Below, one piece after another: positions 1-64,000 of a DNA stretch of 64,000 bases. Numbering within the stretch: position 1 is the stretch's first letter; the number at the start of each line of letters is the position of its first letter. The notes under the pieces are model-generated. The model saw only the letters and a list, made by a program, of their open reading frames with translations. It was not told the DNA's origin and made no database searches. The translations under genes were made by a program, and so were the position numbers. Source of the DNA: a virus; the IMG/VR virus record IMGVR_UViG_3300020411_001522, positions 28,403 through 92,402 of that record. The stretch is one strand, 5' to 3'.

Positions 1-595
1 TCTGCTCGACTTGCATCTCGCCAGACTCTGATACAGATATTGTAACTAACTTGTCAACCTCAATGCCAGTGTGCTCGTAATACATGTAAGCATAAGCACT
101 ACACTGCACGAAATAGTTTTCCAACCACTCAGGTTTTTTCAATTCCTTTGTGGTTTTGAAATCAATTACAGCAAGCTCGCCATCAAACTGAGCAAGGCAA
201 TCAACACGGCCAGCGAGATATAGATTGCGAGAAAATAAAGGGGCTTCAATAAGATGAATATCAGTGATCCGATCAAGATCCTTACGAGCAGCCCTAAAAA
301 GGTACGAGGTAAGACCCTCGCCTTGCGTACGATTTTCCACATCTTCATTTCTTAGATACTTTTCTACTAGGTTGTGATACTTGGTGCCTCTCCAAGAAGA
401 TTTCATACGAATCTTCTCTGCCTCGTGGTATCCGACACGCTTCTGCCACTCAAGGATACCTGCCTTAGATTGATGACCGATAACTGTGGTGACAGATGGC
501 ACCCACACCTTGTCAAGTTTGTAGAATCTTCCCTGCTCTAGGGTGCGTGATTCTAACTCAAGGATCTCACAAGGAGGTCCTACATGATTAAACAT
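1..595 (-). CDS. PD-(D/E)XK family exonuclease, partial (C-terminus beyond window edge)
   Basis: Open frame from an ATG at 595 running off the left edge (198 residues visible). The visible part contains GRVDCLAQFDGELAVIDFKT, which fits the RecB/Cas4-type nuclease core: an Asp, a short hairpin, then D-F-K as the metal-binding triad. This fold cuts DNA ends, and related phage proteins are thought to act in recombination or host DNA breakdown. It ends 6 nt before the phoH stop region, so it is the downstream partner of phoH in the same operon. The role beyond nuclease is not known. Confidence 0.75.
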   Translation of the reverse strand, partial: MFNHVGPPCEILELESRTLEQGRFYKLDKVWVPSVTTVIGHQSKAGILEWQKRVGYHEAEKIRMKSSWRGTKYHNLVEKYLRNEDVENRTQGEGLTSYLFRAARKDLDRITDIHLIEAPLFSRNLYLAGRVDCLAQFDGELAVIDFKTTKELKKPEWLENYFVQCSAYAYMYYEHTGIEVDKLVTISVSESGEMQVEQ

Positions 596-601
596 AATTA
601 A

Positions 602-1342
602 TTAATATCCAAGAGATAATTTGCTAACGAGATACTCTTTCACGAGACCTGACCTTACTATATCATCAATACCAAACTCTACGCAAGTAAATGATGGCAT
701 TTGCTTAAGAATTCTAAGGAAGTCTAGGATACCTTCTCTCTCATTAGATTTTGTCAAGTCTGACTGAAAGTAATCACCACAAAAAATAATTTTGCAGTCT
801 TCTCCAACACGAGTGATAATAGAATCTAACTCGTGGAAGTTTAGGTTTGAAAACTCATCAACAAGAATGATAGAGTTATCAAATGTGGTGCCTCTAATAA
901 AAGAGGTTGACCAGAATGAAATAGTTTCTTGTGCTCTAAGATTAGAATACAATGCTTCAAAACTATTGTCATCAGGCATCTCAAACATATACTTCACCAT
1001 ATTTTTATATGGAATTTGATATAGGTTTGATTTGTCTTCATGATCACCTGGCAAGAAACCAATCTCCCTTGTAGGGACGAGTGACCTTACCATGTAAACC
1101 TTCTCATACTTTGATGCAGGGTCAAGACATTGTTTCAATGCAAGATACAAAGAGATGAATGTCTTACCTGTCCCTGCTGCACCATGGAGCACTAGATTCT
1201 GTCCCTTACCATATGCTTCCCAGATCTTCTCCTGATTCTCTGTGAGTGGCTCGATGGTTTTAAGGTGCTCAAGGTTGATAGGTTTCTTCCTTCGCAATAC
1301 CTTGGTTGGGATATTTGCTAGTGACTTCTTTGGTCTAGGCAT
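602..1342 (-). CDS. phoH: PhoH-like P-loop ATPase
   Basis: 246 residues, usual for cyanophage PhoH. Walker A GAAGTGKT is at about residues 54-61 and Walker B (IILVDEFSN) near 160. The segment MVRSLVPTREIGFLPGD is typical of the PhoH/RNA-helicase-related family. PhoH is nearly universal in marine T4-like phages; the host gene belongs to the phosphate-starvation regulon, but the phage function is unproven. The start ATG overlaps the stop of the upstream small gene by one base, which indicates coupled translation. Identification is firm; role is inferred from family only. Confidence 0.93.
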   Translation of the reverse strand: MPRPKKSLANIPTKVLRRKKPINLEHLKTIEPLTENQEKIWEAYGKGQNLVLHGAAGTGKTFISLYLALKQCLDPASKYEKVYMVRSLVPTREIGFLPGDHEDKSNLYQIPYKNMVKYMFEMPDDNSFEALYSNLRAQETISFWSTSFIRGTTFDNSIILVDEFSNLNFHELDSIITRVGEDCKIIFCGDYFQSDLTKSNEREGILDFLRILKQMPSFTCVEFGIDDIVRSGLVKEYLVSKLSLGY

Positions 1343-1572
1343 TAGGTGTATTGACTAAGGTTTGCTTTAGGGTGTGCTGCTTGGACTTTAGACATGACTT
1401 CTTTGAAACCATCAGACTGTTTAGGTTTGCCGTAGGTTGTGCCTGCGACACCTTTTGACCAGTCTTTATCCCAATCGGGATTGTCTTTTCTCCATTGATC
1501 GTATTCCGCCATGGTCATACGAAACTCTTTCTCTTCACCTGTCTCTCTGTGTTTTACATTGTAGGTTGGCAT
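1342..1572 (-). CDS. small conserved cyanophage protein
   Basis: 76 residues beginning MPTYNVKHRETGEE. The ATG at 1572 shares its A with the thyX stop (TAATG), which is why I prefer it to an in-frame start 18 nt upstream. The first residues resemble the N-terminus of FmdB-type small zinc-ribbon proteins (MPTY.), but no cysteines follow, so a zinc site is absent. It is hydrophilic with no membrane segment. Sandwiched between thyX and phoH in one operon. Function unknown. Confidence 0.75.
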   Translation of the reverse strand: MPTYNVKHRETGEEKEFRMTMAEYDQWRKDNPDWDKDWSKGVAGTTYGKPKQSDGFKEVMSKVQAAHPKANLSQYT

Positions 1573-2267
1573 TAGTCTATCCTCAAACATGGTTGGATGT
1601 CATCCCATCCTTCGGGACAACCGCAGTCTTCGCACCATTCAAGTGCTTTAGAGACGATAGGGAATTGACACATGAATACTTTTTTACAAGCATTTGCAAT
1701 GTCCATGTGCTCTTTTTGTGTGCCATTAGCAGACCTCAATTCAATATAATGAATCCATGATCGGACTGATCCTGTCATGTAGATTCTGGTTGGTGTTGCC
1801 AAAGGCAATACCATTCTAGCACACTCTTTAGCAATTCCGTGTCTCAACAACTCATTATATAGATCAACTCCTTCGTTAAAATACTGTGCAATCCTACCCT
1901 GCAGGAAATACTTCTCCTTTTGTGGCACATCATCAATACTATTCTGTCTATTCTTACTGTCTTGACGACGTAGATCAGGGACAGGGATCTCACCTAGCAG
2001 ATTAGTATCAGCATATCTCTGTGAGAACTCTTGAAATGTGAAGCTACGATGCCTCAGAATTTGAGCTGCGATTGCTCTTGTAGTATTGATCTCAAGTGTC
2101 AAACTTGCCTGCTCAAATACAGACCAATGATTATGTTTGATGCAATAAGATAGAAGTCCTTCTACCTTTGGATTGTCTTGATTGTTTGGGTTGCTTACTC
2201 TCGCAATGTAACCCATTGTTTTTTCTGCCTCAGGTGTGACGCTTACGAGACAAACTTTATTAGTCAT
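1572..2267 (-). CDS. thyX: flavin-dependent thymidylate synthase ThyX
   Basis: 231 residues. The ThyX signature RHRSFTFQEFSQRY (RHRxxSxxxxSxR-type, with Thr in the first variable Ser position) binds dUMP and flavin. The enzyme makes dTMP from dUMP using methylenetetrahydrofolate and reduced FAD, feeding phage DNA synthesis. It begins 8 nt inside the end of the upstream 92-residue gene and ends on a TAATG overlap with the next gene. It works with NrdA/B and glutaredoxin encoded elsewhere in the window. Confidence 0.95.
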   Translation of the reverse strand: MTNKVCLVSVTPEAEKTMGYIARVSNPNNQDNPKVEGLLSYCIKHNHWSVFEQASLTLEINTTRAIAAQILRHRSFTFQEFSQRYADTNLLGEIPVPDLRRQDSKNRQNSIDDVPQKEKYFLQGRIAQYFNEGVDLYNELLRHGIAKECARMVLPLATPTRIYMTGSVRSWIHYIELRSANGTQKEHMDIANACKKVFMCQFPIVSKALEWCEDCGCPEGWDDIQPCLRID

Positions 2268-2538
2268 GCTTAAAAATTAGACGTGCCATTACTAGTAAAC
2301 CAAATGATTTCAAGTAACCCAATACAGGTAGTCCAAACGTGCCAACCATGATCCAATTCCAGAAGAACATAAAAACAAGAGGAGATATAAACAGTGCACC
2401 CAATGCAGCAGCGACCTTACGTCCTACTGTTTCGTTGTCCATTGCTTTAATCTTCTCTGTCCACTCCTCTACAGTCTCTGCAGGAGCAGGAGTTTCTTCA
2501 ATTTTTTTTGCTTTTCTTGGATCGATATAGACGCTCAA
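2260..2538 (-). CDS. small membrane protein
   Basis: 92 residues. The N-terminal ~35 residues are charged; two hydrophobic segments follow (roughly residues 44-66 and 70-88), so it is probably a two-pass membrane protein ending with a short polar tail. It overlaps the 147-residue gene upstream by 4 nt and thyX by 8 nt, so it belongs to the thyX operon. Not recognised; no function is offered. Confidence 0.65.
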   Translation of the reverse strand: MSVYIDPRKAKKIEETPAPAETVEEWTEKIKAMDNETVGRKVAAALGALFISPLVFMFFWNWIMVGTFGLPVLGYLKSFGLLVMARLIFKHD

Positions 2539-2978
2539 GACCTATTACCCCATCGAATTTCTGGAAATGCTTCTTTAACTACCGCTTCTGTGATGCGATA
2601 CTTCTTGTGTAGAGACTTATTAACTGCTTTAATAAATGCCACAGCGTCATCTTTGTAGAGACCCTCTAGCATCTGAATAAACATATTCTCTACCTTCATG
2701 TTAGGGAGGTTGTCTGCACCACCCTTGAAGAAATAGTAAAACTTCTTTGCTTCTACAATCAAATTAGTATGCTCTGTCCCCAACGGTGCTTCGTTAGGTG
2801 TGTAAGGTACGTCCTCACCAAGAGGCACACGAGGCACGACTGACCCATCAAAGTTGATAATGAATAGTGTGCGAAGTGCTTGACTGTTGTTATCACGAAG
2901 AATTTTAATTTTCTCTGCTTTTGTCTTAGCAGAGTGAGTCTTTTGCAAGACCTCACAAATCATAAGTTTTTGTGCCAT
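2535..2978 (-). CDS. conserved phage protein, possibly DUF6433-like
   Basis: 147 residues, soluble, with no membrane segment. The pattern (AEKIKILRDNNSQALRTLFI followed by a short beta-rich Pro/Gly segment and a helical tail) resembles a family seen in many marine T4-like phages that I recall as DUF6433; this assignment is from memory. The gene lies in the thyX operon with a 4-nt overlap downstream. Function unknown. Confidence 0.7.
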   Translation of the reverse strand: MAQKLMICEVLQKTHSAKTKAEKIKILRDNNSQALRTLFIINFDGSVVPRVPLGEDVPYTPNEAPLGTEHTNLIVEAKKFYYFFKGGADNLPNMKVENMFIQMLEGLYKDDAVAFIKAVNKSLHKKYRITEAVVKEAFPEIRWGNRS

Positions 2979-2980
2979 GA

Positions 2981-3223
2981 TTAATCATCAGTGTCAGTAA
3001 TTGTATCATCTTCCTCTGTCAAACGCAAGTAGAATAGATCTTCTGTGTCCAGAAAATTACCATTCTCATCATACATCTCGGGATGCATGACTATTTTAGC
3101 ATAGTCTGCCTTTTCTTGCCACTCGTCAAATGCTGCTTTGATATTCCAAGAGATCAAGAATCCAACAAGGAAACTACCTAACGTGAGGAAGAAGGCAATG
3201 TAAAGGAAAGAAAGATCCGCCAT
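2981..3223 (-). CDS. single-pass membrane protein with acidic tail
   Basis: 80 residues. One strong hydrophobic helix lies near the N-terminus (about residues 6-28), followed by a polar, strongly acidic C-terminus ending DTDD. A good ribosome binding site (AGGAGG) precedes the ATG by about 9 nt. A CTAAATAA late-type box sits just upstream at 3250-3257, so this gene may head a late transcript. Not recognised. Confidence 0.65.
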   Translation of the reverse strand: MADLSFLYIAFFLTLGSFLVGFLISWNIKAAFDEWQEKADYAKIVMHPEMYDENGNFLDTEDLFYLRLTEEDDTITDTDD

Positions 3224-3249
3224 GTAATTGCCTCCTAAGACTGTTGTTT

Positions 3250-3257
3250 TTATTTAG
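3250..3257 (-). promoter_or_regulatory. late-type promoter box CTAAATAA
   Basis: On the minus strand the box reads CTAAATAA, one of several T4-late-like boxes in this window. It overlaps the TAA stop of the upstream gene and precedes the 80-residue membrane protein gene by about 27 nt. T4 late promoters have TATAAATA recognised by gp55. Assignment is by motif and position only. Confidence 0.4.
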
Positions 3258-3600
3258 TAACTTTTTTCCTGCCTGGTCTCCTATCCCTTTCATATTTCCA
3301 TGCATCCTCAAGGATACCGTAGAGATACTTTCTAATCTTTCTTGCTTCTGGTTTTGGGATGTGTCCGTATGCTTCACGCAATACTTTGTCACCTCCCTTG
3401 ATATATGCATCAAGATCTAGGATAGTATTGTTTAGAGAGTTAGCAGTTGGGGATTCAATAAACTCAGTAGTCTCCTTACGAGTATACTTTGCTCCTTTTA
3501 AATACCCATACATGTTAAATAAGAAACGTTTCTTCTCGAATGCTTCATCAATCGATCGCTCGATCAACTCATATAATTCGTTAGCGTTTCTGAGTTTCAT
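3250..3600 (-). CDS. small conserved helical protein
   Basis: 116 residues starting MKLRNANELY. The ATG at 3600 shares its A with the TAA stop of the glutaredoxin gene (TAATG), which decides the start against a longer frame. The protein is charged and mostly helical with a basic C-terminus (RRPGRKKVTK) that could contact nucleic acid, though this is only a composition argument. It is co-transcribed with glutaredoxin. Not recognised. Confidence 0.7.
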   Translation of the reverse strand: MKLRNANELYELIERSIDEAFEKKRFLFNMYGYLKGAKYTRKETTEFIESPTANSLNNTILDLDAYIKGGDKVLREAYGHIPKPEARKIRKYLYGILEDAWKYERDRRPGRKKVTK

Positions 3601-3851
3601 TAGAGGAATTTGCCTTCTCGTAGATGTTTTACAGCATCGGTGCAACCACCGACTTTATTCCCACCAATGATTACCTGTGGGAAGGTAGACCCCATACCAA
3701 ACTCCGCATAGAATTGGTTGCGGTCGAAGTTAACATCGAGTTTCATCTCGTTGTAACTCCATCGATTCATATTATACACTTCTTTAATTTTTGTGCAATA
3801 AGGACAACCAGATCTTGTATAGATTGTTGTCGATGGTGGAATCTTTGCCAT
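3600..3851 (-). CDS. glutaredoxin
   Basis: 83 residues with the full glutaredoxin pattern: dithiol active site CPYC at residues 16-19, the cis-proline motif TFPQV, and GGCTD near the C-terminus for glutathione binding. It reduces protein disulfides using glutathione. In T4-like phages a glutaredoxin/thioredoxin (NrdC) donates electrons to ribonucleotide reductase, so it probably serves the NrdA/NrdB pair encoded at 21-25 kb. Start ATG at 3851, just downstream of an intrinsic terminator. Confidence 0.92.
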   Translation of the reverse strand: MAKIPPSTTIYTRSGCPYCTKIKEVYNMNRWSYNEMKLDVNFDRNQFYAEFGMGSTFPQVIIGGNKVGGCTDAVKHLREGKFL

Positions 3852-3860
3852 AATATTATA

Positions 3861-3890
3861 GAAAAAAAGAAAGGGGTCAGAGACCCCTGA
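3861..3890 (-). terminator. intrinsic terminator after the beta-barrel-like gene
   Basis: On the minus strand a hairpin AGGGGTC-TCT-GACCCCT is followed by TTCTTTTTTT. It lies 22 nt past the stop of the 122-residue secreted protein gene, ending that transcript before the glutaredoxin operon. Confidence 0.85.
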
Positions 3891-3912
3891 TGGTATTATA
3901 TATCCTTTCTAC

Positions 3913-4281
3913 TTAGAAAGCATACTTCACACCCAACTTACCTCCGTATCCGTTGTCTGCAGAGTCTGCAGTAACAAAAGAGACTTCAGTGTAGAGATCC
4001 ATCGCCTCAGAGAGTGGAAGACCAAGACCTGCCTTACCAGAGAAGTCAGTGTCAGTGTCACCACCGTCCACAGAAGTCACTGCTGGACCTCCTTGGACGT
4101 AGTAAGATGCGATTCCAACTTGTCCTTCGTAACCAACGTGCACGTCAGTCGTCGTCCCAGTATAATCCGAGCCAGTCCAAGAGGAGTTTGCTTCGATATT
4201 AATATACGGTCCTGCAAAGGAAGCAGATGGGGCTACCACAGCTGCGGTAGCAGCAAGAGTTGCGATTGCAGTTTTGATCAT
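3913..4281 (-). CDS. secreted, outer-membrane beta-barrel-like protein
   Basis: 122 residues. A signal peptide (MIKTAIATLAATAAVVA..., cut likely after SFA) is followed by Gly-rich alternating strands and a C-terminal aromatic (KLGVKYAF), which is the classic end of a porin/OmpA-type barrel strand. At this size it would be a very small barrel or a fragment of one. It has its own late-type promoter (TATAAATA at 4331-4338) and its own terminator, so it is a single-gene unit. It may modify the infected cell's outer membrane; that is inference. Confidence 0.7.
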   Translation of the reverse strand: MIKTAIATLAATAAVVAPSASFAGPYINIEANSSWTGSDYTGTTTDVHVGYEGQVGIASYYVQGGPAVTSVDGGDTDTDFSGKAGLGLPLSEAMDLYTEVSFVTADSADNGYGGKLGVKYAF

Positions 4282-4330
4282 GTGTTTTTTACCTTTAGTT
4301 TGAGTTTATGTAACAGATAGTTACAATGGG

Positions 4331-4338
4331 TATTTATA
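4331..4338 (-). promoter_or_regulatory. late promoter TATAAATA
   Basis: Exact match to the T4 late promoter box on the minus strand, 50 nt upstream of the secreted barrel-like gene. The TAA inside the box is also the stop codon of the halogenase-like gene. Confidence 0.6.
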
Positions 4339-5488
4339 CTATTGACAAATCACGATCCCCTGACAATCCACAATGTAATTGATACATGCATGTAATGCCA
4401 AAGATATGTGTGTGATCTGGTGCATAGTAGTAGTCAGGATGCTGTGTGAGGTGAGAATTTTTGCCCTCTCCCCACGAAGATCTGACTTTGTGGATGAGTC
4501 TACCATCATTCCACCATTTTTGTCCAACCCTTGTGACACTTTTCTTACTGACCTTCTCCCAGTATCCAGAATTGTGAGCACTACCATATTGATAGTGGAA
4601 GGCAAGGGCATCAACATATGCCTCTACCATTCTTAGATACCAGAGATTAGCGAGTAGTCTCTCCTCATTTGTTTGGCCATTAACCAAATAGTCGCAGATT
4701 CTTTTTGCGACCATATCATAATGTAATAGCGAAAGTGCTTGCAATGGCTCGAAGAAGAGCAAAGCGTTACCATTGAGTGCCAACTTATTATTGACAATCA
4801 TATCGGGTGCGTAAGATGGAGTCCACTCGAAGAGGTCTCCATGTGAGTATACAACCTCAGCATCTACATGTGACTGATAGTCCCTGTGAAACAGGTAACC
4901 TGTCCGTGAGATGCCTTGCTTAGGAAATGGAAGACTAAACTTCCATCCATATTCATGGGCGAGGTGGTAGGTATACTCTGGGTGACCATGTATTTTATGG
5001 TCATCGAAATATAATACACTATTGACACATGGAATGTCAATCTCTTTTCTATAGTTGCTGAGAGCACCTGAGCAGTTGATTACGAAATCATATTCATTGC
5101 TAATAGAATTAAGAGCAGTGATACGTTTTCCAATAAACTTTACTCCTTTATATTTCTCTAGATTCTCTTGGAGAAATGGGTTAAGAGTCTTAGTGTAAAA
5201 GTGAATAGCATCTGCATGTAGAAATCTATGATAGAAATGCTTTGAGTTACCCCAGTCAACAAACTCAATGCCCTTCTTATAGGACGCAAGTCCTAGGGCA
5301 ATAAGATCATCGATAGTTAAACCCAATGTGCATTCTATCAGTGATGCAAATTGAGGTGTGGTTGACTCACCAACAGGAAGTTGTTGGGTGTCGGGATCAT
5401 AATAACAATCAACTTTAATGTTGTAGGTCAAGAGATTCATGATGGTAATTAAACCACCACTACCTCTGCCAATCACTGCTACCTTCAT
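4334..5488 (-). CDS. flavin-dependent tryptophan halogenase-like protein
   Basis: 384 residues. The N-terminus has the dinucleotide-binding GxGxxG-type loop (VIGRGSGGL), then the halogenase signature PVGESTTP (about 38-45) and S-Y-K-K-G-I-E-F, in which K71 sits where the catalytic lysine (K79 of PrnA) lies. A GWKFSLP segment replaces the usual GWxWxIP motif, with the second Trp changed to Phe. FEPLQALSL matches the conserved Glu region. Family members halogenate tryptophan or other aromatics with FADH2, O2 and halide. It is shorter than PrnA (about 530), so substrate and activity are uncertain. It overlaps the next upstream gene by 4 nt. Confidence 0.8.
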   Translation of the reverse strand: MKVAVIGRGSGGLITIMNLLTYNIKVDCYYDPDTQQLPVGESTTPQFASLIECTLGLTIDDLIALGLASYKKGIEFVDWGNSKHFYHRFLHADAIHFYTKTLNPFLQENLEKYKGVKFIGKRITALNSISNEYDFVINCSGALSNYRKEIDIPCVNSVLYFDDHKIHGHPEYTYHLAHEYGWKFSLPFPKQGISRTGYLFHRDYQSHVDAEVVYSHGDLFEWTPSYAPDMIVNNKLALNGNALLFFEPLQALSLLHYDMVAKRICDYLVNGQTNEERLLANLWYLRMVEAYVDALAFHYQYGSAHNSGYWEKVSKKSVTRVGQKWWNDGRLIHKVRSSWGEGKNSHLTQHPDYYYAPDHTHIFGITCMYQLHCGLSGDRDLSIV

Positions 5489-5850
5489 TCTCCTTCTAGA
5501 TACTCTCGAATTTCTGCTGCTCTTGTTTCAGAGACACTCATCTTTTCTTTAGGTGAGTCTAGTCCAACTTCCTTTCGGTAGTCTTCCACTATCTTATCAT
5601 AGGGGACTTCTCTCAATTCGTCAACAATGTTTTTGCCTGACGGTTTTGTATCAAGATCTTTGATGGTATTGATATTGCTATTCCAATACCTCTTCATCTT
5701 CTTAAGCATCTTATGACGACCATCGGGATCGTCTTTATACTTTTCGATGACCTCACGCAGAAGTTTCAACTCTTTAGTTGTCTTCTGTATTGTTTTGTCT
5801 GCCCAGTCCTTGTGTCTTTTACGACCTGGCTGGTCACCAAATCCATTCAT
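5485..5850 (-). CDS. conserved hypothetical, charged helical protein
   Basis: 121 residues, rich in Lys, Glu and Asp, predicted mostly helical and without membrane segments. It begins at an ATG overlapping the stop of the 1462-residue gene by one base and ends overlapping the halogenase-like gene by 4 nt, so it is translated between the two. It could be a chaperone or assembly partner of the giant protein upstream, but nothing in the sequence shows this. Not recognised. Confidence 0.6.
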   Translation of the reverse strand: MNGFGDQPGRKRHKDWADKTIQKTTKELKLLREVIEKYKDDPDGRHKMLKKMKRYWNSNINTIKDLDTKPSGKNIVDELREVPYDKIVEDYRKEVGLDSPKEKMSVSETRAAEIREYLEGE

Positions 5851-8800
5851 TACTGTACTCCGTTAACTCTGATTTTGAATCTGACTCGATCACGGTATTC
5901 TTTCTTATCTATAAACCAATACATAGACTCCTTGTTATGTGACTCTTGGTAGAATGCATCATACACAGGACGTTTTGTATCTCTGTAACCTCGACCAGAT
6001 GGCTCGTATCCAATCTTAATTTCTGACGGTATGTCTTTAGTTAGTGGATTGTAATTAGGAGCACTGGATCTATGTGCTGCGATGGTAGGACTAAATGGTG
6101 CAACATTATTATCGGTGGAGTAATCCATGATCCGATCAGTATACTTAGGTGGCCAGTAGAATTCAAATTCCTGACCCTCTCCATATCCGTCACCCCAGTC
6201 CAAGACTTCGAGCAATTCTATTGTAGCATAGAAATTTGTAATTCGCTTAGGACCTGCCTTGTTGCTGTAACCTTCATTCTTTGCCCAGAAAGTTATACCA
6301 ACACGAATCTTGGCAGTGTTAGCACCGATGCCATGATCCTCTACGTTATCATCATCCTCTGGAATCAACCAGTAGTCTTGGATAAAGTATCCCATCTCAT
6401 AGTTTGTAAGGACTTCTGGATTCTGTTGCATACCATCGTAGAGGTTGTCAAGCATCCACTGTAAGTCACTAGTTGCTACGAAACTATTCATCTTGGTATC
6501 CCACCATGAGAAACCATCGTCAGAATACTTTGCAAGTCTTGCATAGTGTGTCTCTGATTGGACGTGTCTCTTTACAGCAGTGGGTGCACCAGTGCCATCC
6601 AAGTAGATAGGACCTGTCTTGCCATCTTTGAATAGCATTCTGGTGACAAGTTGATTGTAATGTTGTCCTTTATCTTTCTCTTTGAATCCATATGTATCAA
6701 TGTATGCATTCCTATCACTGCCATCCCATCCACGGAAGGACATAGCAGCACGGTTATTAGATCCTCCCTGATCTGCTGTCCAGTGTGTGTAGCGTGGGTA
6801 ATCATCATGGTCATGGATCTGATTATTAGCATCCATGTTTACTGCTTGCTGATTCTCCCAAACAGTATAGTATCTCTGCCAGTCTTCAATCTCTGAGTTT
6901 TTACCTCTGTCATCTAGGTTGTGCATGTAGCACATATCAAATCCTGTGATCTCACCACCCACACCCTTAGAAGATTCTGCCTCTGGGTTGATAGTTGATG
7001 GGTATGGAATTGACCTAGCGTCACCTGGTTGTGTCTGTAGACGGAGGTTGAATGTTGATTCAAAGAGATAATTATCTTCATCAAGGATGCCTAACCTAGG
7101 TGTAATCTGTCCACTAGTAGGTCCTCGTTTGATCTCTGTGACTTTGAATTTAATTACGTCACCCTCAACTACCTCAAAGAAATCATCATCATGTAACTTC
7201 TGTCCGATCTCTGGCCATGCTCCTGCTCTAAACTTCTGCTCCCAAAGAACGTTATTGTTTTTCCAAAGTTTTAATATGAATACCATGCAGTCACCTGCAA
7301 GACCTTGAGTAATACCTCCAAGACTACGCAAAGAGAATTTACCTTTGGTTACTATCTTACTCTTCTGTGTCCTGTTAACTTGGAATAGATACTCACCATT
7401 ACATTTACCACATGAGATGTCTCCACTATCTCCTGTGACGTCAATGACCTCAGATCCACAATCATTTCTCATCAACAAGACATCTTTAAATGATTTCTTA
7501 AACAGTCGTGGATCACAATCTGACTTAGAAAGTAGAGGTTTAGTTATAGATGGAGGTTTGTCCTCTCTCCACACATAACATTCAATACCCTCATAGGCTG
7601 TAGCACCACCTGCCCATACAACTTCGTGCCAGAATTTACAATCATCAAAGTCACTGTCACCACTGATTAGATCCTCCCACCATTGCCAGTGATCACCTTT
7701 CCATACTGTGTAGTCTCTACTGTCACTAACAGATCCTTCTGGGTTGAGTGATTCATCAGAGAATAAAACATAATTAGATTCTGAGGATGATACACCATCA
7801 ATCCTCCATCCATCTGACAACTGAGAGAAGTTTGTAAATGTATCACCTACGTTATAACTGTTGAGTTGAGCACCATTAGAGACAAGCAAGAATCCTAAGT
7901 TGCCACCCTTGTATTGTTGAAGGATGTTGATAGGTATCATATGCTGTGTCATACCAGCCTCATTAGTTGCATCCACAACCAAAAGTTGTGCCCATCGTGG
8001 GACACCATCTGTCTCAATGTATGCCATCAAGGTATTTCTATACCCTGCCCTACCTTTTTCCACATCTATATTCATTAAGATGGTGTTGTTTACATCATTT
8101 GGAATTAGGTAATAGTTTTTGTTAGAGTCCTTGGTAGGTGGCTCTTCTATTGTTTGCTTACGAATAGAATAGAAATGATTATCCATTTCTATGTTGCCAG
8201 TGCTTGCTTTATCTACCCGTGAAATTCTAATCGTCCCGTTACAATCGTCTCCATGTCCATCAAGAAGACAGACAGATTCATTGTCATTGTATATCCTATC
8301 AGCAAAATTACTATTAGCAGAGTGTAGATTCTGGAAAGTAATAGGGTAAGTGCCTGCTGACATGTTGGTAAATCTTTCAGTCTGACTACCTCTCGTGCCT
8401 CGACGCTCAAATGTCTTGTTGTCAATAGTAAAACTATCACATGTCACACCTGCAATATTTGGAGAGTCTTTCCATGACCACTCGATAGTGAAGTCACAGT
8501 TACCAGAGACTGTAATACTTTGACCAGAGAATTTTACTTCTGCTGTAGAGAATAGTTTGTCATAATACCTATGTAATTCTTGTGCCTTTTCTTTCTTACC
8601 TAGGTATGGATTCATGGCTGCAGCATCTTCATATGCCCATCCTAAAATTTCTACGAAACCATACCCACCTGCGTTTAAGGTTGCTCTCTCACCATTGCCT
8701 GGTGTGTCAGGCTCACCTGGTTTAATTGTAAGTAGAGTATCTTTTCTAGAGTTGGAATAGTATTTGTATACTGCAACTGATCTATCGTCTTTCTTATTCT

Positions 8801-10238
8801 TATGTAAGTAGAAGACAGGTTGATTAGATGTCAGTGTATATCCTGTTGGAGGTGTAGAGGATGTGCCATAGTCATGATTAGTGCCTGCCTTGTTACCTTC
8901 CAACACCATGAATGTGACATCAAAACTAGCACTGTCACCAGTAAATGATGCTGTGGTTTCTGTGCCTACAGCAGGTAGGTCACCAGTGTATGTGCAATAC
9001 CATCTACTATCAAACTCACCATTGTCATTATATACTTCAACGTTAACAGTGATGTTAGCACTACCAAGAGTAGCACTGTATGTCCTGTTACCTGCAGACG
9101 TATAGATTTTATTACCGCCAGGATTATCGATCTTACTACCATTCCATGACCCATCATAGTTTGTGGTCACACCTAATAGATTATGCAGACCACTACCATA
9201 AGGTTTAAATGCTAGAGCAGCACCTTTCTGTGTCACATACTCATAGATACCAACTCTATCTGGATAGCAGTTAGCAATACAGAATGACTTGATGTTACCG
9301 TTATATCCTCTAGGGTAGAAGGTAACACAATCCTGTGAAGGTGGTTGCCATGCACCATCAATGTATGGTTTAAACAAACACTCTAGTGCTTCCTCTACAC
9401 ACTTACCCCAGTCATCATTTTTCTGCTCAGGTGGACAATAGAATTGCTCTCTTGTATCAGTCCTCTCCCAGTATCCATCACCAATATCTTTAACTAAATT
9501 ATCTCTTTGCAACTCCCATATTTTATCACAGTCTTTACCTCCTCCACCGATAGTTGGTGGAAGAATACCTGTGCCAGGTGTAGGTATCTTAATAGGAAAT
9601 TCTACACACGTACTAGGATCTGTAGCATACTTCTCACACTCTGGACAGAATGGTAAGTATGGAAACATATCACAGATCATATCGATCGGTGGGTCTACCC
9701 TGAGATCAGGTATATCAAACGGAGGTAGATCAATATCAGGTTGTCTAATCCCACCATCATCAAGTCCTAGAGGAGGATAACATCTTCCAACCAACTGTCT
9801 GATAACTTCCCTAGGATCTATATCCTCATCAGATGGAGGAAGTGGAGGGGGTGTAGGTAGATCAGGTGACGTGCCTCGCTCAGGACTGTTAGGTATAGGA
9901 ATAGGACCGTAACATCTATTCGCAGGGTTGTCAGCAGGATCATCATAAGTTGGCACACCACTACTAGGAGGTGGCGGTGGTGTGGCGAGTGTGATTCTGA
10001 CGGGATTAGATGCATCCAACGGGTTAGGTTGGAGTGACTCCTGTCTAAACGGACCGTAGCATCTTCCATCAGCACCAATGATGGGATCACTAGGCTGCAG
10101 AGTCCCAGCCGCTTGCCTTGGGTCACTAGGAATATACTGTGTAACATCCCTAGGGTTGGCAGCGTCGAGTGCGTTAGGTTGTAATTGAGGTATCTGTGGT
10201 GAATAACTTCCACCATAACACCTTGGGTCCGCTGTCAT
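5850..10238 (-). CDS. giant virion-type protein with N-terminal RCYG repeats
   Basis: 1462 residues, the largest gene in the window. The first ~165 residues are Pro-rich, with four RCYG/RCYP motifs (Cys 7, 60, 109, 153) and a repeated LQPN(A/P)LDA(A/S)NP block at 19-29 and 69-79. A CPPE and Cys-rich segment follows. The long body is beta-rich, Asn/Thr/Gly-rich and Cys-containing, like phage fibre or baseplate-associated structural proteins. There is no signal peptide or membrane segment. A T/A-rich segment (AAATAAATAA) just upstream may be a late promoter. Virion location is inferred from size and composition; no family was recognised with certainty. Confidence 0.65.
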   Translation of the reverse strand: MTADPRCYGGSYSPQIPQLQPNALDAANPRDVTQYIPSDPRQAAGTLQPSDPIIGADGRCYGPFRQESLQPNPLDASNPVRITLATPPPPPSSGVPTYDDPADNPANRCYGPIPIPNSPERGTSPDLPTPPPLPPSDEDIDPREVIRQLVGRCYPPLGLDDGGIRQPDIDLPPFDIPDLRVDPPIDMICDMFPYLPFCPECEKYATDPSTCVEFPIKIPTPGTGILPPTIGGGGKDCDKIWELQRDNLVKDIGDGYWERTDTREQFYCPPEQKNDDWGKCVEEALECLFKPYIDGAWQPPSQDCVTFYPRGYNGNIKSFCIANCYPDRVGIYEYVTQKGAALAFKPYGSGLHNLLGVTTNYDGSWNGSKIDNPGGNKIYTSAGNRTYSATLGSANITVNVEVYNDNGEFDSRWYCTYTGDLPAVGTETTASFTGDSASFDVTFMVLEGNKAGTNHDYGTSSTPPTGYTLTSNQPVFYLHKNKKDDRSVAVYKYYSNSRKDTLLTIKPGEPDTPGNGERATLNAGGYGFVEILGWAYEDAAAMNPYLGKKEKAQELHRYYDKLFSTAEVKFSGQSITVSGNCDFTIEWSWKDSPNIAGVTCDSFTIDNKTFERRGTRGSQTERFTNMSAGTYPITFQNLHSANSNFADRIYNDNESVCLLDGHGDDCNGTIRISRVDKASTGNIEMDNHFYSIRKQTIEEPPTKDSNKNYYLIPNDVNNTILMNIDVEKGRAGYRNTLMAYIETDGVPRWAQLLVVDATNEAGMTQHMIPINILQQYKGGNLGFLLVSNGAQLNSYNVGDTFTNFSQLSDGWRIDGVSSSESNYVLFSDESLNPEGSVSDSRDYTVWKGDHWQWWEDLISGDSDFDDCKFWHEVVWAGGATAYEGIECYVWREDKPPSITKPLLSKSDCDPRLFKKSFKDVLLMRNDCGSEVIDVTGDSGDISCGKCNGEYLFQVNRTQKSKIVTKGKFSLRSLGGITQGLAGDCMVFILKLWKNNNVLWEQKFRAGAWPEIGQKLHDDDFFEVVEGDVIKFKVTEIKRGPTSGQITPRLGILDEDNYLFESTFNLRLQTQPGDARSIPYPSTINPEAESSKGVGGEITGFDMCYMHNLDDRGKNSEIEDWQRYYTVWENQQAVNMDANNQIHDHDDYPRYTHWTADQGGSNNRAAMSFRGWDGSDRNAYIDTYGFKEKDKGQHYNQLVTRMLFKDGKTGPIYLDGTGAPTAVKRHVQSETHYARLAKYSDDGFSWWDTKMNSFVATSDLQWMLDNLYDGMQQNPEVLTNYEMGYFIQDYWLIPEDDDNVEDHGIGANTAKIRVGITFWAKNEGYSNKAGPKRITNFYATIELLEVLDWGDGYGEGQEFEFYWPPKYTDRIMDYSTDNNVAPFSPTIAAHRSSAPNYNPLTKDIPSEIKIGYEPSGRGYRDTKRPVYDAFYQESHNKESMYWFIDKKEYRDRVRFKIRVNGVQ

Positions 10239-10243
10239 TACAA

Positions 10244-10912
10244 CTAGTTATCTTCTTTGTTATTTATTTCCTCTTCCATAGTCTTGTATGCCCACTCATC
10301 TGTGTGTCCAACTGACCACCATTTAGGTAGAGTTTCTACAGCATAGTTTTGTGTGCAGACTTTGAAGTCAGGTTGTAGTAGAGCATCATTGTTTACCAAA
10401 CTGTTGTCAAAGAATTGACATCTATTGTTAGGTTGTGCAGCAAACTGTCCATTGTCCAGTGCAATAATATTAAATGTCTTATGCTCAGGATCATGCTCTG
10501 AAAAGTTTGTATCCAATACAGAGAAGTCAGGGTGTGCTGTATCAATAGTGAATTCATATTCACCAGGATGCATCTTCCTATCTTTACCAAAGAAAGAGCA
10601 GCGACCAAGGATAGGTTTCTCAACCACTGTAATATTGTAGTCGAAACAATCCCACAACTCTAGGACATCTAGTGGTAGTTGATTATCTTTATCATAATCT
10701 TCCTTCCATACGAATGCACTGAGTGGTAACTTGTCAAACAGTGCACCGTAATCAGTCAGTAGGGTCTCAAAGTATAATGCTTTCGCTTGTATACTTCTTA
10801 CTGAGATCCAAATACCAGGTGTGATCTCTCCATGACCCTTCTCTAGGTCATAAAGATACTCTTTCTTTACCCATACCTTTCTTGGAGGTAAGGGGTGGAC
10901 TAGATAACTCAT
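10244..10912 (-). CDS. hypothetical soluble protein
   Basis: 222 residues, aromatic- and Asp-rich, mixed alpha/beta composition, with no membrane segment or known motif. It lies between the secreted HExxH protein (4-nt overlap) and the giant virion-type gene (5-nt gap), so it is probably co-transcribed with both. Possibly a virion-associated or assembly protein given that setting. Not recognised. Confidence 0.6.
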   Translation of the reverse strand: MSYLVHPLPPRKVWVKKEYLYDLEKGHGEITPGIWISVRSIQAKALYFETLLTDYGALFDKLPLSAFVWKEDYDKDNQLPLDVLELWDCFDYNITVVEKPILGRCSFFGKDRKMHPGEYEFTIDTAHPDFSVLDTNFSEHDPEHKTFNIIALDNGQFAAQPNNRCQFFDNSLVNNDALLQPDFKVCTQNYAVETLPKWWSVGHTDEWAYKTMEEEINNKEDN

Positions 10913-11619
10913 TCTTTAATGTAATTGTTTTCAATAAGCCACTGCTTAGTGAGTGGAGTGGGTGGATATACTTCCCACATAGGAGTGCCAGATGCACAGA
11001 CTTCAAGTGCTTCCTGTGTCATGCCCTCTTCATGACCTGCCCAGAATGCCTCCTTCTCCCATGGGATCGCTTTAGGATTCTGGTAGTATGCTTTTGCTGC
11101 CATGTCTGCCCACAGACCAGGCACATCCTCTTCGGGTTTGATAATAGCAAGTAGTGTATTATCTAGCGTCCCTGCCATACAGTCTTGTGCAGCATGCCAA
11201 CCCTCATGCCTGAGGACTGCCATCAAAATATGAGGACGACTAACCCATGCCTCATTCAGATACATATGGTTGCTCACCGTGTGGTATACACCTCTGTGAG
11301 CAGGAGGAAAGTATCTGGGGGATGCAACGTATACATTGATATCTAATTTATCAAATGCATTTACAATGGCATCAAATTCTGCAGACACTACATCCCAATT
11401 CTGATTGGGAAACATGTCTCTAATATCATCACTACTCTTTACTTGTGTAATATCTTCTTTGCATTCCTTTAATAGCATACACCCCATCGCATCATATGTA
11501 AACCATCCCTTCGTAATACTATCCTCTCCTGTCCAGTCACTTTTTACAGGTGCTGCTGAAGCACAAGTAGCGACACCTAGTGCGATCCCAACGGTCAATG
11601 CTGCAATTAATTTTTTCAT
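10909..11619 (-). CDS. secreted HExxH zinc-metalloprotein
   Basis: 236 residues. A clear signal peptide (MKKLIAALTVGIALGVA..., probable cleavage after CASA) is followed by a folded domain with RHEGWHAAQD. HEGWH at 138-142 is the HExxH zinc-binding helix of metallopeptidases, and a Glu at 188 or 190 could be the third ligand. Several cysteines suggest disulfides and an extracytoplasmic location. Ribosome binding site GGAG precedes the ATG. A TATAAT -10 box lies at 11643-11648. It could degrade peptidoglycan-linked or periplasmic protein at lysis, but the substrate is unknown. Confidence 0.7.
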   Translation of the reverse strand: MKKLIAALTVGIALGVATCASAAPVKSDWTGEDSITKGWFTYDAMGCMLLKECKEDITQVKSSDDIRDMFPNQNWDVVSAEFDAIVNAFDKLDINVYVASPRYFPPAHRGVYHTVSNHMYLNEAWVSRPHILMAVLRHEGWHAAQDCMAGTLDNTLLAIIKPEEDVPGLWADMAAKAYYQNPKAIPWEKEAFWAGHEEGMTQEALEVCASGTPMWEVYPPTPLTKQWLIENNYIKE

Positions 11620-11642
11620 TTCTTACTCCGCCGTACCTACTA

Positions 11643-11648
11643 ATTATA
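11643..11648 (-). promoter_or_regulatory. -10 box TATAAT upstream of the HExxH gene
   Basis: On the minus strand TATAAT lies 24 nt before the start codon and directly after the T-run of the preceding terminator. No recognisable -35 is present. Confidence 0.35.
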
Positions 11649-11652
11649 ACAT

Positions 11653-11687
11653 TAAAAAAGAGACCTGTGGAAGCAAGTCTCTTAAAA
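11653..11687 (-). terminator. intrinsic terminator after the Cys-rich mini-protein
   Basis: Minus strand: AAGAGAC paired with GTCTCTT around a 12-nt loop, followed by a T-run. It ends transcription from the 51/53-residue gene at 11709. Confidence 0.8.
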
Positions 11688-11708
11688 GATACGATAGATT
11701 TTATTGGT

Positions 11709-11870
11709 CTAGTAGTCTAACACCTCCTTACAGATTCGTTTGCACGCTGACCTTGTATCTGTACACTCAACCAAGCACTCGTAGTAATCATCCTCGCGAT
11801 GATTTTGGTTAGGCTCAAAAGGATGCCATGCCTCTAGTTGATTGTAAGGTAGTACGTTTTTCATAAGCAT
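11709..11870 (-). CDS. Cys-rich mini-protein (51-53 residues)
   Basis: Open frame of 53 residues from ATG 11870 or 51 from ATG 11864, ending at TAG 11709. It begins MKNVLPYNQLEAWHP from the inner start, is acidic in the middle, and has a CxxxC...CxxxC pattern (CLVEC, then CKRIC) that could form two disulfides or bind a metal or cluster on a helical hairpin. It is flanked by its own late promoter (11935-11942) and terminator (11653-11687), which strongly supports a real monocistronic gene. Function unknown. Confidence 0.7.
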   Translation of the reverse strand: MLMKNVLPYNQLEAWHPFEPNQNHREDDYYECLVECTDTRSACKRICKEVLDY

Positions 11871-11934
11871 TTCCGTTGTCGGACTCATAACAAAGATGAG
11901 TTTGATTCATCTTCCTACCCTCTAATTCTACTAT

Positions 11935-11942
11935 TATTTATA
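11935..11942 (-). promoter_or_regulatory. late promoter TATAAATA
   Basis: Exact TATAAATA on the minus strand, 65 nt upstream of the Cys-rich mini-gene and directly after the terminator T-run of the preceding unit. Confidence 0.6.
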
Positions 11943-11967
11943 AAAAAAGGGGGCATTTCTGCCCCCG
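11942..11967 (-). terminator. intrinsic terminator of the psbA unit
   Basis: Minus strand hairpin GGGGGC-AGAAAT-GCCCCC followed by TTTTTTT. It lies about 25 nt beyond the 32-residue gene that follows psbA, so it probably ends the psbA transcript. Confidence 0.88.
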
Positions 11968-11991
11968 ACGTAATAAAAAGAAATGCCTAGT

Positions 11992-12090
11992 TTAAGTTAG
12001 GACTGGTCCTAAAGTGATACCTACAGCAACAAAGAATAAGAATTCAAAGATGGGTAGATAACCTGCATTCTTTAGTAGAAATTGAGTCAT
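11992..12090 (-). CDS. 32-residue membrane peptide after psbA
   Basis: Short open frame starting MTQFLLKNAGYLP and ending at TAA 11992. Nearly all of it is one hydrophobic helix (about residues 13-31). AGGAG lies some 14 nt before the ATG. It follows psbA by 26 nt and precedes the shared terminator, so it is probably on the same transcript. Its size is like low-molecular-weight photosystem or cytochrome b6f subunits, but I could not match it to PsbI, K, M, N, T, X, PetN or PetL. Assignment stays open. Confidence 0.55.
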   Translation of the reverse strand: MTQFLLKNAGYLPIFEFLFFVAVGITLGPVLT

Positions 12091-12116
12091 TTGACCTTGT
12101 GCTCCTCAGGTGTAAC

Positions 12117-13208
12117 TTAACCGATTGCAGGTGCAGTCAGTGCAACAGGCACGGACTCAGCAGCAGCGAGGTCAAGTGGGAAGTTGTGAGCATTACGCTC
12201 GTGCATTACTTCCATACCAAGGTTTGCTCTGTTAAGAATGTCACCCCAAGTAGGAATAACTTTACCACCTGCATCAACAACTGACTGGTTAAAGTTGAAA
12301 CCATTCAAGTTGAATGCCATAGTAGAGATACCCATAGCAGTAATCCAGATACAAACAACTGGGAATGCTGCAAGGAAGAAGTGAAGACTTCTAGAGTTAT
12401 TGAAAGAAGCATACTGGAAGATAAGACGACCAAAGTAACCATGAGCAGCTACGATGTTGTATGTTTCTTCTTCTTGTCCAAATTTGTAACCGTAGTTTTG
12501 AGACTCTTGCTCAGTAGTTTCTCTAATAAGAGAAGAAGTAACAAGAGATCCGTGCATTGCACTAAACAAAGATCCACCAAACACACCTGCAACACCAATC
12601 ATATGGAATGGGTGCATAAGAATGTTGTGCTCTGCTTGGAATACAAACATGAAGTTGAATGTACCTGCGATGCCAAGAGGCATACCATCAGAGAAAGATC
12701 CTTGACCGAAAGGATATACTAGGAAAACTGACGCTGCTGCTGCAACTGGTGCAGAGTAAGCAACACAGATCCAAGGTCGCATACCTAGTCTGTAACTAAG
12801 TTCCCATTGGCGTCCCATGTAAGCTGAGATACCGATAAGGAAGTGGAAGATAACGAGTTGATAAGGTCCTCCGTTGTAGAGCCATTCGTCAACTGTTCCT
12901 GCTTCCCAGATTGGGTAGAAGTGTAGTCCGATTGCGTTGCTGCTTGGGACGACTGCTCCTGAGATGATGTTGTTTCCATAGAGTAGAGATCCTGCTACAG
13001 GTTCGCGAATACCGTCGATATCGACGGGAGGGGCTGCAATAAATGCAACGATGAAACATGCTGCTGCAGTGAGCAAGCATGGGATCATGAGCACACCAAA
13101 CCAACCAACATAAAGTCTGTTGTTAGTAGATGTAACCCACTGACAGAACTCATCCCATCCAGAGAGGAGTCCACCACGTTGGCGAATGCCAGAGTTGATA
13201 GTAGTCAT
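12117..13208 (-). CDS. psbA: photosystem II reaction-centre protein D1
   Basis: 363 residues from ATG 13208 ([13 protein letters not shown]); a longer in-frame start would add 19 non-homologous residues. The whole D1 pattern is present, including the [14 protein letters not shown] start of helix A, the [15 protein letters not shown] segment and the C-terminal [18 protein letters not shown] with its processing site after the alanines. The residue equivalent to D1-130 is Gln (D1:1-type). D1 binds P680, pheophytin and QB and turns over quickly in light. Phage copies keep photosynthesis running during infection. It has its own sigma70-like promoter and a structured 5' leader. Confidence 0.98.
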
Positions 13209-13364
13209 TAATTGAGAGTTTAAGTAATAGTGCAGGGAACACTGAGTATAATATTCCTGTCTCACCCTCAGAGGCAGGTATTAGAGACTTGCTTTACATC
13301 CCCATAGGTCTCGGTTAATGGGATGTTATGTAACGAAACCGTTACATGGTGTTGGGATCAACAC
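13209..13364 (-). ncRNA. structured 5' leader of psbA (candidate PhotoRC-type element)
   Basis: About 155 nt between the predicted start of transcription and the psbA ATG. On the minus strand it holds a perfect 8-bp hairpin, ATGTAACG-GTTT-CGTTACAT (13327-13346), then GAGAC...GTCTC (about 13286-13314), then a CTGcCTC/GAGaCAG hairpin just after. PhotoRC-II motifs are known upstream of psbA in marine cyanobacteria and cyanophages; whether this is one needs a covariance search. No T-run follows the hairpins, so they are not terminators. Confidence 0.5.
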
Positions 13365-13371
13365 GCTTCTT

Positions 13372-13401
13372 AGTATATAGGCTTTTTGGTTATTCTGTCA
13401 A
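13372..13401 (-). promoter_or_regulatory. sigma70-like promoter of psbA
   Basis: Minus strand -35 TTGACA (13396-13401) and -10 TATACT (13372-13377), spacer 18. The -35 hexamer lies in the last codons of the upstream gene. It is host-type and likely early. Confidence 0.75.
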
Positions 13402-13665
13402 GGGGTCAGGCAAACCTAAAAATTCTTGCCCATACTTGTGATAGCAGTTGATTATCTCCTTGTGGATTTTCTCTTCATGAAAACCCTCTCCTTTTTTCAT
13501 CTTCTCCAAGTGCTCTTGGAATAACCCTTGACTGATGTAGAGTGCACAAAATTCATAGACGTCGCGACTCAAGGGAATCTTAGCATAGATAAATGCGTTC
13601 AAACAAAACTGGCGAGCATGCATGTTTCCATCATTGTATCGCCAGTCGGAGGAGATGTCAGTCAT
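13390..13665 (-). CDS. conserved hypothetical protein
   Basis: 91 residues from ATG 13665 (MTDISSDWRYNDG). Soluble and helical, with several His, Cys and aromatic residues (ARQFCLNAF, NCYHKYGQEFLG) but no motif I recognise. It overlaps the upstream small gene by 8 nt, and its end contains the -35 box of the psbA promoter. Function unknown. Confidence 0.65.
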   Translation of the reverse strand: MTDISSDWRYNDGNMHARQFCLNAFIYAKIPLSRDVYEFCALYISQGLFQEHLEKMKKGEGFHEEKIHKEIINCYHKYGQEFLGLPDPLTE

Positions 13666-13828
13666 CTTCTGCAATCCTTACTACTTGGTTAATGTCTCTA
13701 CTCATCTTAGCACACATGAGTTGACTTAGGTAGTAGAGAAAGTTTGCTTTTGCTTTTGATAGGTTACGGTAGTGGACAAGTGACATCCACTCCTGACCAT
13801 TCCATACTTCCAGTTTAAATTTCTTCAC
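13658..13828 (-). CDS. small protein downstream of peroxiredoxin
   Basis: 56 residues if translation starts at GTG 13828 (VKKFKLEVWNG), with AGGA about 5 nt upstream; an ATG at 13852 would give 64 residues but a deeper overlap with the peroxiredoxin gene. It has a beta-hairpin-like start (LEVWNGQEWMSLVHY) and a helical rest. No family recognised. The start is uncertain. Confidence 0.5.
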   Translation of the reverse strand: MKKFKLEVWNGQEWMSLVHYRNLSKAKANFLYYLSQLMCAKMSRDINQVVRIAEDD

Positions 13829-14336
13829 CAGTCCTGATCCAGTTGACGACATTCTCTGGATAGGATACCTCATAGGGATCCTCATCCGTGTCATCTACTT
13901 TACCAGGTTCTTCAAAAAGTTTAGTAATCACACCGTCTTCAATGACACATGCGTATCTCCATGAGCGGAGACCAAAACCCTTATCATTTTTGGTGACAAG
14001 TTGATTCATAAGTCCTGTCCACATAGCATTGCCATCAGGGATCAACTTGACCTTTTCAATACCTAACTCTCTCTGCCATGCATTCATTACGAATCCATCG
14101 TTAACAGAAATACACCAAACCTCATCTACACCTTCCTCTTTGAAGTTGTTATAACATGCTTCGTAGGAAGGGAGTTGAAATTGGGTGCAGGTGGGAGTGA
14201 AAGCACCAGGCAGAGCAAACACTACATGCTTGCCCTTACCTAGTAGATCCACCGAGTTTATTTTGTCAAAACCAAATGCTTTGTCGTTACAATCTTTTTG
14301 ACGGACGAAGACAAATTCGACACTCGGGATATTCAT
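13815..14336 (-). CDS. Prx5-type peroxiredoxin
   Basis: 173 residues. PGAFTPTCT contains the peroxidatic cysteine in the P-x-x-x-T-x-x-C context of the Prx5/AhpE group. A later Arg in the SWRYACVIEDG segment and the DDTDEDPYEVS tail fit the family. These enzymes reduce hydrogen peroxide and organic peroxides using thiols, here possibly glutathione/glutaredoxin. Its place between psbA and the hli cluster suggests protection from light-driven oxidative stress during infection, which is inference. Confidence 0.88.
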   Translation of the reverse strand: MNIPSVEFVFVRQKDCNDKAFGFDKINSVDLLGKGKHVVFALPGAFTPTCTQFQLPSYEACYNNFKEEGVDEVWCISVNDGFVMNAWQRELGIEKVKLIPDGNAMWTGLMNQLVTKNDKGFGLRSWRYACVIEDGVITKLFEEPGKVDDTDEDPYEVSYPENVVNWIRTGEEI

Positions 14337-14365
14337 AATTATTAGTTACGCTATTTTATATAGTA

Positions 14366-14506
14366 TCATGCAAACACAGGAATTCCAACAGTTGCTGTTA
14401 GACCTGTGGCAAACATGAATGTAATAAATGGGATGTATTTAACTGACATTGGTCTTTTGTAAACTTCCATTACCTCATGATATGAATTAGACATGAGATC
14501 GGACAT
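14366..14506 (-). CDS. 46-residue membrane protein in the hli cluster
   Basis: Short open frame (MSDLMSNSYHEVMEV...) whose ATG shares one base with the stop of the upstream hli gene. A polar N-terminus of about 24 residues leads to one hydrophobic helix (roughly 26-45) ending at the stop. It lacks the Hli NGR signature. Spacing and overlap make translation likely; it may be a membrane partner of the Hli proteins. Not recognised. Confidence 0.6.
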   Translation of the reverse strand: MSDLMSNSYHEVMEVYKRPMSVKYIPFITFMFATGLTATVGIPVFA

Positions 14507-14640
14507 TAGAAAATACCGAAAAACATATGTCCAGTTAGAATGTCACTTGTTGCTGCTGCAACTAGACCAAGCATTGCTAGTCTACCATTCCAAGTTTCTG
14601 CCACTCTCTTCTGTGGCTCGATTGATTTAGTATTTGTCAT
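14506..14640 (-). CDS. hli: high-light-inducible protein
   Basis: 44 residues from ATG 14640. ETWNGRLAMLGLVAA matches the Hli/chlorophyll-binding helix (ExxNGRxAMxG), followed by a hydrophobic stretch and TGH. Hli proteins bind chlorophyll and carotenoid in thylakoids and protect photosystem assembly in strong light. It overlaps its neighbours by one base on each side. Confidence 0.9.
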   Translation of the reverse strand: MTNTKSIEPQKRVAETWNGRLAMLGLVAAATSDILTGHMFFGIF

Positions 14641-14747
14641 TAAAAGATACCAGGAATGATTTGTCCTGTGAATGTGTAAGCACCAACTGCTGCTACGAAA
14701 CCAAGCATTGCTGCCCATCCATTAAATCTTTCTGCTTCTGGGGTCAT
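14640..14747 (-). CDS. hli: minimal high-light-inducible protein (35 residues)
   Basis: Begins MTPEAERFNGWAAMLGFVAA and ends TFTGQIIPGIF. The chlorophyll-binding pattern ExxNGxxAMxGF is kept, but the usual Arg of NGR is Trp, so the intramolecular Glu-Arg ion pair of the family would be missing. The TAA stop shares one base with the next hli ATG. One of the shortest Hli proteins. Confidence 0.85.
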   Translation of the reverse strand: MTPEAERFNGWAAMLGFVAAVGAYTFTGQIIPGIF

Positions 14748-14775
14748 GAGTTTGCTCCTATAAGGTTAGTTGTTG

Positions 14776-14976
14776 TTAGATTCCGAAGGCACCAAAAAAG
14801 AAGATGCTTCCAGAGAATGCGTATGAAATTACTGCTGATACAATCCCTAGCATTGCTAGACGACCGTTAAGTAATTCCGCTCTTTCGTTGTGAGTCACGG
14901 ATACGTCCATTACTTGCATAGGTGGTTCCTTTGCAAACATGTTTTGCCTTCCGCCTGATTCAGTAGTAATTGTCAT
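14776..14976 (-). CDS. hli: high-light-inducible protein
   Basis: 66 residues. A polar N-terminal 30 residues precede ERAELLNGRLAMLGIVSAV, a full Hli chlorophyll-binding helix with NGR, and a Phe-rich end (FFFGAFGI). First gene of the hli cluster, directly behind a consensus sigma70 promoter (15006-15035), so the cluster is probably expressed early. Confidence 0.92.
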   Translation of the reverse strand: MTITTESGGRQNMFAKEPPMQVMDVSVTHNERAELLNGRLAMLGIVSAVISYAFSGSIFFFGAFGI

Positions 14977-15005
14977 GAATAACGTTTGTTAAGTTATGTT
15001 ACATA

Positions 15006-15035
15006 ATTATATAGGAAAGATTAAATTTCTGTCAA
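15006..15035 (-). promoter_or_regulatory. consensus sigma70-like promoter of the hli cluster
   Basis: Minus strand TTGACA (15030-15035) and TATAAT (15006-15011), spacer 18. Both hexamers are perfect. The TGA in the -35 is also the stop codon of the upstream gene. Confidence 0.85.
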
Positions 15036-15286
15036 CCCCCAAATGTGATGACATCCGCACCTGCTGCTCCTTGAATAGGCACTTCCCCTGCAGCAACTGG
15101 GTAGTTATCAAAATCAATGTGGAAACTTTCCACAGGTTTCTGTGTCTCTGCGATTGTCTTCAAACCAAGATAATGTCGCCACAACTCACCAGTGGTCTGG
15201 TCATCGACGTCGTTATCTAGTGCCCACTTAAAGGCAGTCTTCGCTGCAGCGACAGCATCGTGAAATTCATTAGCGTAAGCCATCAT
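15032..15286 (-). CDS. conserved hypothetical protein
   Basis: 84 residues, soluble. The first half is helical (AVAAAKTAFKWALDND) and the second half is Gly/Pro/Val-rich. The start overlaps the preceding stop (ATGA), and the stop codon is inside the -35 hexamer of the hli promoter. Function unknown. Confidence 0.6.
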   Translation of the reverse strand: MMAYANEFHDAVAAAKTAFKWALDNDVDDQTTGELWRHYLGLKTIAETQKPVESFHIDFDNYPVAAGEVPIQGAAGADVITFGG

Positions 15287-15549
15287 GCTCCTTGATAAGG
15301 TGATACAACAACATCCCTACGTCCACCATAGGCAGCGACCTCAGGATCAGGGTCTAACCACTTAGTGTATTCGGGATCTTCGATACAATAGTCCAACTGG
15401 ATCGAGTTGTCAAGCTTATACATGGTGTAATAAGTCTTGGTGATCTCGTTGTATTTGAGAATGCGATAGTCAGGCATACCGTTGATCTCTAGTGTGCCAC
15501 ACTCGGCAAAACGGTATGGGAATCTGTCGAGAATTACTTTTACCTTCAT
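15283..15549 (-). CDS. conserved hypothetical protein
   Basis: 88 residues, beta-rich and rich in Tyr and Asp, with no membrane segment. It is the first gene after a 75-nt spacer and is translationally coupled to the next gene by an ATGA overlap. No known motif. Confidence 0.6.
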   Translation of the reverse strand: MKVKVILDRFPYRFAECGTLEINGMPDYRILKYNEITKTYYTMYKLDNSIQLDYCIEDPEYTKWLDPDPEVAAYGGRRDVVVSPYQGA

Positions 15550-15624
15550 GGTGTGTGTGAATCTATATGTATTCTAACGTTATCACACCAAGACTGTGAC
15601 CTACTAAGGACAGTTATATAATTG

Positions 15625-15831
15625 TCACCTACGAAGAGTGTTAGCGTGTGTAATCATATACTCTCTGATCCACATCAACTCGTTAAAACATTTCTGATTG
15701 TGAGCACACCCACGAAGTTTAGGGTCTGGCTCGTGGAGAGACTCAATGAAGAGATCAAGTCCTCTATTCCACTTATCATTTTGCGAATCAAGATGTGCTT
15801 GATCTCTAGGTAATTCGGATCTGTCTAACAT
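15625..15831 (-). CDS. small hypothetical protein
   Basis: 68 residues, charged and helical, with two cysteines in GCAHNQKC. It lies 4 nt after the 2OG oxygenase gene at 15836 and probably shares its transcript. Not recognised. Confidence 0.55.
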   Translation of the reverse strand: MLDRSELPRDQAHLDSQNDKWNRGLDLFIESLHEPDPKLRGCAHNQKCFNELMWIREYMITHANTLRR

Positions 15832-15835
15832 TTGT

Positions 15836-16447
15836 TTATTGGAATGAAAACCATCCTGTGATAATCATCTTCTCCTTAGTATCAGATACCCTTCCTCTAT
15901 GGAAGTGTGTCCAATCTGCTGGCCAGATGACTGTGTATCCTTTTTGTGCGGGGACATACTTATCTTGATGAAACCACTCGGTGCCACCATCAGGGACATC
16001 GTTTAGGTATGTCATAAAGACAAGGTGTCTATAAACATTACTTGGTAGGCAGTTTGATCTCTCTGTATGCCAGAGTTTAAAACCACCACCCTTAGGATAC
16101 CATTGTATAGAGAGTGGCTCGTTGATACGGAAGTTAGATAACTCACAGAAAGGAAATCTATCCATGTATTTCTCTAGGACTTCTTGCAACTCAACAAGAT
16201 ACTTCTCTAGGTGCATGACTGCTGCTTGGAATGGGACATGCAGGTCACGAGAATCTTTAAATTCTTTATTTGTTTTTACTTCTCCTGCTTCCATGAGTTG
16301 ACCTTCAATATAAGGCAACCACTGTTGATGCCTATAGAAATTTACAACCTCTTGGACTGCATCATCAGAAATAGTAGCACCCCAAATGAAGTCACTATCT
16401 TTGGTGCAGATCTTATTCTTATAGGTTGTGATCTCAGGATCTAGCAT
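15836..16447 (-). CDS. 2OG-Fe(II) oxygenase, prolyl-4-hydroxylase-like
   Basis: 203 residues. The double-stranded beta-helix core shows WHTERSN (iron ligands H-x-E), RHLVFMTYLNDVPDGGTEW, and a distal THFHRG before the terminal WFSF strand. This is the P4Hc pattern, in which GGTEW is typical. The enzyme would hydroxylate a protein or small substrate using 2-oxoglutarate, O2 and Fe(II). Substrate unknown. Overlaps the next upstream gene by 14 nt. Confidence 0.82.
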   Translation of the reverse strand: MLDPEITTYKNKICTKDSDFIWGATISDDAVQEVVNFYRHQQWLPYIEGQLMEAGEVKTNKEFKDSRDLHVPFQAAVMHLEKYLVELQEVLEKYMDRFPFCELSNFRINEPLSIQWYPKGGGFKLWHTERSNCLPSNVYRHLVFMTYLNDVPDGGTEWFHQDKYVPAQKGYTVIWPADWTHFHRGRVSDTKEKMIITGWFSFQ

Positions 16448-16931
16448 CTATTCTATAACTAAAAATTGCTCTAGGAGATTTGGGGGATGCCTCATGATAC
16501 ATCCCTTTAGGTATGTATAGTGCATCGCCAGGATTGATTGTGACGATATCCGCCATGCATGTTTCACATGCGTTAGTATCAAATCGATAGGATGTCCTAC
16601 CCTTGACACCAATGATAAGGACATTCTCCTGATCATTATGCCTGCCGAATGTATCAGCAGGTGCAAAGTATGAGACATAGACATCCATGTTTTGACACTC
16701 GTGTCCTGCCCACTCTTCAAACTCTCTCCTTGCCATAGTAAAAGAAGGAGGAGCAGCACTCCCCCTTCGCCATTTTGACATATAAGAAGGCGGTCCTCCA
16801 TCACTAATACAATGACAAAAACCTGTAGGGTCGTTAAGAGTTGCATTTACATACATCAACACTGCATCCCAAGGCACTGCAACATGCTTAGGGAAGATGT
16901 CTCTGTATACAATGTATCTCTCGTCATCCAT
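16434..16931 (-). CDS. cupin/JmjC-type dioxygenase-like protein
   Basis: 165 residues. RHNDQENVLIIGVKG supplies an H-x-D pair, and INPGDALYIPKGMYHEA gives the second cupin motif with the distal His. This is the layout of cupin_4/cupin_8 (JmjC-like) Fe(II) oxygenases that hydroxylate proteins such as ribosomal subunits. It may be another host-modifying hydroxylase, but the substrate is unknown. Overlaps its downstream and upstream partners by 14 and 8 nt. Confidence 0.72.
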   Translation of the reverse strand: MDDERYIVYRDIFPKHVAVPWDAVLMYVNATLNDPTGFCHCISDGGPPSYMSKWRRGSAAPPSFTMARREFEEWAGHECQNMDVYVSYFAPADTFGRHNDQENVLIIGVKGRTSYRFDTNACETCMADIVTINPGDALYIPKGMYHEASPKSPRAIFSYRIDARS

Positions 16932-17136
16932 AAACTAAATCATCACTAAGGTGGTCAATTAAAATCGCATAATCTTCTTCAACATCAATACCCCAGAAAT
17001 GGACGTGGCGTTTGTCGGCATAAAATCGACATAATGCTTGGAAGAGAGATGGATACTCGGTATCCAATTCCACTTCACCATTGACTGCTGACCTGAGAAT
17101 GGACAAGCAATCGGCAAAACGCTTTTCTACAGTCAT
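16924..17136 (-). CDS. small hypothetical protein after the tRNA
   Basis: 70 residues from ATG 17136 (MTVEKRFADCLSILR); a longer frame would run back into the tRNA and is rejected. It is soluble, helical and acidic at the C-terminus (DHLSDDLVYG). First gene downstream of tRNA-Arg. Function unknown. Confidence 0.6.
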   Translation of the reverse strand: MTVEKRFADCLSILRSAVNGEVELDTEYPSLFQALCRFYADKRHVHFWGIDVEEDYAILIDHLSDDLVYG

Positions 17137-17178
17137 AAGTAGACTCCTATTCTGTTGTGGCAATGGGGTTACCCCCAA

Positions 17179-17251
17179 CGACTCAGGTTGGATTCGAACC
17201 AACGACCGACTGTTTAGAAGACAGTTGCTCTATCCACTGAGCTACTGAATC
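17179..17251 (-). tRNA. tRNA-Arg(UCU)
   Basis: Complete cloverleaf on the minus strand: acceptor GATTCAG/CTGAGTC (one G-U), D stem GCTC/GAGC, anticodon stem ACTGT/ACAGT with loop CTTCTAA (anticodon UCU), five-base variable loop, T stem GTTGG/CCAAC with TTCGAAT. CCA is not encoded. It reads AGA codons (and AGG by wobble), which are frequent in low-GC phage genes. Its first two bases overlap the stop codon of the preceding gene. Confidence 0.97.
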
Positions 17252-17882
17252 AATAGGTGAGGAAATGTACCTCAGTAAACCGTGGTCTGTCTATGAATGT
17301 ATTACCTACCAGTCTCATGGAATGATAGATGTCTCCATTGAAAAAGACAGCACAGTTATATCGATCTAGTATACAGTGGGTCTCATCTGCATCATTACAC
17401 CATGGGTTGAAGTGCTCACCTCCTCCGTTGTAGTCAAAGGAATTGTAGAAAGATGTGCCTGGTCCATAATCGTTACACTTGTTGAGATAAACTAGTCCGT
17501 TGATGCAGTGGGGGTCAGTATGGGGAAACCAATGACCCTTTGGTAAGGAGTTTAGCATGGTCATATTAAACATGCAACCTCCTTGGAAGTATGTATTCTG
17601 GTGGATGCCTAGTAAGGAGGAGGCTTCCCTGTGTATGTCAAACCATTGTCGATCATATGCTTCTGTAATTGCTTGTCTACCATCAAAAAACTCAACACCA
17701 TTTGCTGCCTGAGGATCTTGTGGTTTGTGTGAAATAATAGGACAGTTTTGTAGATACTCTACCACTCTGTCTGGGTTTTTATATACGTTATCAACGTAGA
17801 CAATCGGTCTTCCGTTTACGTCTTCCTTGGTAAATGTTAAGTTTGAATTTAATTGAAAGTCATCGCCTGTAAAAAACTTCAT
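17250..17882 (-). CDS. 2OG-Fe(II) oxygenase-like protein (DUF6445-like)
   Basis: 210 residues. FPHTDPHCINGLVYLN supplies the H-x-D iron ligands and a following strand, GPGTSFYNS matches the G-G/P-T-x-F turn, and GDIYHSMRLVGN carries the distal His. I recall DUF6445 for this pattern. The stop TGA overlaps the tRNA 5' end by two bases. Substrate unknown. Confidence 0.75.
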   Translation of the reverse strand: MKFFTGDDFQLNSNLTFTKEDVNGRPIVYVDNVYKNPDRVVEYLQNCPIISHKPQDPQAANGVEFFDGRQAITEAYDRQWFDIHREASSLLGIHQNTYFQGGCMFNMTMLNSLPKGHWFPHTDPHCINGLVYLNKCNDYGPGTSFYNSFDYNGGGEHFNPWCNDADETHCILDRYNCAVFFNGDIYHSMRLVGNTFIDRPRFTEVHFLTY

Positions 17883-18451
17883 ATTACTTTTTTGGTTTTG
17901 TCTACATGTCCTTTAATATTAAATGATATGATTGTGCGTTTAACTGGTGATCTATTCGGTGGTGCTTCATGGTGCAGTGCAGCAGGAAAGAACACAATAG
18001 ACCCTTCCTTGACTGGTGGCACATAGGACATTAAGTTGCCATCGATGAAGTCGTGGAAGGGTGAATAGAAAGTAGTAGGGTGATGAATGTTTTCATCGAA
18101 GTCATAGTATAGCACACATGACCATCCATACATGCCATGATTGTGGACACGATGTTTGTGTGATGCAAATTGAGACTCAAACCACATTGATGAGATCTCC
18201 ATCATGTGATTGCGACCAAGGCAACCACTTTTTTTGAATTTATTTATCGGTAATGCTGCTGCATCAAACACTTGGTCAGCATATGGTGGCAAGATACCCT
18301 GCTGATCCCACTCAAAGAAATCAGTATAGACTTCCACACCCTGATCCAGATGTTTATCTGTAGGGTCTGGTAATTTAATGGTATCTTTCTTCTCCGCCCA
18401 GTCTTCAATCTCGTATGTGCAGATCGGGACTCGGAATGGGAATTCCATCAT
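17879..18451 (-). CDS. 2OG-Fe(II) oxygenase (TIGR02466-like)
   Basis: 190 residues. HNHGMYGWSCVLYYDFDE is followed by PTTFYSPF, then EGSIVFFPAALHHEAPPN and KRTIISFNIKG; these are the characteristic strands of the TIGR02466/2OG-FeII_Oxy_5 family found in cyanophages. Substrate unknown. Translationally coupled at both ends (ATGA overlaps). Confidence 0.8.
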   Translation of the reverse strand: MMEFPFRVPICTYEIEDWAEKKDTIKLPDPTDKHLDQGVEVYTDFFEWDQQGILPPYADQVFDAAALPINKFKKSGCLGRNHMMEISSMWFESQFASHKHRVHNHGMYGWSCVLYYDFDENIHHPTTFYSPFHDFIDGNLMSYVPPVKEGSIVFFPAALHHEAPPNRSPVKRTIISFNIKGHVDKTKKVI

Positions 18452-18576
18452 GCTTCTTCAAGCTCTCGGATCTGCTTTGCTACCGTCTCTGCCTCTTCGG
18501 TCTTGCCTTCCTCAATAAGGTAGTGCAATTTATCGATAAGATACTCAACTGAGTCTACGAATTCGATGGGAGCCAT
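18448..18576 (-). CDS. 42-residue helical protein
   Basis: Short open frame MAPIEFVDSVEYLIDK..., acidic and amphipathic (EEGKTEEAETVAKQIREL), with an ATGA overlap to the oxygenase downstream. It is the first gene behind a sigma70-like promoter with about 25 nt of leader. Probably a small binding protein or a leader gene. Not recognised. Confidence 0.65.
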   Translation of the reverse strand: MAPIEFVDSVEYLIDKLHYLIEEGKTEEAETVAKQIRELEEA

Positions 18577-18599
18577 GATTTGGTAGTGTAACTCTCGTA

Positions 18600-18628
18600 A
18601 GTATATATGGTCTCTGTCCATCTGTCAA
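18600..18628 (-). promoter_or_regulatory. sigma70-like promoter of the 2OG oxygenase operon
   Basis: Minus strand TTGACA (18623-18628), spacer 17, TATACT (18600-18605). The TGA of the -35 is the stop codon of the nuclease gene. Confidence 0.78.
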
Positions 18629-18957
18629 GGATTGTAATGCTTAATAAACCATTCGGCATCCAACACCACTAGTGCCTTCTTCCGATTTTTCTTCATAAAA
18701 AGAGCAGGTGTATGGTCACCTGCGTTTGCACACGCTTGATCGTATGCATCGTAAACGTTAAGTTTCTCTACATTTTTACATTCAATAGAGAAAGGAAACT
18801 TTTCTCTTGCTGCTCTTGCCATGATAAGATCTTCGCCACCTGCACCCATACTACGAGACTCAATGTCCTCAGGGTGGACGTCACGATGCTCAATGAGCAT
18901 TTCTCTTACCCATTTCTGGAAGTTTCTTCCTTTAGCTTTAGCACTTTGCGGTTTCAA
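18625..18957 (-). CDS. PD-(D/E)XK endonuclease-like protein
   Basis: 110 residues with a TTG start at 18957; no ATG exists before residue 20, and TTGA overlaps the upstream stop TGA. AGGEDLIMARAAREKFPFSI runs directly into ECKN: Asp in the first motif, then E-x-K, the nuclease core. The AKAKGRNFQKWVRE start is like archaeal-type Hjc and phage endonuclease proteins. It may resolve branched DNA or cut host DNA. Confidence 0.72.
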   Translation of the reverse strand: MKPQSAKAKGRNFQKWVREMLIEHRDVHPEDIESRSMGAGGEDLIMARAAREKFPFSIECKNVEKLNVYDAYDQACANAGDHTPALFMKKNRKKALVVLDAEWFIKHYNP

Positions 18958-19127
18958 TCTGCGTAACCATCATCATCTCCATTGTATCTATACGACATAC
19001 CTTCCTTAACTAGTGGATCGGAGACTACAGGTCTGTATGCATCCACATCTTCTTTAATAGCATCTTCCAAACTCTCTGCGAGGAGTTTAAGATTGTGTGC
19101 AATGAGTTTTACCTTTTGATAATTCAT
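18954..19127 (-). CDS. 57-residue hypothetical protein between talC and nuclease
   Basis: Open frame beginning MNYQKVKLIAHNLKLL and ending DDDGYAD. It has an ATGA overlap with the talC stop at the start and a TTGA overlap with the nuclease at the end, so all three are translated as a chain. Helical N-terminal half, acidic tail. Not recognised. Confidence 0.65.
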   Translation of the reverse strand: MNYQKVKLIAHNLKLLAESLEDAIKEDVDAYRPVVSDPLVKEGMSYRYNGDDDGYAD

Positions 19128-19786
19128 GGTTTAAGATTTTCTTGTAGGGTTTGCCAGTCCTTGTCAAATTGCTCTAGACCTTTATCGGTCAAGACATGCT
19201 TATACATTTTGTTAAACACGGCAGGAGGGATCGTGCAGATATCTGCACCAACTCCAAAACATCTACCGACCTGATGCACATCCCTAATAGATGCTGCTAG
19301 GATTTGTGTCTTTACAGAATGCCTAGAGTATACATCAGAGATTGCTCTGATCAACTCAACACCTGAGACAGAATTATCATTCAATCTACCAACGAAAGGT
19401 GACACATAAGTAGCACCTGCTTTCGCAGCAAGAATTGCTTGTGAGACTGAGAAGCAAAGAGTAACGTTAGTGGAGATACCATCCTCCGACAACTCTTTAC
19501 ATGCTTTAAGACCCTCTGGTGTGAGGGGCAATTTAATAGTTACACTAGGATGTATATCAATATAATCGTCTGCCATGTCTAGCATTTCTTCTGCTGTAGA
19601 TCCAACGACCTCTGCAGAAACAGATGCTGTCCATCCAAACATGTTACAAATCTCAAGGATAACATCCCTAGGATCTTTCCCTTCTTTCATCATCAGGGAA
19701 GGGTTGGTAGTTACACCATCAATCAATCCAGTTGCAACTGCATCATAAACTACTTCGGTATTGCTACTGTCCAAAAATAGTTTCAT
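19124..19786 (-). CDS. talC: transaldolase (TalC/FSA family)
   Basis: 220 residues from ATG 19786, with AGGAGAG just upstream; a longer frame adds four residues. FLDSSNTEVV, GVTTNPSLM and the Schiff-base lysine in TIKLPLTPEGL (K85) mark the short transaldolase/fructose-6-phosphate aldolase family, which is the cyanophage type rather than the long host TalB. It moves a C3 unit between sugar phosphates. Phage TalC is thought to favour the pentose phosphate pathway, giving NADPH and ribose for nucleotides. It has a ~250-nt structured leader. Confidence 0.95.
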   Translation of the reverse strand: MKLFLDSSNTEVVYDAVATGLIDGVTTNPSLMMKEGKDPRDVILEICNMFGWTASVSAEVVGSTAEEMLDMADDYIDIHPSVTIKLPLTPEGLKACKELSEDGISTNVTLCFSVSQAILAAKAGATYVSPFVGRLNDNSVSGVELIRAISDVYSRHSVKTQILAASIRDVHQVGRCFGVGADICTIPPAVFNKMYKHVLTDKGLEQFDKDWQTLQENLKP

Positions 19787-19808
19787 GACTCTCCTCATAG
19801 TTAAAGTT

Positions 19809-19816
19809 ATTTATTT
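19809..19816 (-). promoter_or_regulatory. late-type box AATAAATA in the talC leader
   Basis: Minus strand AATAAATA, 23 nt before talC and just after a T-rich run. It may give a short late transcript that skips the structured leader. Confidence 0.35.
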
Positions 19817-19859
19817 TCGTGAAAAAAAGGAGGGAGGTTGGGTTACTGTATACCAACAA

Positions 19860-20030
19860 AGAACGGGCATTACTACAGAGTAAATACGTCCTTGCCTACG
19901 ACCTACTTGGTTGAGTAGTTCTGCTATTCCTAGCAGCGAGCACCACCTCTGTCGTATCACCTTATCCAGCCATATGCCAGAAAGATTATTCAGTCACTCC
20001 CAGTGTGCTGATCAGGCACAGATATATAAT
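19860..20030 (-). ncRNA. structured talC leader with a tRNA-like cloverleaf
   Basis: Minus strand, between a terminator and talC, 298 nt without a credible gene. A closing stem TACGAC/GTCGTA (19951-19956 with 19897-19902) encloses a GAG/CTC arm, a hairpin CTGCTA-GGAA-TAGCAG (19921-19936) and a hairpin CTACT-CAACCA-AGTAG (19903-19918). This is the order of acceptor, D, anticodon and T arms. There is no TTCGAAT loop and no normal anticodon loop, so it is not a working tRNA. A TGTGC/GCACA hairpin lies at the 5' end. It could be a cis-regulatory element, perhaps of the manA type known from cyanophages; that link is from memory. Confidence 0.55.
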
Positions 20031-20035
20031 GGCAT

Positions 20036-20068
20036 AAAAAAAGGAGGGTGTCAACCCCTCCTTAGAAA
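20036..20068 (-). terminator. intrinsic terminator before the talC leader
   Basis: Minus strand AAGGAGG(GG)...(C)CCTCCTT hairpin followed by TTTTTTT. It ends the 20-kb small-gene operon 17 nt after its last stop. Its loop contains TTGACA, with TATATAT 20 nt downstream, a possible weak talC promoter. Confidence 0.85.
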
Positions 20069-20084
20069 TGTGTATGAATGATAA

Positions 20085-20270
20085 CTATTTTTCACCCTTT
20101 CTTGGATTCTTTAGATACCAAGAAGGTGTGCCAAACACGTTTAGTGTAACCCATTTGGCATACGAAACACCTCTATAACACAGTAAAGCAAACACTTTAT
20201 CTGGGTCATGTTTTTCTGGATCGTATTCTGGTAGACCGTAGTCCCATTCAATTTTAACTTTTAACCGCAT
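20085..20270 (-). CDS. 61-residue hypothetical protein
   Basis: From ATG 20270 (MRLKVKIEWDYGLPEYD), ending NPRKGEK; a GTG nine bases upstream is possible. A beta-hairpin-like start, then an aromatic-rich middle (CYRGVSYAKWVTL) containing an YRGV-like element similar to the DUF4278 gene nearby. Last gene before the terminator. Function unknown. Confidence 0.6.
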   Translation of the reverse strand: MRLKVKIEWDYGLPEYDPEKHDPDKVFALLCYRGVSYAKWVTLNVFGTPSWYLKNPRKGEK

Positions 20271-20376
20271 CGCTGCCACCCTTTAAAAAATGGAGGAAGC
20301 GAACTTCTTGGTAGATGAAGTAGATGAATACAACAGATCCAATAGTTATCCAACTAACAGTCTGTAGTGCTTCCAT
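20254..20376 (-). CDS. 40-residue membrane peptide
   Basis: Open frame MEALQTVSWITIGSVVFIYF..., one hydrophobic helix at about residues 8-24 and a basic tail. It overlaps the next gene by 17 nt and follows the DUF4278-like gene by 4 nt. Not recognised. Confidence 0.55.
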   Translation of the reverse strand: MEALQTVSWITIGSVVFIYFIYQEVRFLHFLKGGSDAVKS

Positions 20377-20380
20377 CTTT

Positions 20381-20521
20381 CTACACCACTGCTAGTTTCT
20401 TTTCGACCTTAATACCACGATACATAAGTTCATGGTTTCTTGCCTGTGCGGCTTCTGCTAGTACCTTTGCTTTGTACTGCTCAGCGTCATACTTGACGCC
20501 ACGATATGTGATAGTAGTCAT
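20381..20521 (-). CDS. DUF4278-like small protein
   Basis: 46 residues beginning MTTITYRGVKYDAEQY with a second YRGIKV near the end. The TYRGxxY pattern is that of DUF4278, a short family common in cyanobacteria and their phages. A strong ribosome binding site (AGGAGAAAC) precedes the ATG, and the same AGGAGAAAC appears again 23 nt further upstream. Function unknown. Confidence 0.72.
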   Translation of the reverse strand: MTTITYRGVKYDAEQYKAKVLAEAAQARNHELMYRGIKVEKKLAVV

Positions 20522-20587
20522 TTGTTTCTCCTAAAGTTGGTGAAGTTTCTCCTTTAACCCTTGCGGGTGATCCGAGTTCCCGTTCCT

Positions 20588-20770
20588 TTAGTCGTTTGCG
20601 TCCCAATCGCATGTGAGACCTACTGCCTCAGTCAGATGTGTCTTGTACAATTCCACGATCTCTGCCCTCTGTTGAGGTGTAAGATCGGGATGTCGGTCTG
20701 CACGGTCAAGCTTTTCAGCAATGTCCACACAAGTAATACCTGCTACAAGTATTCCGACTAGATGTATCAT
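20588..20770 (-). CDS. 60-residue protein with N-terminal hydrophobic segment
   Basis: MIHLVGILVAGITCVDIAEK is a short hydrophobic or signal-like stretch, followed by a helical segment resembling a spacer-type domain (TPQQRAEIVELYKTHL). It could be a small periplasmic or membrane-bound protein. The GGGATGAACG complement lies right before the ATG and again 43 nt upstream. Not recognised. Confidence 0.6.
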   Translation of the reverse strand: MIHLVGILVAGITCVDIAEKLDRADRHPDLTPQQRAEIVELYKTHLTEAVGLTCDWDAND

Positions 20771-20848
20771 GGGATGAACGCTCCGTTCCGCGACTTACTT
20801 GCGTCCCCTAAGGGATGAACGATACAGATATGTTATCATATCCACAAC

Positions 20849-20856
20849 TATTTAGC
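20849..20856 (-). promoter_or_regulatory. late-type box GCTAAATA
   Basis: Minus strand GCTAAATA, 79 nt upstream of the 60-residue gene, in the gap after the nrd operon. Confidence 0.4.
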
Positions 20857-20892
20857 AAACTTAGTCATTTAACTTAACGTTAACCTTAAGTT

Positions 20893-21327
20893 TTACGTCT
20901 TCTCTTCCCATGGGTCGGGGTATTCGGTAATATCCGATGCCTTTTCAGATGTGATTTCACCTGTTTCAAAAACTTCAAGTGGTCCTTTATACCAAAGCTC
21001 GGGTGGTGGCCATGAAGAGATGTACATGTCGTTGAGTCCTGCGACTTCTGATGGTTTTTCCACGATGATTGTGTTTTTCTTTTCTTCCTCATTCCATTGA
21101 TCAACAATGTTTTCAATTTGTTGATCAACATCATGCATGGTCTTATCGACCTTAAATTCTAACCACCATTTTGCATACCAAGGTAGGCAAAAATTCAGAA
21201 GGATGAATCTAAAGATACCCTTCTGTTTCTTAGACCAATCCTCAAACTGTTGCACTTCAGTAGGGACACCGCCCCACCTGTGCGTAAACTCAAAGTGAAA
21301 ATCCTGCGAAGGTGTCTTTCCCAACAT
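20893..21327 (-). CDS. hypothetical protein downstream of nrdB
   Basis: 144 residues from ATG 21327 (MLGKTPSQDFHFEF), which overlaps the nrdB end by 38 nt; an earlier in-frame start would overlap more. The middle has a hydrophobic/aromatic stretch (FRFILLNFCLPWYAKWW) followed by an acidic tail rich in Pro and Trp. Last gene of the primase-nrd operon. Function unknown. Confidence 0.6.
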   Translation of the reverse strand: MLGKTPSQDFHFEFTHRWGGVPTEVQQFEDWSKKQKGIFRFILLNFCLPWYAKWWLEFKVDKTMHDVDQQIENIVDQWNEEEKKNTIIVEKPSEVAGLNDMYISSWPPPELWYKGPLEVFETGEITSEKASDITEYPDPWEEKT

Positions 21328-22426
21328 CTTGTTTGATGCCTCCCACAATGTATGATTCAATCTCAGTTTCCTGAGGAGCATTCTGTTGCCCTTTGCTATT
21401 TAGCCAGTGGTTTGTCCATGGGAGTGGGTTAGTGCTCAGTGGTTGATCGAATACTGGTGTCAATCCAATCGCTTTCATGCGACGGTTTGCAGTCCATTCA
21501 ACATACTGAGTCAGTAGTCTTTCATTAAGACCAATGATGCTACCTTGTGAGAAGAGATAGGTTGCCCAATCTTTCTCCTCTTCTACAGCATCAACAAACA
21601 TTTGTGTAATGTTTTCTCTTTCTTCGCGTGCAATCTCTTGCATCTCTGGATCATCACCTTGATCCCATCGTTTAAGGATCTTCTGTGTGATGTTTAGATG
21701 TTGTGATTCATCTCTTGCAATCAATGCAATGATCTTTGCTGACCCTTCCATGAGTTTCAACTCACCGAAAGCGAAAGAGCATGCAAATGAAACATAGAAA
21801 CGAATACCTTCTAGGATGTTGACGTTAGCAACTGCCCTATAAAGTTTTCTCTTGAGGTCGTGCAATGTCCACTGTGAAGTAGGTGAGTCTCTCCAATCCT
21901 TCTTCCAGAAGTTGCTGTCTGCATACTGTCCTACTGCTTCAAGGAATTCATCGTATGCACTTGTGACAGACTTGGCACGAGCTAAAATCTTTTCGTCATC
22001 TAAAACTGTATCAAATACCTCTGATGGATCTGAGTATACATTCTTGATGATGTGTGTATATGAGCGTGAATGAATTTGCTCCATGAAATTCCATACACCA
22101 ATACATCCTTCCAACTCAGGAAGACTACAGTAAGGTGCAAATGCCATGCCAGGACCTCTGCCCTGCACACTGTCAAGAAGGATTTGATACTTAAGGTTAG
22201 AAGTATAAATGTGCTTCTGTTGATCGTTTAGTGTTTTGTAATCTGAGCGATCCTTCTGTAGAGATACCTCCTCAGGTCTCCAAAAGAATCCTAGTTGTGA
22301 TTGAGTTAGTCTCTCAAAGTCTGGATACTTATATTCATCATACCTCTGCATCCCTAGGGGTGCTCCAAAAAACATTGGTTGTTTAGTAGTGTCGGTCTTG
22401 TTGCTATTAAAAACAGTTACGGACAT
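21290..22426 (-). CDS. nrdB: class I ribonucleotide reductase, small (beta) subunit
   Basis: 378 residues from ATG 22426. Carboxylate and His ligands of the diiron site appear in helices such as WNFMEQIHSRSYTHI and ARDESQHLNITQ. NrdB holds the radical used by NrdA to make dNDPs from NDPs. The C-terminal tail (KDTFAGFSL) fits the peptide that docks on NrdA. It lies 19 nt after nrdA. Works with the phage glutaredoxin. Confidence 0.96.
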   Translation of the reverse strand: MSVTVFNSNKTDTTKQPMFFGAPLGMQRYDEYKYPDFERLTQSQLGFFWRPEEVSLQKDRSDYKTLNDQQKHIYTSNLKYQILLDSVQGRGPGMAFAPYCSLPELEGCIGVWNFMEQIHSRSYTHIIKNVYSDPSEVFDTVLDDEKILARAKSVTSAYDEFLEAVGQYADSNFWKKDWRDSPTSQWTLHDLKRKLYRAVANVNILEGIRFYVSFACSFAFGELKLMEGSAKIIALIARDESQHLNITQKILKRWDQGDDPEMQEIAREERENITQMFVDAVEEEKDWATYLFSQGSIIGLNERLLTQYVEWTANRRMKAIGLTPVFDQPLSTNPLPWTNHWLNSKGQQNAPQETEIESYIVGGIKQDVGKDTFAGFSL

Positions 22427-22445
22427 TCGATTATTAGGGATAGGG

Positions 22446-24734
22446 TTATACATTACAAGCGTCACAATCTGCCTCATCACCAGACAGAATTTCATTTACT
22501 AGGTCTTCTACTTTAGCAGAAGTATCGTCTTCATCTTTCTTATTATCGTATGTGTTTTGATAGTATGATGTTTTCCATCCATATTTGTATGTCGTAAGCA
22601 AGTCGTTTGCCATTACTGACATAGGGACATCACTATTCGCATAATTTTGTGGATTGTATGACCAGTTACCACTGATCGCTTGGTCAAAGAACTTTTGCAT
22701 GACCGCAACAACCTTGATATATCCCTCATTGGATGGCATATCCCACAAGAGAGTGTAGTTATTTTTTAGTGTGTTGTATTGCGGAACAATCTGCTTAAGA
22801 GGTCCTTTCTTCGATTTCTTAATGGACAGGTAGTCGCGAGGTGGTTCGATTCCATTTGTTGCATTTGACACAACGGAACTGCTCTCCGATGGCATCTGTG
22901 CGGACAGAGTGCTGTGTCTGAGTCCGAACCTGAGGATGTCATCCCGTAAAGAATTCCAATCATGTTGATACTCTGGTGCGACGATGTTATCTACGTCCTT
23001 CTTATATGTATCGATCGGAAGAATTCCATCATGATACTTTGTGACTGAGAAATTACCACAAGGTCCTCTCTCTTTTGACAGAGTATTTGATGCTCTCAAC
23101 AGGTAGTATTGGAATGACTCTGTAAGTTTATGGACAAGATCATATGCCTCTTGTGAGTCATAACTTGCACCATTCTTAGCAAGGTAATGTGCTAGTCCAA
23201 TGTAACCAATACCTAGTGAGCGACGTGCGATAGTAGAATCTTCTGCTGCCTTAACAGGATACTCTTGATAGTCAATCAACTCCTCAAGACCACGGACTGC
23301 AAGGTCACATAGATTCTCCAACTCCTCTACTCTATTGATCTTACCTACGTTGATAGCAGACAAGATACACAATGCAATCTCACCCTGTCCTTGGATAGAT
23401 TGAATAGGATCTGTAGGTAGAGTGATCTCTTGACACAAGTTACTCATATTCACTTTGTCTTTGAAAGATGAATGAGAGTTACAGTGATCGATATTCATAA
23501 TGTAAATACGACCTGTCTCTGATCTCTCTTTCAATAGAGAAAGAATTATCTCCTGTGCGGAGACAACAGTCTTAGGGATGGTTTCGTCGGATTCGTATCT
23601 GGTGTAAAGATCGTCAAAGCTATCAGTGCCAAAGGCATCATAAAGACCAGGCACGTCATGAGGACTGAATAGACTGATCGTTGCATCTTGAATAAACCTC
23701 TTATAAAATAACTCAGAAATTTGAATGCTGTAGTCTAGTTTACGGACACGATTATCCTCTGTCCCTTTATTATTTTTTAAGACAAGGATGTCTTCTATTT
23801 CTTGGTGCCAAATGGGGAAGTGGACAGTCGCTGATCCACCACGGATGCCATTTTGAGTGCAACATCTGACAGTGCTTTCAAACTTTTTGAGGAACGGGAC
23901 AACACCTGTGTGCTGCACTTCACCCCCACGGATTTTGCTGTTGATGCCACGGATTCTGCCTGCGTTAATCCCGATTCCAGCCCTTTGAGCAACGTAGTAA
24001 CCAATAGCCATGTCACTGCTAAAGATGCTATCGAGGGTGTCATCAATATCAACAAGAACACAGCTAGCAAATTGCCTAAGGGGAGTCCGCACACCTCCCA
24101 TGATAGGGGTGGGGATGTTGATTTTGTGCCTTGAGATTGCGTCGTAGTATTTTTTGACATAGGTTAGTCTGCTATCAAGAGGATAGCGTTGAAAAAGTGT
24201 AGCAGCGATCATGATATACATCTGCTGTGGTGTTTCATACACCTCACCAGAGGATCGATCTTGTACGAGATATTTATCAACTACTTGTCGAATACCTGCA
24301 TATGTGAACAAATAGTCTCGATCATAGTCAACCATGTTGTTGATTTCGCTCCACTCCTCTTCGCTATAAGCGTCTAGAAGGGCAGGGTCATACAGTCCAT
24401 GATCAATACAGTCTTTGATGTGCTGATACAAATGTGGATGTGAGTCTGGATGGTTGTCATAGACTGCTTTCCTAAGAGAAAACAGGAGCAAACGTGCTGC
24501 GACAAACTGATAGTTTGGTGCGTCCAGAGAAATCAAATCGTTTGCAGACTTGATAAGAATCTCTTGGATGTCATTAGTTTTGATGCCGTCAAAAAATTGA
24601 ATGTTAGCATTCATTTCGATGGCAGACTCGGAGACTCCTCCGATGCCTTCACATGCCATCTCGACCATCTTATGAATTTTTTCTAAGTTAAGTGACTCAA
24701 CACTGCCATTACGCTTGACGACGTTGGTGCTCAT
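22446..24734 (-). CDS. nrdA: class I ribonucleotide reductase, large (alpha) subunit
   Basis: 762 residues, normal for class Ia. The N-terminal ATP-cone (VVKRNGSVESLNLEKIHKMV) carries the activity-control site; active-site segments include NLCQEITLPT and LCILSAINVGKI; the C-terminus CDACNV is the redox-cysteine pair that is re-reduced by glutaredoxin. It makes deoxyribonucleotides for phage DNA. It overlaps the primase gene by 4 nt (ATGA). Confidence 0.97.
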   Translation of the reverse strand: MSTNVVKRNGSVESLNLEKIHKMVEMACEGIGGVSESAIEMNANIQFFDGIKTNDIQEILIKSANDLISLDAPNYQFVAARLLLFSLRKAVYDNHPDSHPHLYQHIKDCIDHGLYDPALLDAYSEEEWSEINNMVDYDRDYLFTYAGIRQVVDKYLVQDRSSGEVYETPQQMYIMIAATLFQRYPLDSRLTYVKKYYDAISRHKINIPTPIMGGVRTPLRQFASCVLVDIDDTLDSIFSSDMAIGYYVAQRAGIGINAGRIRGINSKIRGGEVQHTGVVPFLKKFESTVRCCTQNGIRGGSATVHFPIWHQEIEDILVLKNNKGTEDNRVRKLDYSIQISELFYKRFIQDATISLFSPHDVPGLYDAFGTDSFDDLYTRYESDETIPKTVVSAQEIILSLLKERSETGRIYIMNIDHCNSHSSFKDKVNMSNLCQEITLPTDPIQSIQGQGEIALCILSAINVGKINRVEELENLCDLAVRGLEELIDYQEYPVKAAEDSTIARRSLGIGYIGLAHYLAKNGASYDSQEAYDLVHKLTESFQYYLLRASNTLSKERGPCGNFSVTKYHDGILPIDTYKKDVDNIVAPEYQHDWNSLRDDILRFGLRHSTLSAQMPSESSSVVSNATNGIEPPRDYLSIKKSKKGPLKQIVPQYNTLKNNYTLLWDMPSNEGYIKVVAVMQKFFDQAISGNWSYNPQNYANSDVPMSVMANDLLTTYKYGWKTSYYQNTYDNKKDEDDTSAKVEDLVNEILSGDEADCDACNV

Positions 24735-25708
24735 ACCTTTTTCCAGAATGTTAGTTTTACTTTTGCTTCGGCACCCTTAAAGGTGTTACGTTTTACGATC
24801 TCTTTAACGTCATGACCTGCTAGGTGCATGTCATTGAGATCTTTTTCTTTAATTGTTTTAGGGAATATCACTACAGGATATCCTTTATCAATAGTATTAC
24901 TTATTTTATCAACGATCTCCTTGTTTCGTGGTTCGTTGTCGAAGACGAATACAAATTGATAATCGAAAGTGCTGTAGTCAACATCACTACCACACATAGC
25001 AATAGCATTTCCAAGGAAATAACTGTCGAATGGTCCTTCTGTGACATATACAATCTCATCTTTGTTGATACGATCTAGTCCAAAGAGTTTAGTCTTATCT
25101 TTGTTGAAGATACATGTGATATATCTTAGCACACTTTTAGGTGCTAGAGACCTACCTTGTATTCCAAACCAGTTACCATCCACATCGATGAGTGGGATGA
25201 TGATTCTTGGTTGGTCATTCTTCAAACTCTCAAAGTAGTTTGGACTTTGTTTGTTGACCCATGCTTTAAACTTGTCAACATAATACAGAGAATAGAATGC
25301 CTCTGCAGGTAGTTGCCTCTTTGTTAAATACTCTCTTGCGGGATGCTCATTATTTAGACTAGCAATCGATTCCAGACCTGTTGGCTTACTAGCAAAGTAA
25401 GGCTTTGCTGACAGGTCAGGTAGCACGTCTTTCTTCTTAGGTTTCTTATACTTTTCTAAGAGATATTCTGAGTATAAGTCTGATGCCTGATCCTTTAAGA
25501 AGGTAGAAAGAGACTTAGAGATACCACAGTTGTGACATTTATAAACGTAATCGTTATTGCGGACAAAAAAATACCCCCTCGCTTTACTCTTATAGCGTTG
25601 GGAGTCACCACAATAGGGACACCTAAAGTTGTAGGTGCGTCCTTGATGTTTGAATTTTTCTAATCTGACACCAACACGATCAATGTATTGGGTATCAATG
25701 TAACTCAT
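24731..25708 (-). CDS. gp61: DNA primase (T4 gp61-like)
   Basis: 325 residues. An N-terminal zinc ribbon (CPYCGDS ... CHNCGIS) is followed by a Toprim-type core with VTEGPFDSYFL and VFVFDNEP, the acidic metal-binding motifs. It makes RNA primers on the lagging strand with the gp41 helicase. Coupled to nrdA downstream and to the coiled-coil gene upstream by 4-nt overlaps. Confidence 0.93.
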   Translation of the reverse strand: MSYIDTQYIDRVGVRLEKFKHQGRTYNFRCPYCGDSQRYKSKARGYFFVRNNDYVYKCHNCGISKSLSTFLKDQASDLYSEYLLEKYKKPKKKDVLPDLSAKPYFASKPTGLESIASLNNEHPAREYLTKRQLPAEAFYSLYYVDKFKAWVNKQSPNYFESLKNDQPRIIIPLIDVDGNWFGIQGRSLAPKSVLRYITCIFNKDKTKLFGLDRINKDEIVYVTEGPFDSYFLGNAIAMCGSDVDYSTFDYQFVFVFDNEPRNKEIVDKISNTIDKGYPVVIFPKTIKEKDLNDMHLAGHDVKEIVKRNTFKGAEAKVKLTFWKKV

Positions 25709-26097
25709 TCAAGTCGGTGCATCTCTCCGACCATCATACTGGATTGTTGCTCAGGTGTCAACACGTTACCTAAAATTTTCTGGCCTGCAGGAGACACTAC
25801 GAAAGAAATTACTGTGAGGGCACCTGCGATAGTCCACATTTTCTTCTCCATCATACGGAGTCTGTCGTCTACCAGACGGATGTCTCTCTCACATCCTTTC
25901 TTGATAGCATCTGTCTCTCTAGTAATATCTGCGTGGATTCTGTCAACCTTTTCAAACAAAACCTGATCGATCTTGTCTTGCTTGTCCAGTTTTTCATTGT
26001 GTACAGCAAGAAGTTGACCCATCTTTACAGAATTTTCCTGTAATGTGTCAACTACTCTTTCTAATCTTTCTAATATTGCAGAATTAATGTCAGACAT
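25705..26097 (-). CDS. coiled-coil protein with C-terminal membrane helix
   Basis: 130 residues: a long heptad-patterned helix (about 5-85), then one hydrophobic segment (about 88-106) and a short tail. This layout resembles phage XhlA/spanin-like or tail-associated membrane proteins, but the match is only structural. It sits between virion-type and replication genes with 1- and 4-nt overlaps. Function unknown. Confidence 0.6.
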   Translation of the reverse strand: MSDINSAILERLERVVDTLQENSVKMGQLLAVHNEKLDKQDKIDQVLFEKVDRIHADITRETDAIKKGCERDIRLVDDRLRMMEKKMWTIAGALTVISFVVSPAGQKILGNVLTPEQQSSMMVGEMHRLE

Positions 26098-26492
26098 TAT
26101 ACGCCTAGTGCTTTTTGTCTCTTGTCCCAGTAGAATTTGATTACTTGATTAGGGTATAGTCGTGTGATTTTAATCTTGTTATGCACCTCAGGTCTGTAGA
26201 TCTTTCTGAGTTGTATCTTTATTTCTGACGGTGACTTACCGTACAAAACATATGAATCGATTCCATCGAAATGAATAAGGTAAGGGATGATGCTGCTATC
26301 TTTTTGATAGTGACTTGCTTCTTCTCCTATTCCTACGTTAGTTACAACGTGTCCTTTGGGTTTATACTTTCTCTTCTTGACTTTCTTTCCCCCTAGCATG
26401 GGGTCATACCCTGCAACAGGACCACTAGCAGCAGCAGATCCAGAGAATCCACCGTTGCCTGCACTCATTGTTGGGGCATCTTCATTAATCAT
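26097..26492 (-). CDS. small protein carrying a gp23-like N-terminal arm
   Basis: 131 residues. Residues 6-32 (APTMSAGNGGFSG... to ...YDPML) closely repeat residues 54-81 of gp23 in this window, including the preceding I-N-E, which fits the prohead protease rule (I/L)-x-E. A Lys-rich stretch GGKKVKKRKYKPKG follows, then a compact beta-rich domain. It may enter the capsid and be cut there, with the basic stretch contacting DNA; this is inference. It overlaps its neighbours by 8 and 1 nt. Confidence 0.65.
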   Translation of the reverse strand: MINEDAPTMSAGNGGFSGSAAASGPVAGYDPMLGGKKVKKRKYKPKGHVVTNVGIGEEASHYQKDSSIIPYLIHFDGIDSYVLYGKSPSEIKIQLRKIYRPEVHNKIKITRLYPNQVIKFYWDKRQKALGV

Positions 26493-26862
26493 TGATTGAC
26501 GTCAAGGTATCGTATACATCCATATCAATATCCACATCGTTAAATGAGCCTGCATTGATTTCTGGATACCTATCTAAAAATATTAGAAAGGTTTTAAGTA
26601 TAGACCAATACTCACGCTCAAGCTTATACATTAGCAACGGTATGGTTGCCTCACCAAACACATTGAATAGTATAACCAGATGGTTGATTATTAAGTTTGT
26701 ACGTAATGTCCCAGTCTTTAAGTATCTTTTAAGCAGTCGCTTAAGATATTTGAATTTCTTCATGTCTTCCATGAAGTCATCCACGGTAACCGATTGCGGA
26801 TTACTATAGTGTTTGATTGCAAACAGCAAGTGATTCTTATCGGTTAAACTTTCAAAACGCAT
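26485..26862 (-). CDS. conserved hypothetical helical protein
   Basis: 125 residues, helical, with basic (KFKYLKRLLKRYLKTGTLRT) and hydrophobic helices and an acidic C-terminus. A family of this type is common in marine T4-like phages (I recall DUF7207); function unknown. It overlaps the downstream gene by 8 nt. Confidence 0.65.
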   Translation of the reverse strand: MRFESLTDKNHLLFAIKHYSNPQSVTVDDFMEDMKKFKYLKRLLKRYLKTGTLRTNLIINHLVILFNVFGEATIPLLMYKLEREYWSILKTFLIFLDRYPEINAGSFNDVDIDMDVYDTLTSIND

Positions 26863-26867
26863 TACGA

Positions 26868-26884
26868 ATCAGGATTTTCCTGAT
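26868..26884. other. perfect 7-bp inverted repeat (ATCAGGA/TCCTGAT)
   Basis: A hairpin with a three-base loop between the Ig-like gene and the 125-residue gene. On the minus strand no T-run follows; GATAAATA, a late-box-like sequence, lies just before it. It may be an RNA-processing or leader hairpin. Confidence 0.4.
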
Positions 26885-26892
26885 TTTATTTA

Positions 26893-27738
26893 TCAGCTTC
26901 CGAATGTAAGAGTTGCGGATCCGTTAGTGATAACTTCTTCAGCACCCTTAGAGGTGTTAACAACACATCTATATTTCTGTCCGTCCAACGCATTGCTTGA
27001 AAGTCCACTATATGCAAGAGTTGCAGTGGTGAAGTTTGCGTATGTAATACCTGTGTCTGTGTTGGCAGCGATGTCAACCCATCTAACAGTAGCACTTGCA
27101 GTCTGTCTCTGCCACTTGTAAGTGATGGTGCCAGACTGATCAACTGTGGCAGCAACTGCGAATGTCCCTGCTCCACTAGATGAAGTAGAGTTTGCAGGTT
27201 GTGTGCCGATAGTGATTGTTTCTTGGACGTCTGCTACCACTGTATCGTCTGCGTCATCGCCAGCCGCGGCTGCGGTAGCGTGAGTAAATGCGAGACACTC
27301 TGCCTTATGACGTGTGTCACCATTGTATGTGGTGTATGTGCGATACAACCACCAACCAGGACCAGTGATACCTCTAGACTTGTTTGCTGCTTTAGTTCTC
27401 TCAGTCTCGTCAACAAATACGAGCTGATAGTCAGAGATGCTATCGCCACCCTTGATAACGTACTCTGCTACTGCCTTAGGAGGAGTCCTTCTAACGGCAT
27501 TTGCTGCGGTGATTGTTGCAGTAGATCCTGCATACACCTTATGAAGCTCTAGAGCAGTTGCTGACGTTACTTGTTTTACAATGTAAGCGACACCAGAGAT
27601 TTCCAACACGTCACCTACTTTGACAAGGTTGTCAGAAGCGTCCGTGAAGTCTCCAGAAGTTGTTACGGTGGCATCTCCATTGGTTACACCAATGTTTGTG
27701 CCCATTGCTTTCGCATCGAGTAGTCCAAATACAGCCAT
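26893..27738 (-). CDS. virion-type protein with C-terminal Ig-like domain
   Basis: 281 residues. The N-terminal ~170 residues are beta-rich and Thr/Ala/Gly-rich. After an ITIGTQPANSTSSSGAG linker, the last ~85 residues have the Ig fold pattern: TITYKWQRQ, a Trp-containing strand, TLAYSGLSSNALDGQKYRCV. Such domains decorate phage heads or tails and bind surfaces weakly. It has its own TATAAATA promoter, fitting a late structural protein; head decoration would be my guess. Confidence 0.72.
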   Translation of the reverse strand: MAVFGLLDAKAMGTNIGVTNGDATVTTSGDFTDASDNLVKVGDVLEISGVAYIVKQVTSATALELHKVYAGSTATITAANAVRRTPPKAVAEYVIKGGDSISDYQLVFVDETERTKAANKSRGITGPGWWLYRTYTTYNGDTRHKAECLAFTHATAAAAGDDADDTVVADVQETITIGTQPANSTSSSGAGTFAVAATVDQSGTITYKWQRQTASATVRWVDIAANTDTGITYANFTTATLAYSGLSSNALDGQKYRCVVNTSKGAEEVITNGSATLTFGS

Positions 27739-27773
27739 TTTTCTCTAGTAGCGGGGTGGTATCATCTATATGT

Positions 27774-27781
27774 TATTTATA
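27774..27781 (-). promoter_or_regulatory. late promoter TATAAATA of the Ig-like gene
   Basis: Exact T4 late box on the minus strand, 36 nt before the ATG. Confidence 0.65.
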
Positions 27782-27785
27782 TAAC

Positions 27786-27983
27786 TTACTCCTTTGCAGC
27801 CAAAGCTTCCTTCACTTTCTCAAAGAGAGCGTCATCTGCTGTGGTTTTAGTAAGTTTTACTGCCTTTCCGATGATAAGGAGACAGATATCGATAAGTTTT
27901 TCGCCCAATTCTGCGTCGTCAGGAATCTTAGCGACTGCTGAATCAATTACCTTATAGGCAAGGGGCATTAGAAAGCTCAACAT
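27786..27983 (-). CDS. small helical protein with hydrophobic N-terminus
   Basis: 65 residues: MLSFLMPLAYKVIDSAVAKI, then an amphipathic helix pair (LIDICLLIIGKAVKL) and a Lys/Glu-rich end. A late box TATAAATA lies 24 nt upstream. Could be a small membrane or virion peptide. Not recognised. Confidence 0.6.
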   Translation of the reverse strand: MLSFLMPLAYKVIDSAVAKIPDDAELGEKLIDICLLIIGKAVKLTKTTADDALFEKVKEALAAKE

Positions 27984-28006
27984 AATTCTATAAACAAGGG
28001 GTACCT

Positions 28007-28014
28007 TATTTATA
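28007..28014 (-). promoter_or_regulatory. late promoter TATAAATA
   Basis: Exact late box on the minus strand; its TAA is the stop codon of the upstream 140-residue gene. Drives the 65-residue gene. Confidence 0.6.
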
Positions 28015-28432
28015 GCTTTTTATATTCAGTAGGCTCAAGTCCAGCTTGTTGTGCATCATGTTGTTGTGTTAAAGAGATCATCTTTTGTCTCATTCTCTCT
28101 TTAATAACAGCCTTTGCTGCTTTATCTTCTTCGTCCTCATGTGGAATCACATTGCCTTCTGCATCAGTCTGATGATGCTCCTTCTTTACTTCATGAGGCT
28201 CATAGCCAATGCCATCACCATCGTCGTCCCACCAACGTTTGACTTTACCTTTGGTTTTGCCTTTGGCATTTTTCTTAGCAGCTTCTTTAAGACTATCTAT
28301 AGATGCCTTAACGCTGTTTCTTAGTGCTTCTTTCATAAGATCTTCCTTCTTTGGATTAACTGTAATACCTTTCTTAGTAACAGTCTTGAGACCACTTTTC
28401 CTATCAACAGTTTTGCTTGTAGGTTGCATCAA
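28010..28432 (-). CDS. Lys-rich hypothetical protein with DDDGDGIG motif
   Basis: 140 residues, very basic in the first half (KKNAKGKTKGKVKR) and then WWDDDGDGIGYEPHEV, a calcium-loop-like acidic segment, followed by a charged helical tail. Composition suggests an internal head or DNA-binding protein. It overlaps the 460-residue gene upstream by 4 nt. Function unknown. Confidence 0.6.
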   Translation of the reverse strand: MMQPTSKTVDRKSGLKTVTKKGITVNPKKEDLMKEALRNSVKASIDSLKEAAKKNAKGKTKGKVKRWWDDDGDGIGYEPHEVKKEHHQTDAEGNVIPHEDEEDKAAKAVIKERMRQKMISLTQQHDAQQAGLEPTEYKKL

Positions 28433-29811
28433 ATGTCTCCTTTAATGTTACTTCTCCAATCGTATCTGGACTGTTCTCCCAAACGTTTTGCGAGTTTGCC
28501 AGCTCCTTTGGAGACTAAACGAGATCCTTTACCAACAACTTTCTTGATACCTTTCTTAAGAGCAGATCCGAATTTCTTCAAATTCTCTTTAGTCTTTGAT
28601 CCATCACCACCAGATCCAGAAGATCCAGAGGTTGTTGTTGATCCACCACCACTAGTAGAAGACGAGGAAGATGATCCTGCATCCTTAGGTGGAGTGTCAC
28701 TCATTGTGGAAGAGGTAGATTTGCTAGATCCAGATGAGGATGTCCCAGTCTGGGTCGATTTGTAACCGTCTTTGGCAGCAGAAGCCATTTTGCCTGCTGT
28801 ATTTTTTGCCATGCCTGCAGCTTTACCTGCATACTTAGCACCCTTAACGGCACCTTTAGCAACTACTTTAGCAGCAGTCTTAAGACCTGCCTTGATACGA
28901 TCCTTGAGGGATGGTTTACCTGCAGGTGCTGCTGATTCCTTCTTCTTCTGAGGTGCCTGCACTGCAATATTAGGATTTGCAGAGTGCTGACTTGGTGCCT
29001 CAGTAAGAAGCTCCATTGAATCAATAAGATCGATTGCCTCATTGAGCAATGGTTGATCCAACTCAAGAAGAGTCTCTACACAGATGTCATGGATCTCATC
29101 AAACGTTAGATCCTCATACTCTGGTAGACACAATGCTTCTATCATTGCATCAAAACTTTGGTTACTTTCTACGTTAAGTGTCTTGGGGTAATCTTTATCA
29201 CCAGGTTTTGCAGGTTTCTCGCCTCTCTTTCTCTTGGCGTGAATGTTATCCCACAATCCTTTCTTACCCTCAGCGACCTCATCTTCTTTAACGCAGTTAG
29301 GGACTACCTTTCCTCCCTTTTTCTTGGTGCCTTTAGCCTTGTATCCGTCCCAACAAGTAGACGCACCAACATTCTTACGAGCCTGTTTCATTGACTCATG
29401 CAGGTCATCGAGATCAACACCCACTACCTGCTCTTTAGCAACGACACCGATATCAACTGCATCCTTTGCAGTCTTACGACCGTCCTTACCCATAACAACA
29501 TAGCGTCCGTCTGCCTTACGACCAGTGACTAGCATCTGATCTCCACCAGAGGTGACGACTCTACCTACATTCTTGTCACGCTTAAACTCCATCTTCTTCT
29601 TAGCAACTGCTTCCTTTTCAATAGGAAACCCGCCATAACCCTCAACGATAGGCTCCCATGAGTCCATTGCGTCGATTGCTTTCTCAGCACCCTCTTGTAG
29701 ATGCTTAGTCAGTTTGTCTACAGTGCCAGTCTCTAGTGCATGGAAGATTTTTCTCTGCTCTAGGAAGGAATACTTCATGAGTGCAGCAGACACTTTGATA
29801 TCTAAAGTCAT
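28429..29811 (-). CDS. virion-internal-type protein, Ser/Lys/Ala-rich C-terminus
   Basis: 460 residues. The N-terminal ~300 residues are a folded, charged domain with GLWDNIHAKRKRGEKPAKPG, a block I have seen repeatedly in cyanophage structural proteins. A Lys/Ala-rich segment (KAGLKTAAKVVAKGAVKGAK), then a low-complexity Ser/Gly/Thr run, then another basic block. This build suits packaged DNA or scaffold contact. A CTAAATAA late box lies upstream. The cleavage-like motif LLTEAPS could be a prohead protease site. Confidence 0.62.
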   Translation of the reverse strand: MTLDIKVSAALMKYSFLEQRKIFHALETGTVDKLTKHLQEGAEKAIDAMDSWEPIVEGYGGFPIEKEAVAKKKMEFKRDKNVGRVVTSGGDQMLVTGRKADGRYVVMGKDGRKTAKDAVDIGVVAKEQVVGVDLDDLHESMKQARKNVGASTCWDGYKAKGTKKKGGKVVPNCVKEDEVAEGKKGLWDNIHAKRKRGEKPAKPGDKDYPKTLNVESNQSFDAMIEALCLPEYEDLTFDEIHDICVETLLELDQPLLNEAIDLIDSMELLTEAPSQHSANPNIAVQAPQKKKESAAPAGKPSLKDRIKAGLKTAAKVVAKGAVKGAKYAGKAAGMAKNTAGKMASAAKDGYKSTQTGTSSSGSSKSTSSTMSDTPPKDAGSSSSSSTSGGGSTTTSGSSGSGGDGSKTKENLKKFGSALKKGIKKVVGKGSRLVSKGAGKLAKRLGEQSRYDWRSNIKGDI

Positions 29812-29844
29812 TGCTTTACTAAGTTGGTCGTCAAGAATGTATTA

Positions 29845-29852
29845 TTATTTAG
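29845..29852 (-). promoter_or_regulatory. late-type box CTAAATAA
   Basis: Minus strand box covering the TAA stop of the nucleotidyltransferase gene, 34 nt before the 460-residue virion-type gene. Confidence 0.4.
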
Positions 29853-30921
29853 TCTTAGACTTCTTTCTAAAGTCACTAAATTTGATTGTCGCTTGTCCAG
29901 GTGTCATGTCTTGCACTGCTTTACGGTATGCATCTGTGCCTACTTTCCATGTATTACCACTACCATCGTCTGCAGAATAGTTAGATTGATCTTCTCTCTC
30001 AGTGATGTGCTGTAACCATGCACGGTGCTCATTGCCATCTGGCATTCTGAATATTACATAATTAGTGCCACGATGCACAACATGTCCTGTAAGACCTGTG
30101 TCATCATGCTCTACTAGTGCACCCACCTTGAAGATGTGGTTAAGCATATAGTAGTCACGAAAGTTTTCGTAGTCTAGTTTAGGTGCATATTCCCATACAG
30201 ATTCATTCAACCACTCATGTAGTCCTTCACCCTTCTTAGGTTTCTTACTCTTAGGTGGTGGGGTCATACCCTTAAGGACATCTGCCATCAGTTGTGCACT
30301 GTGTTTCTTGCTGATACCCTTTGGCATTCCACCATGGAATGAATCATGATCATTACCTTGTGCATGTGCACGCATCTTAGATGCTGACATGGTTTCGATA
30401 GGATCGTCGGACTTATCGTCCCTAGCACCTGCTGATTTAATATTGATAGATTTGAAGTCGTAATGGACTCCGTTGTATTTGTTTGCTAGTGTTTCAAATT
30501 CTTTTACTCGGTCATCACCGACAACCATAGTAACATGAGCATGACCTTCGTCATTCAAGTCTCTAAGGATGTCAAAGATATTACGGTGTGCCTCGTTATT
30601 TTGGATCTTGTCCTTGTGATGTGGAAACATCTTTCTCATGTGACCTACTTTTTGGTCTGCTGAGAGGGGGTTTTTCTTGTGGTCTTGGGATCTTGATGGG
30701 TAGATTCTATAGTTTCCAGAGTCTCCTCCGTAAGATCTAACAGCATCGAGTAACTTACCATGGCCAGCATGAGGAGGGTTAAACCTGCCAAAAGTAATTG
30801 CAACGTGGGGGTCATCTGGTTGTTGATTCTTCTTTGCACTGGAAGATTGACCCTTTGCGGACGCTGAGGGTTTCTTTGTCTTTGTGTCTTTTGCTTCTCG
30901 AATGAAATCTAGAAAACGCAT
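29845..30921 (-). CDS. HxGH nucleotidyltransferase-like protein
   Basis: 358 residues from ATG 30921, which shares a base with the upstream stop (TAATG). After a basic linker, ITFGRFNPPHAGHGKLLDAV contains the HxGH signature of the cytidylyltransferase/NMN adenylyltransferase fold; SASKMRAHAQGND resembles the ISST-like second motif. The C-terminal ~140 residues form an extra domain (KVGALVEHDDTGLTGHVVHRG). It may transfer a nucleotide to a small molecule or to NMN. It follows the ligase-like DUF6267 gene directly, which suggests a joint task. Confidence 0.78.
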   Translation of the reverse strand: MRFLDFIREAKDTKTKKPSASAKGQSSSAKKNQQPDDPHVAITFGRFNPPHAGHGKLLDAVRSYGGDSGNYRIYPSRSQDHKKNPLSADQKVGHMRKMFPHHKDKIQNNEAHRNIFDILRDLNDEGHAHVTMVVGDDRVKEFETLANKYNGVHYDFKSINIKSAGARDDKSDDPIETMSASKMRAHAQGNDHDSFHGGMPKGISKKHSAQLMADVLKGMTPPPKSKKPKKGEGLHEWLNESVWEYAPKLDYENFRDYYMLNHIFKVGALVEHDDTGLTGHVVHRGTNYVIFRMPDGNEHRAWLQHITEREDQSNYSADDGSGNTWKVGTDAYRKAVQDMTPGQATIKFSDFRKKSKTK

Positions 30922-32111
30922 TAGCCCCAATCTTTTGCTACGGTGAAGTTGGCACGACTAAATTCAAGTCTGTCAACGAGTTTGAGTGCAGTGCCATCTT
31001 TAATAGCAACAAACCCTTCTGGACTTGTTACACGATAACCTGTCTCGGTTTCGAGGAAGGTGCCAACACCTTCAATCTTTTTCAGTTTATTTATAACCAT
31101 ATTCTTAGCGTCCATTAGATTACGGAAACCTGCTAGAGCAGCGAACATAGTTGTCTTGTTACTATTTAGGAAAGAAATAGAGTCTGCACGACGCTTCTCC
31201 CATTCTTTCTGTGACTTCTCAGTCTTTTTCTTGATGATTTCCTTCTTATACCTGTCGTTTAGGAAGGTTTCAAACCCCTTTGCCATACCCATAGAGGTAG
31301 TAGGGATCTTTCCACTACGAATAACTTGGTTGAAGTAGATCTTAAACATAGATGCAGGAGAGAAACTACTCTTATCCTTTACTATGACGTCAAGAAACTT
31401 ACCACCAGACTTAAGATTGCTCTTTGCCTGCCTAATAGTATTGTTGATCTGATTTCTCTCACTAATCGTTAGGTTGGCAATACCATTCACGTTTTGGAAT
31501 GTCGATGAGAATACAGCAATGTCTTTGACCTTCTGTAAACCAGATACATCTACACCAAATGATGCAGACAAACTAGTTATATCACTACCAGAATAGCGTG
31601 TGTGAAATACGATGCCAAGTTTAGACTTTGCAACCTTTCCACCCATCTCACTATTCTGATCTACAAGGTAAGTGATTGTATTTGGTTTAAATCTATAGCC
31701 TCGCTTACCACCAATGGCAACAAGAGGAGGGGTAGAAGTATAGAGGAGATCACCTTGGAGGATACCCTCAATAGGGAGTTTGGATAACTCTCTGTAGCAC
31801 TGTTTGAGGATGCCATTGATAGCACCTTCGTAGTGGAAGTCGATGAATTCTTCATTGTAACCTATTTTTGGTGTCGTCTTATTAAAGACTGACTTTGTGC
31901 CAACAAAAAACTGACCTGTCTGTGGATCTTTACCGCAGATCACAGCAGGTGCACCATCCCACTTCACAGTCACCTTTGTATTGGCACCACCTTGACCTGC
32001 TGTAAGCATGTCACGAAGTGACTCTAGAAAATTGACTGCATTGGCAGCACCTGCTGACCCCTGATTAAAGATGTCGTCTTCGAGGTGCTCTAGATGGGTG
32101 TTTTTTGCCAT
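30921..32111 (-). CDS. DUF6267-like protein with ligase-type nucleotidyltransferase motifs
   Basis: 396 residues. VTVKWDGAPAVICG holds a K-x-D-G element at K50 like motif I of ATP/NAD-dependent ligases and capping enzymes; GILQGDLLYTS resembles motif III (nucleotide-side Glu/Asp); SPEGFVAI resembles motif IV (E-G-x-V); and ALKLV matches motif V (K near the end). I recall DUF6267 for the family, which has no assigned function. If the motifs are real, it is a covalent AMP- or GMP-transferring enzyme. Its size fits a compact DNA or RNA ligase. Confidence 0.7.
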   Translation of the reverse strand: MAKNTHLEHLEDDIFNQGSAGAANAVNFLESLRDMLTAGQGGANTKVTVKWDGAPAVICGKDPQTGQFFVGTKSVFNKTTPKIGYNEEFIDFHYEGAINGILKQCYRELSKLPIEGILQGDLLYTSTPPLVAIGGKRGYRFKPNTITYLVDQNSEMGGKVAKSKLGIVFHTRYSGSDITSLSASFGVDVSGLQKVKDIAVFSSTFQNVNGIANLTISERNQINNTIRQAKSNLKSGGKFLDVIVKDKSSFSPASMFKIYFNQVIRSGKIPTTSMGMAKGFETFLNDRYKKEIIKKKTEKSQKEWEKRRADSISFLNSNKTTMFAALAGFRNLMDAKNMVINKLKKIEGVGTFLETETGYRVTSPEGFVAIKDGTALKLVDRLEFSRANFTVAKDWG

Positions 32112-32160
32112 GCCTTTATTATAATGTATAGGTTACGGTAATGGTGAAGTAGTGTGCCAC

Positions 32161-32949
32161 TTATAAACCTGGCTTGAGCAGGAAATTCGTGTCGCCATCT
32201 AGATCCATACTACTCTTTCTAAGTCCTGAGATCTTGAGTGCCATCAGAAACGACCATCTTGCATTCGACTTGGAGTTAGTCTTAATACGAATTCTGATAC
32301 TACTGTTTGCTACAGAGGTAGAGAATTGTGGGCATCCATATCCCTCAACATCTCTTCCCATATAATATAGTCCCTTTCCTTTCACCTGTATATAATAAGT
32401 ATTCTTTGAGTTGTAGTATTTCTCTACCTCTCTTGCTGCTGCTTGACCCTCTGCTAGAAACTTATCTGGAAATCTCTTAAGATCTAGTGAGTGTGCTGAC
32501 TTACGTTGTGTAAGGGTTGCATCATTCGACAACGTAAACTTAGCAGGTATATTTCTTTTAGGATTCCAATGAGCGTTTGCTTCTCTTATAATATTATAAG
32601 ACTCAGCAATACCAATCATTGTCTTTGCTGCTTCCTTCTGAGCAGATGCTTTAGTCTTGTCAATGGTAAACTGCATTGACCCAGTATCAAAATCAAAATT
32701 CATTTGAGCGAAGTCGGCAGACAACTTCTCCTTTAACTCAAACTTAATAACCTGTGCTTTATAAGTAGGTGTCAACTCCAAGTCTGCCTTGGCACTGTCC
32801 GCTCCTGCAGGATCAGACACGTTAAAACCTTTCTCTCTCAGTGCCCTGATGAGATCCAACTCATATTGAAACCCCGCATTTACTTTAAGAGGTTTTGCTG
32901 ATGCCCCCTCTCCATCCATCAGGGGCTCTTGATCTGTCTTGCGTGACAT
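32161..32949 (-). CDS. PD-(D/E)XK nuclease-like protein
   Basis: 262 residues. GADSAKADLELT ... KFELKEKLSADFAQM gives an Asp followed by E-x-K, the restriction-endonuclease-like core. The remainder is a mixed alpha/beta domain with VEKYYNSKNTYYIQVKGKG. It may act in DNA breakdown or packaging. Lacks close resemblance to a named phage nuclease, so the call is moderate. It overlaps the upstream small gene by 65 nt, unusually long for this genome. Confidence 0.55.
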   Translation of the reverse strand: MSRKTDQEPLMDGEGASAKPLKVNAGFQYELDLIRALREKGFNVSDPAGADSAKADLELTPTYKAQVIKFELKEKLSADFAQMNFDFDTGSMQFTIDKTKASAQKEAAKTMIGIAESYNIIREANAHWNPKRNIPAKFTLSNDATLTQRKSAHSLDLKRFPDKFLAEGQAAAREVEKYYNSKNTYYIQVKGKGLYYMGRDVEGYGCPQFSTSVANSSIRIRIKTNSKSNARWSFLMALKISGLRKSSMDLDGDTNFLLKPGL

Positions 32950-33196
32950 GTGTCGTTACTGGTAACACCTTGTATTTAGGTTCGTCACAATCAGATCTAT
33001 TATTCCAGTGTCTTATGACACCAGAAATGATAAAACAATTAGTAACCAGATAAGAAATGAAAATAACAGAGCGGACGGCAGCAACATAGTTGTCATATGG
33101 TTTAGTTTTATCATCACTAAAACTTCCTAGACTATACTTCCAGACCTTACCAATATTAGATATCACCTGGTTTCCTATTTTCGGAGTAATACTCAT
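32885..33196 (-). CDS. small membrane-anchored hypothetical protein
   Basis: 103 residues from ATG 33196. A polar start, one hydrophobic helix at about residues 42-62 (VRSVIFISYLVTNCFIISGV), then a polar tail. It overlaps mazG by 41 nt and the nuclease-like gene by 65 nt. Not recognised; the tail in the overlap may be under double constraint. Confidence 0.5.
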   Translation of the reverse strand: MSITPKIGNQVISNIGKVWKYSLGSFSDDKTKPYDNYVAAVRSVIFISYLVTNCFIISGVIRHWNNRSDCDEPKYKVLPVTTHVTQDRSRAPDGWRGGISKTS

Positions 33197-33827
33197 CAAA
33201 CTTCATTTTAGGGTAGCGTGCTGCTAGTTTCAGAGTATTGATATAGATAACTTCATCCATACGGACGTCAAGTGCAGCACATGCATTCTGTGCATACCAT
33301 AGGACGTCACCCAACTCTTTGATAAGGTGATCCTTGGTATCCTCATTCCATGGTTTGCCTTGGTATTTAAGTTTCTTTACGATCTCCATAAACTCACCGC
33401 CTTCTGCAGACATTCCTGAGGCAGCAGTGTCAAGACGATTGATATCGCAACCGTTTGCAGTCAACTCATCCATCCGTGCCTTAAAGACTTTGTAGTCTTT
33501 ACTAGGGTTAGAGCATGTTTGATCTACAAATTCAGCATACCTATCAAAGTTAATGTTGATTTTGTTGGCACCTGACTTCTTATTTTTCTCAGCAGTCTTC
33601 ATCTTCTGCCTTACCTTTTGCTTAGTCTTATAAGCACTATTAAAGCGTTGATCAGTTACAACATCTTCTGCATCCTTAGGTGCTTCTTCTGCTGCTTCTT
33701 TCGCTGCTCGCTCAAAGTTTTCTGCAGCGTCCGTTGCAGCATTAGAAAACTTCTCTGCTTGTTGTTGGATGTCATCACCACCACCTGTCTCTGGTGCAGG
33801 GGCAAAACCGCCAGGATTAACCTTCAT
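33156..33827 (-). CDS. mazG: MazG-type nucleotide pyrophosphohydrolase with N-terminal extension
   Basis: 223 residues. The MazG core is at about 138-215: GGEFMEIVKKLKYQ ... LIKELGDVLWYAQNACAAL, giving the E-x-x-E and E-x-x-D metal ligands, followed by the N..KL..RYP signature. Phage MazG hydrolyses NTPs or dNTPs (and was proposed to act on ppGpp). The first ~130 residues are an added acidic and then basic segment not present in typical ~120-150-residue cyanophage MazG. It is coupled to gp41 by a 4-nt overlap. Confidence 0.85.
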   Translation of the reverse strand: MKVNPGGFAPAPETGGGDDIQQQAEKFSNAATDAAENFERAAKEAAEEAPKDAEDVVTDQRFNSAYKTKQKVRQKMKTAEKNKKSGANKININFDRYAEFVDQTCSNPSKDYKVFKARMDELTANGCDINRLDTAASGMSAEGGEFMEIVKKLKYQGKPWNEDTKDHLIKELGDVLWYAQNACAALDVRMDEVIYINTLKLAARYPKMKFDEYYSENRKPGDI

Positions 33828-35191
33828 ATTTTAAAACCTTGAAATTTGGATTTGGTATCGGTTGTAAATTCTTCTTGATTAGCATCAAGAATATTGTCTT
33901 GAGCAGACTGCTCACAATCATACAGCCTCATCTTCGCTCTGTCAATACCTAACACAAAACGTTTGTTGACTGTAGGATCATTATATCTATTTTTTAACTG
34001 TTTGACCATGATTTGATTCATGTTTTCTAGATCTTCAGTTGCAATAAGTGCAAACATAAGATCAGCAGTTGCAGGCAGACCGAAAGACTCGCTAGTATCA
34101 GTAAGCTCCACGTCACTATTGCCGTAGCCTGAGCGAGTGGTTTGCGTAGCGGACACGATCGGGACTCTAAATTCGCCTGCGAGTCCTCGTAACTCTTCGG
34201 CAACTGATTTGACATAAGTATAGGAATTCACAATGTTGTTTTTATATCGTGACGATGCACAGATATTAAGATAGTCTACAAAGATAATGTCAGGATGAAA
34301 ACCTTTCTTCAGTGACAACTCATTGAGTAGAGACTTGAAGTGATTAACATGTGCAGATGCAGTGGGATACTCCTTGATAACAAGGCGACCCTGTGTCTTC
34401 TCTGACAACTTGTCTATCTTAGATTGATACTTACTCTTACTGAATAAGGGATCACTTAGTTGTTGGATTGGGACGTCGAGGAGGTTGGCATCAATTCGCT
34501 CAGCAATCTTCTCCTCTGCCATTTCAAGTGTAATGTAGAGAACGTTTCTGCCCTGCAAGAGGCAGGCACTAGCGACGTGGCACATGAATAGACTTTTCCC
34601 GACACCTGTACCAGCAAGTGCGATATTGAGAGTCTTATTAGGTAACCCACCTTTTGTAATTTTGTTGAAGAAGTCGAGATCAAATGGGATCTTTTCTTCT
34701 TTTCTGTGATAGAAGTCATATCTTGACTCTGAATCCTCAATGTAATCGTGTCCTACATGGTCATCAAAGCACACACTAAGTGCGTCCGACATAATTGACG
34801 GAATTGCATCCTGATTACGAGTCTTATCCTGACCATCAGCAATTTGGACAGACTCCATGAGAGCATTATAAATCGCTCGCTCTTTACACCACTTCTCAGT
34901 AGTGTCAAGCAACCAATCTTCATTATACTCCGTCCTATCTAGTCCTTTAAGGATTTGTAGGACTTGATTAACAGCATCCTCTGTCAAATCTTTACGCTTC
35001 TCAACCTCTAGAGCAATAGCATTAGGCTCTGGGAGGTTGTCATACTCATTAACAAATTCAGATATCTCTTTGAAGACTACCTTCTGTGATAGATCATCAA
35101 AGTATTCTTCTTTCACGAAAGGTAAAACCTTTCTCATGTAATCTGGATTACAAATCAGATTACTAATAACAATTTCTTCTATACCTGGCAT
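33824..35191 (-). CDS. gp41: replicative DNA helicase (gp41, DnaB-like)
   Basis: 455 residues with the DnaB/RecA core: Walker A GTGVGKS, Walker B DIIFVDYLN and the downstream RGLAGEFRVPIVSATQTTR segment. It unwinds DNA at the fork as a hexamer and partners with gp61 primase. Coupled to mazG and the 2OG oxygenase gene. Conventional T4-like protein. Confidence 0.96.
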   Translation of the reverse strand: MPGIEEIVISNLICNPDYMRKVLPFVKEEYFDDLSQKVVFKEISEFVNEYDNLPEPNAIALEVEKRKDLTEDAVNQVLQILKGLDRTEYNEDWLLDTTEKWCKERAIYNALMESVQIADGQDKTRNQDAIPSIMSDALSVCFDDHVGHDYIEDSESRYDFYHRKEEKIPFDLDFFNKITKGGLPNKTLNIALAGTGVGKSLFMCHVASACLLQGRNVLYITLEMAEEKIAERIDANLLDVPIQQLSDPLFSKSKYQSKIDKLSEKTQGRLVIKEYPTASAHVNHFKSLLNELSLKKGFHPDIIFVDYLNICASSRYKNNIVNSYTYVKSVAEELRGLAGEFRVPIVSATQTTRSGYGNSDVELTDTSESFGLPATADLMFALIATEDLENMNQIMVKQLKNRYNDPTVNKRFVLGIDRAKMRLYDCEQSAQDNILDANQEEFTTDTKSKFQGFKI

Positions 35192-35766
35192 TATTGATAG
35201 TGTAGATATGTGCCTACAATGTATTTGTCATTGCTAATAGGTTGCTCTCCGAGATGAGGATACATCCATACAGGAGGGAAGCATAGCACACTACCTTGCT
35301 TTGGTTTTACCTTAAGATCTAGAGCAGGAAAGGTAGTCTCTCCTCCCTCATTGACATCATTAAGATAGAAAAACATAACAAGGAAGCGACGTGCCGTAGC
35401 ATAGTCACCTACATCAATGTGAATATCAAATCGATCCTCAGTATCAACTGAATACTTCTTCATACGGATCTGCTCAATACTATTCTTAGGTGGCCAAAAG
35501 GGTGAGCACCCTGTATCACGCATATAAAATTCGGATACGTTTTGAATAGCAGTAATAATTTGATTCTGGATCGCTGTCCATTTCTGATTCTTATCTCTCT
35601 CAGCAAGGAGAGTGATATTCATCTGGGTAAACTGCGGTTTGTGAGAATTCTCCCAACGATCCTGTGCATCAGGTGTCTCGTTGAAGAGTTTAATCGCATT
35701 GTTGCAGCAGTTTGGGTCGAGTGCATTATCATACACTCGGATAAAATCTTTTAAATCACTCGCCAT
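35191..35766 (-). CDS. 2OG-Fe(II) oxygenase between uvsX and gp41
   Basis: 191 residues from ATG 35766, overlapping uvsX by 11 nt. [20 protein letters not shown] gives H-x-D, then [17 protein letters not shown] is the P4Hc signature, and [13 protein letters not shown] holds the distal His before a K-Y-I-V strand. Prolyl-4-hydroxylase-like, placed inside the core replication operon, which suggests an old and stable association. Substrate unknown. Confidence 0.85.
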
Positions 35767-36775
35767 AACAGAATTCTTTTTTAGCGGCTTCGTCCAATTC
35801 ATGCATTACTTCTTCTGTGAAGTACTTCTCGGGATCAGCGAGAATAGACTTAGGATAAACAGAAGATTCACCAACACGGTAGCGATTACCGATCCGTTGG
35901 AAGATTCCATACTTCTCACCCAATTCCAGTAACCCATAATACTTGTCCAGTCCGCGTTCGTCATAGAATAACCTCGTCTCTACTTGTGAATTTTCTTTTG
36001 TAAGTCGAGACTTTGCTGCCTTGACCTTGATAATATTCCCAACCACATCCGTACCATCTTTCTCCTTCTTTTTGGAAAGATATACGATAGTGGAAGCAGC
36101 ATACTTAAGACCACTACCGCCACCCATTTCCTTCGTGGGCACATAACTACCGACAACATCATAGGTGTGATTAGTAACGATCATAGGTACATTAGCAAGA
36201 CCTAGTTTCAGTGTCAAGACCCTAAAGGCACCCTTAAGGACTTGTGCTCTAGTCATATCTCGTGTGTCTTTGCCTGCCTCTGTGTCTCCAATCTCTTTTG
36301 TAGTGGATAGCATGCCCAATGAATCCAACACAAACATCAATGGTTTGCGATCAGATTCCTTCTGAGTTAAGTATTTATCAACAATCTTAACTGCCTGAGT
36401 GCGGAATTCCTGCACAGTAGTGACAGGCACAATGATCATGCGTTTAGAATCGATGCCTCTCTCCTCAATCATACTGCGAGAGATAGCAGACTCTGACTCA
36501 AAATAAATGACACCTGCATCAGGGTCAGTCTCTAGGAAGTGACGGACAACAGAGAGTGCATAGAATGTTTTACCTGTGCTACTCTCACCTGCTAGTGCTG
36601 TGATCTTATTAGAAGGTAGACCACCATAGATACTGCCACTCAATAGAGCGTTAAGAATATAAGATCCAGTATCTACATATTGAGTAATGTCACCTGCAGT
36701 GATACCTTCAGAGGCAACTGCTGCGTATTCATTATCAATCTCCTTTACAATTTCAGTGAAAAAACTACTTGTCAT
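35756..36775 (-). CDS. uvsX: UvsX recombinase (RecA-like)
   Basis: 339 residues from ATG 36775. Walker A GESSTGKT at 63-70, Walker [10 protein letters not shown], and the RecA core loop segment [17 protein letters not shown]. Forms filaments on ssDNA and performs strand exchange for recombination-dependent replication, loaded by UvsY. It starts 2 nt after the gp43 stop. Confidence 0.96.
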
Positions 36776-36777
36776 AA

Positions 36778-39297
36778 TTAACCAAACATGGCTTCTAGTG
36801 TGGCACGCTTCTTGGCAGACCAACCGATCTGGTCAAGAATAACGGAAAGTGGATCAAGAAATGCTTTAGAAAATTGCATATCATAATCAATGTAATCCTC
36901 AAGTTTAAACTCCGAGGGGAGTGTCCTAAAGAAAGAGATGACATTTTGGAAGTCACCCTTCTCCCCATGGCGACCAAGTTTGTTAGGTGTCTTGAGGAAG
37001 ACATACTTGATCTTTTCACCCTCTTGAATGAGGGGATACTTATGGGTAAGTTTATTCTTTTTAATAGAGTTATTATATAGTAGCACACCTCGGACGTGAA
37101 TGGGGCAATGTGCTCCATACAATTTCTTTGGATCGTGATACTTCTTTAGGTTATTGCATGATCGAGGGAATGCAATCTCGTCTGTGGGCAGTTGTTTAAA
37201 CTGCTTCTCGAAGTCTTTGACAAACTTCTGCACCTGACGCTCGTCTGTATTCATCATGAGTTTTAGGACATCACGGAGTGCTCCACGACATGATGATGGA
37301 GTAGAGGATTTGACTGCCTCAATACCCATGATCTTTAGGGAAGGCTCTTGATACCTGACACCCTCACTGTCCCATACGTTTAGAATATATCTTTTCTTAG
37401 CAGTCCAGACACCACGATTAGCGATGTTTTCTCGCTTCATAAACATCTTCTGCTCGTAGGCATTTACATAGGTTGCCAATTCTTCATAAGAATTCTGAAT
37501 ATACTTTTCAAATTCCACATCACACACCTTCGTAAGGAACCGCAATACGCTTTGATCGCTCTCCTCTCGCTCTTTGAATATCTTTTTAACCAGAGGATCC
37601 ATATGCAAATAAATGGAATCGGTATCAGAAGCAATAACATAATCTTTATCTTCTGTCTCTAATAGTTTATTAAGAAATTTGTTTATCTTATTTTCAATCC
37701 ATCGGATAGAGACCTGACCAGATAGAGTGATTGCCTCAGCGTTTGCCAAGTTATAGTAACGGAAGTATTGATTACCAATAGCACCATAGGCACTATTAAG
37801 TTGAATCTTCCTTGCCATTTGGATGTTGTTGAAGGTGGAGATATCATTCTTTAGTTTGGGATCACCAGTCTTCTCAAACTCCTGCTTGGCAGCGAGCATT
37901 TTCTTCTTATAGATCTTCCTTTCATCGTAGATGCGTTGCATCATCTCAGGAAGAAATCCATGTATATCCTTACGATACTGAGCACCATTAGCACAGACAG
38001 CGTAATCAGGATGGGCAGTAAACTCTTCGTCAAGGATCCTATCTACTGATACTCGTGGGTGTCTCTCATCGATAAGTGTCTCGGGAGAGATGTTATACTG
38101 CATTATAAGGTGAGGATACAGAGAATTCAAGTCGAAACTACACACCCAGTCATAAACACCAGGCACAGGCTCTTTGACGTATGCCCCTGCATACTTATCA
38201 TCCTTGTCGGATGTTTGCTTAGGGGGCACAACAATATTCTTTTGATACAAATCATTATAGATGAGAGTATCCCACATCTTTACTTGTGAGAATACATCAT
38301 CAATGTTTACCTTGGCATCGTATGCCATGGTGACTGCCAACTCAACAAGTTTCATCTTGCCTTCCAGACGGTCAACCAATTCAACGTCATGGATGTTGTA
38401 GTCTACAAACTTTTGCCAGTCAGATGTATAGAAGTCCTTGAAGTTTTCATACATGCTGTGATCAAGTTTGTGCTCACCCAATTCAACAGTAGAGATATGC
38501 TCTAGACTGTAGGATTCCTGTGCAGAATAGGTAAACTTTTTGTATAGATCAAGGTAGTCAAGGATAGTAACACCAAGAATATCGTAGACAAGATTTGCTC
38601 GGCCTTGCACATTTACTGTGCGGTCTTTTACAACATTCCAAGGTGAGAGACTCTTCATCCACTTCTCTCCTAGGATCTTCTCAATTCTACGACAGATATA
38701 AGGCATGTCATAGAAGTTATTATTCCACCCTGTGATGATGTCAGGGGTGTCATGCACCCAATGCTTATGGAAGTCCTGCAGCATTTCATGCTCAGTGTTG
38801 AAGACACGATACTCCACACCTTCGGGAGGATCATACTCTCGTGTGCCCCATGAAATGATCTTCTTACTGATCATATTCTTCATGGTGATACACAACATGT
38901 CTTCTTGACATGCATCTACATCAGGGAATCCATTCTCACATGCAACCTCGATATCGATTGTCCATATACTCATCTTAGACATGTCATAGTTGACACGAGT
39001 AGGGTATTTCTGGGCGATATGTTGGAATACAAACCGCTCATACCCATGGACTTCCATTCCTTCTACGTCGGAATACTTCTGCAGGAAGTCTCGTGCCTCA
39101 CGGACACCATCAAACTTTTTCTTATGTGCATACCTACCATCCAGAGTCTTATACTTGGATGGTTTTGATTGATTTGCAGGCACCAAGTAGAGTGAAGGGG
39201 AGGTCTTCTCACGGTATTGCACACGCTCACCGTTACGGTATCCCCTTACCAACGCAGTGTCACCAAAGATGATTACGTTAGTGTAAAAATCACTCAT
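36778..39297 (-). CDS. gp43: DNA polymerase (gp43, family B)
   Basis: 839 residues. 3'-5' exonuclease motif [16 protein letters not shown]; polymerase motif [15 protein letters not shown]; motif B around [15 protein letters not shown]; motif [15 protein letters not shown]. Slightly shorter than T4 gp43 (898). Replicates the phage genome with the gp45 clamp. In T4 its own mRNA is bound by gp43; not tested here. Confidence 0.97.
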
Positions 39298-39562
39298 TCT
39301 TGTCTGTCTTCTTCTCTTTGGATTCTAGCATTACTAGGTATTGTTTTGCAACCTTTGCCGAGGGATCTACTACCGTTAATACATCAGTACTGTCGATGAA
39401 TAGGTCGTCTTGATCGCTATAATATGGAAACTTCTTGAGTCCATCCTCTGTTACCTCGTGGCAGTTTTGGATCAGGAAACTAGGCTCCTCATCCATCTCC
39501 ACTAGGTCACCCAATAACGAGACCTTCGGGTGGTACTTCAGAATAATCAACTTTAACATCAT
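39290..39562 (-). CDS. small hypothetical protein upstream of gp43, possibly Sm-like
   Basis: 90 residues from ATG 39562, overlapping the upstream gene by 56 nt; an internal ATG at 39496 would avoid the overlap, but the extra segment (LIILKYHPKVSLLGDLVEM) fits a first beta-strand pair. It reads like a small beta-barrel module with a Lys/Glu tail. Ends inside the gp43 start region (8-nt overlap). Function unknown. Confidence 0.6.
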   Translation of the reverse strand: MMLKLIILKYHPKVSLLGDLVEMDEEPSFLIQNCHEVTEDGLKKFPYYSDQDDLFIDSTDVLTVVDPSAKVAKQYLVMLESKEKKTDKNE

Positions 39563-39902
39563 CTTTTCGTGATTTTTTAATGGTTTTCAATGCGTCTTCA
39601 TATCGCTTGAGGACTTCCCAATGTGGATCAGCAATACTCACAACGTGTTGTAGAGAAATAAAATTAGATCCTACAGTCAATGGGAAGAATGGATAAAATC
39701 TCATACGAATATTACCAAGAGGGTTAGATTTACCCGCCTCCTCGACAAGATACTCTTGGTCATTCATTTCTAATTGAATAGAGAAAGAGTCTTTAAATTC
39801 ATATGCAAGGACACGAGCTTCATCACCTTCGGAGTCTCTAACTTCCTTGATGTCAGCGATTACGTCCTCGCCGTTTGCCATTCTTGCTACCTTTACGCTC
39901 AT
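39507..39902 (-). CDS. hypothetical protein, Sm-like start
   Basis: 131 residues. The start VKVARMANGEDVIADIKEV has the hydrophobic-Gly-Glu pattern of Sm-like beta-barrels; similar starts occur in the gene at 57680. The rest is alpha/beta with a helical, Lys-rich C-terminal part. Upstream of gp43 in the replication operon. Function unknown. Confidence 0.62.
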   Translation of the reverse strand: MSVKVARMANGEDVIADIKEVRDSEGDEARVLAYEFKDSFSIQLEMNDQEYLVEEAGKSNPLGNIRMRFYPFFPLTVGSNFISLQHVVSIADPHWEVLKRYEDALKTIKKSRKDDVKVDYSEVPPEGLVIG

Positions 39903-40014
39903 AGTTTTCTTCTAGTAGGGTTAGCACCTCATCTAGTTTATCAGATGGCACGTCCAAAGTCAACATAGTTAGATCTTTGCAATGAGGTGGTGCCAGATTT
40001 ACATACATGTTCAT
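39853..40014 (-). CDS. 53-residue small protein
   Basis: From ATG 40014 (MNMYVNLAPPHC), with GGAG 9 nt upstream; a longer frame would run back through the terminator. A helical middle (SDKLDEVLTLLEENYERK) and a very basic end (GSKNGKRRGRNR) suggest RNA or DNA contact. It overlaps the next gene by 50 nt. First gene of the replication transcript after the 40,037 terminator. Confidence 0.55.
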   Translation of the reverse strand: MNMYVNLAPPHCKDLTMLTLDVPSDKLDEVLTLLEENYERKGSKNGKRRGRNR

Positions 40015-40036
40015 AGTCAGTGTCTCCAAACAAAAA

Positions 40037-40063
40037 GAGACCCCTGTGTTAAGAGTCTCTTTT
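40037..40063. terminator. bidirectional intrinsic terminator
   Basis: AAAAGAGAC paired with GTCTCTTTT around a 13-base loop, T-rich on both strands. It separates hsp20 and the plus-strand 58-residue gene from the gp43 operon. Confidence 0.75.
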
Positions 40064-40098
40064 CTTGTGTAGTATATAGTATACCACAGTATAGGTCT

Positions 40099-40275
40099 AT
40101 GAAATTGTTGTCGGTGTTGAAGCACCCAGTGACCCAATTCAATCTACTTATCCTAGGAATGCTAGGGGTCATTCAAATCATACACACCCATGCACACTAT
40201 AAAATGGAGATGGATGTGCACGCATACTGTAGACAGAATGCAGAGTGGGTAGAGTCCCAGTCTACTGAATATTGA
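40099..40275 (+). CDS. 58-residue plus-strand membrane protein
   Basis: From ATG 40099 (MKLLSVLKHPVTQF). One hydrophobic helix (about 12-28) is followed by a His-rich (IIHTHAHYKMEM) polar tail with one Cys. Upstream is a near-palindromic AT-rich segment with TATAGT/TATACT-like -10 boxes on both strands. It overlaps the hsp20 3' end convergently by 14 nt. Function unknown. Confidence 0.55.
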   Translation: MKLLSVLKHPVTQFNLLILGMLGVIQIIHTHAHYKMEMDVHAYCRQNAEWVESQSTEY

Positions 40276-40708
40276 AGACCTTTCTCTTCTGGTGATCTGG
40301 GATAATTTTATTGAGAGTGATAGATAACATACCGTTGTTGAAGGTAACTTCACTAACCTCTACGTCATCAGATAGATTGAATCCTCGTGTGAAGGATCTA
40401 CCTGCTACACCTTTGTATACAAAGTCCTCTTTGTCTGGTTTCTCTTCTTGATCTACTGACTTGACAATTAGGATATTACTCTCTGTGCTTACCTCAATGT
40501 CTTCTGGTCTCCATCCTGCTAGTGCTAGATCGATTCTCCATTTGACGTTGGATTCCTTAATGATATTGTATGGAGGATACTGACCACCTGGTGATCCTGC
40601 TCCATATGAATGCAGTCTGTAGAATAGATCGTCTAGTCCTACGCTGTAGCGATTGGCTGCATCAAAAATTGCATCGACATCCTTAGATGTCCACTTAGTT
40701 AGTTTCAT
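40262..40708 (-). CDS. hsp20: small heat-shock protein Hsp20 (alpha-crystallin type)
   Basis: 148 residues. The alpha-crystallin domain spans about 50-145, with the A-x-x-x-G-V-L-like signature NNGMLSITLN. NIIKESNVKWRIDLALAGW is the typical start of the domain. The N-terminal arm begins MKLTKWTSKDVDA. sHsps hold unfolding proteins; common in cyanophages. A GCTAAATA late-type box at 40762-40769 precedes it. Confidence 0.94.
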   Translation of the reverse strand: MKLTKWTSKDVDAIFDAANRYSVGLDDLFYRLHSYGAGSPGGQYPPYNIIKESNVKWRIDLALAGWRPEDIEVSTESNILIVKSVDQEEKPDKEDFVYKGVAGRSFTRGFNLSDDVEVSEVTFNNGMLSITLNKIIPDHQKRKVFNIQ

Positions 40709-40761
40709 AATTCTCCTTAAAAAGCGAGTTTGATTGTGTGGTCCCCGAAGGCAACCACCTA

Positions 40762-40769
40762 TATTTAGC
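40762..40769 (-). promoter_or_regulatory. late-type box GCTAAATA for hsp20
   Basis: Minus strand, 54 nt before hsp20. Mirrored by the identical box on the plus strand at 40841-40848; the 168-nt region between the two genes is otherwise without a gene. Confidence 0.5.
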
Positions 40770-40840
40770 GTGTATGACTAGGTTTTGTATAGGGTAATAC
40801 CCGAAGAAATATTTGGTAACAACCGTCTAATAATTATTTC

Positions 40841-40848
40841 GCTAAATA
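40841..40848 (+). promoter_or_regulatory. late-type box GCTAAATA for the plus-strand island
   Basis: Plus strand, 29 nt upstream of the secreted gene at 40877. A GAGG-type ribosome binding site (GCGAGGATAAA) follows. Confidence 0.55.
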
Positions 40849-40876
40849 GAGCTAGCACATCCCTCGCGAGGATAAA

Positions 40877-41380
40877 ATGAAAAAGATTTCAGCAGTGCTC
40901 TTCGGAATGTTTATGTTGACCGCACCCGCACAGGCGGATATCACGCATCGCTTGTCCAGTAGTGTACAACTCACTGTGGATGCAGCTGCAACAAATGTAC
41001 AGAGAGTTGGTAGCTCATATGCTGTCACAGGTAACAACGTTACCACACAATATACACCTTCTGGTGGTAGTGCAACAAGCTCTATTGGTAGTCTGACTGT
41101 CTCCTCAGGCGTTGGAGCGATTCCTACGTTGTCAGCGACCCAAGCAACTGCAGGGGAAAGTTTCAGCTTCTCTCAAACTTTCTATCAAGGTGATGCTCTA
41201 GGTTCTAGTGCACCGACAGTTGGTGAAGTACATAACTTCAGTAACCAGACAAGTACTGCTGCAGGTACTGCAGGCAATCTAGCTGGTACTATTGATTCAT
41301 CATCAACGATGGGTCTAACAGCTGGAGGAGCAGGCACATCAGCTACTGGACAATTCACTAGCGAAATCCTAATCAAGTAG
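40877..41380 (+). CDS. secreted Thr/Ser/Gly-rich protein 1
   Basis: 167 residues. A Sec signal peptide (MKKISAVLFGMFMLTAPAQA) leads to a low-complexity beta-prone body rich in Thr, Ser, Gly and Ala, with no cysteine after the signal. It resembles small secreted fibre, curlin- or adhesin-like proteins, though no repeat family was recognised. It ends one base before the next ATG. Export by the host would put it in the periplasm or outside. Confidence 0.7.
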   Translation: MKKISAVLFGMFMLTAPAQADITHRLSSSVQLTVDAAATNVQRVGSSYAVTGNNVTTQYTPSGGSATSSIGSLTVSSGVGAIPTLSATQATAGESFSFSQTFYQGDALGSSAPTVGEVHNFSNQTSTAAGTAGNLAGTIDSSSTMGLTAGGAGTSATGQFTSEILIK

Positions 41381-41381
41381 G

Positions 41382-41846
41382 ATGATAAAGAGGTTTACTA
41401 TAGGCATGTTGTTACTGTGTAGCAGTGCTGCACAGGCAGTGCCTGTAGTACCTAATTTTCAGCAAGGCCAAATGACTAGCCATACAGAAACTACTTCTGA
41501 AGTGACTGAGGTCATAAATTCGATGGATTACTCCACAGGATATACATACAGTATATCAGGTCATGGGGTGAAACCACAGGACAATGGGACAATCACACCT
41601 GGTGCAACAAGCAGCATTGGAGTGACCGCACCACAAACGTCTACAACTAGTAATGGAATTAATTCGACATGGACAGGATTAAACCTAGACCCAAGCAACA
41701 AACCAACGTGGGTCCAAAGCACACCTGGTGGAAACTTCAGTTTCATGGAAACGTATCACGGACCAGGTCTGCAAAATCACACGATCATCGAGAGAACAAC
41801 AAAAATTCAAAGCGTAACAGATACCACAAGTATCTTTACCCAGTAA
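41382..41846 (+). CDS. secreted Thr/Ser/Gly-rich protein 2
   Basis: 154 residues. Signal peptide MIKRFTIGMLLLCSSAAQA, then a beta-prone, Thr-rich body of the same style as protein 1, ending IIERTTKIQSVTDTTSIF. It could be a paralogue in build rather than in sequence. Its 3' end (about 175 nt) is overlapped in the -1 frame by the next open frame. Confidence 0.7.
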   Translation: MIKRFTIGMLLLCSSAAQAVPVVPNFQQGQMTSHTETTSEVTEVINSMDYSTGYTYSISGHGVKPQDNGTITPGATSSIGVTAPQTSTTSNGINSTWTGLNLDPSNKPTWVQSTPGGNFSFMETYHGPGLQNHTIIERTTKIQSVTDTTSIFTQ

Positions 41847-42592
41847 TTGCACTAGCATTTGCAGCACCAGTTAACGCTGAGACTGTAGGTGGTGTGTCTG
41901 CGACAGCAAACCCAGTCGCGAATAGCTCAGGCTCAGTGACCAACCAGGCAATTCAAGTTTTACAAGGACCGTATATCCAGAATGGATATGGTGATGGTAT
42001 TGTGTGTCAGGGACCTACCGCTAATTTTACTCCATATGTCACTAGGTCAACTTCATGGAATTTTCCTTACGAACCGACCTATCAAGATCCTGTATACAAC
42101 ATGCTTGACCTTGTTGGAGACTTTGATGACAATGGCAACGCAATTCCAGACGGGATTCCCGATCATCCAGGTCAGATTTTGTATCATAGAGAAATAAGAA
42201 CGGGACAAAAAGATAACTATAACTGGAATGCAGGTTTCTCTGCCACTATTTCATGGCCATTGGACGGAGAAGCACAGGAATTGTGTAAGGAAGCAGCAAG
42301 AAATCACAACATGTTGCGTGAGCAAATGACTGCTAATCGTAGATTGGAATTTGAGCTTACAAGATTATCCAGATGTGGTGAGCTTGCCCAGAATGGTATT
42401 ACATTCGCAACTTGGAGTCCTTATTTTGACCTATGTAAGGATGTGGTAGTGAATCCTAAGATGATTCAAGGTGTGCCACATACACATAGTATCAATCCAG
42501 TTTCCTCTTCAAAGGTGGTAACCCCCTCTTCGAACGGTAACGGTCAGTCCTCCTCTCTGAAAGAGATAAGTGTCGGGGATGTGACCCCTTAG
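41669..42592 (+). CDS. secreted protein 3, start uncertain
   Basis: 307 residues if the ATG at 41669 is used. The signal-peptide-like core (KYLYPVIALAFAAPVNA) begins only at about residue 53, inside the overlap with protein 2; no ATG, GTG or TTG lies near it. The mature part has a Thr/Ser/Pro-rich start, Cys residues, an aspartate-rich DFDDNGNAIPDGIPDH (calcium-loop-like) and a helical ELCKEAARNHNMLREQ segment. The actual start may be a non-standard codon or need frame shifting. It overlaps a minus-strand gene by 101 nt at its 3' end. Confidence 0.6.
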   Translation: MDRIKPRPKQQTNVGPKHTWWKLQFHGNVSRTRSAKSHDHRENNKNSKRNRYHKYLYPVIALAFAAPVNAETVGGVSATANPVANSSGSVTNQAIQVLQGPYIQNGYGDGIVCQGPTANFTPYVTRSTSWNFPYEPTYQDPVYNMLDLVGDFDDNGNAIPDGIPDHPGQILYHREIRTGQKDNYNWNAGFSATISWPLDGEAQELCKEAARNHNMLREQMTANRRLEFELTRLSRCGELAQNGITFATWSPYFDLCKDVVVNPKMIQGVPHTHSINPVSSSKVVTPSSNGNGQSSSLKEISVGDVTP

Positions 42593-43295
42593 AACTAATC
42601 TTAGACATTACCTTCTTCACAGCAGGTTTTACAACCTTTAATAGTAATTCTGCTAAAGGTTTTGCTAATAGAGCAGAGGTTGTTGCAACTACAGCAATAG
42701 ATGTAGTAGCCATTATTGCCCCTGCAGTGGGTATATTTCCAACAACTTGGTCAGGTATTGACACCTTGACCTTTATAGGCACACATTCTATCTGTGTGCC
42801 ATTTTTTATGAGTTTATACTCGACAATCTTTTGATCACCAGTTACTGTGCCTACTGGCTCCTTCGCTTCTTGGATCTCAGTAGGGCATTGCTGCTCCTCT
42901 TCTTTAGTTACACCACTTGTATCAGGCACTGGTGGAGGACCTGGCAATTCTGCCTCTGGGGGTGGTTGATATACAGGGACAGGTGGCTCATACTTATATT
43001 GTATTCTACTTGCGTCGTAATCTATAGGTGAAAATGATGGTACACCACTATCACATAAGACCATATTACCGTCTTTATCATTCTTCCTCAACTCATCCTG
43101 CATCTTACCAGTGGTTGATTGCTCCTTATGATAGGTAACACAACCAGGTATATTAATAATAGGAGATCCTATCTGTTGGGTAATAGGATGAAGATTTGGA
43201 AGGGTCGTAGGCATATTGCGTAACCACTCAGGTGTATAAACCTGAGGGATTTCTCTTACACCTACCTCATTTATCTTGATCGAAGGTATCGTCAT
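42492..43295 (-). CDS. Pro-rich protein with C-terminal membrane helix
   Basis: 267 residues from ATG 43295. Proline-rich middle (EPPVPVYQPPPEAELPGPPP), two or three Cys, then a hydrophobic segment near residues 195-220 (AGAIMATTSIAVVATTSALL) and a strongly basic tail. It faces the plus-strand secreted trio convergently and overlaps it by 101 nt. Could span the periplasm as a TonB-like or spanin-like rod; this is speculative. Not recognised. Confidence 0.6.
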   Translation of the reverse strand: MTIPSIKINEVGVREIPQVYTPEWLRNMPTTLPNLHPITQQIGSPIINIPGCVTYHKEQSTTGKMQDELRKNDKDGNMVLCDSGVPSFSPIDYDASRIQYKYEPPVPVYQPPPEAELPGPPPVPDTSGVTKEEEQQCPTEIQEAKEPVGTVTGDQKIVEYKLIKNGTQIECVPIKVKVSIPDQVVGNIPTAGAIMATTSIAVVATTSALLAKPLAELLLKVVKPAVKKVMSKISSKGSHPRHLSLSERRTDRYRSKRGLPPLKRKLD

Positions 43296-43872
43296 CACAA
43301 TGCTCACTAAAATCAGTTGCCATCTGACCACCTATCTTGGCACCTTGATCAGCACCACCTAGTGCGACAAGACCCGCCAATACAGGTCCCACAAATGGTA
43401 TACCAGAAACAGCAGGGGCTGCTGCAGCACCCATACTAGCTCCCACCACACGTCCTGTTTGCTCTCCACCGCCCGCCGACTTGATACATGCGACTGCACG
43501 GTCGTCGAGCTTTCCCACCGAGGGGGATCCACTCCCATCCTGCCATGATCGAGGATTTGACACTTGTCCGCCTTGGTTGGTCTTACCATCCATGACGTAT
43601 TCTTCTACTACTTGAGTCCTCTTTTTACCTAGACCAAGCAGTCCAGCTGGTTTTTCAATATCTCTAGTGATATGCATAGTCTTTGGATCGTTTGCTCTAT
43701 AAGCAATCGAATAACCATCCTCATCAACTCTTGCTGAGTATGTTGAATAAGGTCCTACAGGAGGTTGGATAAGTGGCAAAGTATTATTCTTGGAAATCAT
43801 TCCAATCATACCAATATGTCCTATACCTAGGACAATACCAAGTCCACCTGCAAACCAATTAATAGGTTTCAT
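43267..43872 (-). CDS. membrane protein with glycine-zipper-like segment
   Basis: 201 residues. An N-terminal hydrophobic helix (LGIVLGIGHIGMIGMI) anchors it; a middle polar region follows; residues about 135-185 (GASMGAAAAPAVSGIPFVGP, then GLVALGGADQGAKIGGQMA) form a Gly/Ala zipper typical of membrane-inserting or lipoprotein-associated segments. It overlaps the Pro-rich gene by 29 nt. Possibly envelope-active. Not recognised. Confidence 0.6.
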   Translation of the reverse strand: MKPINWFAGGLGIVLGIGHIGMIGMISKNNTLPLIQPPVGPYSTYSARVDEDGYSIAYRANDPKTMHITRDIEKPAGLLGLGKKRTQVVEEYVMDGKTNQGGQVSNPRSWQDGSGSPSVGKLDDRAVACIKSAGGGEQTGRVVGASMGAAAAPAVSGIPFVGPVLAGLVALGGADQGAKIGGQMATDFSEHCDDDTFDQDK

Positions 43873-44105
43873 TTTCCTGGTAGCGTTGGGATAGCGGGTC
43901 CTGTCGCTTTAGGAATCTTTGGCACCTCTGCATCAATAGCAACAGGAAGTGCATCAGACAATGCAGCAGTAATAGCCTTCGTAACACGAGACTTTACATT
44001 CTCTTTAATCTCTTCTCTCTGTAGATAAACATATCCACCTGTGCCTACAATGGCAAGAGAAACAACACCTGCAAAGATCGCAAGTCCGTCAATAATCTTT
44101 CGCAT
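43869..44105 (-). CDS. small membrane protein
   Basis: 78 residues: one N-terminal hydrophobic helix (about 6-27), an amphipathic basic helix, and a Pro-rich tail (PKIPKATGPAIPTLPGK). Coupled by a 4-nt overlap to the Gly-zipper gene. Not recognised. Confidence 0.58.
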   Translation of the reverse strand: MRKIIDGLAIFAGVVSLAIVGTGGYVYLQREEIKENVKSRVTKAITAALSDALPVAIDAEVPKIPKATGPAIPTLPGK

Positions 44106-44108
44106 AAT

Positions 44109-44411
44109 TTACTCCTTTTCTTTCTTAGCGACATATTCCACAGTGTATGTGGTCTTAGCACCTGCACTTGGCTTCTTCTCATCACCATTCTTCTTGGTCG
44201 TAGCGACGCCAAAAGTAGCTAACGTTCCTGTGAAGACCGAGGCTATGAAAGTTGGATCAATATTGGTCTTTGCTAGACCTGGCACCTGCAAATAATTAAT
44301 AGTCAGGATAGCCGCAGACCACCCAAGGATAGTAAGACGCACCAAAGTGGCGACACCTTCATCCAATAAGTCAAACTTTTTTTCTTGCTTAACTTTAGGA
44401 GTTTCAGCCAT
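44109..44411 (-). CDS. small membrane protein
   Basis: 100 residues. Two hydrophobic segments (about 21-42 and 52-72) with basic flanks and a Lys-rich tail; holin-like in general build, but no signature confirms that. It heads the membrane-gene operon behind a GCTAAATA box. Confidence 0.58.
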   Translation of the reverse strand: MAETPKVKQEKKFDLLDEGVATLVRLTILGWSAAILTINYLQVPGLAKTNIDPTFIASVFTGTLATFGVATTKKNGDEKKPSAGAKTTYTVEYVAKKEKE

Positions 44412-44431
44412 GATTCTAGTGTAAGTACCTC

Positions 44432-44439
44432 TATTTAGC
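44432..44439 (-). promoter_or_regulatory. late-type box GCTAAATA
   Basis: Minus strand; the TAA inside is the regA stop codon. It lies 21 nt before the membrane-gene operon (44411). Confidence 0.5.
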
Positions 44440-44866
44440 TACTTACAGATTCCACTGGTTGTTTCTTCTTTCCGATATTATATTTACTCTCTAACGTCCA
44501 CTCTCCCTTGTCCTTATATGACAGGACTTTGATCTGATTAAGGGGTGCCAACTCATCGTCACCTACTGGTGCTACAACTACGATAAGTCCCCAGTCAGAT
44601 AGGAGTCTAGCAATACGATTGCGTCTTTGTACATCATTCGTAGTCATGTTTGATGGTTTCCCATCTAGTGCAAACAATTCTTTGAAGTGTACTATGTAAT
44701 ACTTGCCCTTCTTATGAAGGATATGGCACGATTGATATAGTTTTTTCTCTTTACGAGAAGCTACACCGATCCTAGTAAGGGTTTCTCTAACTTTTAGGAA
44801 GTCATCTGGTTCTTTTAATGTAACCTCAACCATCATGCTAGGAGACCAAGAGATCTCATCACTCAT
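44435..44866 (-). CDS. regA: translational repressor RegA
   Basis: 143 residues. From residue 12 it follows T4 RegA closely: VEVTLKEPDDFLKVRETLTR, YQSCHILHKKGKYYIVHFKE, LLSDWGLI, YNIGKKK. RegA binds ribosome-start regions of early mRNAs (clamp loader, gp62/44/45) to shut off translation. The start ATG overlaps the gp62 stop (ATGA) and has a strong GGAGGA site. Typically the T4 start is at the MMVEV point, giving 132 residues. Confidence 0.93.
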   Translation of the reverse strand: MSDEISWSPSMMVEVTLKEPDDFLKVRETLTRIGVASRKEKKLYQSCHILHKKGKYYIVHFKELFALDGKPSNMTTNDVQRRNRIARLLSDWGLIVVVAPVGDDELAPLNQIKVLSYKDKGEWTLESKYNIGKKKQPVESVSS

Positions 44867-45255
44867 TTCATTCCTCCGCTATTCAATTTAGACCTAATAA
44901 CTTGGATTTCTTCCTTGTTTAGCAGTTTCAGTGCTTGCTCTGCCTTCTCTGTAGAATAGTTATAATACTTTTTAACTAGGTCAAGATCTGGATGAGTGGA
45001 CTTCTTTGCCCAAGGGGAAAACCTTTTAGATTTCCTAACACTATGTATAAAAAAATTATATTGCATGTCCTTATCAAGCGTGCTACCAAGGCGATTCATC
45101 TCGTTGGAATGCATGATGGTATCAATAAAATATGACAGTGCCTTGTTGACCATGAATGCAGGATAATGTCTCATATACCCCTCATCTTGGGTATAATCTG
45201 CATTCTTTAGGTTGATTGAGTTAACGTAGTCAAAGGGATTGTAGTCTGCGGACAT
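44863..45255 (-). CDS. gp62: clamp loader small subunit (gp62)
   Basis: 130 residues from ATG 45255 (MSADYNPFDYVNSIN), overlapping the pcyA stop by 26 nt; an ATG at 45279 is also possible. It lies directly before regA as in T4, and has the helical, Lys-rich build of gp62 (STEKAEQALKLLNKEEIQ). gp62 with gp44 loads the gp45 clamp. It is separated from gp44 by about 2.9 kb here, unlike T4. Confidence 0.8.
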   Translation of the reverse strand: MSADYNPFDYVNSINLKNADYTQDEGYMRHYPAFMVNKALSYFIDTIMHSNEMNRLGSTLDKDMQYNFFIHSVRKSKRFSPWAKKSTHPDLDLVKKYYNYSTEKAEQALKLLNKEEIQVIRSKLNSGGMK

Positions 45256-45937
45256 TTGGTTTATCAAATAAAATTTCATTAATGTAGTTTTCTGCCCATG
45301 CCTCATCAAACCACTGTGATAAGACCGCTTTCGTCTTCTTATTCTTTCTTTGTGAGAGCACATAGTGACACTGGTCGTCTATCCTATGCATCACAGGCAC
45401 CCAGTCTCCTAGTTTACCATTGTCATCATCATACTCTGCATTCTTGATGCAATCAGTCATTACTCTCAGGTATTCACTAGTCACATCCAGATAACTTTGT
45501 CTTGACTCAGGATCTTTTAACCTAGCAAACTTACAGAAGGGAGAAAAGACACCCTCTGTCCATAGTGGTAGCACTCTCCAATCTTTAAAGAAATATCTTG
45601 ATGAAATTGGTGCTAATTTATCGCTTAAATCGACCCCAAATACAGGTGATATATCAACGACGGCAGCAGTAACTTGATCAGGTGTTTCAATTATATCACA
45701 TCCAAAGATAGGGATGCGATACTTAGGAATAGGGTAAAAAACACAGTGCACAATCTTTAATTTCTCACCTAGAGATGCTCTTTCGATGTGCAACTTTCTC
45801 ATGCCCCTACACTTCCACATCTCATTGCGGATAGTGATATCACCCTTCCGAATTAACTTATGATTCGTCTCTAGGATCTCTATAGCAGGCAGTGAAACCA
45901 GACTTTGACGTATGAGATCGGCTAACTCATCCTGCAT
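45230..45937 (-). CDS. pcyA: phycocyanobilin:ferredoxin oxidoreductase (PcyA)
   Basis: 235 residues. It follows PcyA, not PebS: MRKLHIERASLGEKLKIVHC then PKYRIPIFGCDIIE and LPLWTEGVFSPFC. Catalytic Glu52, His64 and Asp81 sit at spacing 12 and 17, exactly as E76, H88 and D105 in Synechocystis PcyA, so the site is intact (Glu, not the Asp of PcyX). PcyA reduces biliverdin to phycocyanobilin using ferredoxin. In phage it may feed phycobiliprotein repair or signalling. No heme oxygenase is in the window, so biliverdin would come from the host. Inserted between dam and gp62. Confidence 0.92.
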   Translation of the reverse strand: MQDELADLIRQSLVSLPAIEILETNHKLIRKGDITIRNEMWKCRGMRKLHIERASLGEKLKIVHCVFYPIPKYRIPIFGCDIIETPDQVTAAVVDISPVFGVDLSDKLAPISSRYFFKDWRVLPLWTEGVFSPFCKFARLKDPESRQSYLDVTSEYLRVMTDCIKNAEYDDDNGKLGDWVPVMHRIDDQCHYVLSQRKNKKTKAVLSQWFDEAWAENYINEILFDKPNVRRLQSL

Positions 45938-46778
45938 ACATGACCTCTAGAGGAGATGCAACTTTTGCTTCGTAATTTCTAATCAATAACTCTTGTTGAT
46001 TACGATTTCTACTTCCTCTATGCTTCATGCCGTATGTTAACTGAAAATACTCTTGCTTATATCTATCATACCACTCCTCGATCTCCTCATCAATATTATA
46101 TGTAATCATCCAGTCATGAGGACACACTTCACAGTTGTCAAAGAAGATTTTATGGTCAAAATCCTTGTGCAATTCAGCGTTTGTGCCATACAAATATGAC
46201 TTGATTTTGTATGGAGGATCTAGAAATACAAATACATTACCACGATGATCATGATCGTCATTCATGACCTCTGCATAGTCCTTATTAGTGATATTCCAGT
46301 GACCTATGAGTGCACCTACTGACTTGAGATTCTCTGCTCCACGGACAGTAAAATTTTGCTTTGATGCAGTCTTAGAAAACGATGAATTCTCCGTCAAACC
46401 ACTGTAACTACACTTGTTTAAGATCCAAAAGTAGCATGCTCTATCGAATGATTCAGCATCAGCAATAGACTCCTTGGCAGTGTTAAACAACTCTCTTGCC
46501 AAGACCTCATCATTGTGTGAATTCTTGTATTCAATAAGAGAATCAGACAAATTCTTATAGTCTGTCTGCAATACACTCCAAAAATTATAGAGGTGACCAT
46601 ACAAGTCATTGACCCACACATCTGCAGTAGGATTATCTTGTGTGAATCGTAGTGCAACGCTACCACCACCTAGAAATGGCTCTCTAAACTCCTTACACTT
46701 AGGTGCTAGTTTGAGTAGTCTTTCTGCTGCTCTAGATTTACCGCCAGGATATCTGAGCGGTGTCTTAATGTATCTCAT
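45927..46778 (-). CDS. dam: DNA adenine methylase (Dam-type, N6)
   Basis: 283 residues. Starts KTPLRYPGGKSRAAERL (SAM motif I), then PFLGGGSVALRF and DPPY in VFVFLDPPYK: the D-P-P-Y catalytic motif with FGGG-type target recognition. It methylates adenine in GATC-like sites, likely to protect phage DNA from host nucleases or to mark it. Coupled to pcyA by an 11-nt overlap. Confidence 0.93.
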   Translation of the reverse strand: MRYIKTPLRYPGGKSRAAERLLKLAPKCKEFREPFLGGGSVALRFTQDNPTADVWVNDLYGHLYNFWSVLQTDYKNLSDSLIEYKNSHNDEVLARELFNTAKESIADAESFDRACYFWILNKCSYSGLTENSSFSKTASKQNFTVRGAENLKSVGALIGHWNITNKDYAEVMNDDHDHRGNVFVFLDPPYKIKSYLYGTNAELHKDFDHKIFFDNCEVCPHDWMITYNIDEEIEEWYDRYKQEYFQLTYGMKHRGSRNRNQQELLIRNYEAKVASPLEVMYAG

Positions 46779-47392
46779 AATACTTCAATGTTTGCCATTG
46801 GGTAACCAAAAGGACCAGGATTTATATTTCCTGCAGGAAAAGCATTAAAACTAATGGTCATCCTGTCATAATCAAAAAAATGGCGATCAGATTCATGGAC
46901 TAACCATGAAGGAAACAGAATAAGTTTACCTTCTTCTGCTGCCAACTTTTCTATAGGACCTCCACGATCTGCAAGGTTGTCAGATATGACCTCCATACAG
47001 TCCATAACACGAGGATATACAGGATCATGAAAAACTGTCGCTACACCTTGTGTAAGATAGAAAACTCCTGACACAAGTGACATATTATGTCTGTGTCGTG
47101 GGTGTCCTACCCCTGATCCTGCAGGTGCAACGTTGCCCCACATGAGAGAGATGTCTAGTCTATCACATTGCAGGGCATTTGCTACTTTATATTCTTCAAG
47201 GCACTCTTCAAACCACTCTACGAGCGTATAGAATCTCTCATTTTTGTGAAGGTTTCCACACGTCGTTTCAACTCCCTCTGGAAAATTAAACTGTTCTCGT
47301 TTTTCGGATCTAAGAGCGTCCTTAATTTCTTGAAGATCTCCTTCATAAGAAAATTCGGGGACAATAATAGGAAACAGTTGATTTATTTTCAT
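46775..47392 (-). CDS. 2OG-Fe(II) oxygenase (TIGR02466-like)
   Basis: 205 residues. HPRHRHNMSLVSGVFYLTQG, a strand with TVFHDP, EGKLILFPSWLVHESDRH, RMTISFNAFPAGN: the standard strand set of this family. The first His cluster (HRHN) has no clear H-x-D acid, so the iron site may be altered. Substrate unknown. Coupled to the next oxygenase and to dam. Confidence 0.78.
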   Translation of the reverse strand: MKINQLFPIIVPEFSYEGDLQEIKDALRSEKREQFNFPEGVETTCGNLHKNERFYTLVEWFEECLEEYKVANALQCDRLDISLMWGNVAPAGSGVGHPRHRHNMSLVSGVFYLTQGVATVFHDPVYPRVMDCMEVISDNLADRGGPIEKLAAEEGKLILFPSWLVHESDRHFFDYDRMTISFNAFPAGNINPGPFGYPMANIEVL

Positions 47393-48024
47393 CTTACAAT
47401 CTTTCTTTCAAGATTCATCATAGGGACATCCCATGCACCTAAGTTTTGATTACCAAATGGAAAGAGATTTGCTGAAACAGTAAACCTATCCTCTGATCTA
47501 TCATTAGGTTGTGACCCATGCATCAAATAACTGGGGAAAATCAACAAAGTACCAGGAAATGGACGGTAATTATATCTTGTCTCCGAGTAAGGACCTCCAT
47601 CTAAGTGTAATTGTGCCCACTCTCGCTGTGCTAGAGGGTCAATAAACGTGGTGGGACTACCACCAGTCAGATAATATACACAACTCCAATAGGACATGGG
47701 ATGCCTGTGTGGAGTATGATGGTGACCTGTATTTGCATTCGCTCTGTTACACCACATAGAGGTGATTTCCATCCTTTCAGCAAGGAATTTGTTATCCTTT
47801 AGGACATCATTAGCACATTGCTCGATCCACATCTTCAACTCAGTCCACTCGGGACGTTGCTCAAGGTGTGGGTAAGATGTGCCAACACCACCATCTAGAT
47901 TATACGCTCTATATTCCTCTTTTTCTGCAGAAAAAAGGGCATTACTGAGTAGATGTTGACTACTTTTAAACTCCCATACCCTTACAGGAAACCAGAGTTT
48001 TTCTTTGTAAGTCTTCTCATTCAT
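47389..48024 (-). CDS. 2OG-Fe(II) oxygenase (TIGR02466-like), paralogue
   Basis: 211 residues, clearly related to the gene just downstream: HHHTPHRHPMSYWSCVYYL, GSPTTFIDP, GTLLIFPSYLMHGSQPND, RFTVSANLFPFG. The two are a local duplication or paired enzymes. Overlaps the 46-residue membrane gene by 8 nt. Substrate unknown. Confidence 0.8.
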   Translation of the reverse strand: MNEKTYKEKLWFPVRVWEFKSSQHLLSNALFSAEKEEYRAYNLDGGVGTSYPHLEQRPEWTELKMWIEQCANDVLKDNKFLAERMEITSMWCNRANANTGHHHTPHRHPMSYWSCVYYLTGGSPTTFIDPLAQREWAQLHLDGGPYSETRYNYRPFPGTLLIFPSYLMHGSQPNDRSEDRFTVSANLFPFGNQNLGAWDVPMMNLERKIVR

Positions 48025-48157
48025 TACGCACCTCTTCTGTTTGAGTTACACCTAACCATACACCGATTACTGGGACTGCGAAGATAAGCACCCTTGCAAG
48101 ACCAGTAACTGCTAAAAAGATTAGCACTCTTTTAGAGGATTTCCATCGTCTATTCAT
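48017..48157 (-). CDS. 46-residue membrane peptide after gp44
   Basis: Open frame MNRRWKSSKRVLIFLAVTGL..., basic start then one hydrophobic helix (about 11-38). The ATG overlaps the gp44 stop (ATGA), and the end overlaps the oxygenase start. Joins the clamp loader operon to the accessory block. Not recognised. Confidence 0.62.
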   Translation of the reverse strand: MNRRWKSSKRVLIFLAVTGLARVLIFAVPVIGVWLGVTQTEEVRNE

Positions 48158-49098
48158 TTGAATTCACAACGCATCATGATTTCAGTCAAGAAAGCAACAG
48201 AATTGATCTCCAAGTCAGCAACAAACGCTGCCTTATACTGATACTCACCAATGATGAGCACCGCCTCAGGGATTGATTGAGGCTGAAGATATTCATATAG
48301 CTTATCATATATAGCACGAAATAGTAACTTGTAATCGTTATCCATATTCGTGACAATCCACTTACGCATGTTGGTAAACTCTTTGTTTTTAAGGTAACCA
48401 ACAAGTTTGTCGATGTTTGTGTTGCCAGATCTACCTAGAATACCAACATCGATCTTTCCTGTAGCAGAGTATGCTTGCAACTCATTAAGAGTGCGACGGA
48501 AGTCAGGGAAATACTTACCAACAACCTCTGCTGCAACTTTTGCATCGTAGTCAATACCTTCTTTAGTAAGGATATCCATAACTCTTTTATGGAAACTTGC
48601 TGCAAGCACAGCACGATCCTTACCTTTTGTAGACATATCAACAACAGAGCATCGAGACTTGATAGGATCGATGATTTTGTTGATGTAGTTACAAGTGAAG
48701 ATAAACCGACAGTTATTCTGAAATTCCTCGATGACAGCACGCAATAGCAACTGCACATCGGGTGTAGAATTGTCTGCCTCATCAATAATTACAACCTTAT
48801 GCTTGCCACCGACAAGCGAGGAAGAAGATGCAAAGGACTTACATTTTGTGCGGACAGTATCCAAGTAACGTCCTTCATCAGATCCGTTGATTAGATAGTA
48901 GTCAGCACCAATTTCTTCACACAGTGCCTTGGCAAGAGTAGTCTTACCAATACCTGCGGTGCCAGGCAACAGAAGATTAGGGATCTCTCCCTTATCAACG
49001 TAACCTTGGAAGACCGCACGATTGACATCTGTTAGGATACAATCAGAAACTGTCCTCGGACGATACTTTTCAACCCAGAGAAACAGTTTATTTGTCAT
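48154..49098 (-). CDS. gp44: clamp loader large subunit (gp44)
   Basis: 314 residues, AAA+. Walker A GTAGIGKT at 46-53, Walker B VVIIDEAD, sensor 1 FIFTCNYINKI, and the SRC arginine motif (IKSRCSVVDM). Opens the gp45 clamp on primed DNA with gp62. Overlaps gp45 by one base. Confidence 0.96.
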   Translation of the reverse strand: MTNKLFLWVEKYRPRTVSDCILTDVNRAVFQGYVDKGEIPNLLLPGTAGIGKTTLAKALCEEIGADYYLINGSDEGRYLDTVRTKCKSFASSSSLVGGKHKVVIIDEADNSTPDVQLLLRAVIEEFQNNCRFIFTCNYINKIIDPIKSRCSVVDMSTKGKDRAVLAASFHKRVMDILTKEGIDYDAKVAAEVVGKYFPDFRRTLNELQAYSATGKIDVGILGRSGNTNIDKLVGYLKNKEFTNMRKWIVTNMDNDYKLLFRAIYDKLYEYLQPQSIPEAVLIIGEYQYKAAFVADLEINSVAFLTEIMMRCEFK

Positions 49099-49829
49099 TA
49101 GTCAGCGTCAGGCTCGAGTGCGATGAAATAGTTGAGAGATGATTCAGAAAGAGAGTTGAAGTTAATCACATTCTTGTCTGAGATGCACACATGATATGTG
49201 CCGTCGAGGATCTTAAGATTCTCAATCTTCAAGCAGTAACAGAAGTTACGCTCATGAGTAGGAGTCGTGCCCCAATAGTCTGCTTCCCATACAACCTTTT
49301 CAACTGGGACAGAGAATACATGACTGTTGTCAGTCTTCTTATCTCTAACAGAAATAGACAACTCACCTTGGAAAGAATTGACACAGAAGTCAGTCACACC
49401 AAAATTGTATGCTGCTTCCTTAAGGAGTTTAAGATTCCTCATGGTCAACTCAAAGTTTACGACCTTCTCAGGAAGATTAGGATCGTAAGTCTTAGGAGGT
49501 TGGACAATAATATCAGGGTCAGACTTGACATAAGTTGCCTTACCCTTGGTTGCTTTATCTACGATATAAACTTTATTCTTGCCAAGAAAAACTAGGTGTG
49601 GTTGCTCAAACATAGAGCAAGTTTTCACAAACAAAGGCAGGTCATAGATAGGAAGATCCTCTGGAATGTCTTCTGCACAGGATGAGAAGGCAAGGATATT
49701 CTTATTGACTGCCATTGTTGCTAGTGTTTTTTGAGAAGCTTTAATAACAATAGATTTATTAATCTCACTAAAGTTTTTCAGAAAACTGAGGGTCTTTTTA
49801 GAGAGACGAATTTCAAGTGCTTCATTCAT
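49098..49829 (-). CDS. gp45: sliding clamp (gp45)
   Basis: 243 residues from ATG 49829 (MNEALEIRLSK); an ATG 15 nt upstream is possible. Beta-rich trimer clamp fold inferred from place and general similarity (MNEALEI start, KTLSFLKNFSEIN, and the C-terminal NVINFNSLSESSLNYFIALE). It holds gp43 on DNA and helps late transcription with gp55. In T4 order directly before gp44. Confidence 0.88.
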   Translation of the reverse strand: MNEALEIRLSKKTLSFLKNFSEINKSIVIKASQKTLATMAVNKNILAFSSCAEDIPEDLPIYDLPLFVKTCSMFEQPHLVFLGKNKVYIVDKATKGKATYVKSDPDIIVQPPKTYDPNLPEKVVNFELTMRNLKLLKEAAYNFGVTDFCVNSFQGELSISVRDKKTDNSHVFSVPVEKVVWEADYWGTTPTHERNFCYCLKIENLKILDGTYHVCISDKNVINFNSLSESSLNYFIALEPDAD

Positions 49830-50127
49830 GGAGTGTTGATTCAATAAGGTTTTCTTGTCGGACGCGATTGCGGTCGTTAAAACACATTAGAAGTATACAA
49901 TAATGCATTGCCTTCATAATGTCAACCCTTGCGGTGCCTTTCTTGTCATAACGAGACAAGTATTTGATTGCGTTGGATCGGCAAAATGCTTCAGCATCAC
50001 CGACTGCTTCAATGAGATCCAGTGTTTGCACACCGTCGCTACCAGAAGAGTAGTGTTGCTGATATGTGCCACTAATATAGGATGAGACCTCCTTCAAGAT
50101 CCCATCCTCATTGTATTTGTATGCCAT
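49822..50127 (-). CDS. DUF3310-like small protein
   Basis: 101 residues. FCRSNAIKYLSRYDKKGTAR ... DIMKAMHYCILLM matches the DUF3310 pattern (G-x-x-x-K-Y-L-x-R-Y-x-K-K-G ... KA..Y), widespread in phages and sometimes called nucleotide-kinase-like without proof. Overlaps gp45 by 8 nt and cobS by one. Confidence 0.8.
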   Translation of the reverse strand: MAYKYNEDGILKEVSSYISGTYQQHYSSGSDGVQTLDLIEAVGDAEAFCRSNAIKYLSRYDKKGTARVDIMKAMHYCILLMCFNDRNRVRQENLIESTLHE

Positions 50128-51221
50128 TACGAATTAAACAGATTTTCTACTTGAGACATGTCTACCTCACCATCAATCTTATCATAAAGATCGAGGAATG
50201 ACTGCTTTGTTTCATCGTCGAAACGGTTAAGGCAGACCTTGATTGCTTTTGCACGGTCACTGAAGATAGCATATGCACGGATGATGTGCACAAGACGACG
50301 TGTAGAGATCACTTCGTCAACACCACCTTCCCTAAATGTCCTACGGATCATGTCTGCCCATGTGACAAGGTTAGCGATATACTTATCGTCGCATGCATCC
50401 AACTCTTTGCAGTAGTTGTTAAGCATCTTTGTCTCGATAGCAGGAGTAGGATACTCTTGCTCAAATGTGAGGGGGAATCTCTCAAGGAATGCTTCGTTGA
50501 GCACGTTAGTGCCGATAAAACGACCATCGTCGCTACCTTTACCCTTCGTGTTTGCAGTAGCAATCACTGTGAAACCTTTTGCAGGTTGCACATACCTACC
50601 GATCTTCTTGAGGAAGACTCCTTTACCTTCAAGGATAGACTGAAGACAAAGGATTTTGTTAGACGCAAGGTCAATCTCGTCTAGAAGGAGGACAGCTCCC
50701 CTCTCCAAAGCTTCGATGACAGGACCGTTGTGCCAAACTGTATTGCCATCCACAAGACGAAACCCACCAATAAGATCATCTTCGTCTGTTTCAATGGTAA
50801 TGTTTACACGAATCAACTCTCTATTTAGAGCAGCACATGCTTGCTCTACACCAAGAGTCTTACCATTTCCTGACAGACCTGTGATGAATGCAGGGTAGAA
50901 TACCTTGGACTTGATGATCTTTTTGATATCAGTGAAGTTACCAAAAGGAACGAAATTGCTATCTTTAGTTGGAATCAACCTCTCTTGGACGGTGGGTGCT
51001 TGGAATGCCTTCTCAAGATTCTCTTTCTTCTCTGTCAAAGTAAGATCCCACTTGCCAATACCTTTCTTGTATTGCTTCAAGCGTTTCTTGACAGTAGCAA
51101 CTGAGCAGTTAAAATGATCTGCTGCTTCAACAAGGTTTTGGAAGGTAACATCGTTACCATGCTTTGCATGGAGGAATGTCTTTAGGTCGTCGGTGGTCAC
51201 AGGGACAGGAGCGAATGGCAT
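50127..51221 (-). CDS. cobS: CobS-like AAA+ ATPase
   Basis: 364 residues. Walker A GLSGNGKT and Walker B LLLDEIDLAS, then FLERFPLTFE and STRRLVHIIRA (sensor 2 Arg). Closest to CobS, the AAA+ subunit of cobaltochelatase, and to MoxR-type ATPases. CobS with CobT (VWA) and CobN inserts cobalt in B12 synthesis. In cyanophages cobS is almost universal and CobN is absent, so it may power another protein. The 732-residue HExxH/VWA gene just upstream is the likely partner. Confidence 0.93.
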   Translation of the reverse strand: MPFAPVPVTTDDLKTFLHAKHGNDVTFQNLVEAADHFNCSVATVKKRLKQYKKGIGKWDLTLTEKKENLEKAFQAPTVQERLIPTKDSNFVPFGNFTDIKKIIKSKVFYPAFITGLSGNGKTLGVEQACAALNRELIRVNITIETDEDDLIGGFRLVDGNTVWHNGPVIEALERGAVLLLDEIDLASNKILCLQSILEGKGVFLKKIGRYVQPAKGFTVIATANTKGKGSDDGRFIGTNVLNEAFLERFPLTFEQEYPTPAIETKMLNNYCKELDACDDKYIANLVTWADMIRRTFREGGVDEVISTRRLVHIIRAYAIFSDRAKAIKVCLNRFDDETKQSFLDLYDKIDGEVDMSQVENLFNS

Positions 51222-51246
51222 GTTTTGTATTTGTGTCTATACAGAT

Positions 51247-51252
51247 ATTATA
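51247..51252 (-). promoter_or_regulatory. -10 box TATAAT before cobS
   Basis: Minus strand TATAAT 26 nt before the cobS ATG, overlapping the stop region of the 182-residue gene. No clear -35; could be a middle-type promoter. Confidence 0.3.
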
Positions 51253-51796
51253 CAAGTAAAAAGTCTGCAATGCCACTACTAGTGGACACTATCCAATCTG
51301 GTCTACGCTCTGGTTTACGAAGGTAATTATCAGGTGCCCATGGTTTACTGGCAACATAGCGTTTGTATGCAGTCACTGTGGATATAGACATGTCATATTT
51401 GAAGTGGTCTGGCATGGCACGAGCGAATGGTGTGTGTCTAGCACTACAACCATTAGGTGCAATCATCATAGCGAGTCTTATGCTATCTTCACAACCGTGC
51501 TTCTTATCATATCTATAAGTGTATTCCTCACAAAGTGCAATGCCATGCTCTAACAACCACGCAACATTGTCGAATGACTCCGCTACCCACTTAGTGCAGG
51601 GGTGATTACGGAAGGCACCCTTCTCTGTTTTGTATGGTGTGCCATCAGACTTGAAAACCTGACCGATATTGTGATACCAGTCAGAGTAAACAATGGATAG
51701 CATTTGGCAGGTTTCTAGTGGCATCTTTACAACGTGCTTATCTGGCAACTGATACGCTGACAGATAAGGATCGTTGTTGACGCAGAATATATTCAT
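51248..51796 (-). CDS. conserved phage protein of the D-x-H-V-V-K-M family
   Basis: 182 residues. The start MNIFCVNNDPYLSAYQLPDK is followed by HVVKMPLETCQMLS, a strongly conserved stretch in many tailed phages without assigned function; later HPCTKWVAESFDN and a helical end. Overlaps the CobT-like gene by 4 nt. I considered a pyrimidine-dimer glycosylase of the DenV type but the motifs do not fit. Confidence 0.7.
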   Translation of the reverse strand: MNIFCVNNDPYLSAYQLPDKHVVKMPLETCQMLSIVYSDWYHNIGQVFKSDGTPYKTEKGAFRNHPCTKWVAESFDNVAWLLEHGIALCEEYTYRYDKKHGCEDSIRLAMMIAPNGCSARHTPFARAMPDHFKYDMSISTVTAYKRYVASKPWAPDNYLRKPERRPDWIVSTSSGIADFLLV

Positions 51797-53991
51797 GCAA
51801 TTTGAGCGATAAAGGAAGAGAGAATCTTCTTGTTGTTTGACTTGGCACCTAGAGACTTCTTGAATGCAGTCCTGATCTGAGCATTAGTAGCATCTTGCTT
51901 GACCTCAAACTCTGAATCCTGATTAAGGTTAGTCTTGTTGATTAGATACAACTCTTGGTAACCATTTGTGTTAGGTAGGCAGATAGACTTCTGCTTTTTC
52001 CATGTCTTGAGGATAGGATCTTCTTGCTGATACTCACGACCACAACCCCATCTTAGAAAATGACCTGCATCCTGACCACTGATGATGCGGAAACCAACAA
52101 AATTAGTGGTAGGGAATGCATACTTGAGATACTCAAGGATACCTTTAGTCAATGCACCGTGGCAGTTGTCAGTCATCTTTCCATGGTAACCTATCTTTTT
52201 GTCTCTGACAACACAGCGACCACGAAGTCCACCACGAAACAACTCTGCCTGCTGTCCTTCAAAGCGTGGACGTTGTAGGACACCGATGCTGTTAGACTCA
52301 CCGTCAGTCAAAGTAACAACGTGTAGTTTCTCAACGTTATACTTCTTTTTGAAGTCAGGAATCATAGTCCTTACTGCAACCAGTGTGTCATTCAGAGGTG
52401 TGCCACCAAGACCTAGACATGGAGCAATAGGGAAGTTGTAACCCCAGTAGTTATAACGATTCTGGAAGTGAGCACCGAGACGATATAGGTAGTGCATGCA
52501 CTTGTCAAACTCTTGATTGTTAGAATCGCTTGTCAAGAATTGAATGAGACGTAGGTGTGGGTAGATAGCAAACTCACCTTCATTTCCTTTGCCATTTTTG
52601 TATGCACTGAAGTCTTGCTCTGAAGATTTGAATTCATAGTCTCCATGATAAGACCAGTATTGATCGCTGAATGCATGTGCTACGAATGGAATCTTTGCTT
52701 TACGGCAGAAGAGTGCAAGAGAAAGAAGTTGCTTTACAGTCTGGTGCATTTCACCACTCATAGATCCTGACCAGTCAAGGAGAAAGATCAGACCGTGATT
52801 CTTACCATCAGGTGTGATTGTGATCTTCTTGAAGATATCGTCGTTGTATTTGTATGTGAATAGTTTTGTAGTATCAAGGACACCAGTTTTAGAAACAGAT
52901 GCACGAGCGTATGCTGCAGCAGACTTCTTACACTCAAACTCTTTCACCATGTAGTTGACTTCTTGATTGACTTGCTTACGAAACTTAGCGTAGTCTTTAT
53001 CAACTTCACTGAAATCAATACCAACATAGTGCTCAACATTAGGATCTGTGTAGCATGGACTATTCCAGAAGTCCTCAAGATCTTTGATCCAAACGTCATG
53101 ATGGATAGTGATATTCTTGAGATTCAACTCAGGCACATCAGCGTATGATGGATGGTGATACTCAGGCATATCCTCTGCCAATTCTTGTAGATTCTCAGCG
53201 AAGTTTTTGTCAGTTACACCTTCGTTGTAGTCGAAACCACCTTGGCGATCAAAGTTACCTTCGTCAAGATCTTCCAATTCTTCATCTGCATCACCCTTCT
53301 CTTGTGAATTCTGAGGTTGTGGCATGTTGCCATCCTGCTTGTCATCAGGTTTAGCATCAGATTCAGTTTGGATAGTATCGAAAGACTCAGAGTCATTACC
53401 TTCTGCCTCAGACTTAGCAGGCATATCTTCCATCTCTTCTTGCATATCCTTCTCACCTTGCCACTCATAGATTCTTTGAGCAAGTGCAATTACATCTTCA
53501 AAAGAATTACATGTGTCTGCCTCAGCAACCCAGTCTTGCTCATCCTCAGAGAAAGGAATAGGTTTAGTATGATCAACAACACCTACCTTGTAATGTAGAT
53601 TGATACGGTCGATTAGTTTTAGTCTAGGTAGATCTAGAGACTCAACACCGAAGAAGTCCTTATCATTCAACTCACGGTATCCTGCAAAGAAGTCTTTACG
53701 AAGACCTGGAAACTTCTCTTTCATTGCTTTCTCGATACGCACATCCTCAAGAATATTGACGTAAGACTTAGGCACATCAGTCATGCCTTCCCAACCTTCT
53801 GCAGGTGTATATAGAGCATGACCTACTTCATGACCCACTAGCATGTCGTAAACGCTCTCAGAAGCGATCCAGAGGGGCAGAGAGAGGACACGATTTTTCA
53901 CATCAAAGGATGCGGTCTCGCACTTGATGTGCTCAACAGTCAGATTCTCTGTAGCGAGGAGTTTTGCAAGGGTGCCTTTGATGTCGTGCAT
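51793..53991 (-). CDS. CobT-like protein with HExxH and VWA domains
   Basis: 732 residues. N-terminal helical part with HEVGHALYTP (zinc motif, residues 54-58) and downstream ILEDVRIEKAMKEKFPGLRK (a second Glu-type ligand is likely). A long acidic Gln/Asp/Glu-rich linker (about 195-275) follows. The C-terminal half has a VWA domain with MIDAS DWSGSMSG. CobT of cobaltochelatase has an acidic linker and a VWA, and this adds a metallopeptidase-like motif. With CobS upstream of the same operon it could form an AAA+/VWA chelatase-like or protein-remodelling machine. Confidence 0.75.
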   Translation of the reverse strand: MHDIKGTLAKLLATENLTVEHIKCETASFDVKNRVLSLPLWIASESVYDMLVGHEVGHALYTPAEGWEGMTDVPKSYVNILEDVRIEKAMKEKFPGLRKDFFAGYRELNDKDFFGVESLDLPRLKLIDRINLHYKVGVVDHTKPIPFSEDEQDWVAEADTCNSFEDVIALAQRIYEWQGEKDMQEEMEDMPAKSEAEGNDSESFDTIQTESDAKPDDKQDGNMPQPQNSQEKGDADEELEDLDEGNFDRQGGFDYNEGVTDKNFAENLQELAEDMPEYHHPSYADVPELNLKNITIHHDVWIKDLEDFWNSPCYTDPNVEHYVGIDFSEVDKDYAKFRKQVNQEVNYMVKEFECKKSAAAYARASVSKTGVLDTTKLFTYKYNDDIFKKITITPDGKNHGLIFLLDWSGSMSGEMHQTVKQLLSLALFCRKAKIPFVAHAFSDQYWSYHGDYEFKSSEQDFSAYKNGKGNEGEFAIYPHLRLIQFLTSDSNNQEFDKCMHYLYRLGAHFQNRYNYWGYNFPIAPCLGLGGTPLNDTLVAVRTMIPDFKKKYNVEKLHVVTLTDGESNSIGVLQRPRFEGQQAELFRGGLRGRCVVRDKKIGYHGKMTDNCHGALTKGILEYLKYAFPTTNFVGFRIISGQDAGHFLRWGCGREYQQEDPILKTWKKQKSICLPNTNGYQELYLINKTNLNQDSEFEVKQDATNAQIRTAFKKSLGAKSNNKKILSSFIAQIA

Positions 53992-53995
53992 GTGA

Positions 53996-54160
53996 TTATC
54001 GTTTGTATATACACATTATAATAGAAAACCGCCTCTTGGGGCGGTGCTGCAGACACTTTATCAACTGTCCACGACGTTTCCTTGCTTGACGCAATGCTTG
54101 TGGCTTCAAGTGTCGTTTCTTTTCTTTCTTAGAATGGTGTTGCCAGTTAGGGGTTGTCAC
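53996..54160 (-). CDS. possible short basic protein (GTG start)
   Basis: 54 residues from GTG 54160, which lies inside the gp46 end. The first ~38 residues (TTPNWQHHSKKEKKRHLKPQ and on to QARKRRGQL) are strongly basic and look coding. The rest is read through the terminator hairpin at 54028-54045, which is unusual. Possibly a decayed or read-through frame. Low confidence. Confidence 0.3.
   Translation of the reverse strand: MTTPNWQHHSKKEKKRHLKPQALRQARKRRGQLIKCLQHRPKRRFSIIMCIYKR
54022..54045 (-). terminator. intrinsic terminator downstream of gp46
   Basis: Minus strand ACCGCC-CCAAGA-GGCGGT followed by TTTTC, then TATAAT-like sequence. Ends the gp55-gp46 transcript before the CobT-like gene. 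Confidence 0.7.
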
Positions 54161-55871
54161 GGTCTGAATACCTTACGGATGAGAATTCGTTTTCTTTAAC
54201 AAACTCAAGACTAGATTCAAATGCGTCTAACAATGTGTCAATCATCTTGTGTGAAATCACATAGATGTTGGATTTGTCAGTCATTTTACGCAGGATCTTA
54301 AGTAGATCTCCTGTTGCATTAGTGTCTAGACTGGAATCAAATACTTCATCAAGTAGAAGAAGGTTAGTTGCTGCAGAATTTTTCATCCTAGCAATGTCTC
54401 TCCATGTAAACAGGAGTGCTAGGTCAATCTTTTGCTTTTCTCCCTCAGAGAATGAGGCATAGGAAAAAATATCTCTATGTCTACTCTTAATCACCTCGTT
54501 AAATTCTTCGTCAAGGGTAAAATTGACGTAGAAATCCATATCTTGTAGATATTTATTGATGTGAGTGTTGATAATAGGGATAAACTTCTTAATAATCTTA
54601 CTCTTGATTCCATTATCACGCAACAGAGTGCTGACCACTTTGTGATGTGACTGCTGAGTATTCACATCTGCACATTCTGCTACCTTTTTCTCTAATTCTT
54701 CCTTATAAATTGCTAATTGTTTCTTCTCACACTCCAAATCCTTGTTTGTAGTCTTCTTTCCCTTGACAGCATTCAGTCTAGCAGTGATAGTTTTCTTCTC
54801 TTTGTTATATCCTTTGACTTCTCCCTTCAATCTTTGGTATTCCTCTGCCATTTTGCTGTCTTCCTTGACCTTTTTGTCAAGTTTATCCAAGACACTCTCC
54901 ATCTCTTTGAGTTTTGCCTGATAATCCTCATCTTTTTTGGTAAACTCTTCTACTCTGGACACCTTTGTGTCTTCATTAATAGACTGTGTGCAGGTAGGAC
55001 AGGTATCATTCTTCATAAAGAAGTCAAGATCAGACAAATTTCTGCTGACCTTAGTCTTTACTGACGTAATATACTCTCTCATCTTACCATACTGTGCCTG
55101 TGAGGACGCAGAGCTAGCAAGTTTGTCAGTCAGATCACGCAATTCTGTCTCTGCTTTCGCCAGATTTGCTTCTACAGTAAAGTTTTCTTCTTTCAGTTGT
55201 AGTAGTTGTGTTGTAAGATCATCCTGTTGATCCTTGACCATGCCTTCCATGCGTTTCACAGTGGCAGTTTGCATGTCAAAAGTCTTTTGATGTAGTGTGA
55301 CTGTGTGCTCACACTCTTTTACCTCATTATTAAGGTCTCTCAAGCGATCCTTGAGCAACAAATTCATGCGTGAGAATACTTTGATGTCAAGGAGGTCTTC
55401 GATAACTTCTCTTCTATTTGGAGCATTAAGTTGCATGAATGGAACGAAAGTGCTAGACCCAAGAATAGAAATCTGAGTGAAAGATTTGTAATTAAATTTG
55501 AGTATCTTTTGCTCAAGATACTTTTGGTAGTCATTGTTTGCTGCAGACTGGTCAATAAGTGTGCCGTTACGATATATCTCAAAGACATTAGGTTTAATTC
55601 CCCTTACTACTTTGTAACTTGACTGCCCTACTCTAAACTCACACTCAACTACAGTATCCCTTTCATTGATCGTGTTAACCAACTGCGATCTACTAATCTT
55701 TCTGAAGGGTTTATTAAACAATACAAAGCACAAGGCATCAAGCATTGTTGATTTCCCTGCACCATTCTCTCCAAATACAACAGTGGATTTGTATCTCTCA
55801 AGATCTAAATATGTGAATCCATTTCCTGTCGATAGGAAATTTTTCCACTTCACTTTTTCAAAAATAATCAT
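54147..55871 (-). CDS. gp46: recombination endonuclease subunit gp46 (SMC/Rad50-like)
   Basis: 574 residues. Walker A GENGAGKS at 34-41, long coiled coil with the zinc-hook CPTC, and the C-terminal signature SEGEKQKIDLALLF with Walker B NLLLLDEVFDSSLD. Works with gp47 nuclease to resect DNA ends for UvsX. Its start overlaps the DUF3110-like gene by 4 nt. Confidence 0.96.
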   Translation of the reverse strand: MIIFEKVKWKNFLSTGNGFTYLDLERYKSTVVFGENGAGKSTMLDALCFVLFNKPFRKISRSQLVNTINERDTVVECEFRVGQSSYKVVRGIKPNVFEIYRNGTLIDQSAANNDYQKYLEQKILKFNYKSFTQISILGSSTFVPFMQLNAPNRREVIEDLLDIKVFSRMNLLLKDRLRDLNNEVKECEHTVTLHQKTFDMQTATVKRMEGMVKDQQDDLTTQLLQLKEENFTVEANLAKAETELRDLTDKLASSASSQAQYGKMREYITSVKTKVSRNLSDLDFFMKNDTCPTCTQSINEDTKVSRVEEFTKKDEDYQAKLKEMESVLDKLDKKVKEDSKMAEEYQRLKGEVKGYNKEKKTITARLNAVKGKKTTNKDLECEKKQLAIYKEELEKKVAECADVNTQQSHHKVVSTLLRDNGIKSKIIKKFIPIINTHINKYLQDMDFYVNFTLDEEFNEVIKSRHRDIFSYASFSEGEKQKIDLALLFTWRDIARMKNSAATNLLLLDEVFDSSLDTNATGDLLKILRKMTDKSNIYVISHKMIDTLLDAFESSLEFVKENEFSSVRYSDRDNP

Positions 55872-56137
55872 TCTACAACAGAAGGAGGAGGCACAACAAA
55901 ATCATTCTCGGTAATAATACTATACCGATATCCATGATGTCTACAATTAGAGATGACATCCTTACGCTCTACTTGTGCTATTTCAAGGTCTTTAGGAAAA
56001 TCAACAGACAAAAGCATTTCATGATACCTTTCAGCATCATCCTCTAGAGCAAATATTTGGACGATACGCTCATGGGTTTTGTCATCCTTTACAGCGTATA
56101 CACCACCAGTTGTTTTTTCTACGAGGACATACATCAT
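55868..56137 (-). CDS. DUF3110-like protein between gp47 and gp46
   Basis: 89 residues: MYVLVEKTTGGVYAVKDD ... IVQIFALEDDAERYHEMLLS ... DFP then IAQVERKDVISNCRHHGY. This is the layout of DUF3110, a cyanobacterial small protein (FE.EDDA.RYA.LLEAQDFP). Its place between the two subunits of the nuclease suggests an accessory role in recombination. It overlaps gp47 by 4 nt. Confidence 0.72.
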   Translation of the reverse strand: MMYVLVEKTTGGVYAVKDDKTHERIVQIFALEDDAERYHEMLLSVDFPKDLEIAQVERKDVISNCRHHGYRYSIITENDFVVPPPSVVE

Positions 56138-57159
56138 ACTTCTACCGATTCTACATACAGATTCTTTAAGATAGCAAAGATTTCTTCCTTATGTGGAAGC
56201 TCTTGGACACACGTCTCTAGGATAGTTAGCGTGTCTTCTACTTCTACATCAGTCACATCCTCAAGGATGTAAGTATTGTCTTCAATAATCTTCAAGTCTG
56301 CTACACCTGCACATTGGATGTAGCGAATAGTCTGATCAAATTTTGCTTGATCGGTCTTGTCGTCAACAATCAGTTTAACATAGGTATTAGTAAAGTCAAG
56401 ACCTTTGATATCATCTACAGTTGTTTCAGAATAATAGATCTTATGAAAAACATCATATGGATTGTGCGTAAATGTCAGTTTAAGATCATCTGTATTTAGG
56501 ATGTGAAATCCTTTTTTCTGACCGTAATCATTCCAGTAGAGTTGATTCGGATTACCGAGGTATTGAATATTCTTTTTCTTACTCTTCAGATGATAGTGTC
56601 CTGATAAGACCATATCGAATTTATCGTAGGCTGATGGGTCATCCCCATGAGACATAGTAATTCCAGGTATAGCTTCAAAACCGCTAAGCTCGAGATGCCC
56701 CACACAGATATCCGCAGCACTAGTCTCGATTGCTGCTCTTGTGGTATCTCTGCTCTCATCACATACCCAAGGAATACAGCACACAGTCCTGCCACCAATA
56801 TTATAGTCTCCAGGTACGTCAATAATATTAATGTTGCCATAGTCCTTAAGCAATAACTCTGGTGCATTTACCTTAAGAGTATTCTTAAAGTAGATATCGT
56901 GATTACCAATCAACATATTCATAGTGACACCACGATCACGGAGTGGGTCAAACCACATCTCCTTCGCACTATCTAAACTATTGAAGTTGATAGTCTTCCT
57001 CTTGTCAAATGTATCACCTAGGCATAGCACTTCAGTGATACCCAATTTATCAATGGTGGGTATAACAATTTGAGAATAGAATTGTCTGTATCTTTCTAGG
57101 AAAATAAGACTGTCATTACGAACTCCAAAGTGTTGATCTGTTATGACCAATACATTCAT
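56134..57159 (-). CDS. gp47: recombination endonuclease subunit gp47 (Mre11-like)
   Basis: 341 residues with calcineurin-like phosphoesterase motifs: ITDQHFGV, CLGDTFDKR, LIGNHDIYF, VGHLELSGF, VLSGHYHLKSK. The metal-binding His/Asp residues are all kept. It forms the nuclease with gp46. Three nt after gp55. Confidence 0.96.
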   Translation of the reverse strand: MNVLVITDQHFGVRNDSLIFLERYRQFYSQIVIPTIDKLGITEVLCLGDTFDKRKTINFNSLDSAKEMWFDPLRDRGVTMNMLIGNHDIYFKNTLKVNAPELLLKDYGNINIIDVPGDYNIGGRTVCCIPWVCDESRDTTRAAIETSAADICVGHLELSGFEAIPGITMSHGDDPSAYDKFDMVLSGHYHLKSKKKNIQYLGNPNQLYWNDYGQKKGFHILNTDDLKLTFTHNPYDVFHKIYYSETTVDDIKGLDFTNTYVKLIVDDKTDQAKFDQTIRYIQCAGVADLKIIEDNTYILEDVTDVEVEDTLTILETCVQELPHKEEIFAILKNLYVESVEV

Positions 57160-57162
57160 GAA

Positions 57163-57633
57163 TTATCCTCTCATAGTTGTTTCAATTCTGCTCTTGATAG
57201 AATTCATCTGAGCATGATCATCCTTATTGTCTGTTGAGAATACCTCGTCGTATCCACTCTTCTCAATCAGTTTGTCTTTAATATCCATCTGTCGCTTCTC
57301 TTTCGCAATACGACGTAGAAATGCATAATACACTATTTGTGTGAAGTATGCAAATGGGTTTGTAGATTTAGCAGGATCGAAGTTATCAATATACTGTACA
57401 CAATTCTCTATCCCATCGCAGATCATGTCATCCTTATACATGTAATTAATAAAGTTAGGACGATAAGAGAGGTGTGTTGCAATCTTTAGAAAACACTCTC
57501 CGATATAGTTTGGGATTCTTGGTTTGGGTAGATCAAATTCTGCAGCATGCTTGACGTCCTTGCGGTATACCACGAGCTCGTCGAGAAACTTTTTATTGTC
57601 TACATAGTGTTGTTTTTTCGCTTTCCGTGGCAT
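57163..57633 (-). CDS. gp55: late sigma factor gp55
   Basis: 156 residues. A divergent sigma region 2-like core with STNPFAYFTQIVYYAFLRRI and basic C-terminus; the place after uvsW and before gp47 fits. gp55 directs host RNA polymerase to late promoters such as the TATAAATA boxes in this window. It follows a sigma70-like promoter at 57655-57683, consistent with early/middle expression. Confidence 0.9.
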   Translation of the reverse strand: MPRKAKKQHYVDNKKFLDELVVYRKDVKHAAEFDLPKPRIPNYIGECFLKIATHLSYRPNFINYMYKDDMICDGIENCVQYIDNFDPAKSTNPFAYFTQIVYYAFLRRIAKEKRQMDIKDKLIEKSGYDEVFSTDNKDDHAQMNSIKSRIETTMRG

Positions 57634-57654
57634 TTATTGCTTCCGAATAACTTA

Positions 57655-57683
57655 AGTATACAACAGTTATATCTTTACGTCAA
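57655..57683 (-). promoter_or_regulatory. sigma70-like promoter of gp55
   Basis: Minus strand TTGACG (57678-57683), spacer 17, TATACT (57655-57660). The TGA of the -35 is the stop codon of the 141-residue gene. Confidence 0.7.
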
Positions 57684-58105
57684 CCAGTGTTACGCCACTG
57701 CTTCTCTAATTTTTTACGGAAATCATCAACTCTACCAATGAGTCCCATGGATTCATTCACTGGTGCCTTGTAACCTTCTTCAGGACCTCCATATTCTCTC
57801 CGCAACCACATGCGATACATTGCAATAGATTCATCACTCATAGGAGCAACACAGATTACATCAGGCTCTCTGATGAGATAGAAATCTTCTTCACTAAACA
57901 TCATCCATTTGGTGAATCCAATAGCAAGACCTTGATTGCCCTTGTTATCATTCACTGGTGTGGGGTGTGGTTTAGCAGGATTAGATACAAAGATCAATGT
58001 ATCTCCATGATCATCCGTTGCGATCATAGGACCGAGCAACTCTTCCCCAGAGGTCAACTTAACGACTCCGTAGAATTCTTGATCGTGTTGGATGTAGTTA
58101 ATCAT
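57680..58105 (-). CDS. conserved hypothetical protein with Sm-like start
   Basis: 141 residues. EFYGVVKLTSGEELLGPMIA suggests an Sm-like beta-barrel beginning, then a loop with Pro/His, ICVAPMSDESIAMYRMWLRR and a helical tail. Lies between uvsW and gp55 as in other cyanomyoviruses, in my recollection. Its stop is the -35 TGA of the gp55 promoter. Function unknown. Confidence 0.65.
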   Translation of the reverse strand: MINYIQHDQEFYGVVKLTSGEELLGPMIATDDHGDTLIFVSNPAKPHPTPVNDNKGNQGLAIGFTKWMMFSEEDFYLIREPDVICVAPMSDESIAMYRMWLRREYGGPEEGYKAPVNESMGLIGRVDDFRKKLEKQWRNTG

Positions 58106-59558
58106 TTTTGAATCTTACTTTGGTAACTTCATAATCAAACTCCTCAGACTCGTATATCTTCATCCTTTCTATAAGATGTCTGAAAGTGTAGTTGTGATAT
58201 GACCCCTTAGTGCAATCGTCAGCAATGTCGTATAAGGTTGCTTGTGATTTGTTTTCTCCCTTCCTCAAAACCCTACCAATAGATTGGAGGTTTCGGACTC
58301 TAGACTTAGAAGGACTGGCAAAAATCACGTTGTGCAAATTGCGAATATTGATACCAGTAGAGAAGGTGCCATAACTTGCTACAATTATAGCATCTTTTTC
58401 TAATTCGGTAATCCGTCTCGCTTCTTCACGCTCTTCTGTGTCAATACCGCCATGTATAAAGAATACACGACGTTTAGTATTGTAACTATTTATCAATTCG
58501 TAAAGAGGCTCACCATGTTTCTCGACGTAATTAAAGAGGATTAAGGTGTTGCCAACCGTATCTAATGCTAGTTTACTGATAAATTTGTTACGTCTCTCAT
58601 GCATACACAGGTATTCTATCTCCTGTTGATAGTAATCAAACGGCACCCATCCATGTTTAAGTAATATTACATTTACTTTAAGTGGTGTTAGGTGACCTTT
58701 CTTCTGTAGATCCTTAGTCTTTGTGACTTGATTGACACTACCAAAGAGACCTTCTAATACTAGTTGGTGGGTTTGCAACCCATCAAGTGTCCCTGTTAGA
58801 CCGACACGATACTTAGTATCAAGCATCTTGGTGAGGATACCCGACAATGATTTTGCTTTATACAGGTGTGCTTCGTCTCCAATGACGGCATCAAACCTTG
58901 CAAAAAATGACTTAGGCTCCTTGTATATACTCTGCCAAGTAGATATTACTACTGGGTTATCAACATATTTCTCTTTCCCTGCTCTAATCTTATGACAGTA
59001 GGCACTTGCCTTCCATCCATAAGTCTCAAAATCTTTATACATCTGCTCTACCAATGATGTGGTAGGCACGATAATCAATACCTCTAGTCCTTTCTGCAGA
59101 TACCAACGGACAAGAGCATAGATGATCAGGGATTTTCCTGATCCTGTGGGGGATAATAGAAGCTTCCTACGCGACTTAAGTGCTTGATATATGCCTCGTA
59201 GTTGGTAGTCCCTTGCTGCGAAAGGGAGACCCAGAGACCTAACAAAAGACGCTGTGCTTTCAGGTGTGACATAATCTTCTTCCTCCTCGGGGATACCGTA
59301 ATTGTCATCTAGTTTGACAGTATACTTATATCCCTTGTTAATAAAAAATTGTTGTAAGTAATCGTATAGTCCAACGTATATTTCACCTGTGCCTGGCGAG
59401 TATAGACGGATCTTGCCATCCCATACACGCTTCTTATAGTGTGGCATAAACTTTGCGTTGGGCACATCAAAACAGAAATACTCTGATAACTCTTTATGGA
59501 TATGCTGCTCAGTCTCTACCTTTAAATATACCTCATTCTTCTTGCTAACGTATGTCAT
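58098..59558 (-). CDS. uvsW: UvsW helicase
   Basis: 486 residues from ATG 59558, overlapping uvsY by 14 nt. SF2 core: LSPTGSGKS (Walker A), TTSLVEQMYKDFE, IGDEAHLY (DEAH), LTGTLDG, VASYGTFSTGINI, QSIGRVLRKG. Moves and regresses branched DNA and is linked to late switching of replication initiation. Standard T4-like. Confidence 0.95.
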   Translation of the reverse strand: MTYVSKKNEVYLKVETEQHIHKELSEYFCFDVPNAKFMPHYKKRVWDGKIRLYSPGTGEIYVGLYDYLQQFFINKGYKYTVKLDDNYGIPEEEEDYVTPESTASFVRSLGLPFAARDYQLRGIYQALKSRRKLLLSPTGSGKSLIIYALVRWYLQKGLEVLIIVPTTSLVEQMYKDFETYGWKASAYCHKIRAGKEKYVDNPVVISTWQSIYKEPKSFFARFDAVIGDEAHLYKAKSLSGILTKMLDTKYRVGLTGTLDGLQTHQLVLEGLFGSVNQVTKTKDLQKKGHLTPLKVNVILLKHGWVPFDYYQQEIEYLCMHERRNKFISKLALDTVGNTLILFNYVEKHGEPLYELINSYNTKRRVFFIHGGIDTEEREEARRITELEKDAIIVASYGTFSTGINIRNLHNVIFASPSKSRVRNLQSIGRVLRKGENKSQATLYDIADDCTKGSYHNYTFRHLIERMKIYESEEFDYEVTKVRFKND

Positions 59559-59973
59559 AGTATTTGATGATGTCAAACGCATTCTTAATAGAGAAACCTC
59601 TAGAGTCAATCTGCTTAAGAATCCTTTCACAACAATTTATACACGTTTCTAAGTAGTGTATCTTTGCTGTTGCTCTACACAATTCATCATCACCGTCCAT
59701 GTATACAGACAGATCTCCTTTCATAACTTTGTAAGGAAATGCTCTGCCATCCTCGTCGGTTTTTTTACCAGAATAATATTGCCACTTCTCTAATCGCATT
59801 ACTTTAATATCTCTTTCTGCCTCAGATAGCATGAGACGAAATTGATTCAACCACTTGAGATACTTGGAGTGTAACTTTGCAGTCTCTAATGAGTCATTTG
59901 CAAGCAACTCAGGCAACTCCCTATGGAGTTGTGAGTCCTTCTCCCACATCTCTTCAATTTTGTTAAGATTCAC
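59545..59973 (-). CDS. uvsY: UvsY recombination mediator
   Basis: 142 residues; follows T4 UvsY: SKYLKWLNQFR, KWQYYSGKK, LETCINCCERILKQIDSRGF, SIKNAFDI. It loads UvsX onto gp32-covered ssDNA. Coupled to gp3 and uvsW. Confidence 0.92.
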   Translation of the reverse strand: MNLNKIEEMWEKDSQLHRELPELLANDSLETAKLHSKYLKWLNQFRLMLSEAERDIKVMRLEKWQYYSGKKTDEDGRAFPYKVMKGDLSVYMDGDDELCRATAKIHYLETCINCCERILKQIDSRGFSIKNAFDIIKYYDIR

Positions 59974-60545
59974 TATTCGTAACTAGCAGAGCGTACGTTA
60001 GTTTCACCACTCTGAATCTCATACAAGATATATTTAAAGGTGGCGGTCGCTGTTGCGTACTGTGTGCCATCTATTGTAGCATTAAAATCAAGTCCTTGCA
60101 AGGCAACAGGGAATAGACCCTTGAATACTACGTTGAAATTTGTATTAAAGTTTGAATTCAATACAGTAATAGATGCATCTGCTGAGAGTAGATCCCAATC
60201 CTTTGCATCATACTGAAATCTTGCCTTCATGAATTCAATAAACTCTGTCCTCTCTTTTGCCTTCTCGGGGACACCAAGTGCACGCAACCAGTTATGTAGG
60301 AGAAGATAATTCTCCATGTCCTCATCTACAATGAAAGACATTTCAAAGTCTTCATACTGGAAGGTGCCTTCTAAGGGCAACTGACGTCCATACCTTGTGG
60401 ACTGCATTGGTTGTGTAAGACTGATAGCAGGAATAGCAGCAGACTGAGAAAAGTACACTACCTTAGGAAACTTCGGCATCACCATCTTAAATCCTAAGGG
60501 TGATAAGAAATTTCTATTCTCTATCTGTTTATTCCAAGTCGTCAT
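59973..60545 (-). CDS. gp3: tail completion/tube-type protein (gp3-like)
   Basis: 190 residues. PLGFKMVMPKFPKVVYFSQS, AIPAISLTQPMQSTRYG and FQYEDFEMSFIVDEDMENY form the fold shared by tail tube (gp19), gp54 and related tail proteins. The place between gp23 and uvsY is the cyanomyovirus position of gp3, the tail completion and sheath stabiliser. A late box TATAAATA lies upstream. The family is firm; the exact gene name is by synteny. Confidence 0.78.
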   Translation of the reverse strand: MTTWNKQIENRNFLSPLGFKMVMPKFPKVVYFSQSAAIPAISLTQPMQSTRYGRQLPLEGTFQYEDFEMSFIVDEDMENYLLLHNWLRALGVPEKAKERTEFIEFMKARFQYDAKDWDLLSADASITVLNSNFNTNFNVVFKGLFPVALQGLDFNATIDGTQYATATATFKYILYEIQSGETNVRSASYE

Positions 60546-60715
60546 TACATCGGTGCATATGCAGGGATCATGATACCGCCTTCGGGATCATCATCGTCGT
60601 CATCATTATTTATATCTGTAAGGTCAAAGACTACCTTTAACACAAAGTGTGCAAATAATCCTATTGTTAGACCTCGAATTAAATTAATCAGCGTAATGCT
60701 GCTATCGTAATCCAT
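60545..60715 (-). CDS. 56-residue membrane protein with poly-Asp
   Basis: Open frame MDYDSSITLINLIRGL...; one hydrophobic helix (about 8-31), then DINNDDDDDDPEGG, then a short hydrophobic end. Stop shares one base with the gp3 ATG (TAATG). The TATAAATA late box is embedded in it. Not recognised. Confidence 0.6.
   Translation of the reverse strand: MDYDSSITLINLIRGLTIGLFAHFVLKVVFDLTDINNDDDDDDPEGGIMIPAYAPM
60607..60614 (-). promoter_or_regulatory. late promoter TATAAATA of gp3
   Basis: Exact late box on the minus strand, inside the 56-residue gene, 62 nt before gp3. Confidence 0.6.
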
Positions 60716-61055
60716 ATCTTTGTATTGGTGCTAAGTCGTGTTTGACTGCTTCCACAACTTTGTCCAAGATATCAATATCAATCCCCATGAATGGTGGAAT
60801 GATACCAAGCAATCTTAGAGTGCCGTCTAGGAATAGTGCTAGGCATGTGAAACCTAGAATCATACTGATTACAGTAGCGTCACGATTATGCTTTTTCATT
60901 GACTCTTCGTCAATTCTGCGTGCCTCTTCCACGGCAGCAGCAATCATGGCATCTACTTCACCTTTTGTGTAAGCATACTTACGGATTTTGTCTTCGGTCA
61001 TAGTCCACTCAACAATTTCAGTAGTAGGGAATGCTTCAATCAGTTTTTTGATCAT
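60702..61055 (-). CDS. membrane protein with helical start
   Basis: 117 residues from ATG 61055 with AGAGGA 6 nt upstream; an ATG at 61001 is the alternative. A helical, charged part (EVDAMIAAAVEEARRIDEES) then a hydrophobic helix (ATVISMILGFTCLALFLDGT) and a short amphipathic tail. Overlaps both neighbouring small genes. Not recognised. Confidence 0.6.
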   Translation of the reverse strand: MIKKLIEAFPTTEIVEWTMTEDKIRKYAYTKGEVDAMIAAAVEEARRIDEESMKKHNRDATVISMILGFTCLALFLDGTLRLLGIIPPFMGIDIDILDKVVEAVKHDLAPIQRYGLR

Positions 61056-61191
61056 GAATGTCCTCTGGATGATTCCAAAAATCTTTCCAGTCTTTCGGAG
61101 AGTCAGTGACGTCCTCAATTCTGGTGATTTTGTTTTTCATGGTTTCGATGTCATCAAGAAGATCATCGATGTTGTCTAAATCTTTTCGCAT
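61036..61191 (-). CDS. 51-residue acidic helical protein
   Basis: MRKDLDNIDDLLDDIETM... coiled-coil-like start, then Trp/Asp-rich (SPKDWKDFWNHPEDIHD). The ATG follows the preceding stop as TAACATG. Overlaps the next gene by 20 nt. Not recognised. Confidence 0.58.
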   Translation of the reverse strand: MRKDLDNIDDLLDDIETMKNKITRIEDVTDSPKDWKDFWNHPEDIHDQKTD

Positions 61192-61192
61192 G

Positions 61193-61360
61193 TTATGCAA
61201 TGTATTCTTGGAGCATGTCTAGGACATCATTGAATGCCTTATGTGCTGCATCCTTCTGCTCTTCAGTATACTCCCCATGATACGATCCGTCAAATAAGCC
61301 TTTCTTATACTTGTAGACACGAGATAGCATGTCTACTTTCGTGATAACTCCTCTGCTCAT
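61193..61360 (-). CDS. 55-residue soluble protein
   Basis: MSRGVITKVDMLSRVYKYKK..., helical with a central SYHGEYTEEQKDAAHKAF. TAACATG junctions on both sides. Not recognised. Confidence 0.58.
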   Translation of the reverse strand: MSRGVITKVDMLSRVYKYKKGLFDGSYHGEYTEEQKDAAHKAFNDVLDMLQEYIA

Positions 61361-61361
61361 G

Positions 61362-61448
61362 TTACGATCCCAACCTCAATAGATAAATGAAAAATAATCC
61401 AATGATCAATGTTAGCATAATTCCGTAAACAAAATCGTATACGACCAT
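61362..61448 (-). CDS. 28-residue membrane peptide
   Basis: MVVYDFVYGIMLTLIIGLFF..., a single hydrophobic helix with a short LRLGS end. First gene after the gp23 terminator, with a late-type box 20 nt upstream, and the same TAACATG junction to the next gene. Tiny, but its place argues for translation. Confidence 0.5.
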   Translation of the reverse strand: MVVYDFVYGIMLTLIIGLFFIYLLRLGS

Positions 61449-61467
61449 GGTGCTAATGCGTTTCGAG

Positions 61468-61475
61468 TATTTAGG
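61468..61475 (-). promoter_or_regulatory. late-type box CCTAAATA
   Basis: Minus strand, between the gp23 terminator and the string of small genes. Confidence 0.4.
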
Positions 61476-61486
61476 ACCATCCTAAT

Positions 61487-61511
61487 AAAAAAGGGTGGCA
61501 TTCGCCACCCC
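61487..61511 (-). terminator. strong intrinsic terminator of gp23
   Basis: Minus strand GGGTGGC-GAAT-GCCACCC followed by TTTTTT, 27 nt after the gp23 stop. Confidence 0.93.
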
Positions 61512-61537
61512 CTGTCTTTGTATCGTGACAATACGAT

Positions 61538-62884
61538 TTACATGAGATTGTCAACAAGCACACGTCTGTAGTAACGGTTCTTGTTAGGATCAAGATCGCC
61601 ATTACCTTGAGTGGTGCCTTCAGCGAATGGGTTAGCAACCATGCCGTAACGAGTCTTAAACCCGATTTTTGGCTGGAAGGTGTCCTGACCCACAGCTCTG
61701 ACCATTTGTAGAGGCACATATGGACAGTAGAAGAGTCCTGCATCGTATGCAGAGGATCCTTTGTAACCTGCAACATAGAAGTGTCTGTCACTTACGTTTG
61801 CAGAGTAAGGATCAACATAGACCTTGATTCTACCATTCAAAGTACCAGCAAGAGTGCTGCTGTTATCGTCTGGAAGAAGGTTGCTGTTGCCAGAAAGAGC
61901 AGGAGTGTAATCAAGCACACCAGCCATTGAGAGAGCACTAGCCACGTCTGCAGAGCAGATGAGGATGTTACCCTTTCCACGACGAGTTTCATGCCCGATA
62001 GCATTCATATCTCTTTCGATCTGGAAAAGAAGACCTTTGAATTTCTCAACAGACCAACGACCATTAGAGTCAACGTCTAGGTCGAAGATACCTGCAGTTG
62101 CAGTGTTGTTTTGTGCACCAGGTCTTGCGACTCTGTATACAGATCTAACAACTTCACGGTTGATTTCAGCCAAAACTTCAGTTGACAGAATGTTTGCCAA
62201 CTCAGACTCAGCATCAAGTCCGTGGACTGCCTTAAGGTCTTGAGCCAATTCAAGAGAATACTCTGCTTTGAGTGCTCTGGACTTCGCAGTCACAGTAACT
62301 TTCTCAATGCTGAAGTTCATCTCAGCGAATTGGTTGCCAGCTGCGTCACCAAGTGCTTCAGCCTCAGCAGTAGGCATACCATCAGAAACGGTATAAGTGC
62401 CACTGTCATTGAGAAGACCTGGGTTGCTTCCTGACTGAGCAGTTCTTCCAAGGTCAGACGCTGCGTTTTCTGCTGAAAACTCGGAGTCTGCTTCGTTGAA
62501 GAATGCTTCTGAACCTGCGGTTCTGTTAGTGCCGTAGCGAGATCTCATCGCGAAGATAAGTCCAGTAGGACCAGTCATAGGTTGTACACCTGCGATGTCG
62601 TAAGCGATCAGCTTAGGCATGGATCTCCTGATTAGGGAGATGAGTACTGGGTCGAAACCTGCGACAGGACCTGTAGCTGTGCTGCTACCACTGAAACCTG
62701 CAGTACCTGCAGACATGGTAGGAGCGGCTTCAGTCAATACGCCAGCTTCTTCCTTGATAAATCTTTCTTGGTTCTCGAGAAGAACTGCGGTTACCGCTTT
62801 TCTATAGTTATCACCGATCTCAGGGAGATCGCCGTGTGTAAGAATGGGTGACCACTTCTCCTGCAAGTGCTCAGAATTAAACAT
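61538..62884 (-). CDS. gp23: major capsid protein gp23
   Basis: 448 residues, HK97-type capsid fold of T4-like phages. Conserved segments include NEADSEFSAENA, RALKAEYSLELAQDLKAVHGLD and RYGMVANPFAEGTT. Residues 50-53 (L-T-E-A) fit the prohead protease cleavage rule, so the mature chain would begin AAPTMSAG. It builds the head with scaffold gp22. Monocistronic 3' end with a strong terminator. Confidence 0.97.
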   Translation of the reverse strand: MFNSEHLQEKWSPILTHGDLPEIGDNYRKAVTAVLLENQERFIKEEAGVLTEAAPTMSAGTAGFSGSSTATGPVAGFDPVLISLIRRSMPKLIAYDIAGVQPMTGPTGLIFAMRSRYGTNRTAGSEAFFNEADSEFSAENAASDLGRTAQSGSNPGLLNDSGTYTVSDGMPTAEAEALGDAAGNQFAEMNFSIEKVTVTAKSRALKAEYSLELAQDLKAVHGLDAESELANILSTEVLAEINREVVRSVYRVARPGAQNNTATAGIFDLDVDSNGRWSVEKFKGLLFQIERDMNAIGHETRRGKGNILICSADVASALSMAGVLDYTPALSGNSNLLPDDNSSTLAGTLNGRIKVYVDPYSANVSDRHFYVAGYKGSSAYDAGLFYCPYVPLQMVRAVGQDTFQPKIGFKTRYGMVANPFAEGTTQGNGDLDPNKNRYYRRVLVDNLM

Positions 62885-62917
62885 TTTCTGTTTTACCTCT
62901 AGGAATTGTGGGGTTAA

Positions 62918-63967
62918 TTACTTTGACCAACGGGATAGAGCCTTAACATAGGCATCCATTCCTTCATTGATTGGCTCAGGATTCGCTACTTCGTTGTCCT
63001 CGGAAGGTGCAGATGCAGCTTCAGCAGACTTAGTAGAGAAATAAGACTCTCTTAGGGTATGGATCTTTTCCTTGTATGACTCAACATCATCAAACTCAAC
63101 AGCCTCTGCGAGAGCAGACAGTTTTTCGCGTTGCGAAAGGGTCAGACCCTCGGACGCTTCATTCACAATCCCATTCTTAATATAGCCGCCAATCTCTTTG
63201 GTCAGAGAAACATTCTCTTCGATTGACTGGTTGAGTTTATCTTCCATTTGATCGAGTTGTGAGGTCATCTCATCAACAAGATCAAGTTTTTCCTCGGGAA
63301 TCTCAATGTGATTCTCGACGAAAACTTTTTTGATTCCGTCTAGGACGTTTTCTGCCATCTCATTCTTGATACCATGCTCAATAGCAAGGGAATTGGTATC
63401 CATCCAGTTTTTAACTGAGTATGAGAGGTAGTCGTCAACCTTTTCTGCAAGGTCTTTTTTGACAGATTCAATTTCTTCTTCAAGGACTTTAGCGTATTCC
63501 TCGTGCATGCGATCCAACTCTTCGTTGAGTCTAGAAACAACCGCAGCTTCAAAGATAGTCTTTGCTTTCTCTTTGAATTCTTCACTTAGGTTTTCGCCTT
63601 CAGTCAAAGCTTGCACGTCAGCACTGAGGTCAACCTCAATGACGTTTTGCTCTGCGTCCTCTTCAGCAATTACTTCGCCTTCAGGTTCATGTCCCGCCTT
63701 GACATCACCTTTAGTGCTAAACTCTGCCTTCTGTCCACTAGCATCAGATGGTTTAGTGCTAGGAGGAGTAGCAGTAGGTCCGCCACCAGTCTTGTACTTA
63801 TTAGACTCGTCGTCAGGTTTTGAATTCTGAGGAGTAGGTCCACCAAGATCCTGATAACCAGGTTGACCAGGTGTGCCAGATTCAGCTTTCGGCATTGGAT
63901 CCGCAGGTTTGGCGTTTTTAGTTACTGCGTTTTCATCCAGTGTTTTTTCTTCAATTTTAGACATCAT
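62918..63967 (-). CDS. gp22: prohead core scaffold protein gp22
   Basis: 349 residues. Acidic, long helical coiled-coil centre (about 120-300, LNEELDRMHEEYAKVLEEE), Pro-rich disordered N-terminal third, and Ser/Glu-rich C-terminus ending KALSRWSK. Scaffold around which gp23 assembles, later cut by the gp21 protease. AGGAGA ribosome binding site before the ATG pair at 63967. It lies 33 nt before gp23. Confidence 0.92.
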   Translation of the reverse strand: MMSKIEEKTLDENAVTKNAKPADPMPKAESGTPGQPGYQDLGGPTPQNSKPDDESNKYKTGGGPTATPPSTKPSDASGQKAEFSTKGDVKAGHEPEGEVIAEEDAEQNVIEVDLSADVQALTEGENLSEEFKEKAKTIFEAAVVSRLNEELDRMHEEYAKVLEEEIESVKKDLAEKVDDYLSYSVKNWMDTNSLAIEHGIKNEMAENVLDGIKKVFVENHIEIPEEKLDLVDEMTSQLDQMEDKLNQSIEENVSLTKEIGGYIKNGIVNEASEGLTLSQREKLSALAEAVEFDDVESYKEKIHTLRESYFSTKSAEAASAPSEDNEVANPEPINEGMDAYVKALSRWSK

Positions 63968-64000
63968 TGTCTCCTAAGTGTACAAAGGGCGGTAATTGCT

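Follow-up and report, generated by a model that had tools for sequence, protein, structure and literature searches.

A complete manA RNA upstream of talC

The window, a stretch of 64,000 nt from a 92-kb IMG/VR virus record, carries on its minus strand the transaldolase gene talC, which is separated from a small upstream ORF by a gap of 298 nt (19787-20084). We identified in this gap a manA RNA (Rfam RF01745) of 194 nt that covers model positions 1-192 of 192 and is thus full length (cmscan, 182.6 bits, E 2.9e-49; the gathering cutoff is 55.2 bits). It is the only manA in the whole record. Its end lies 40 nt from the talC ATG, which places it in the potential 5' UTR of a phage gene. A preliminary description of this DNA had guessed at manA, with a new RNA class as the alternative; the covariance-model search bears out the guess. 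The features of the locus are collected in Table 1.

Table 1. Features of the manA-talC locus (window coordinates)
Feature	Position	Strand	Basis and remarks
Intrinsic-terminator-like hairpin AAGGAGGGGTTGACACCCTCCTT with T-run, closing the upstream operon	20036-20063	-	sequence
Sigma-70-like promoter: TTGACA (20054-20049), 17-nt spacer, CATTAT (20031-20026) after TG	20026-20054	-	10/12 matches
manA RNA (RF01745), complete	19827-20020	-	cmscan and covariation, 60 relatives
P1, 5' hairpin of manA	20004-20020	-	Rfam structure; 5/6 pairs compensated, alignment poor here (47% paired)
GGGAG, 5' strand of the whole-RNA closing stem	19997-20001	-	partner CTCCC at 19836-19832
Cloverleaf-like domain: closing stem TACGAC/GTCGTA (19956-19951/19902-19897) and three hairpin arms (19949-19938, 19936-19921, 19918-19903)	19897-19956	-	Rfam structure; most pairs compensated
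First-arm loop GTGGTG; TGGT could pair with ACCA of the third-arm loop (19911-19908)	19941-19946	-	both loops nearly invariant
T7 tract immediately past the closing stem	19822-19828	-	sequence; not conserved in P-TIM40
AATAAATA, weakly like the T4-type late promoter TATAAATA, in the manA-talC interval	19808-19815	-	sequence; putative
talC, transaldolase; SD-like GAGGAG at 19796-19791	19124-19786	-	Pfam PF00923, E 7.7e-57

The preliminary description had found no convincing gene in the talC leader and had judged its fold not to be a tRNA, and both points stand. The sole ORF beginning within manA on the same strand is a 49-aa frame, and many indels in the alignment of relatives are not multiples of three, which argues against a conserved coding frame. 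Some GenBank records have 'hypothetical protein' ORFs overlying manA (L160 2512-2688, L164 2563-2769, L167 2558-2732, L168 2569-2742 and L386 2556-2687; the phages are P-HM1, S-SSM5, P-HM2, P-SSM4 and S-SSM7), and these are likely spurious annotations. A true or degenerate tRNA gene is suggested by the four-way junction and by three arms in tRNA-like order. However, ARAGORN and the Rfam tRNA model found no tRNA at the locus, an anticodon and the T-loop consensus are absent, and the cloverleaf-like domain is a portion of a larger conserved RNA. The full-length manA match refutes tRNA identity, to which we assign a negligible probability. Elsewhere in the window ARAGORN called a 99-nt tRNA-Asn (25068-25166, plus strand) where Rfam finds nothing, and this call is probably a false positive.

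All four helices of the cloverleaf are within the Rfam manA consensus. They form the inner junction of manA, and the whole RNA adds a closing stem, P1 and three more helices. The structure first outlined at 19860-20030 is therefore real, but the whole RNA is larger than the cloverleaf and runs from 20020 to 19827. Folding of the single sequence was discarded as proof (z = -0.99; 16/100 shuffles were equally stable). Among 60 distinct relatives, which are mutually related and were retrieved via exact 16-mers, 88.0% of cells were paired as compared to 77.6% in shuffled alignments, two-sided changes occurred in 35 of 55 pairs (23.2 in shuffles), and the covariation score was 0.298 versus 0.124, a value reached by 0/500 shuffles. 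This covariation was lost when pairing partners were slid by 1-3 columns, falling below 0.1 after a one-column shift. The TACGAC/GTCGTA stem showed compensatory changes at 6/6 pairs and was 94.7% paired. We accept the structure because the family comparison is decisive where the single fold is not, and the earlier claim of a structured RNA holds on the same grounds.

The outermost stem was fixed by the search pattern in the 60-relative set and its variants were therefore sought in a separate search, which yielded GGGAG/CTCCC (n = 197), GGGTG/CACCC (n = 57), GGAAG/CTTCC (n = 4), mismatched stems (n = 7) and unscored ones (n = 2). In phage ACG-2014f the stem is GGATG/CATCC. The UGGU and ACCA loop motifs are both conserved in 262/264 copies, and ∼60 columns of the manA alignment are invariant, including many unpaired ones.

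Because the RF01745 match is full length and the family covaries, the window copy is an ordinary new member of the known orphan family manA, reported by Weinberg et al. 2010 (PMC2864571) and included in the Rfam 14 update (PMC7779021). It shares with known manA the structure, the conserved bases, the cyanophage setting and the position 5' of a sugar-metabolism gene, and no difference was apparent.

The 5' and 3' boundaries of manA copies

In the window the sigma-70-like promoter ends 5 nt ahead of manA nt 1, and its -35 box overlaps the loop of the upstream-operon terminator hairpin, an overlap also seen in many relatives. In a first set, 113/116 copies had a promoter with no more than two mismatches, as compared to ∼3% of shuffled sequences, and the distance from the -10 box to manA nt 1 was 4-10 nt (5 nt in the majority of 14 copies). 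A larger set contained the promoter in 246/250 copies lacking an upstream tRNA and in 0/8 copies having a tRNA end directly ahead of P1 (Fisher p 1e-12, ignoring shared ancestry). One of the four exceptions, L060, also trails, by eye, a tRNA-like sequence missed by ARAGORN. With either a promoter or a tRNA directly upstream, the start of manA coincides with the predicted +1 or with a tRNA 3' end.

Several copies reside within tRNA arrays. In Synechococcus phage ACG-2014f, manA (2569-2779) lies between tRNA-Arg (2494-2567) and tRNA-Asn (2781-2852) with 1-nt spacers, and in S-SSM7 manA (2478-2678) abuts a tRNA-Gly starting at 2678. The order in contig L300 is tRNA-Thr, tmRNA, tRNA-Ala, manA, tRNA-Asn; the array there (4480-5177, minus strand) includes a tmRNA matched by Rfam cyano_tmRNA at 144.7 bits, with an overlapping permuted-tmRNA match. 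Further metagenomic phages have the orders tRNA-Thr/manA/tRNA-Asn and tRNA-Asn/manA/tRNA-Val, while S-CAM8 has tRNA-Thr and tRNA-Asn 5 nt apart with no manA between them. In contig L112, tRNA-Thr (1120-1191) is followed without a gap by manA (1192-1384) and then by a strong 10-bp terminator (1410-1433), beyond which a perfect promoter (1461-1490) precedes a 60-aa ORF. Several of the tRNA-array copies form a diverged subgroup; the L112 copy is canonical (184.6 bits). Spacers in some tRNA-flanked copies are only 0-3 nt. RNase P processing, proposed earlier for the window RNA, fits the tRNA-array copies, whereas the window copy carries a promoter of its own and is not next to a tRNA.

The 3' side is more varied. 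In a less biased set of 98 distinct copies, manA is followed by a conserved hairpin (n = 25), another terminator-like hairpin (n = 16), a tRNA (n = 6) or nothing recognised (n = 51), so that a terminator-like or conserved hairpin lies downstream of 41/98. The conserved hairpin, GACCUAAGAUGCAACUC..GAGUNGGGCAGAUGGUC, is followed by a T-rich stretch in most copies and comprises 53 distinct sequences; it has no Rfam match and lies outside the Rfam manA consensus. In the 25 copies, among them L050 (1960-2012, minus strand), the hairpin, GACCUAAGAUGCAACUC..GAGUNGGGCAGAUGGUCUUUU, lies 8-16 nt past manA. When we scanned independently for the hairpin, manA was immediately upstream at 87 of 95 new loci; the remaining eight were mostly unrelated sequence, one of them at a contig end. 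This hairpin is missing from the window copy, and no terminator hairpin was scored there. A T-run as the universal terminator at the manA 3' end was rejected, since the tract present in the window is absent from the near relative P-TIM40, the nearest isolate carrying talC. The AATAAATA element occurs in P-TIM40 as well.

Neighbouring genes and the role of manA

The preliminary description suggested a riboswitch-type control element of talC, a role that the distribution of manA does not favour: just 42/267 copies have talC within the 1800 nt that follow them, and some copies are located between tRNAs. Other downstream neighbours include gp32 (as in P-HM2), purS/purL-like genes, a 2OG oxygenase, small unknown genes and tRNAs. 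The genes downstream of 124 copies fell into 36 protein clusters, the largest being talC-containing (n = 30) and gp32-like (n = 23); they share no pathway and make up no coherent set of controlled genes. The nearest long ORF is co-directional with manA in 176/180 copies downstream and in 167/194 upstream (p 2e-5), and the four downstream ORFs that run convergently seem to be weak matches or artefacts of the ORF filter.

Among individual loci, manA of L060 (1448-1644, minus strand) lies directly ahead of a cupin-type protein resembling mannose-6-phosphate isomerase, the family namesake. One phage contig, L078, carries two manA copies that differ from each other and are separated by 3.3 kb (119-315 and 3636-3836, plus strand). 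Strong manA matches in the bacterial records L132, L133, L137 and L153 look like phage or misbinned contigs.

We favour the interpretation that manA functions mainly as a discrete noncoding RNA whose ends are defined, which we hold at about an even chance, over a riboswitch of talC. The argument rests on the alternation of promoter and tRNA at the 5' end, the tRNA-flanked copies, the isolation of the L112 copy, the unrelated downstream genes and the 3' hairpins. From the type and spacing of the promoter, transcription in the window would most likely start within a few nucleotides of manA nt 1, during early or middle infection; talC is expressed as a middle gene in P-HM2 (PMC5082946), which is compatible with a sigma-70-type promoter upstream of manA. 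The transcript would fold into a closed multi-branched structure through the GGGAG/CUCCC stem, a fold shown by covariation. The promoter or the 3' end of an adjacent tRNA would set its 5' end; the 3' end would come from a terminator, from the 5' end of an adjacent tRNA or from processing of a read-through mRNA. The window promoter presumably also feeds talC, and on that transcript manA would be the talC leader.

A possible but less probable account is a cis-acting leader or riboswitch: manA would form the 5' UTR of talC and of further operons and, in response to a metabolite or to the state of infection, would control readthrough or translation. It agrees with the cis-regulatory label that manA bears in Rfam and in Weinberg et al. 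2010 (PMC2864571), with the terminator-like hairpins, one type of them conserved, between manA and the next gene in 41/98 copies, and above all with the position of manA 5' of co-directional genes, which speaks most strongly for its acting as a leader or at the head of an operon. The 3' sequence CCUCCCUCC of the window copy could also pair with the talC GAGGAG in a minimum free energy fold. Against this account, no pathway unites the downstream genes, a terminator and a new promoter cut the L112 manA off from the next gene, and spacers of 0-3 nt leave the tRNA-flanked copies no room for an attenuator, an SD switch on the neighbour or any other expression platform. Many neighbours have no SD for the 3' end to mask; for this reason, and because 57 copies have CACCC, anti-SD masking by a 3' CCUCCC was rejected as a general mechanism. 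The discrete-RNA interpretation has its own difficulties, among them the divergence of several tRNA-array copies, though not of the L112 copy. The bias in downstream co-direction counts against it, since a fully independent RNA would not have to mark the starts of transcription units as strictly as manA does, a pattern that could be explained by the manA promoter or equally by a leader role. No terminator was seen ahead of the next gene in 51/98 copies, and the 3' boundary is clear solely in the tRNA-flanked and terminated copies, whereas the 5' side is defined by a predicted promoter or a tRNA for nearly all.

Alternatively, manA could be a 5' stabiliser or processing element, base-paired from about +1 and passively shielding its transcript from RNase E in cis. 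P1 does start at about +1, and such a role would be independent of gene function or ligand. A passive hairpin would not require the ∼60 invariant columns, however, and would be hard to understand between two tRNAs; we consider this improbable.

Within the favoured reading of a discrete RNA, manA probably acts in trans. As a first guess, suggested by its repeated occurrence in the company of tRNAs and, in one array, of a tmRNA, it may have a role at the translation machinery. A fuller version, a trans-acting translation-related RNA with a tRNA-like core in which the UGGU/ACCA contact of the first and third arms mimics the tRNA elbow, made from early promoters or freed from tRNA arrays by tRNA-processing enzymes, is speculative and likewise improbable.

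Relation to other phage RNAs and implications

Conserved RNAs ahead of metabolic genes are also represented in cyanophages by the candidate leaders wcaG, glnA and PhotoRC-II; for manA, unlike these, we found no consistent expression platform or regulon. The window contains a PhotoRC-II RNA (RF01717, 64 bits) at 13243-13338 on the minus strand. GOLLD and ROOL, as described in PMC12286853, are likewise structured phage RNAs of large size and unknown function and often occur near tRNA islands, but they are other families, are much larger (many GOLLD >800 nt) and gave no Rfam match here. The dedicated promoter, the placement in tRNA arrays and the 3' hairpin are absent from the Rfam consensus and from the manA passages of the literature consulted. 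For manA function, our search of the literature since 2010 returned only discovery, drawing-software, Rfam/CaCoFold and genome-annotation papers.

A cis-regulatory label steers experiments toward a ligand and the gene under its control. Should manA instead be a fixed-end RNA that can be cut out of tRNA arrays, cultured cyanophages would best be studied by RNA-seq, pull-down and deletion, and since ACG-2014f, S-SSM7, P-HM2 and S-TIM4 are cultured carriers of manA, this reading can be tested directly. Cyanophages abound in the sea and reprogramme the carbon metabolism of their hosts, and an early RNA common to many of them would matter.
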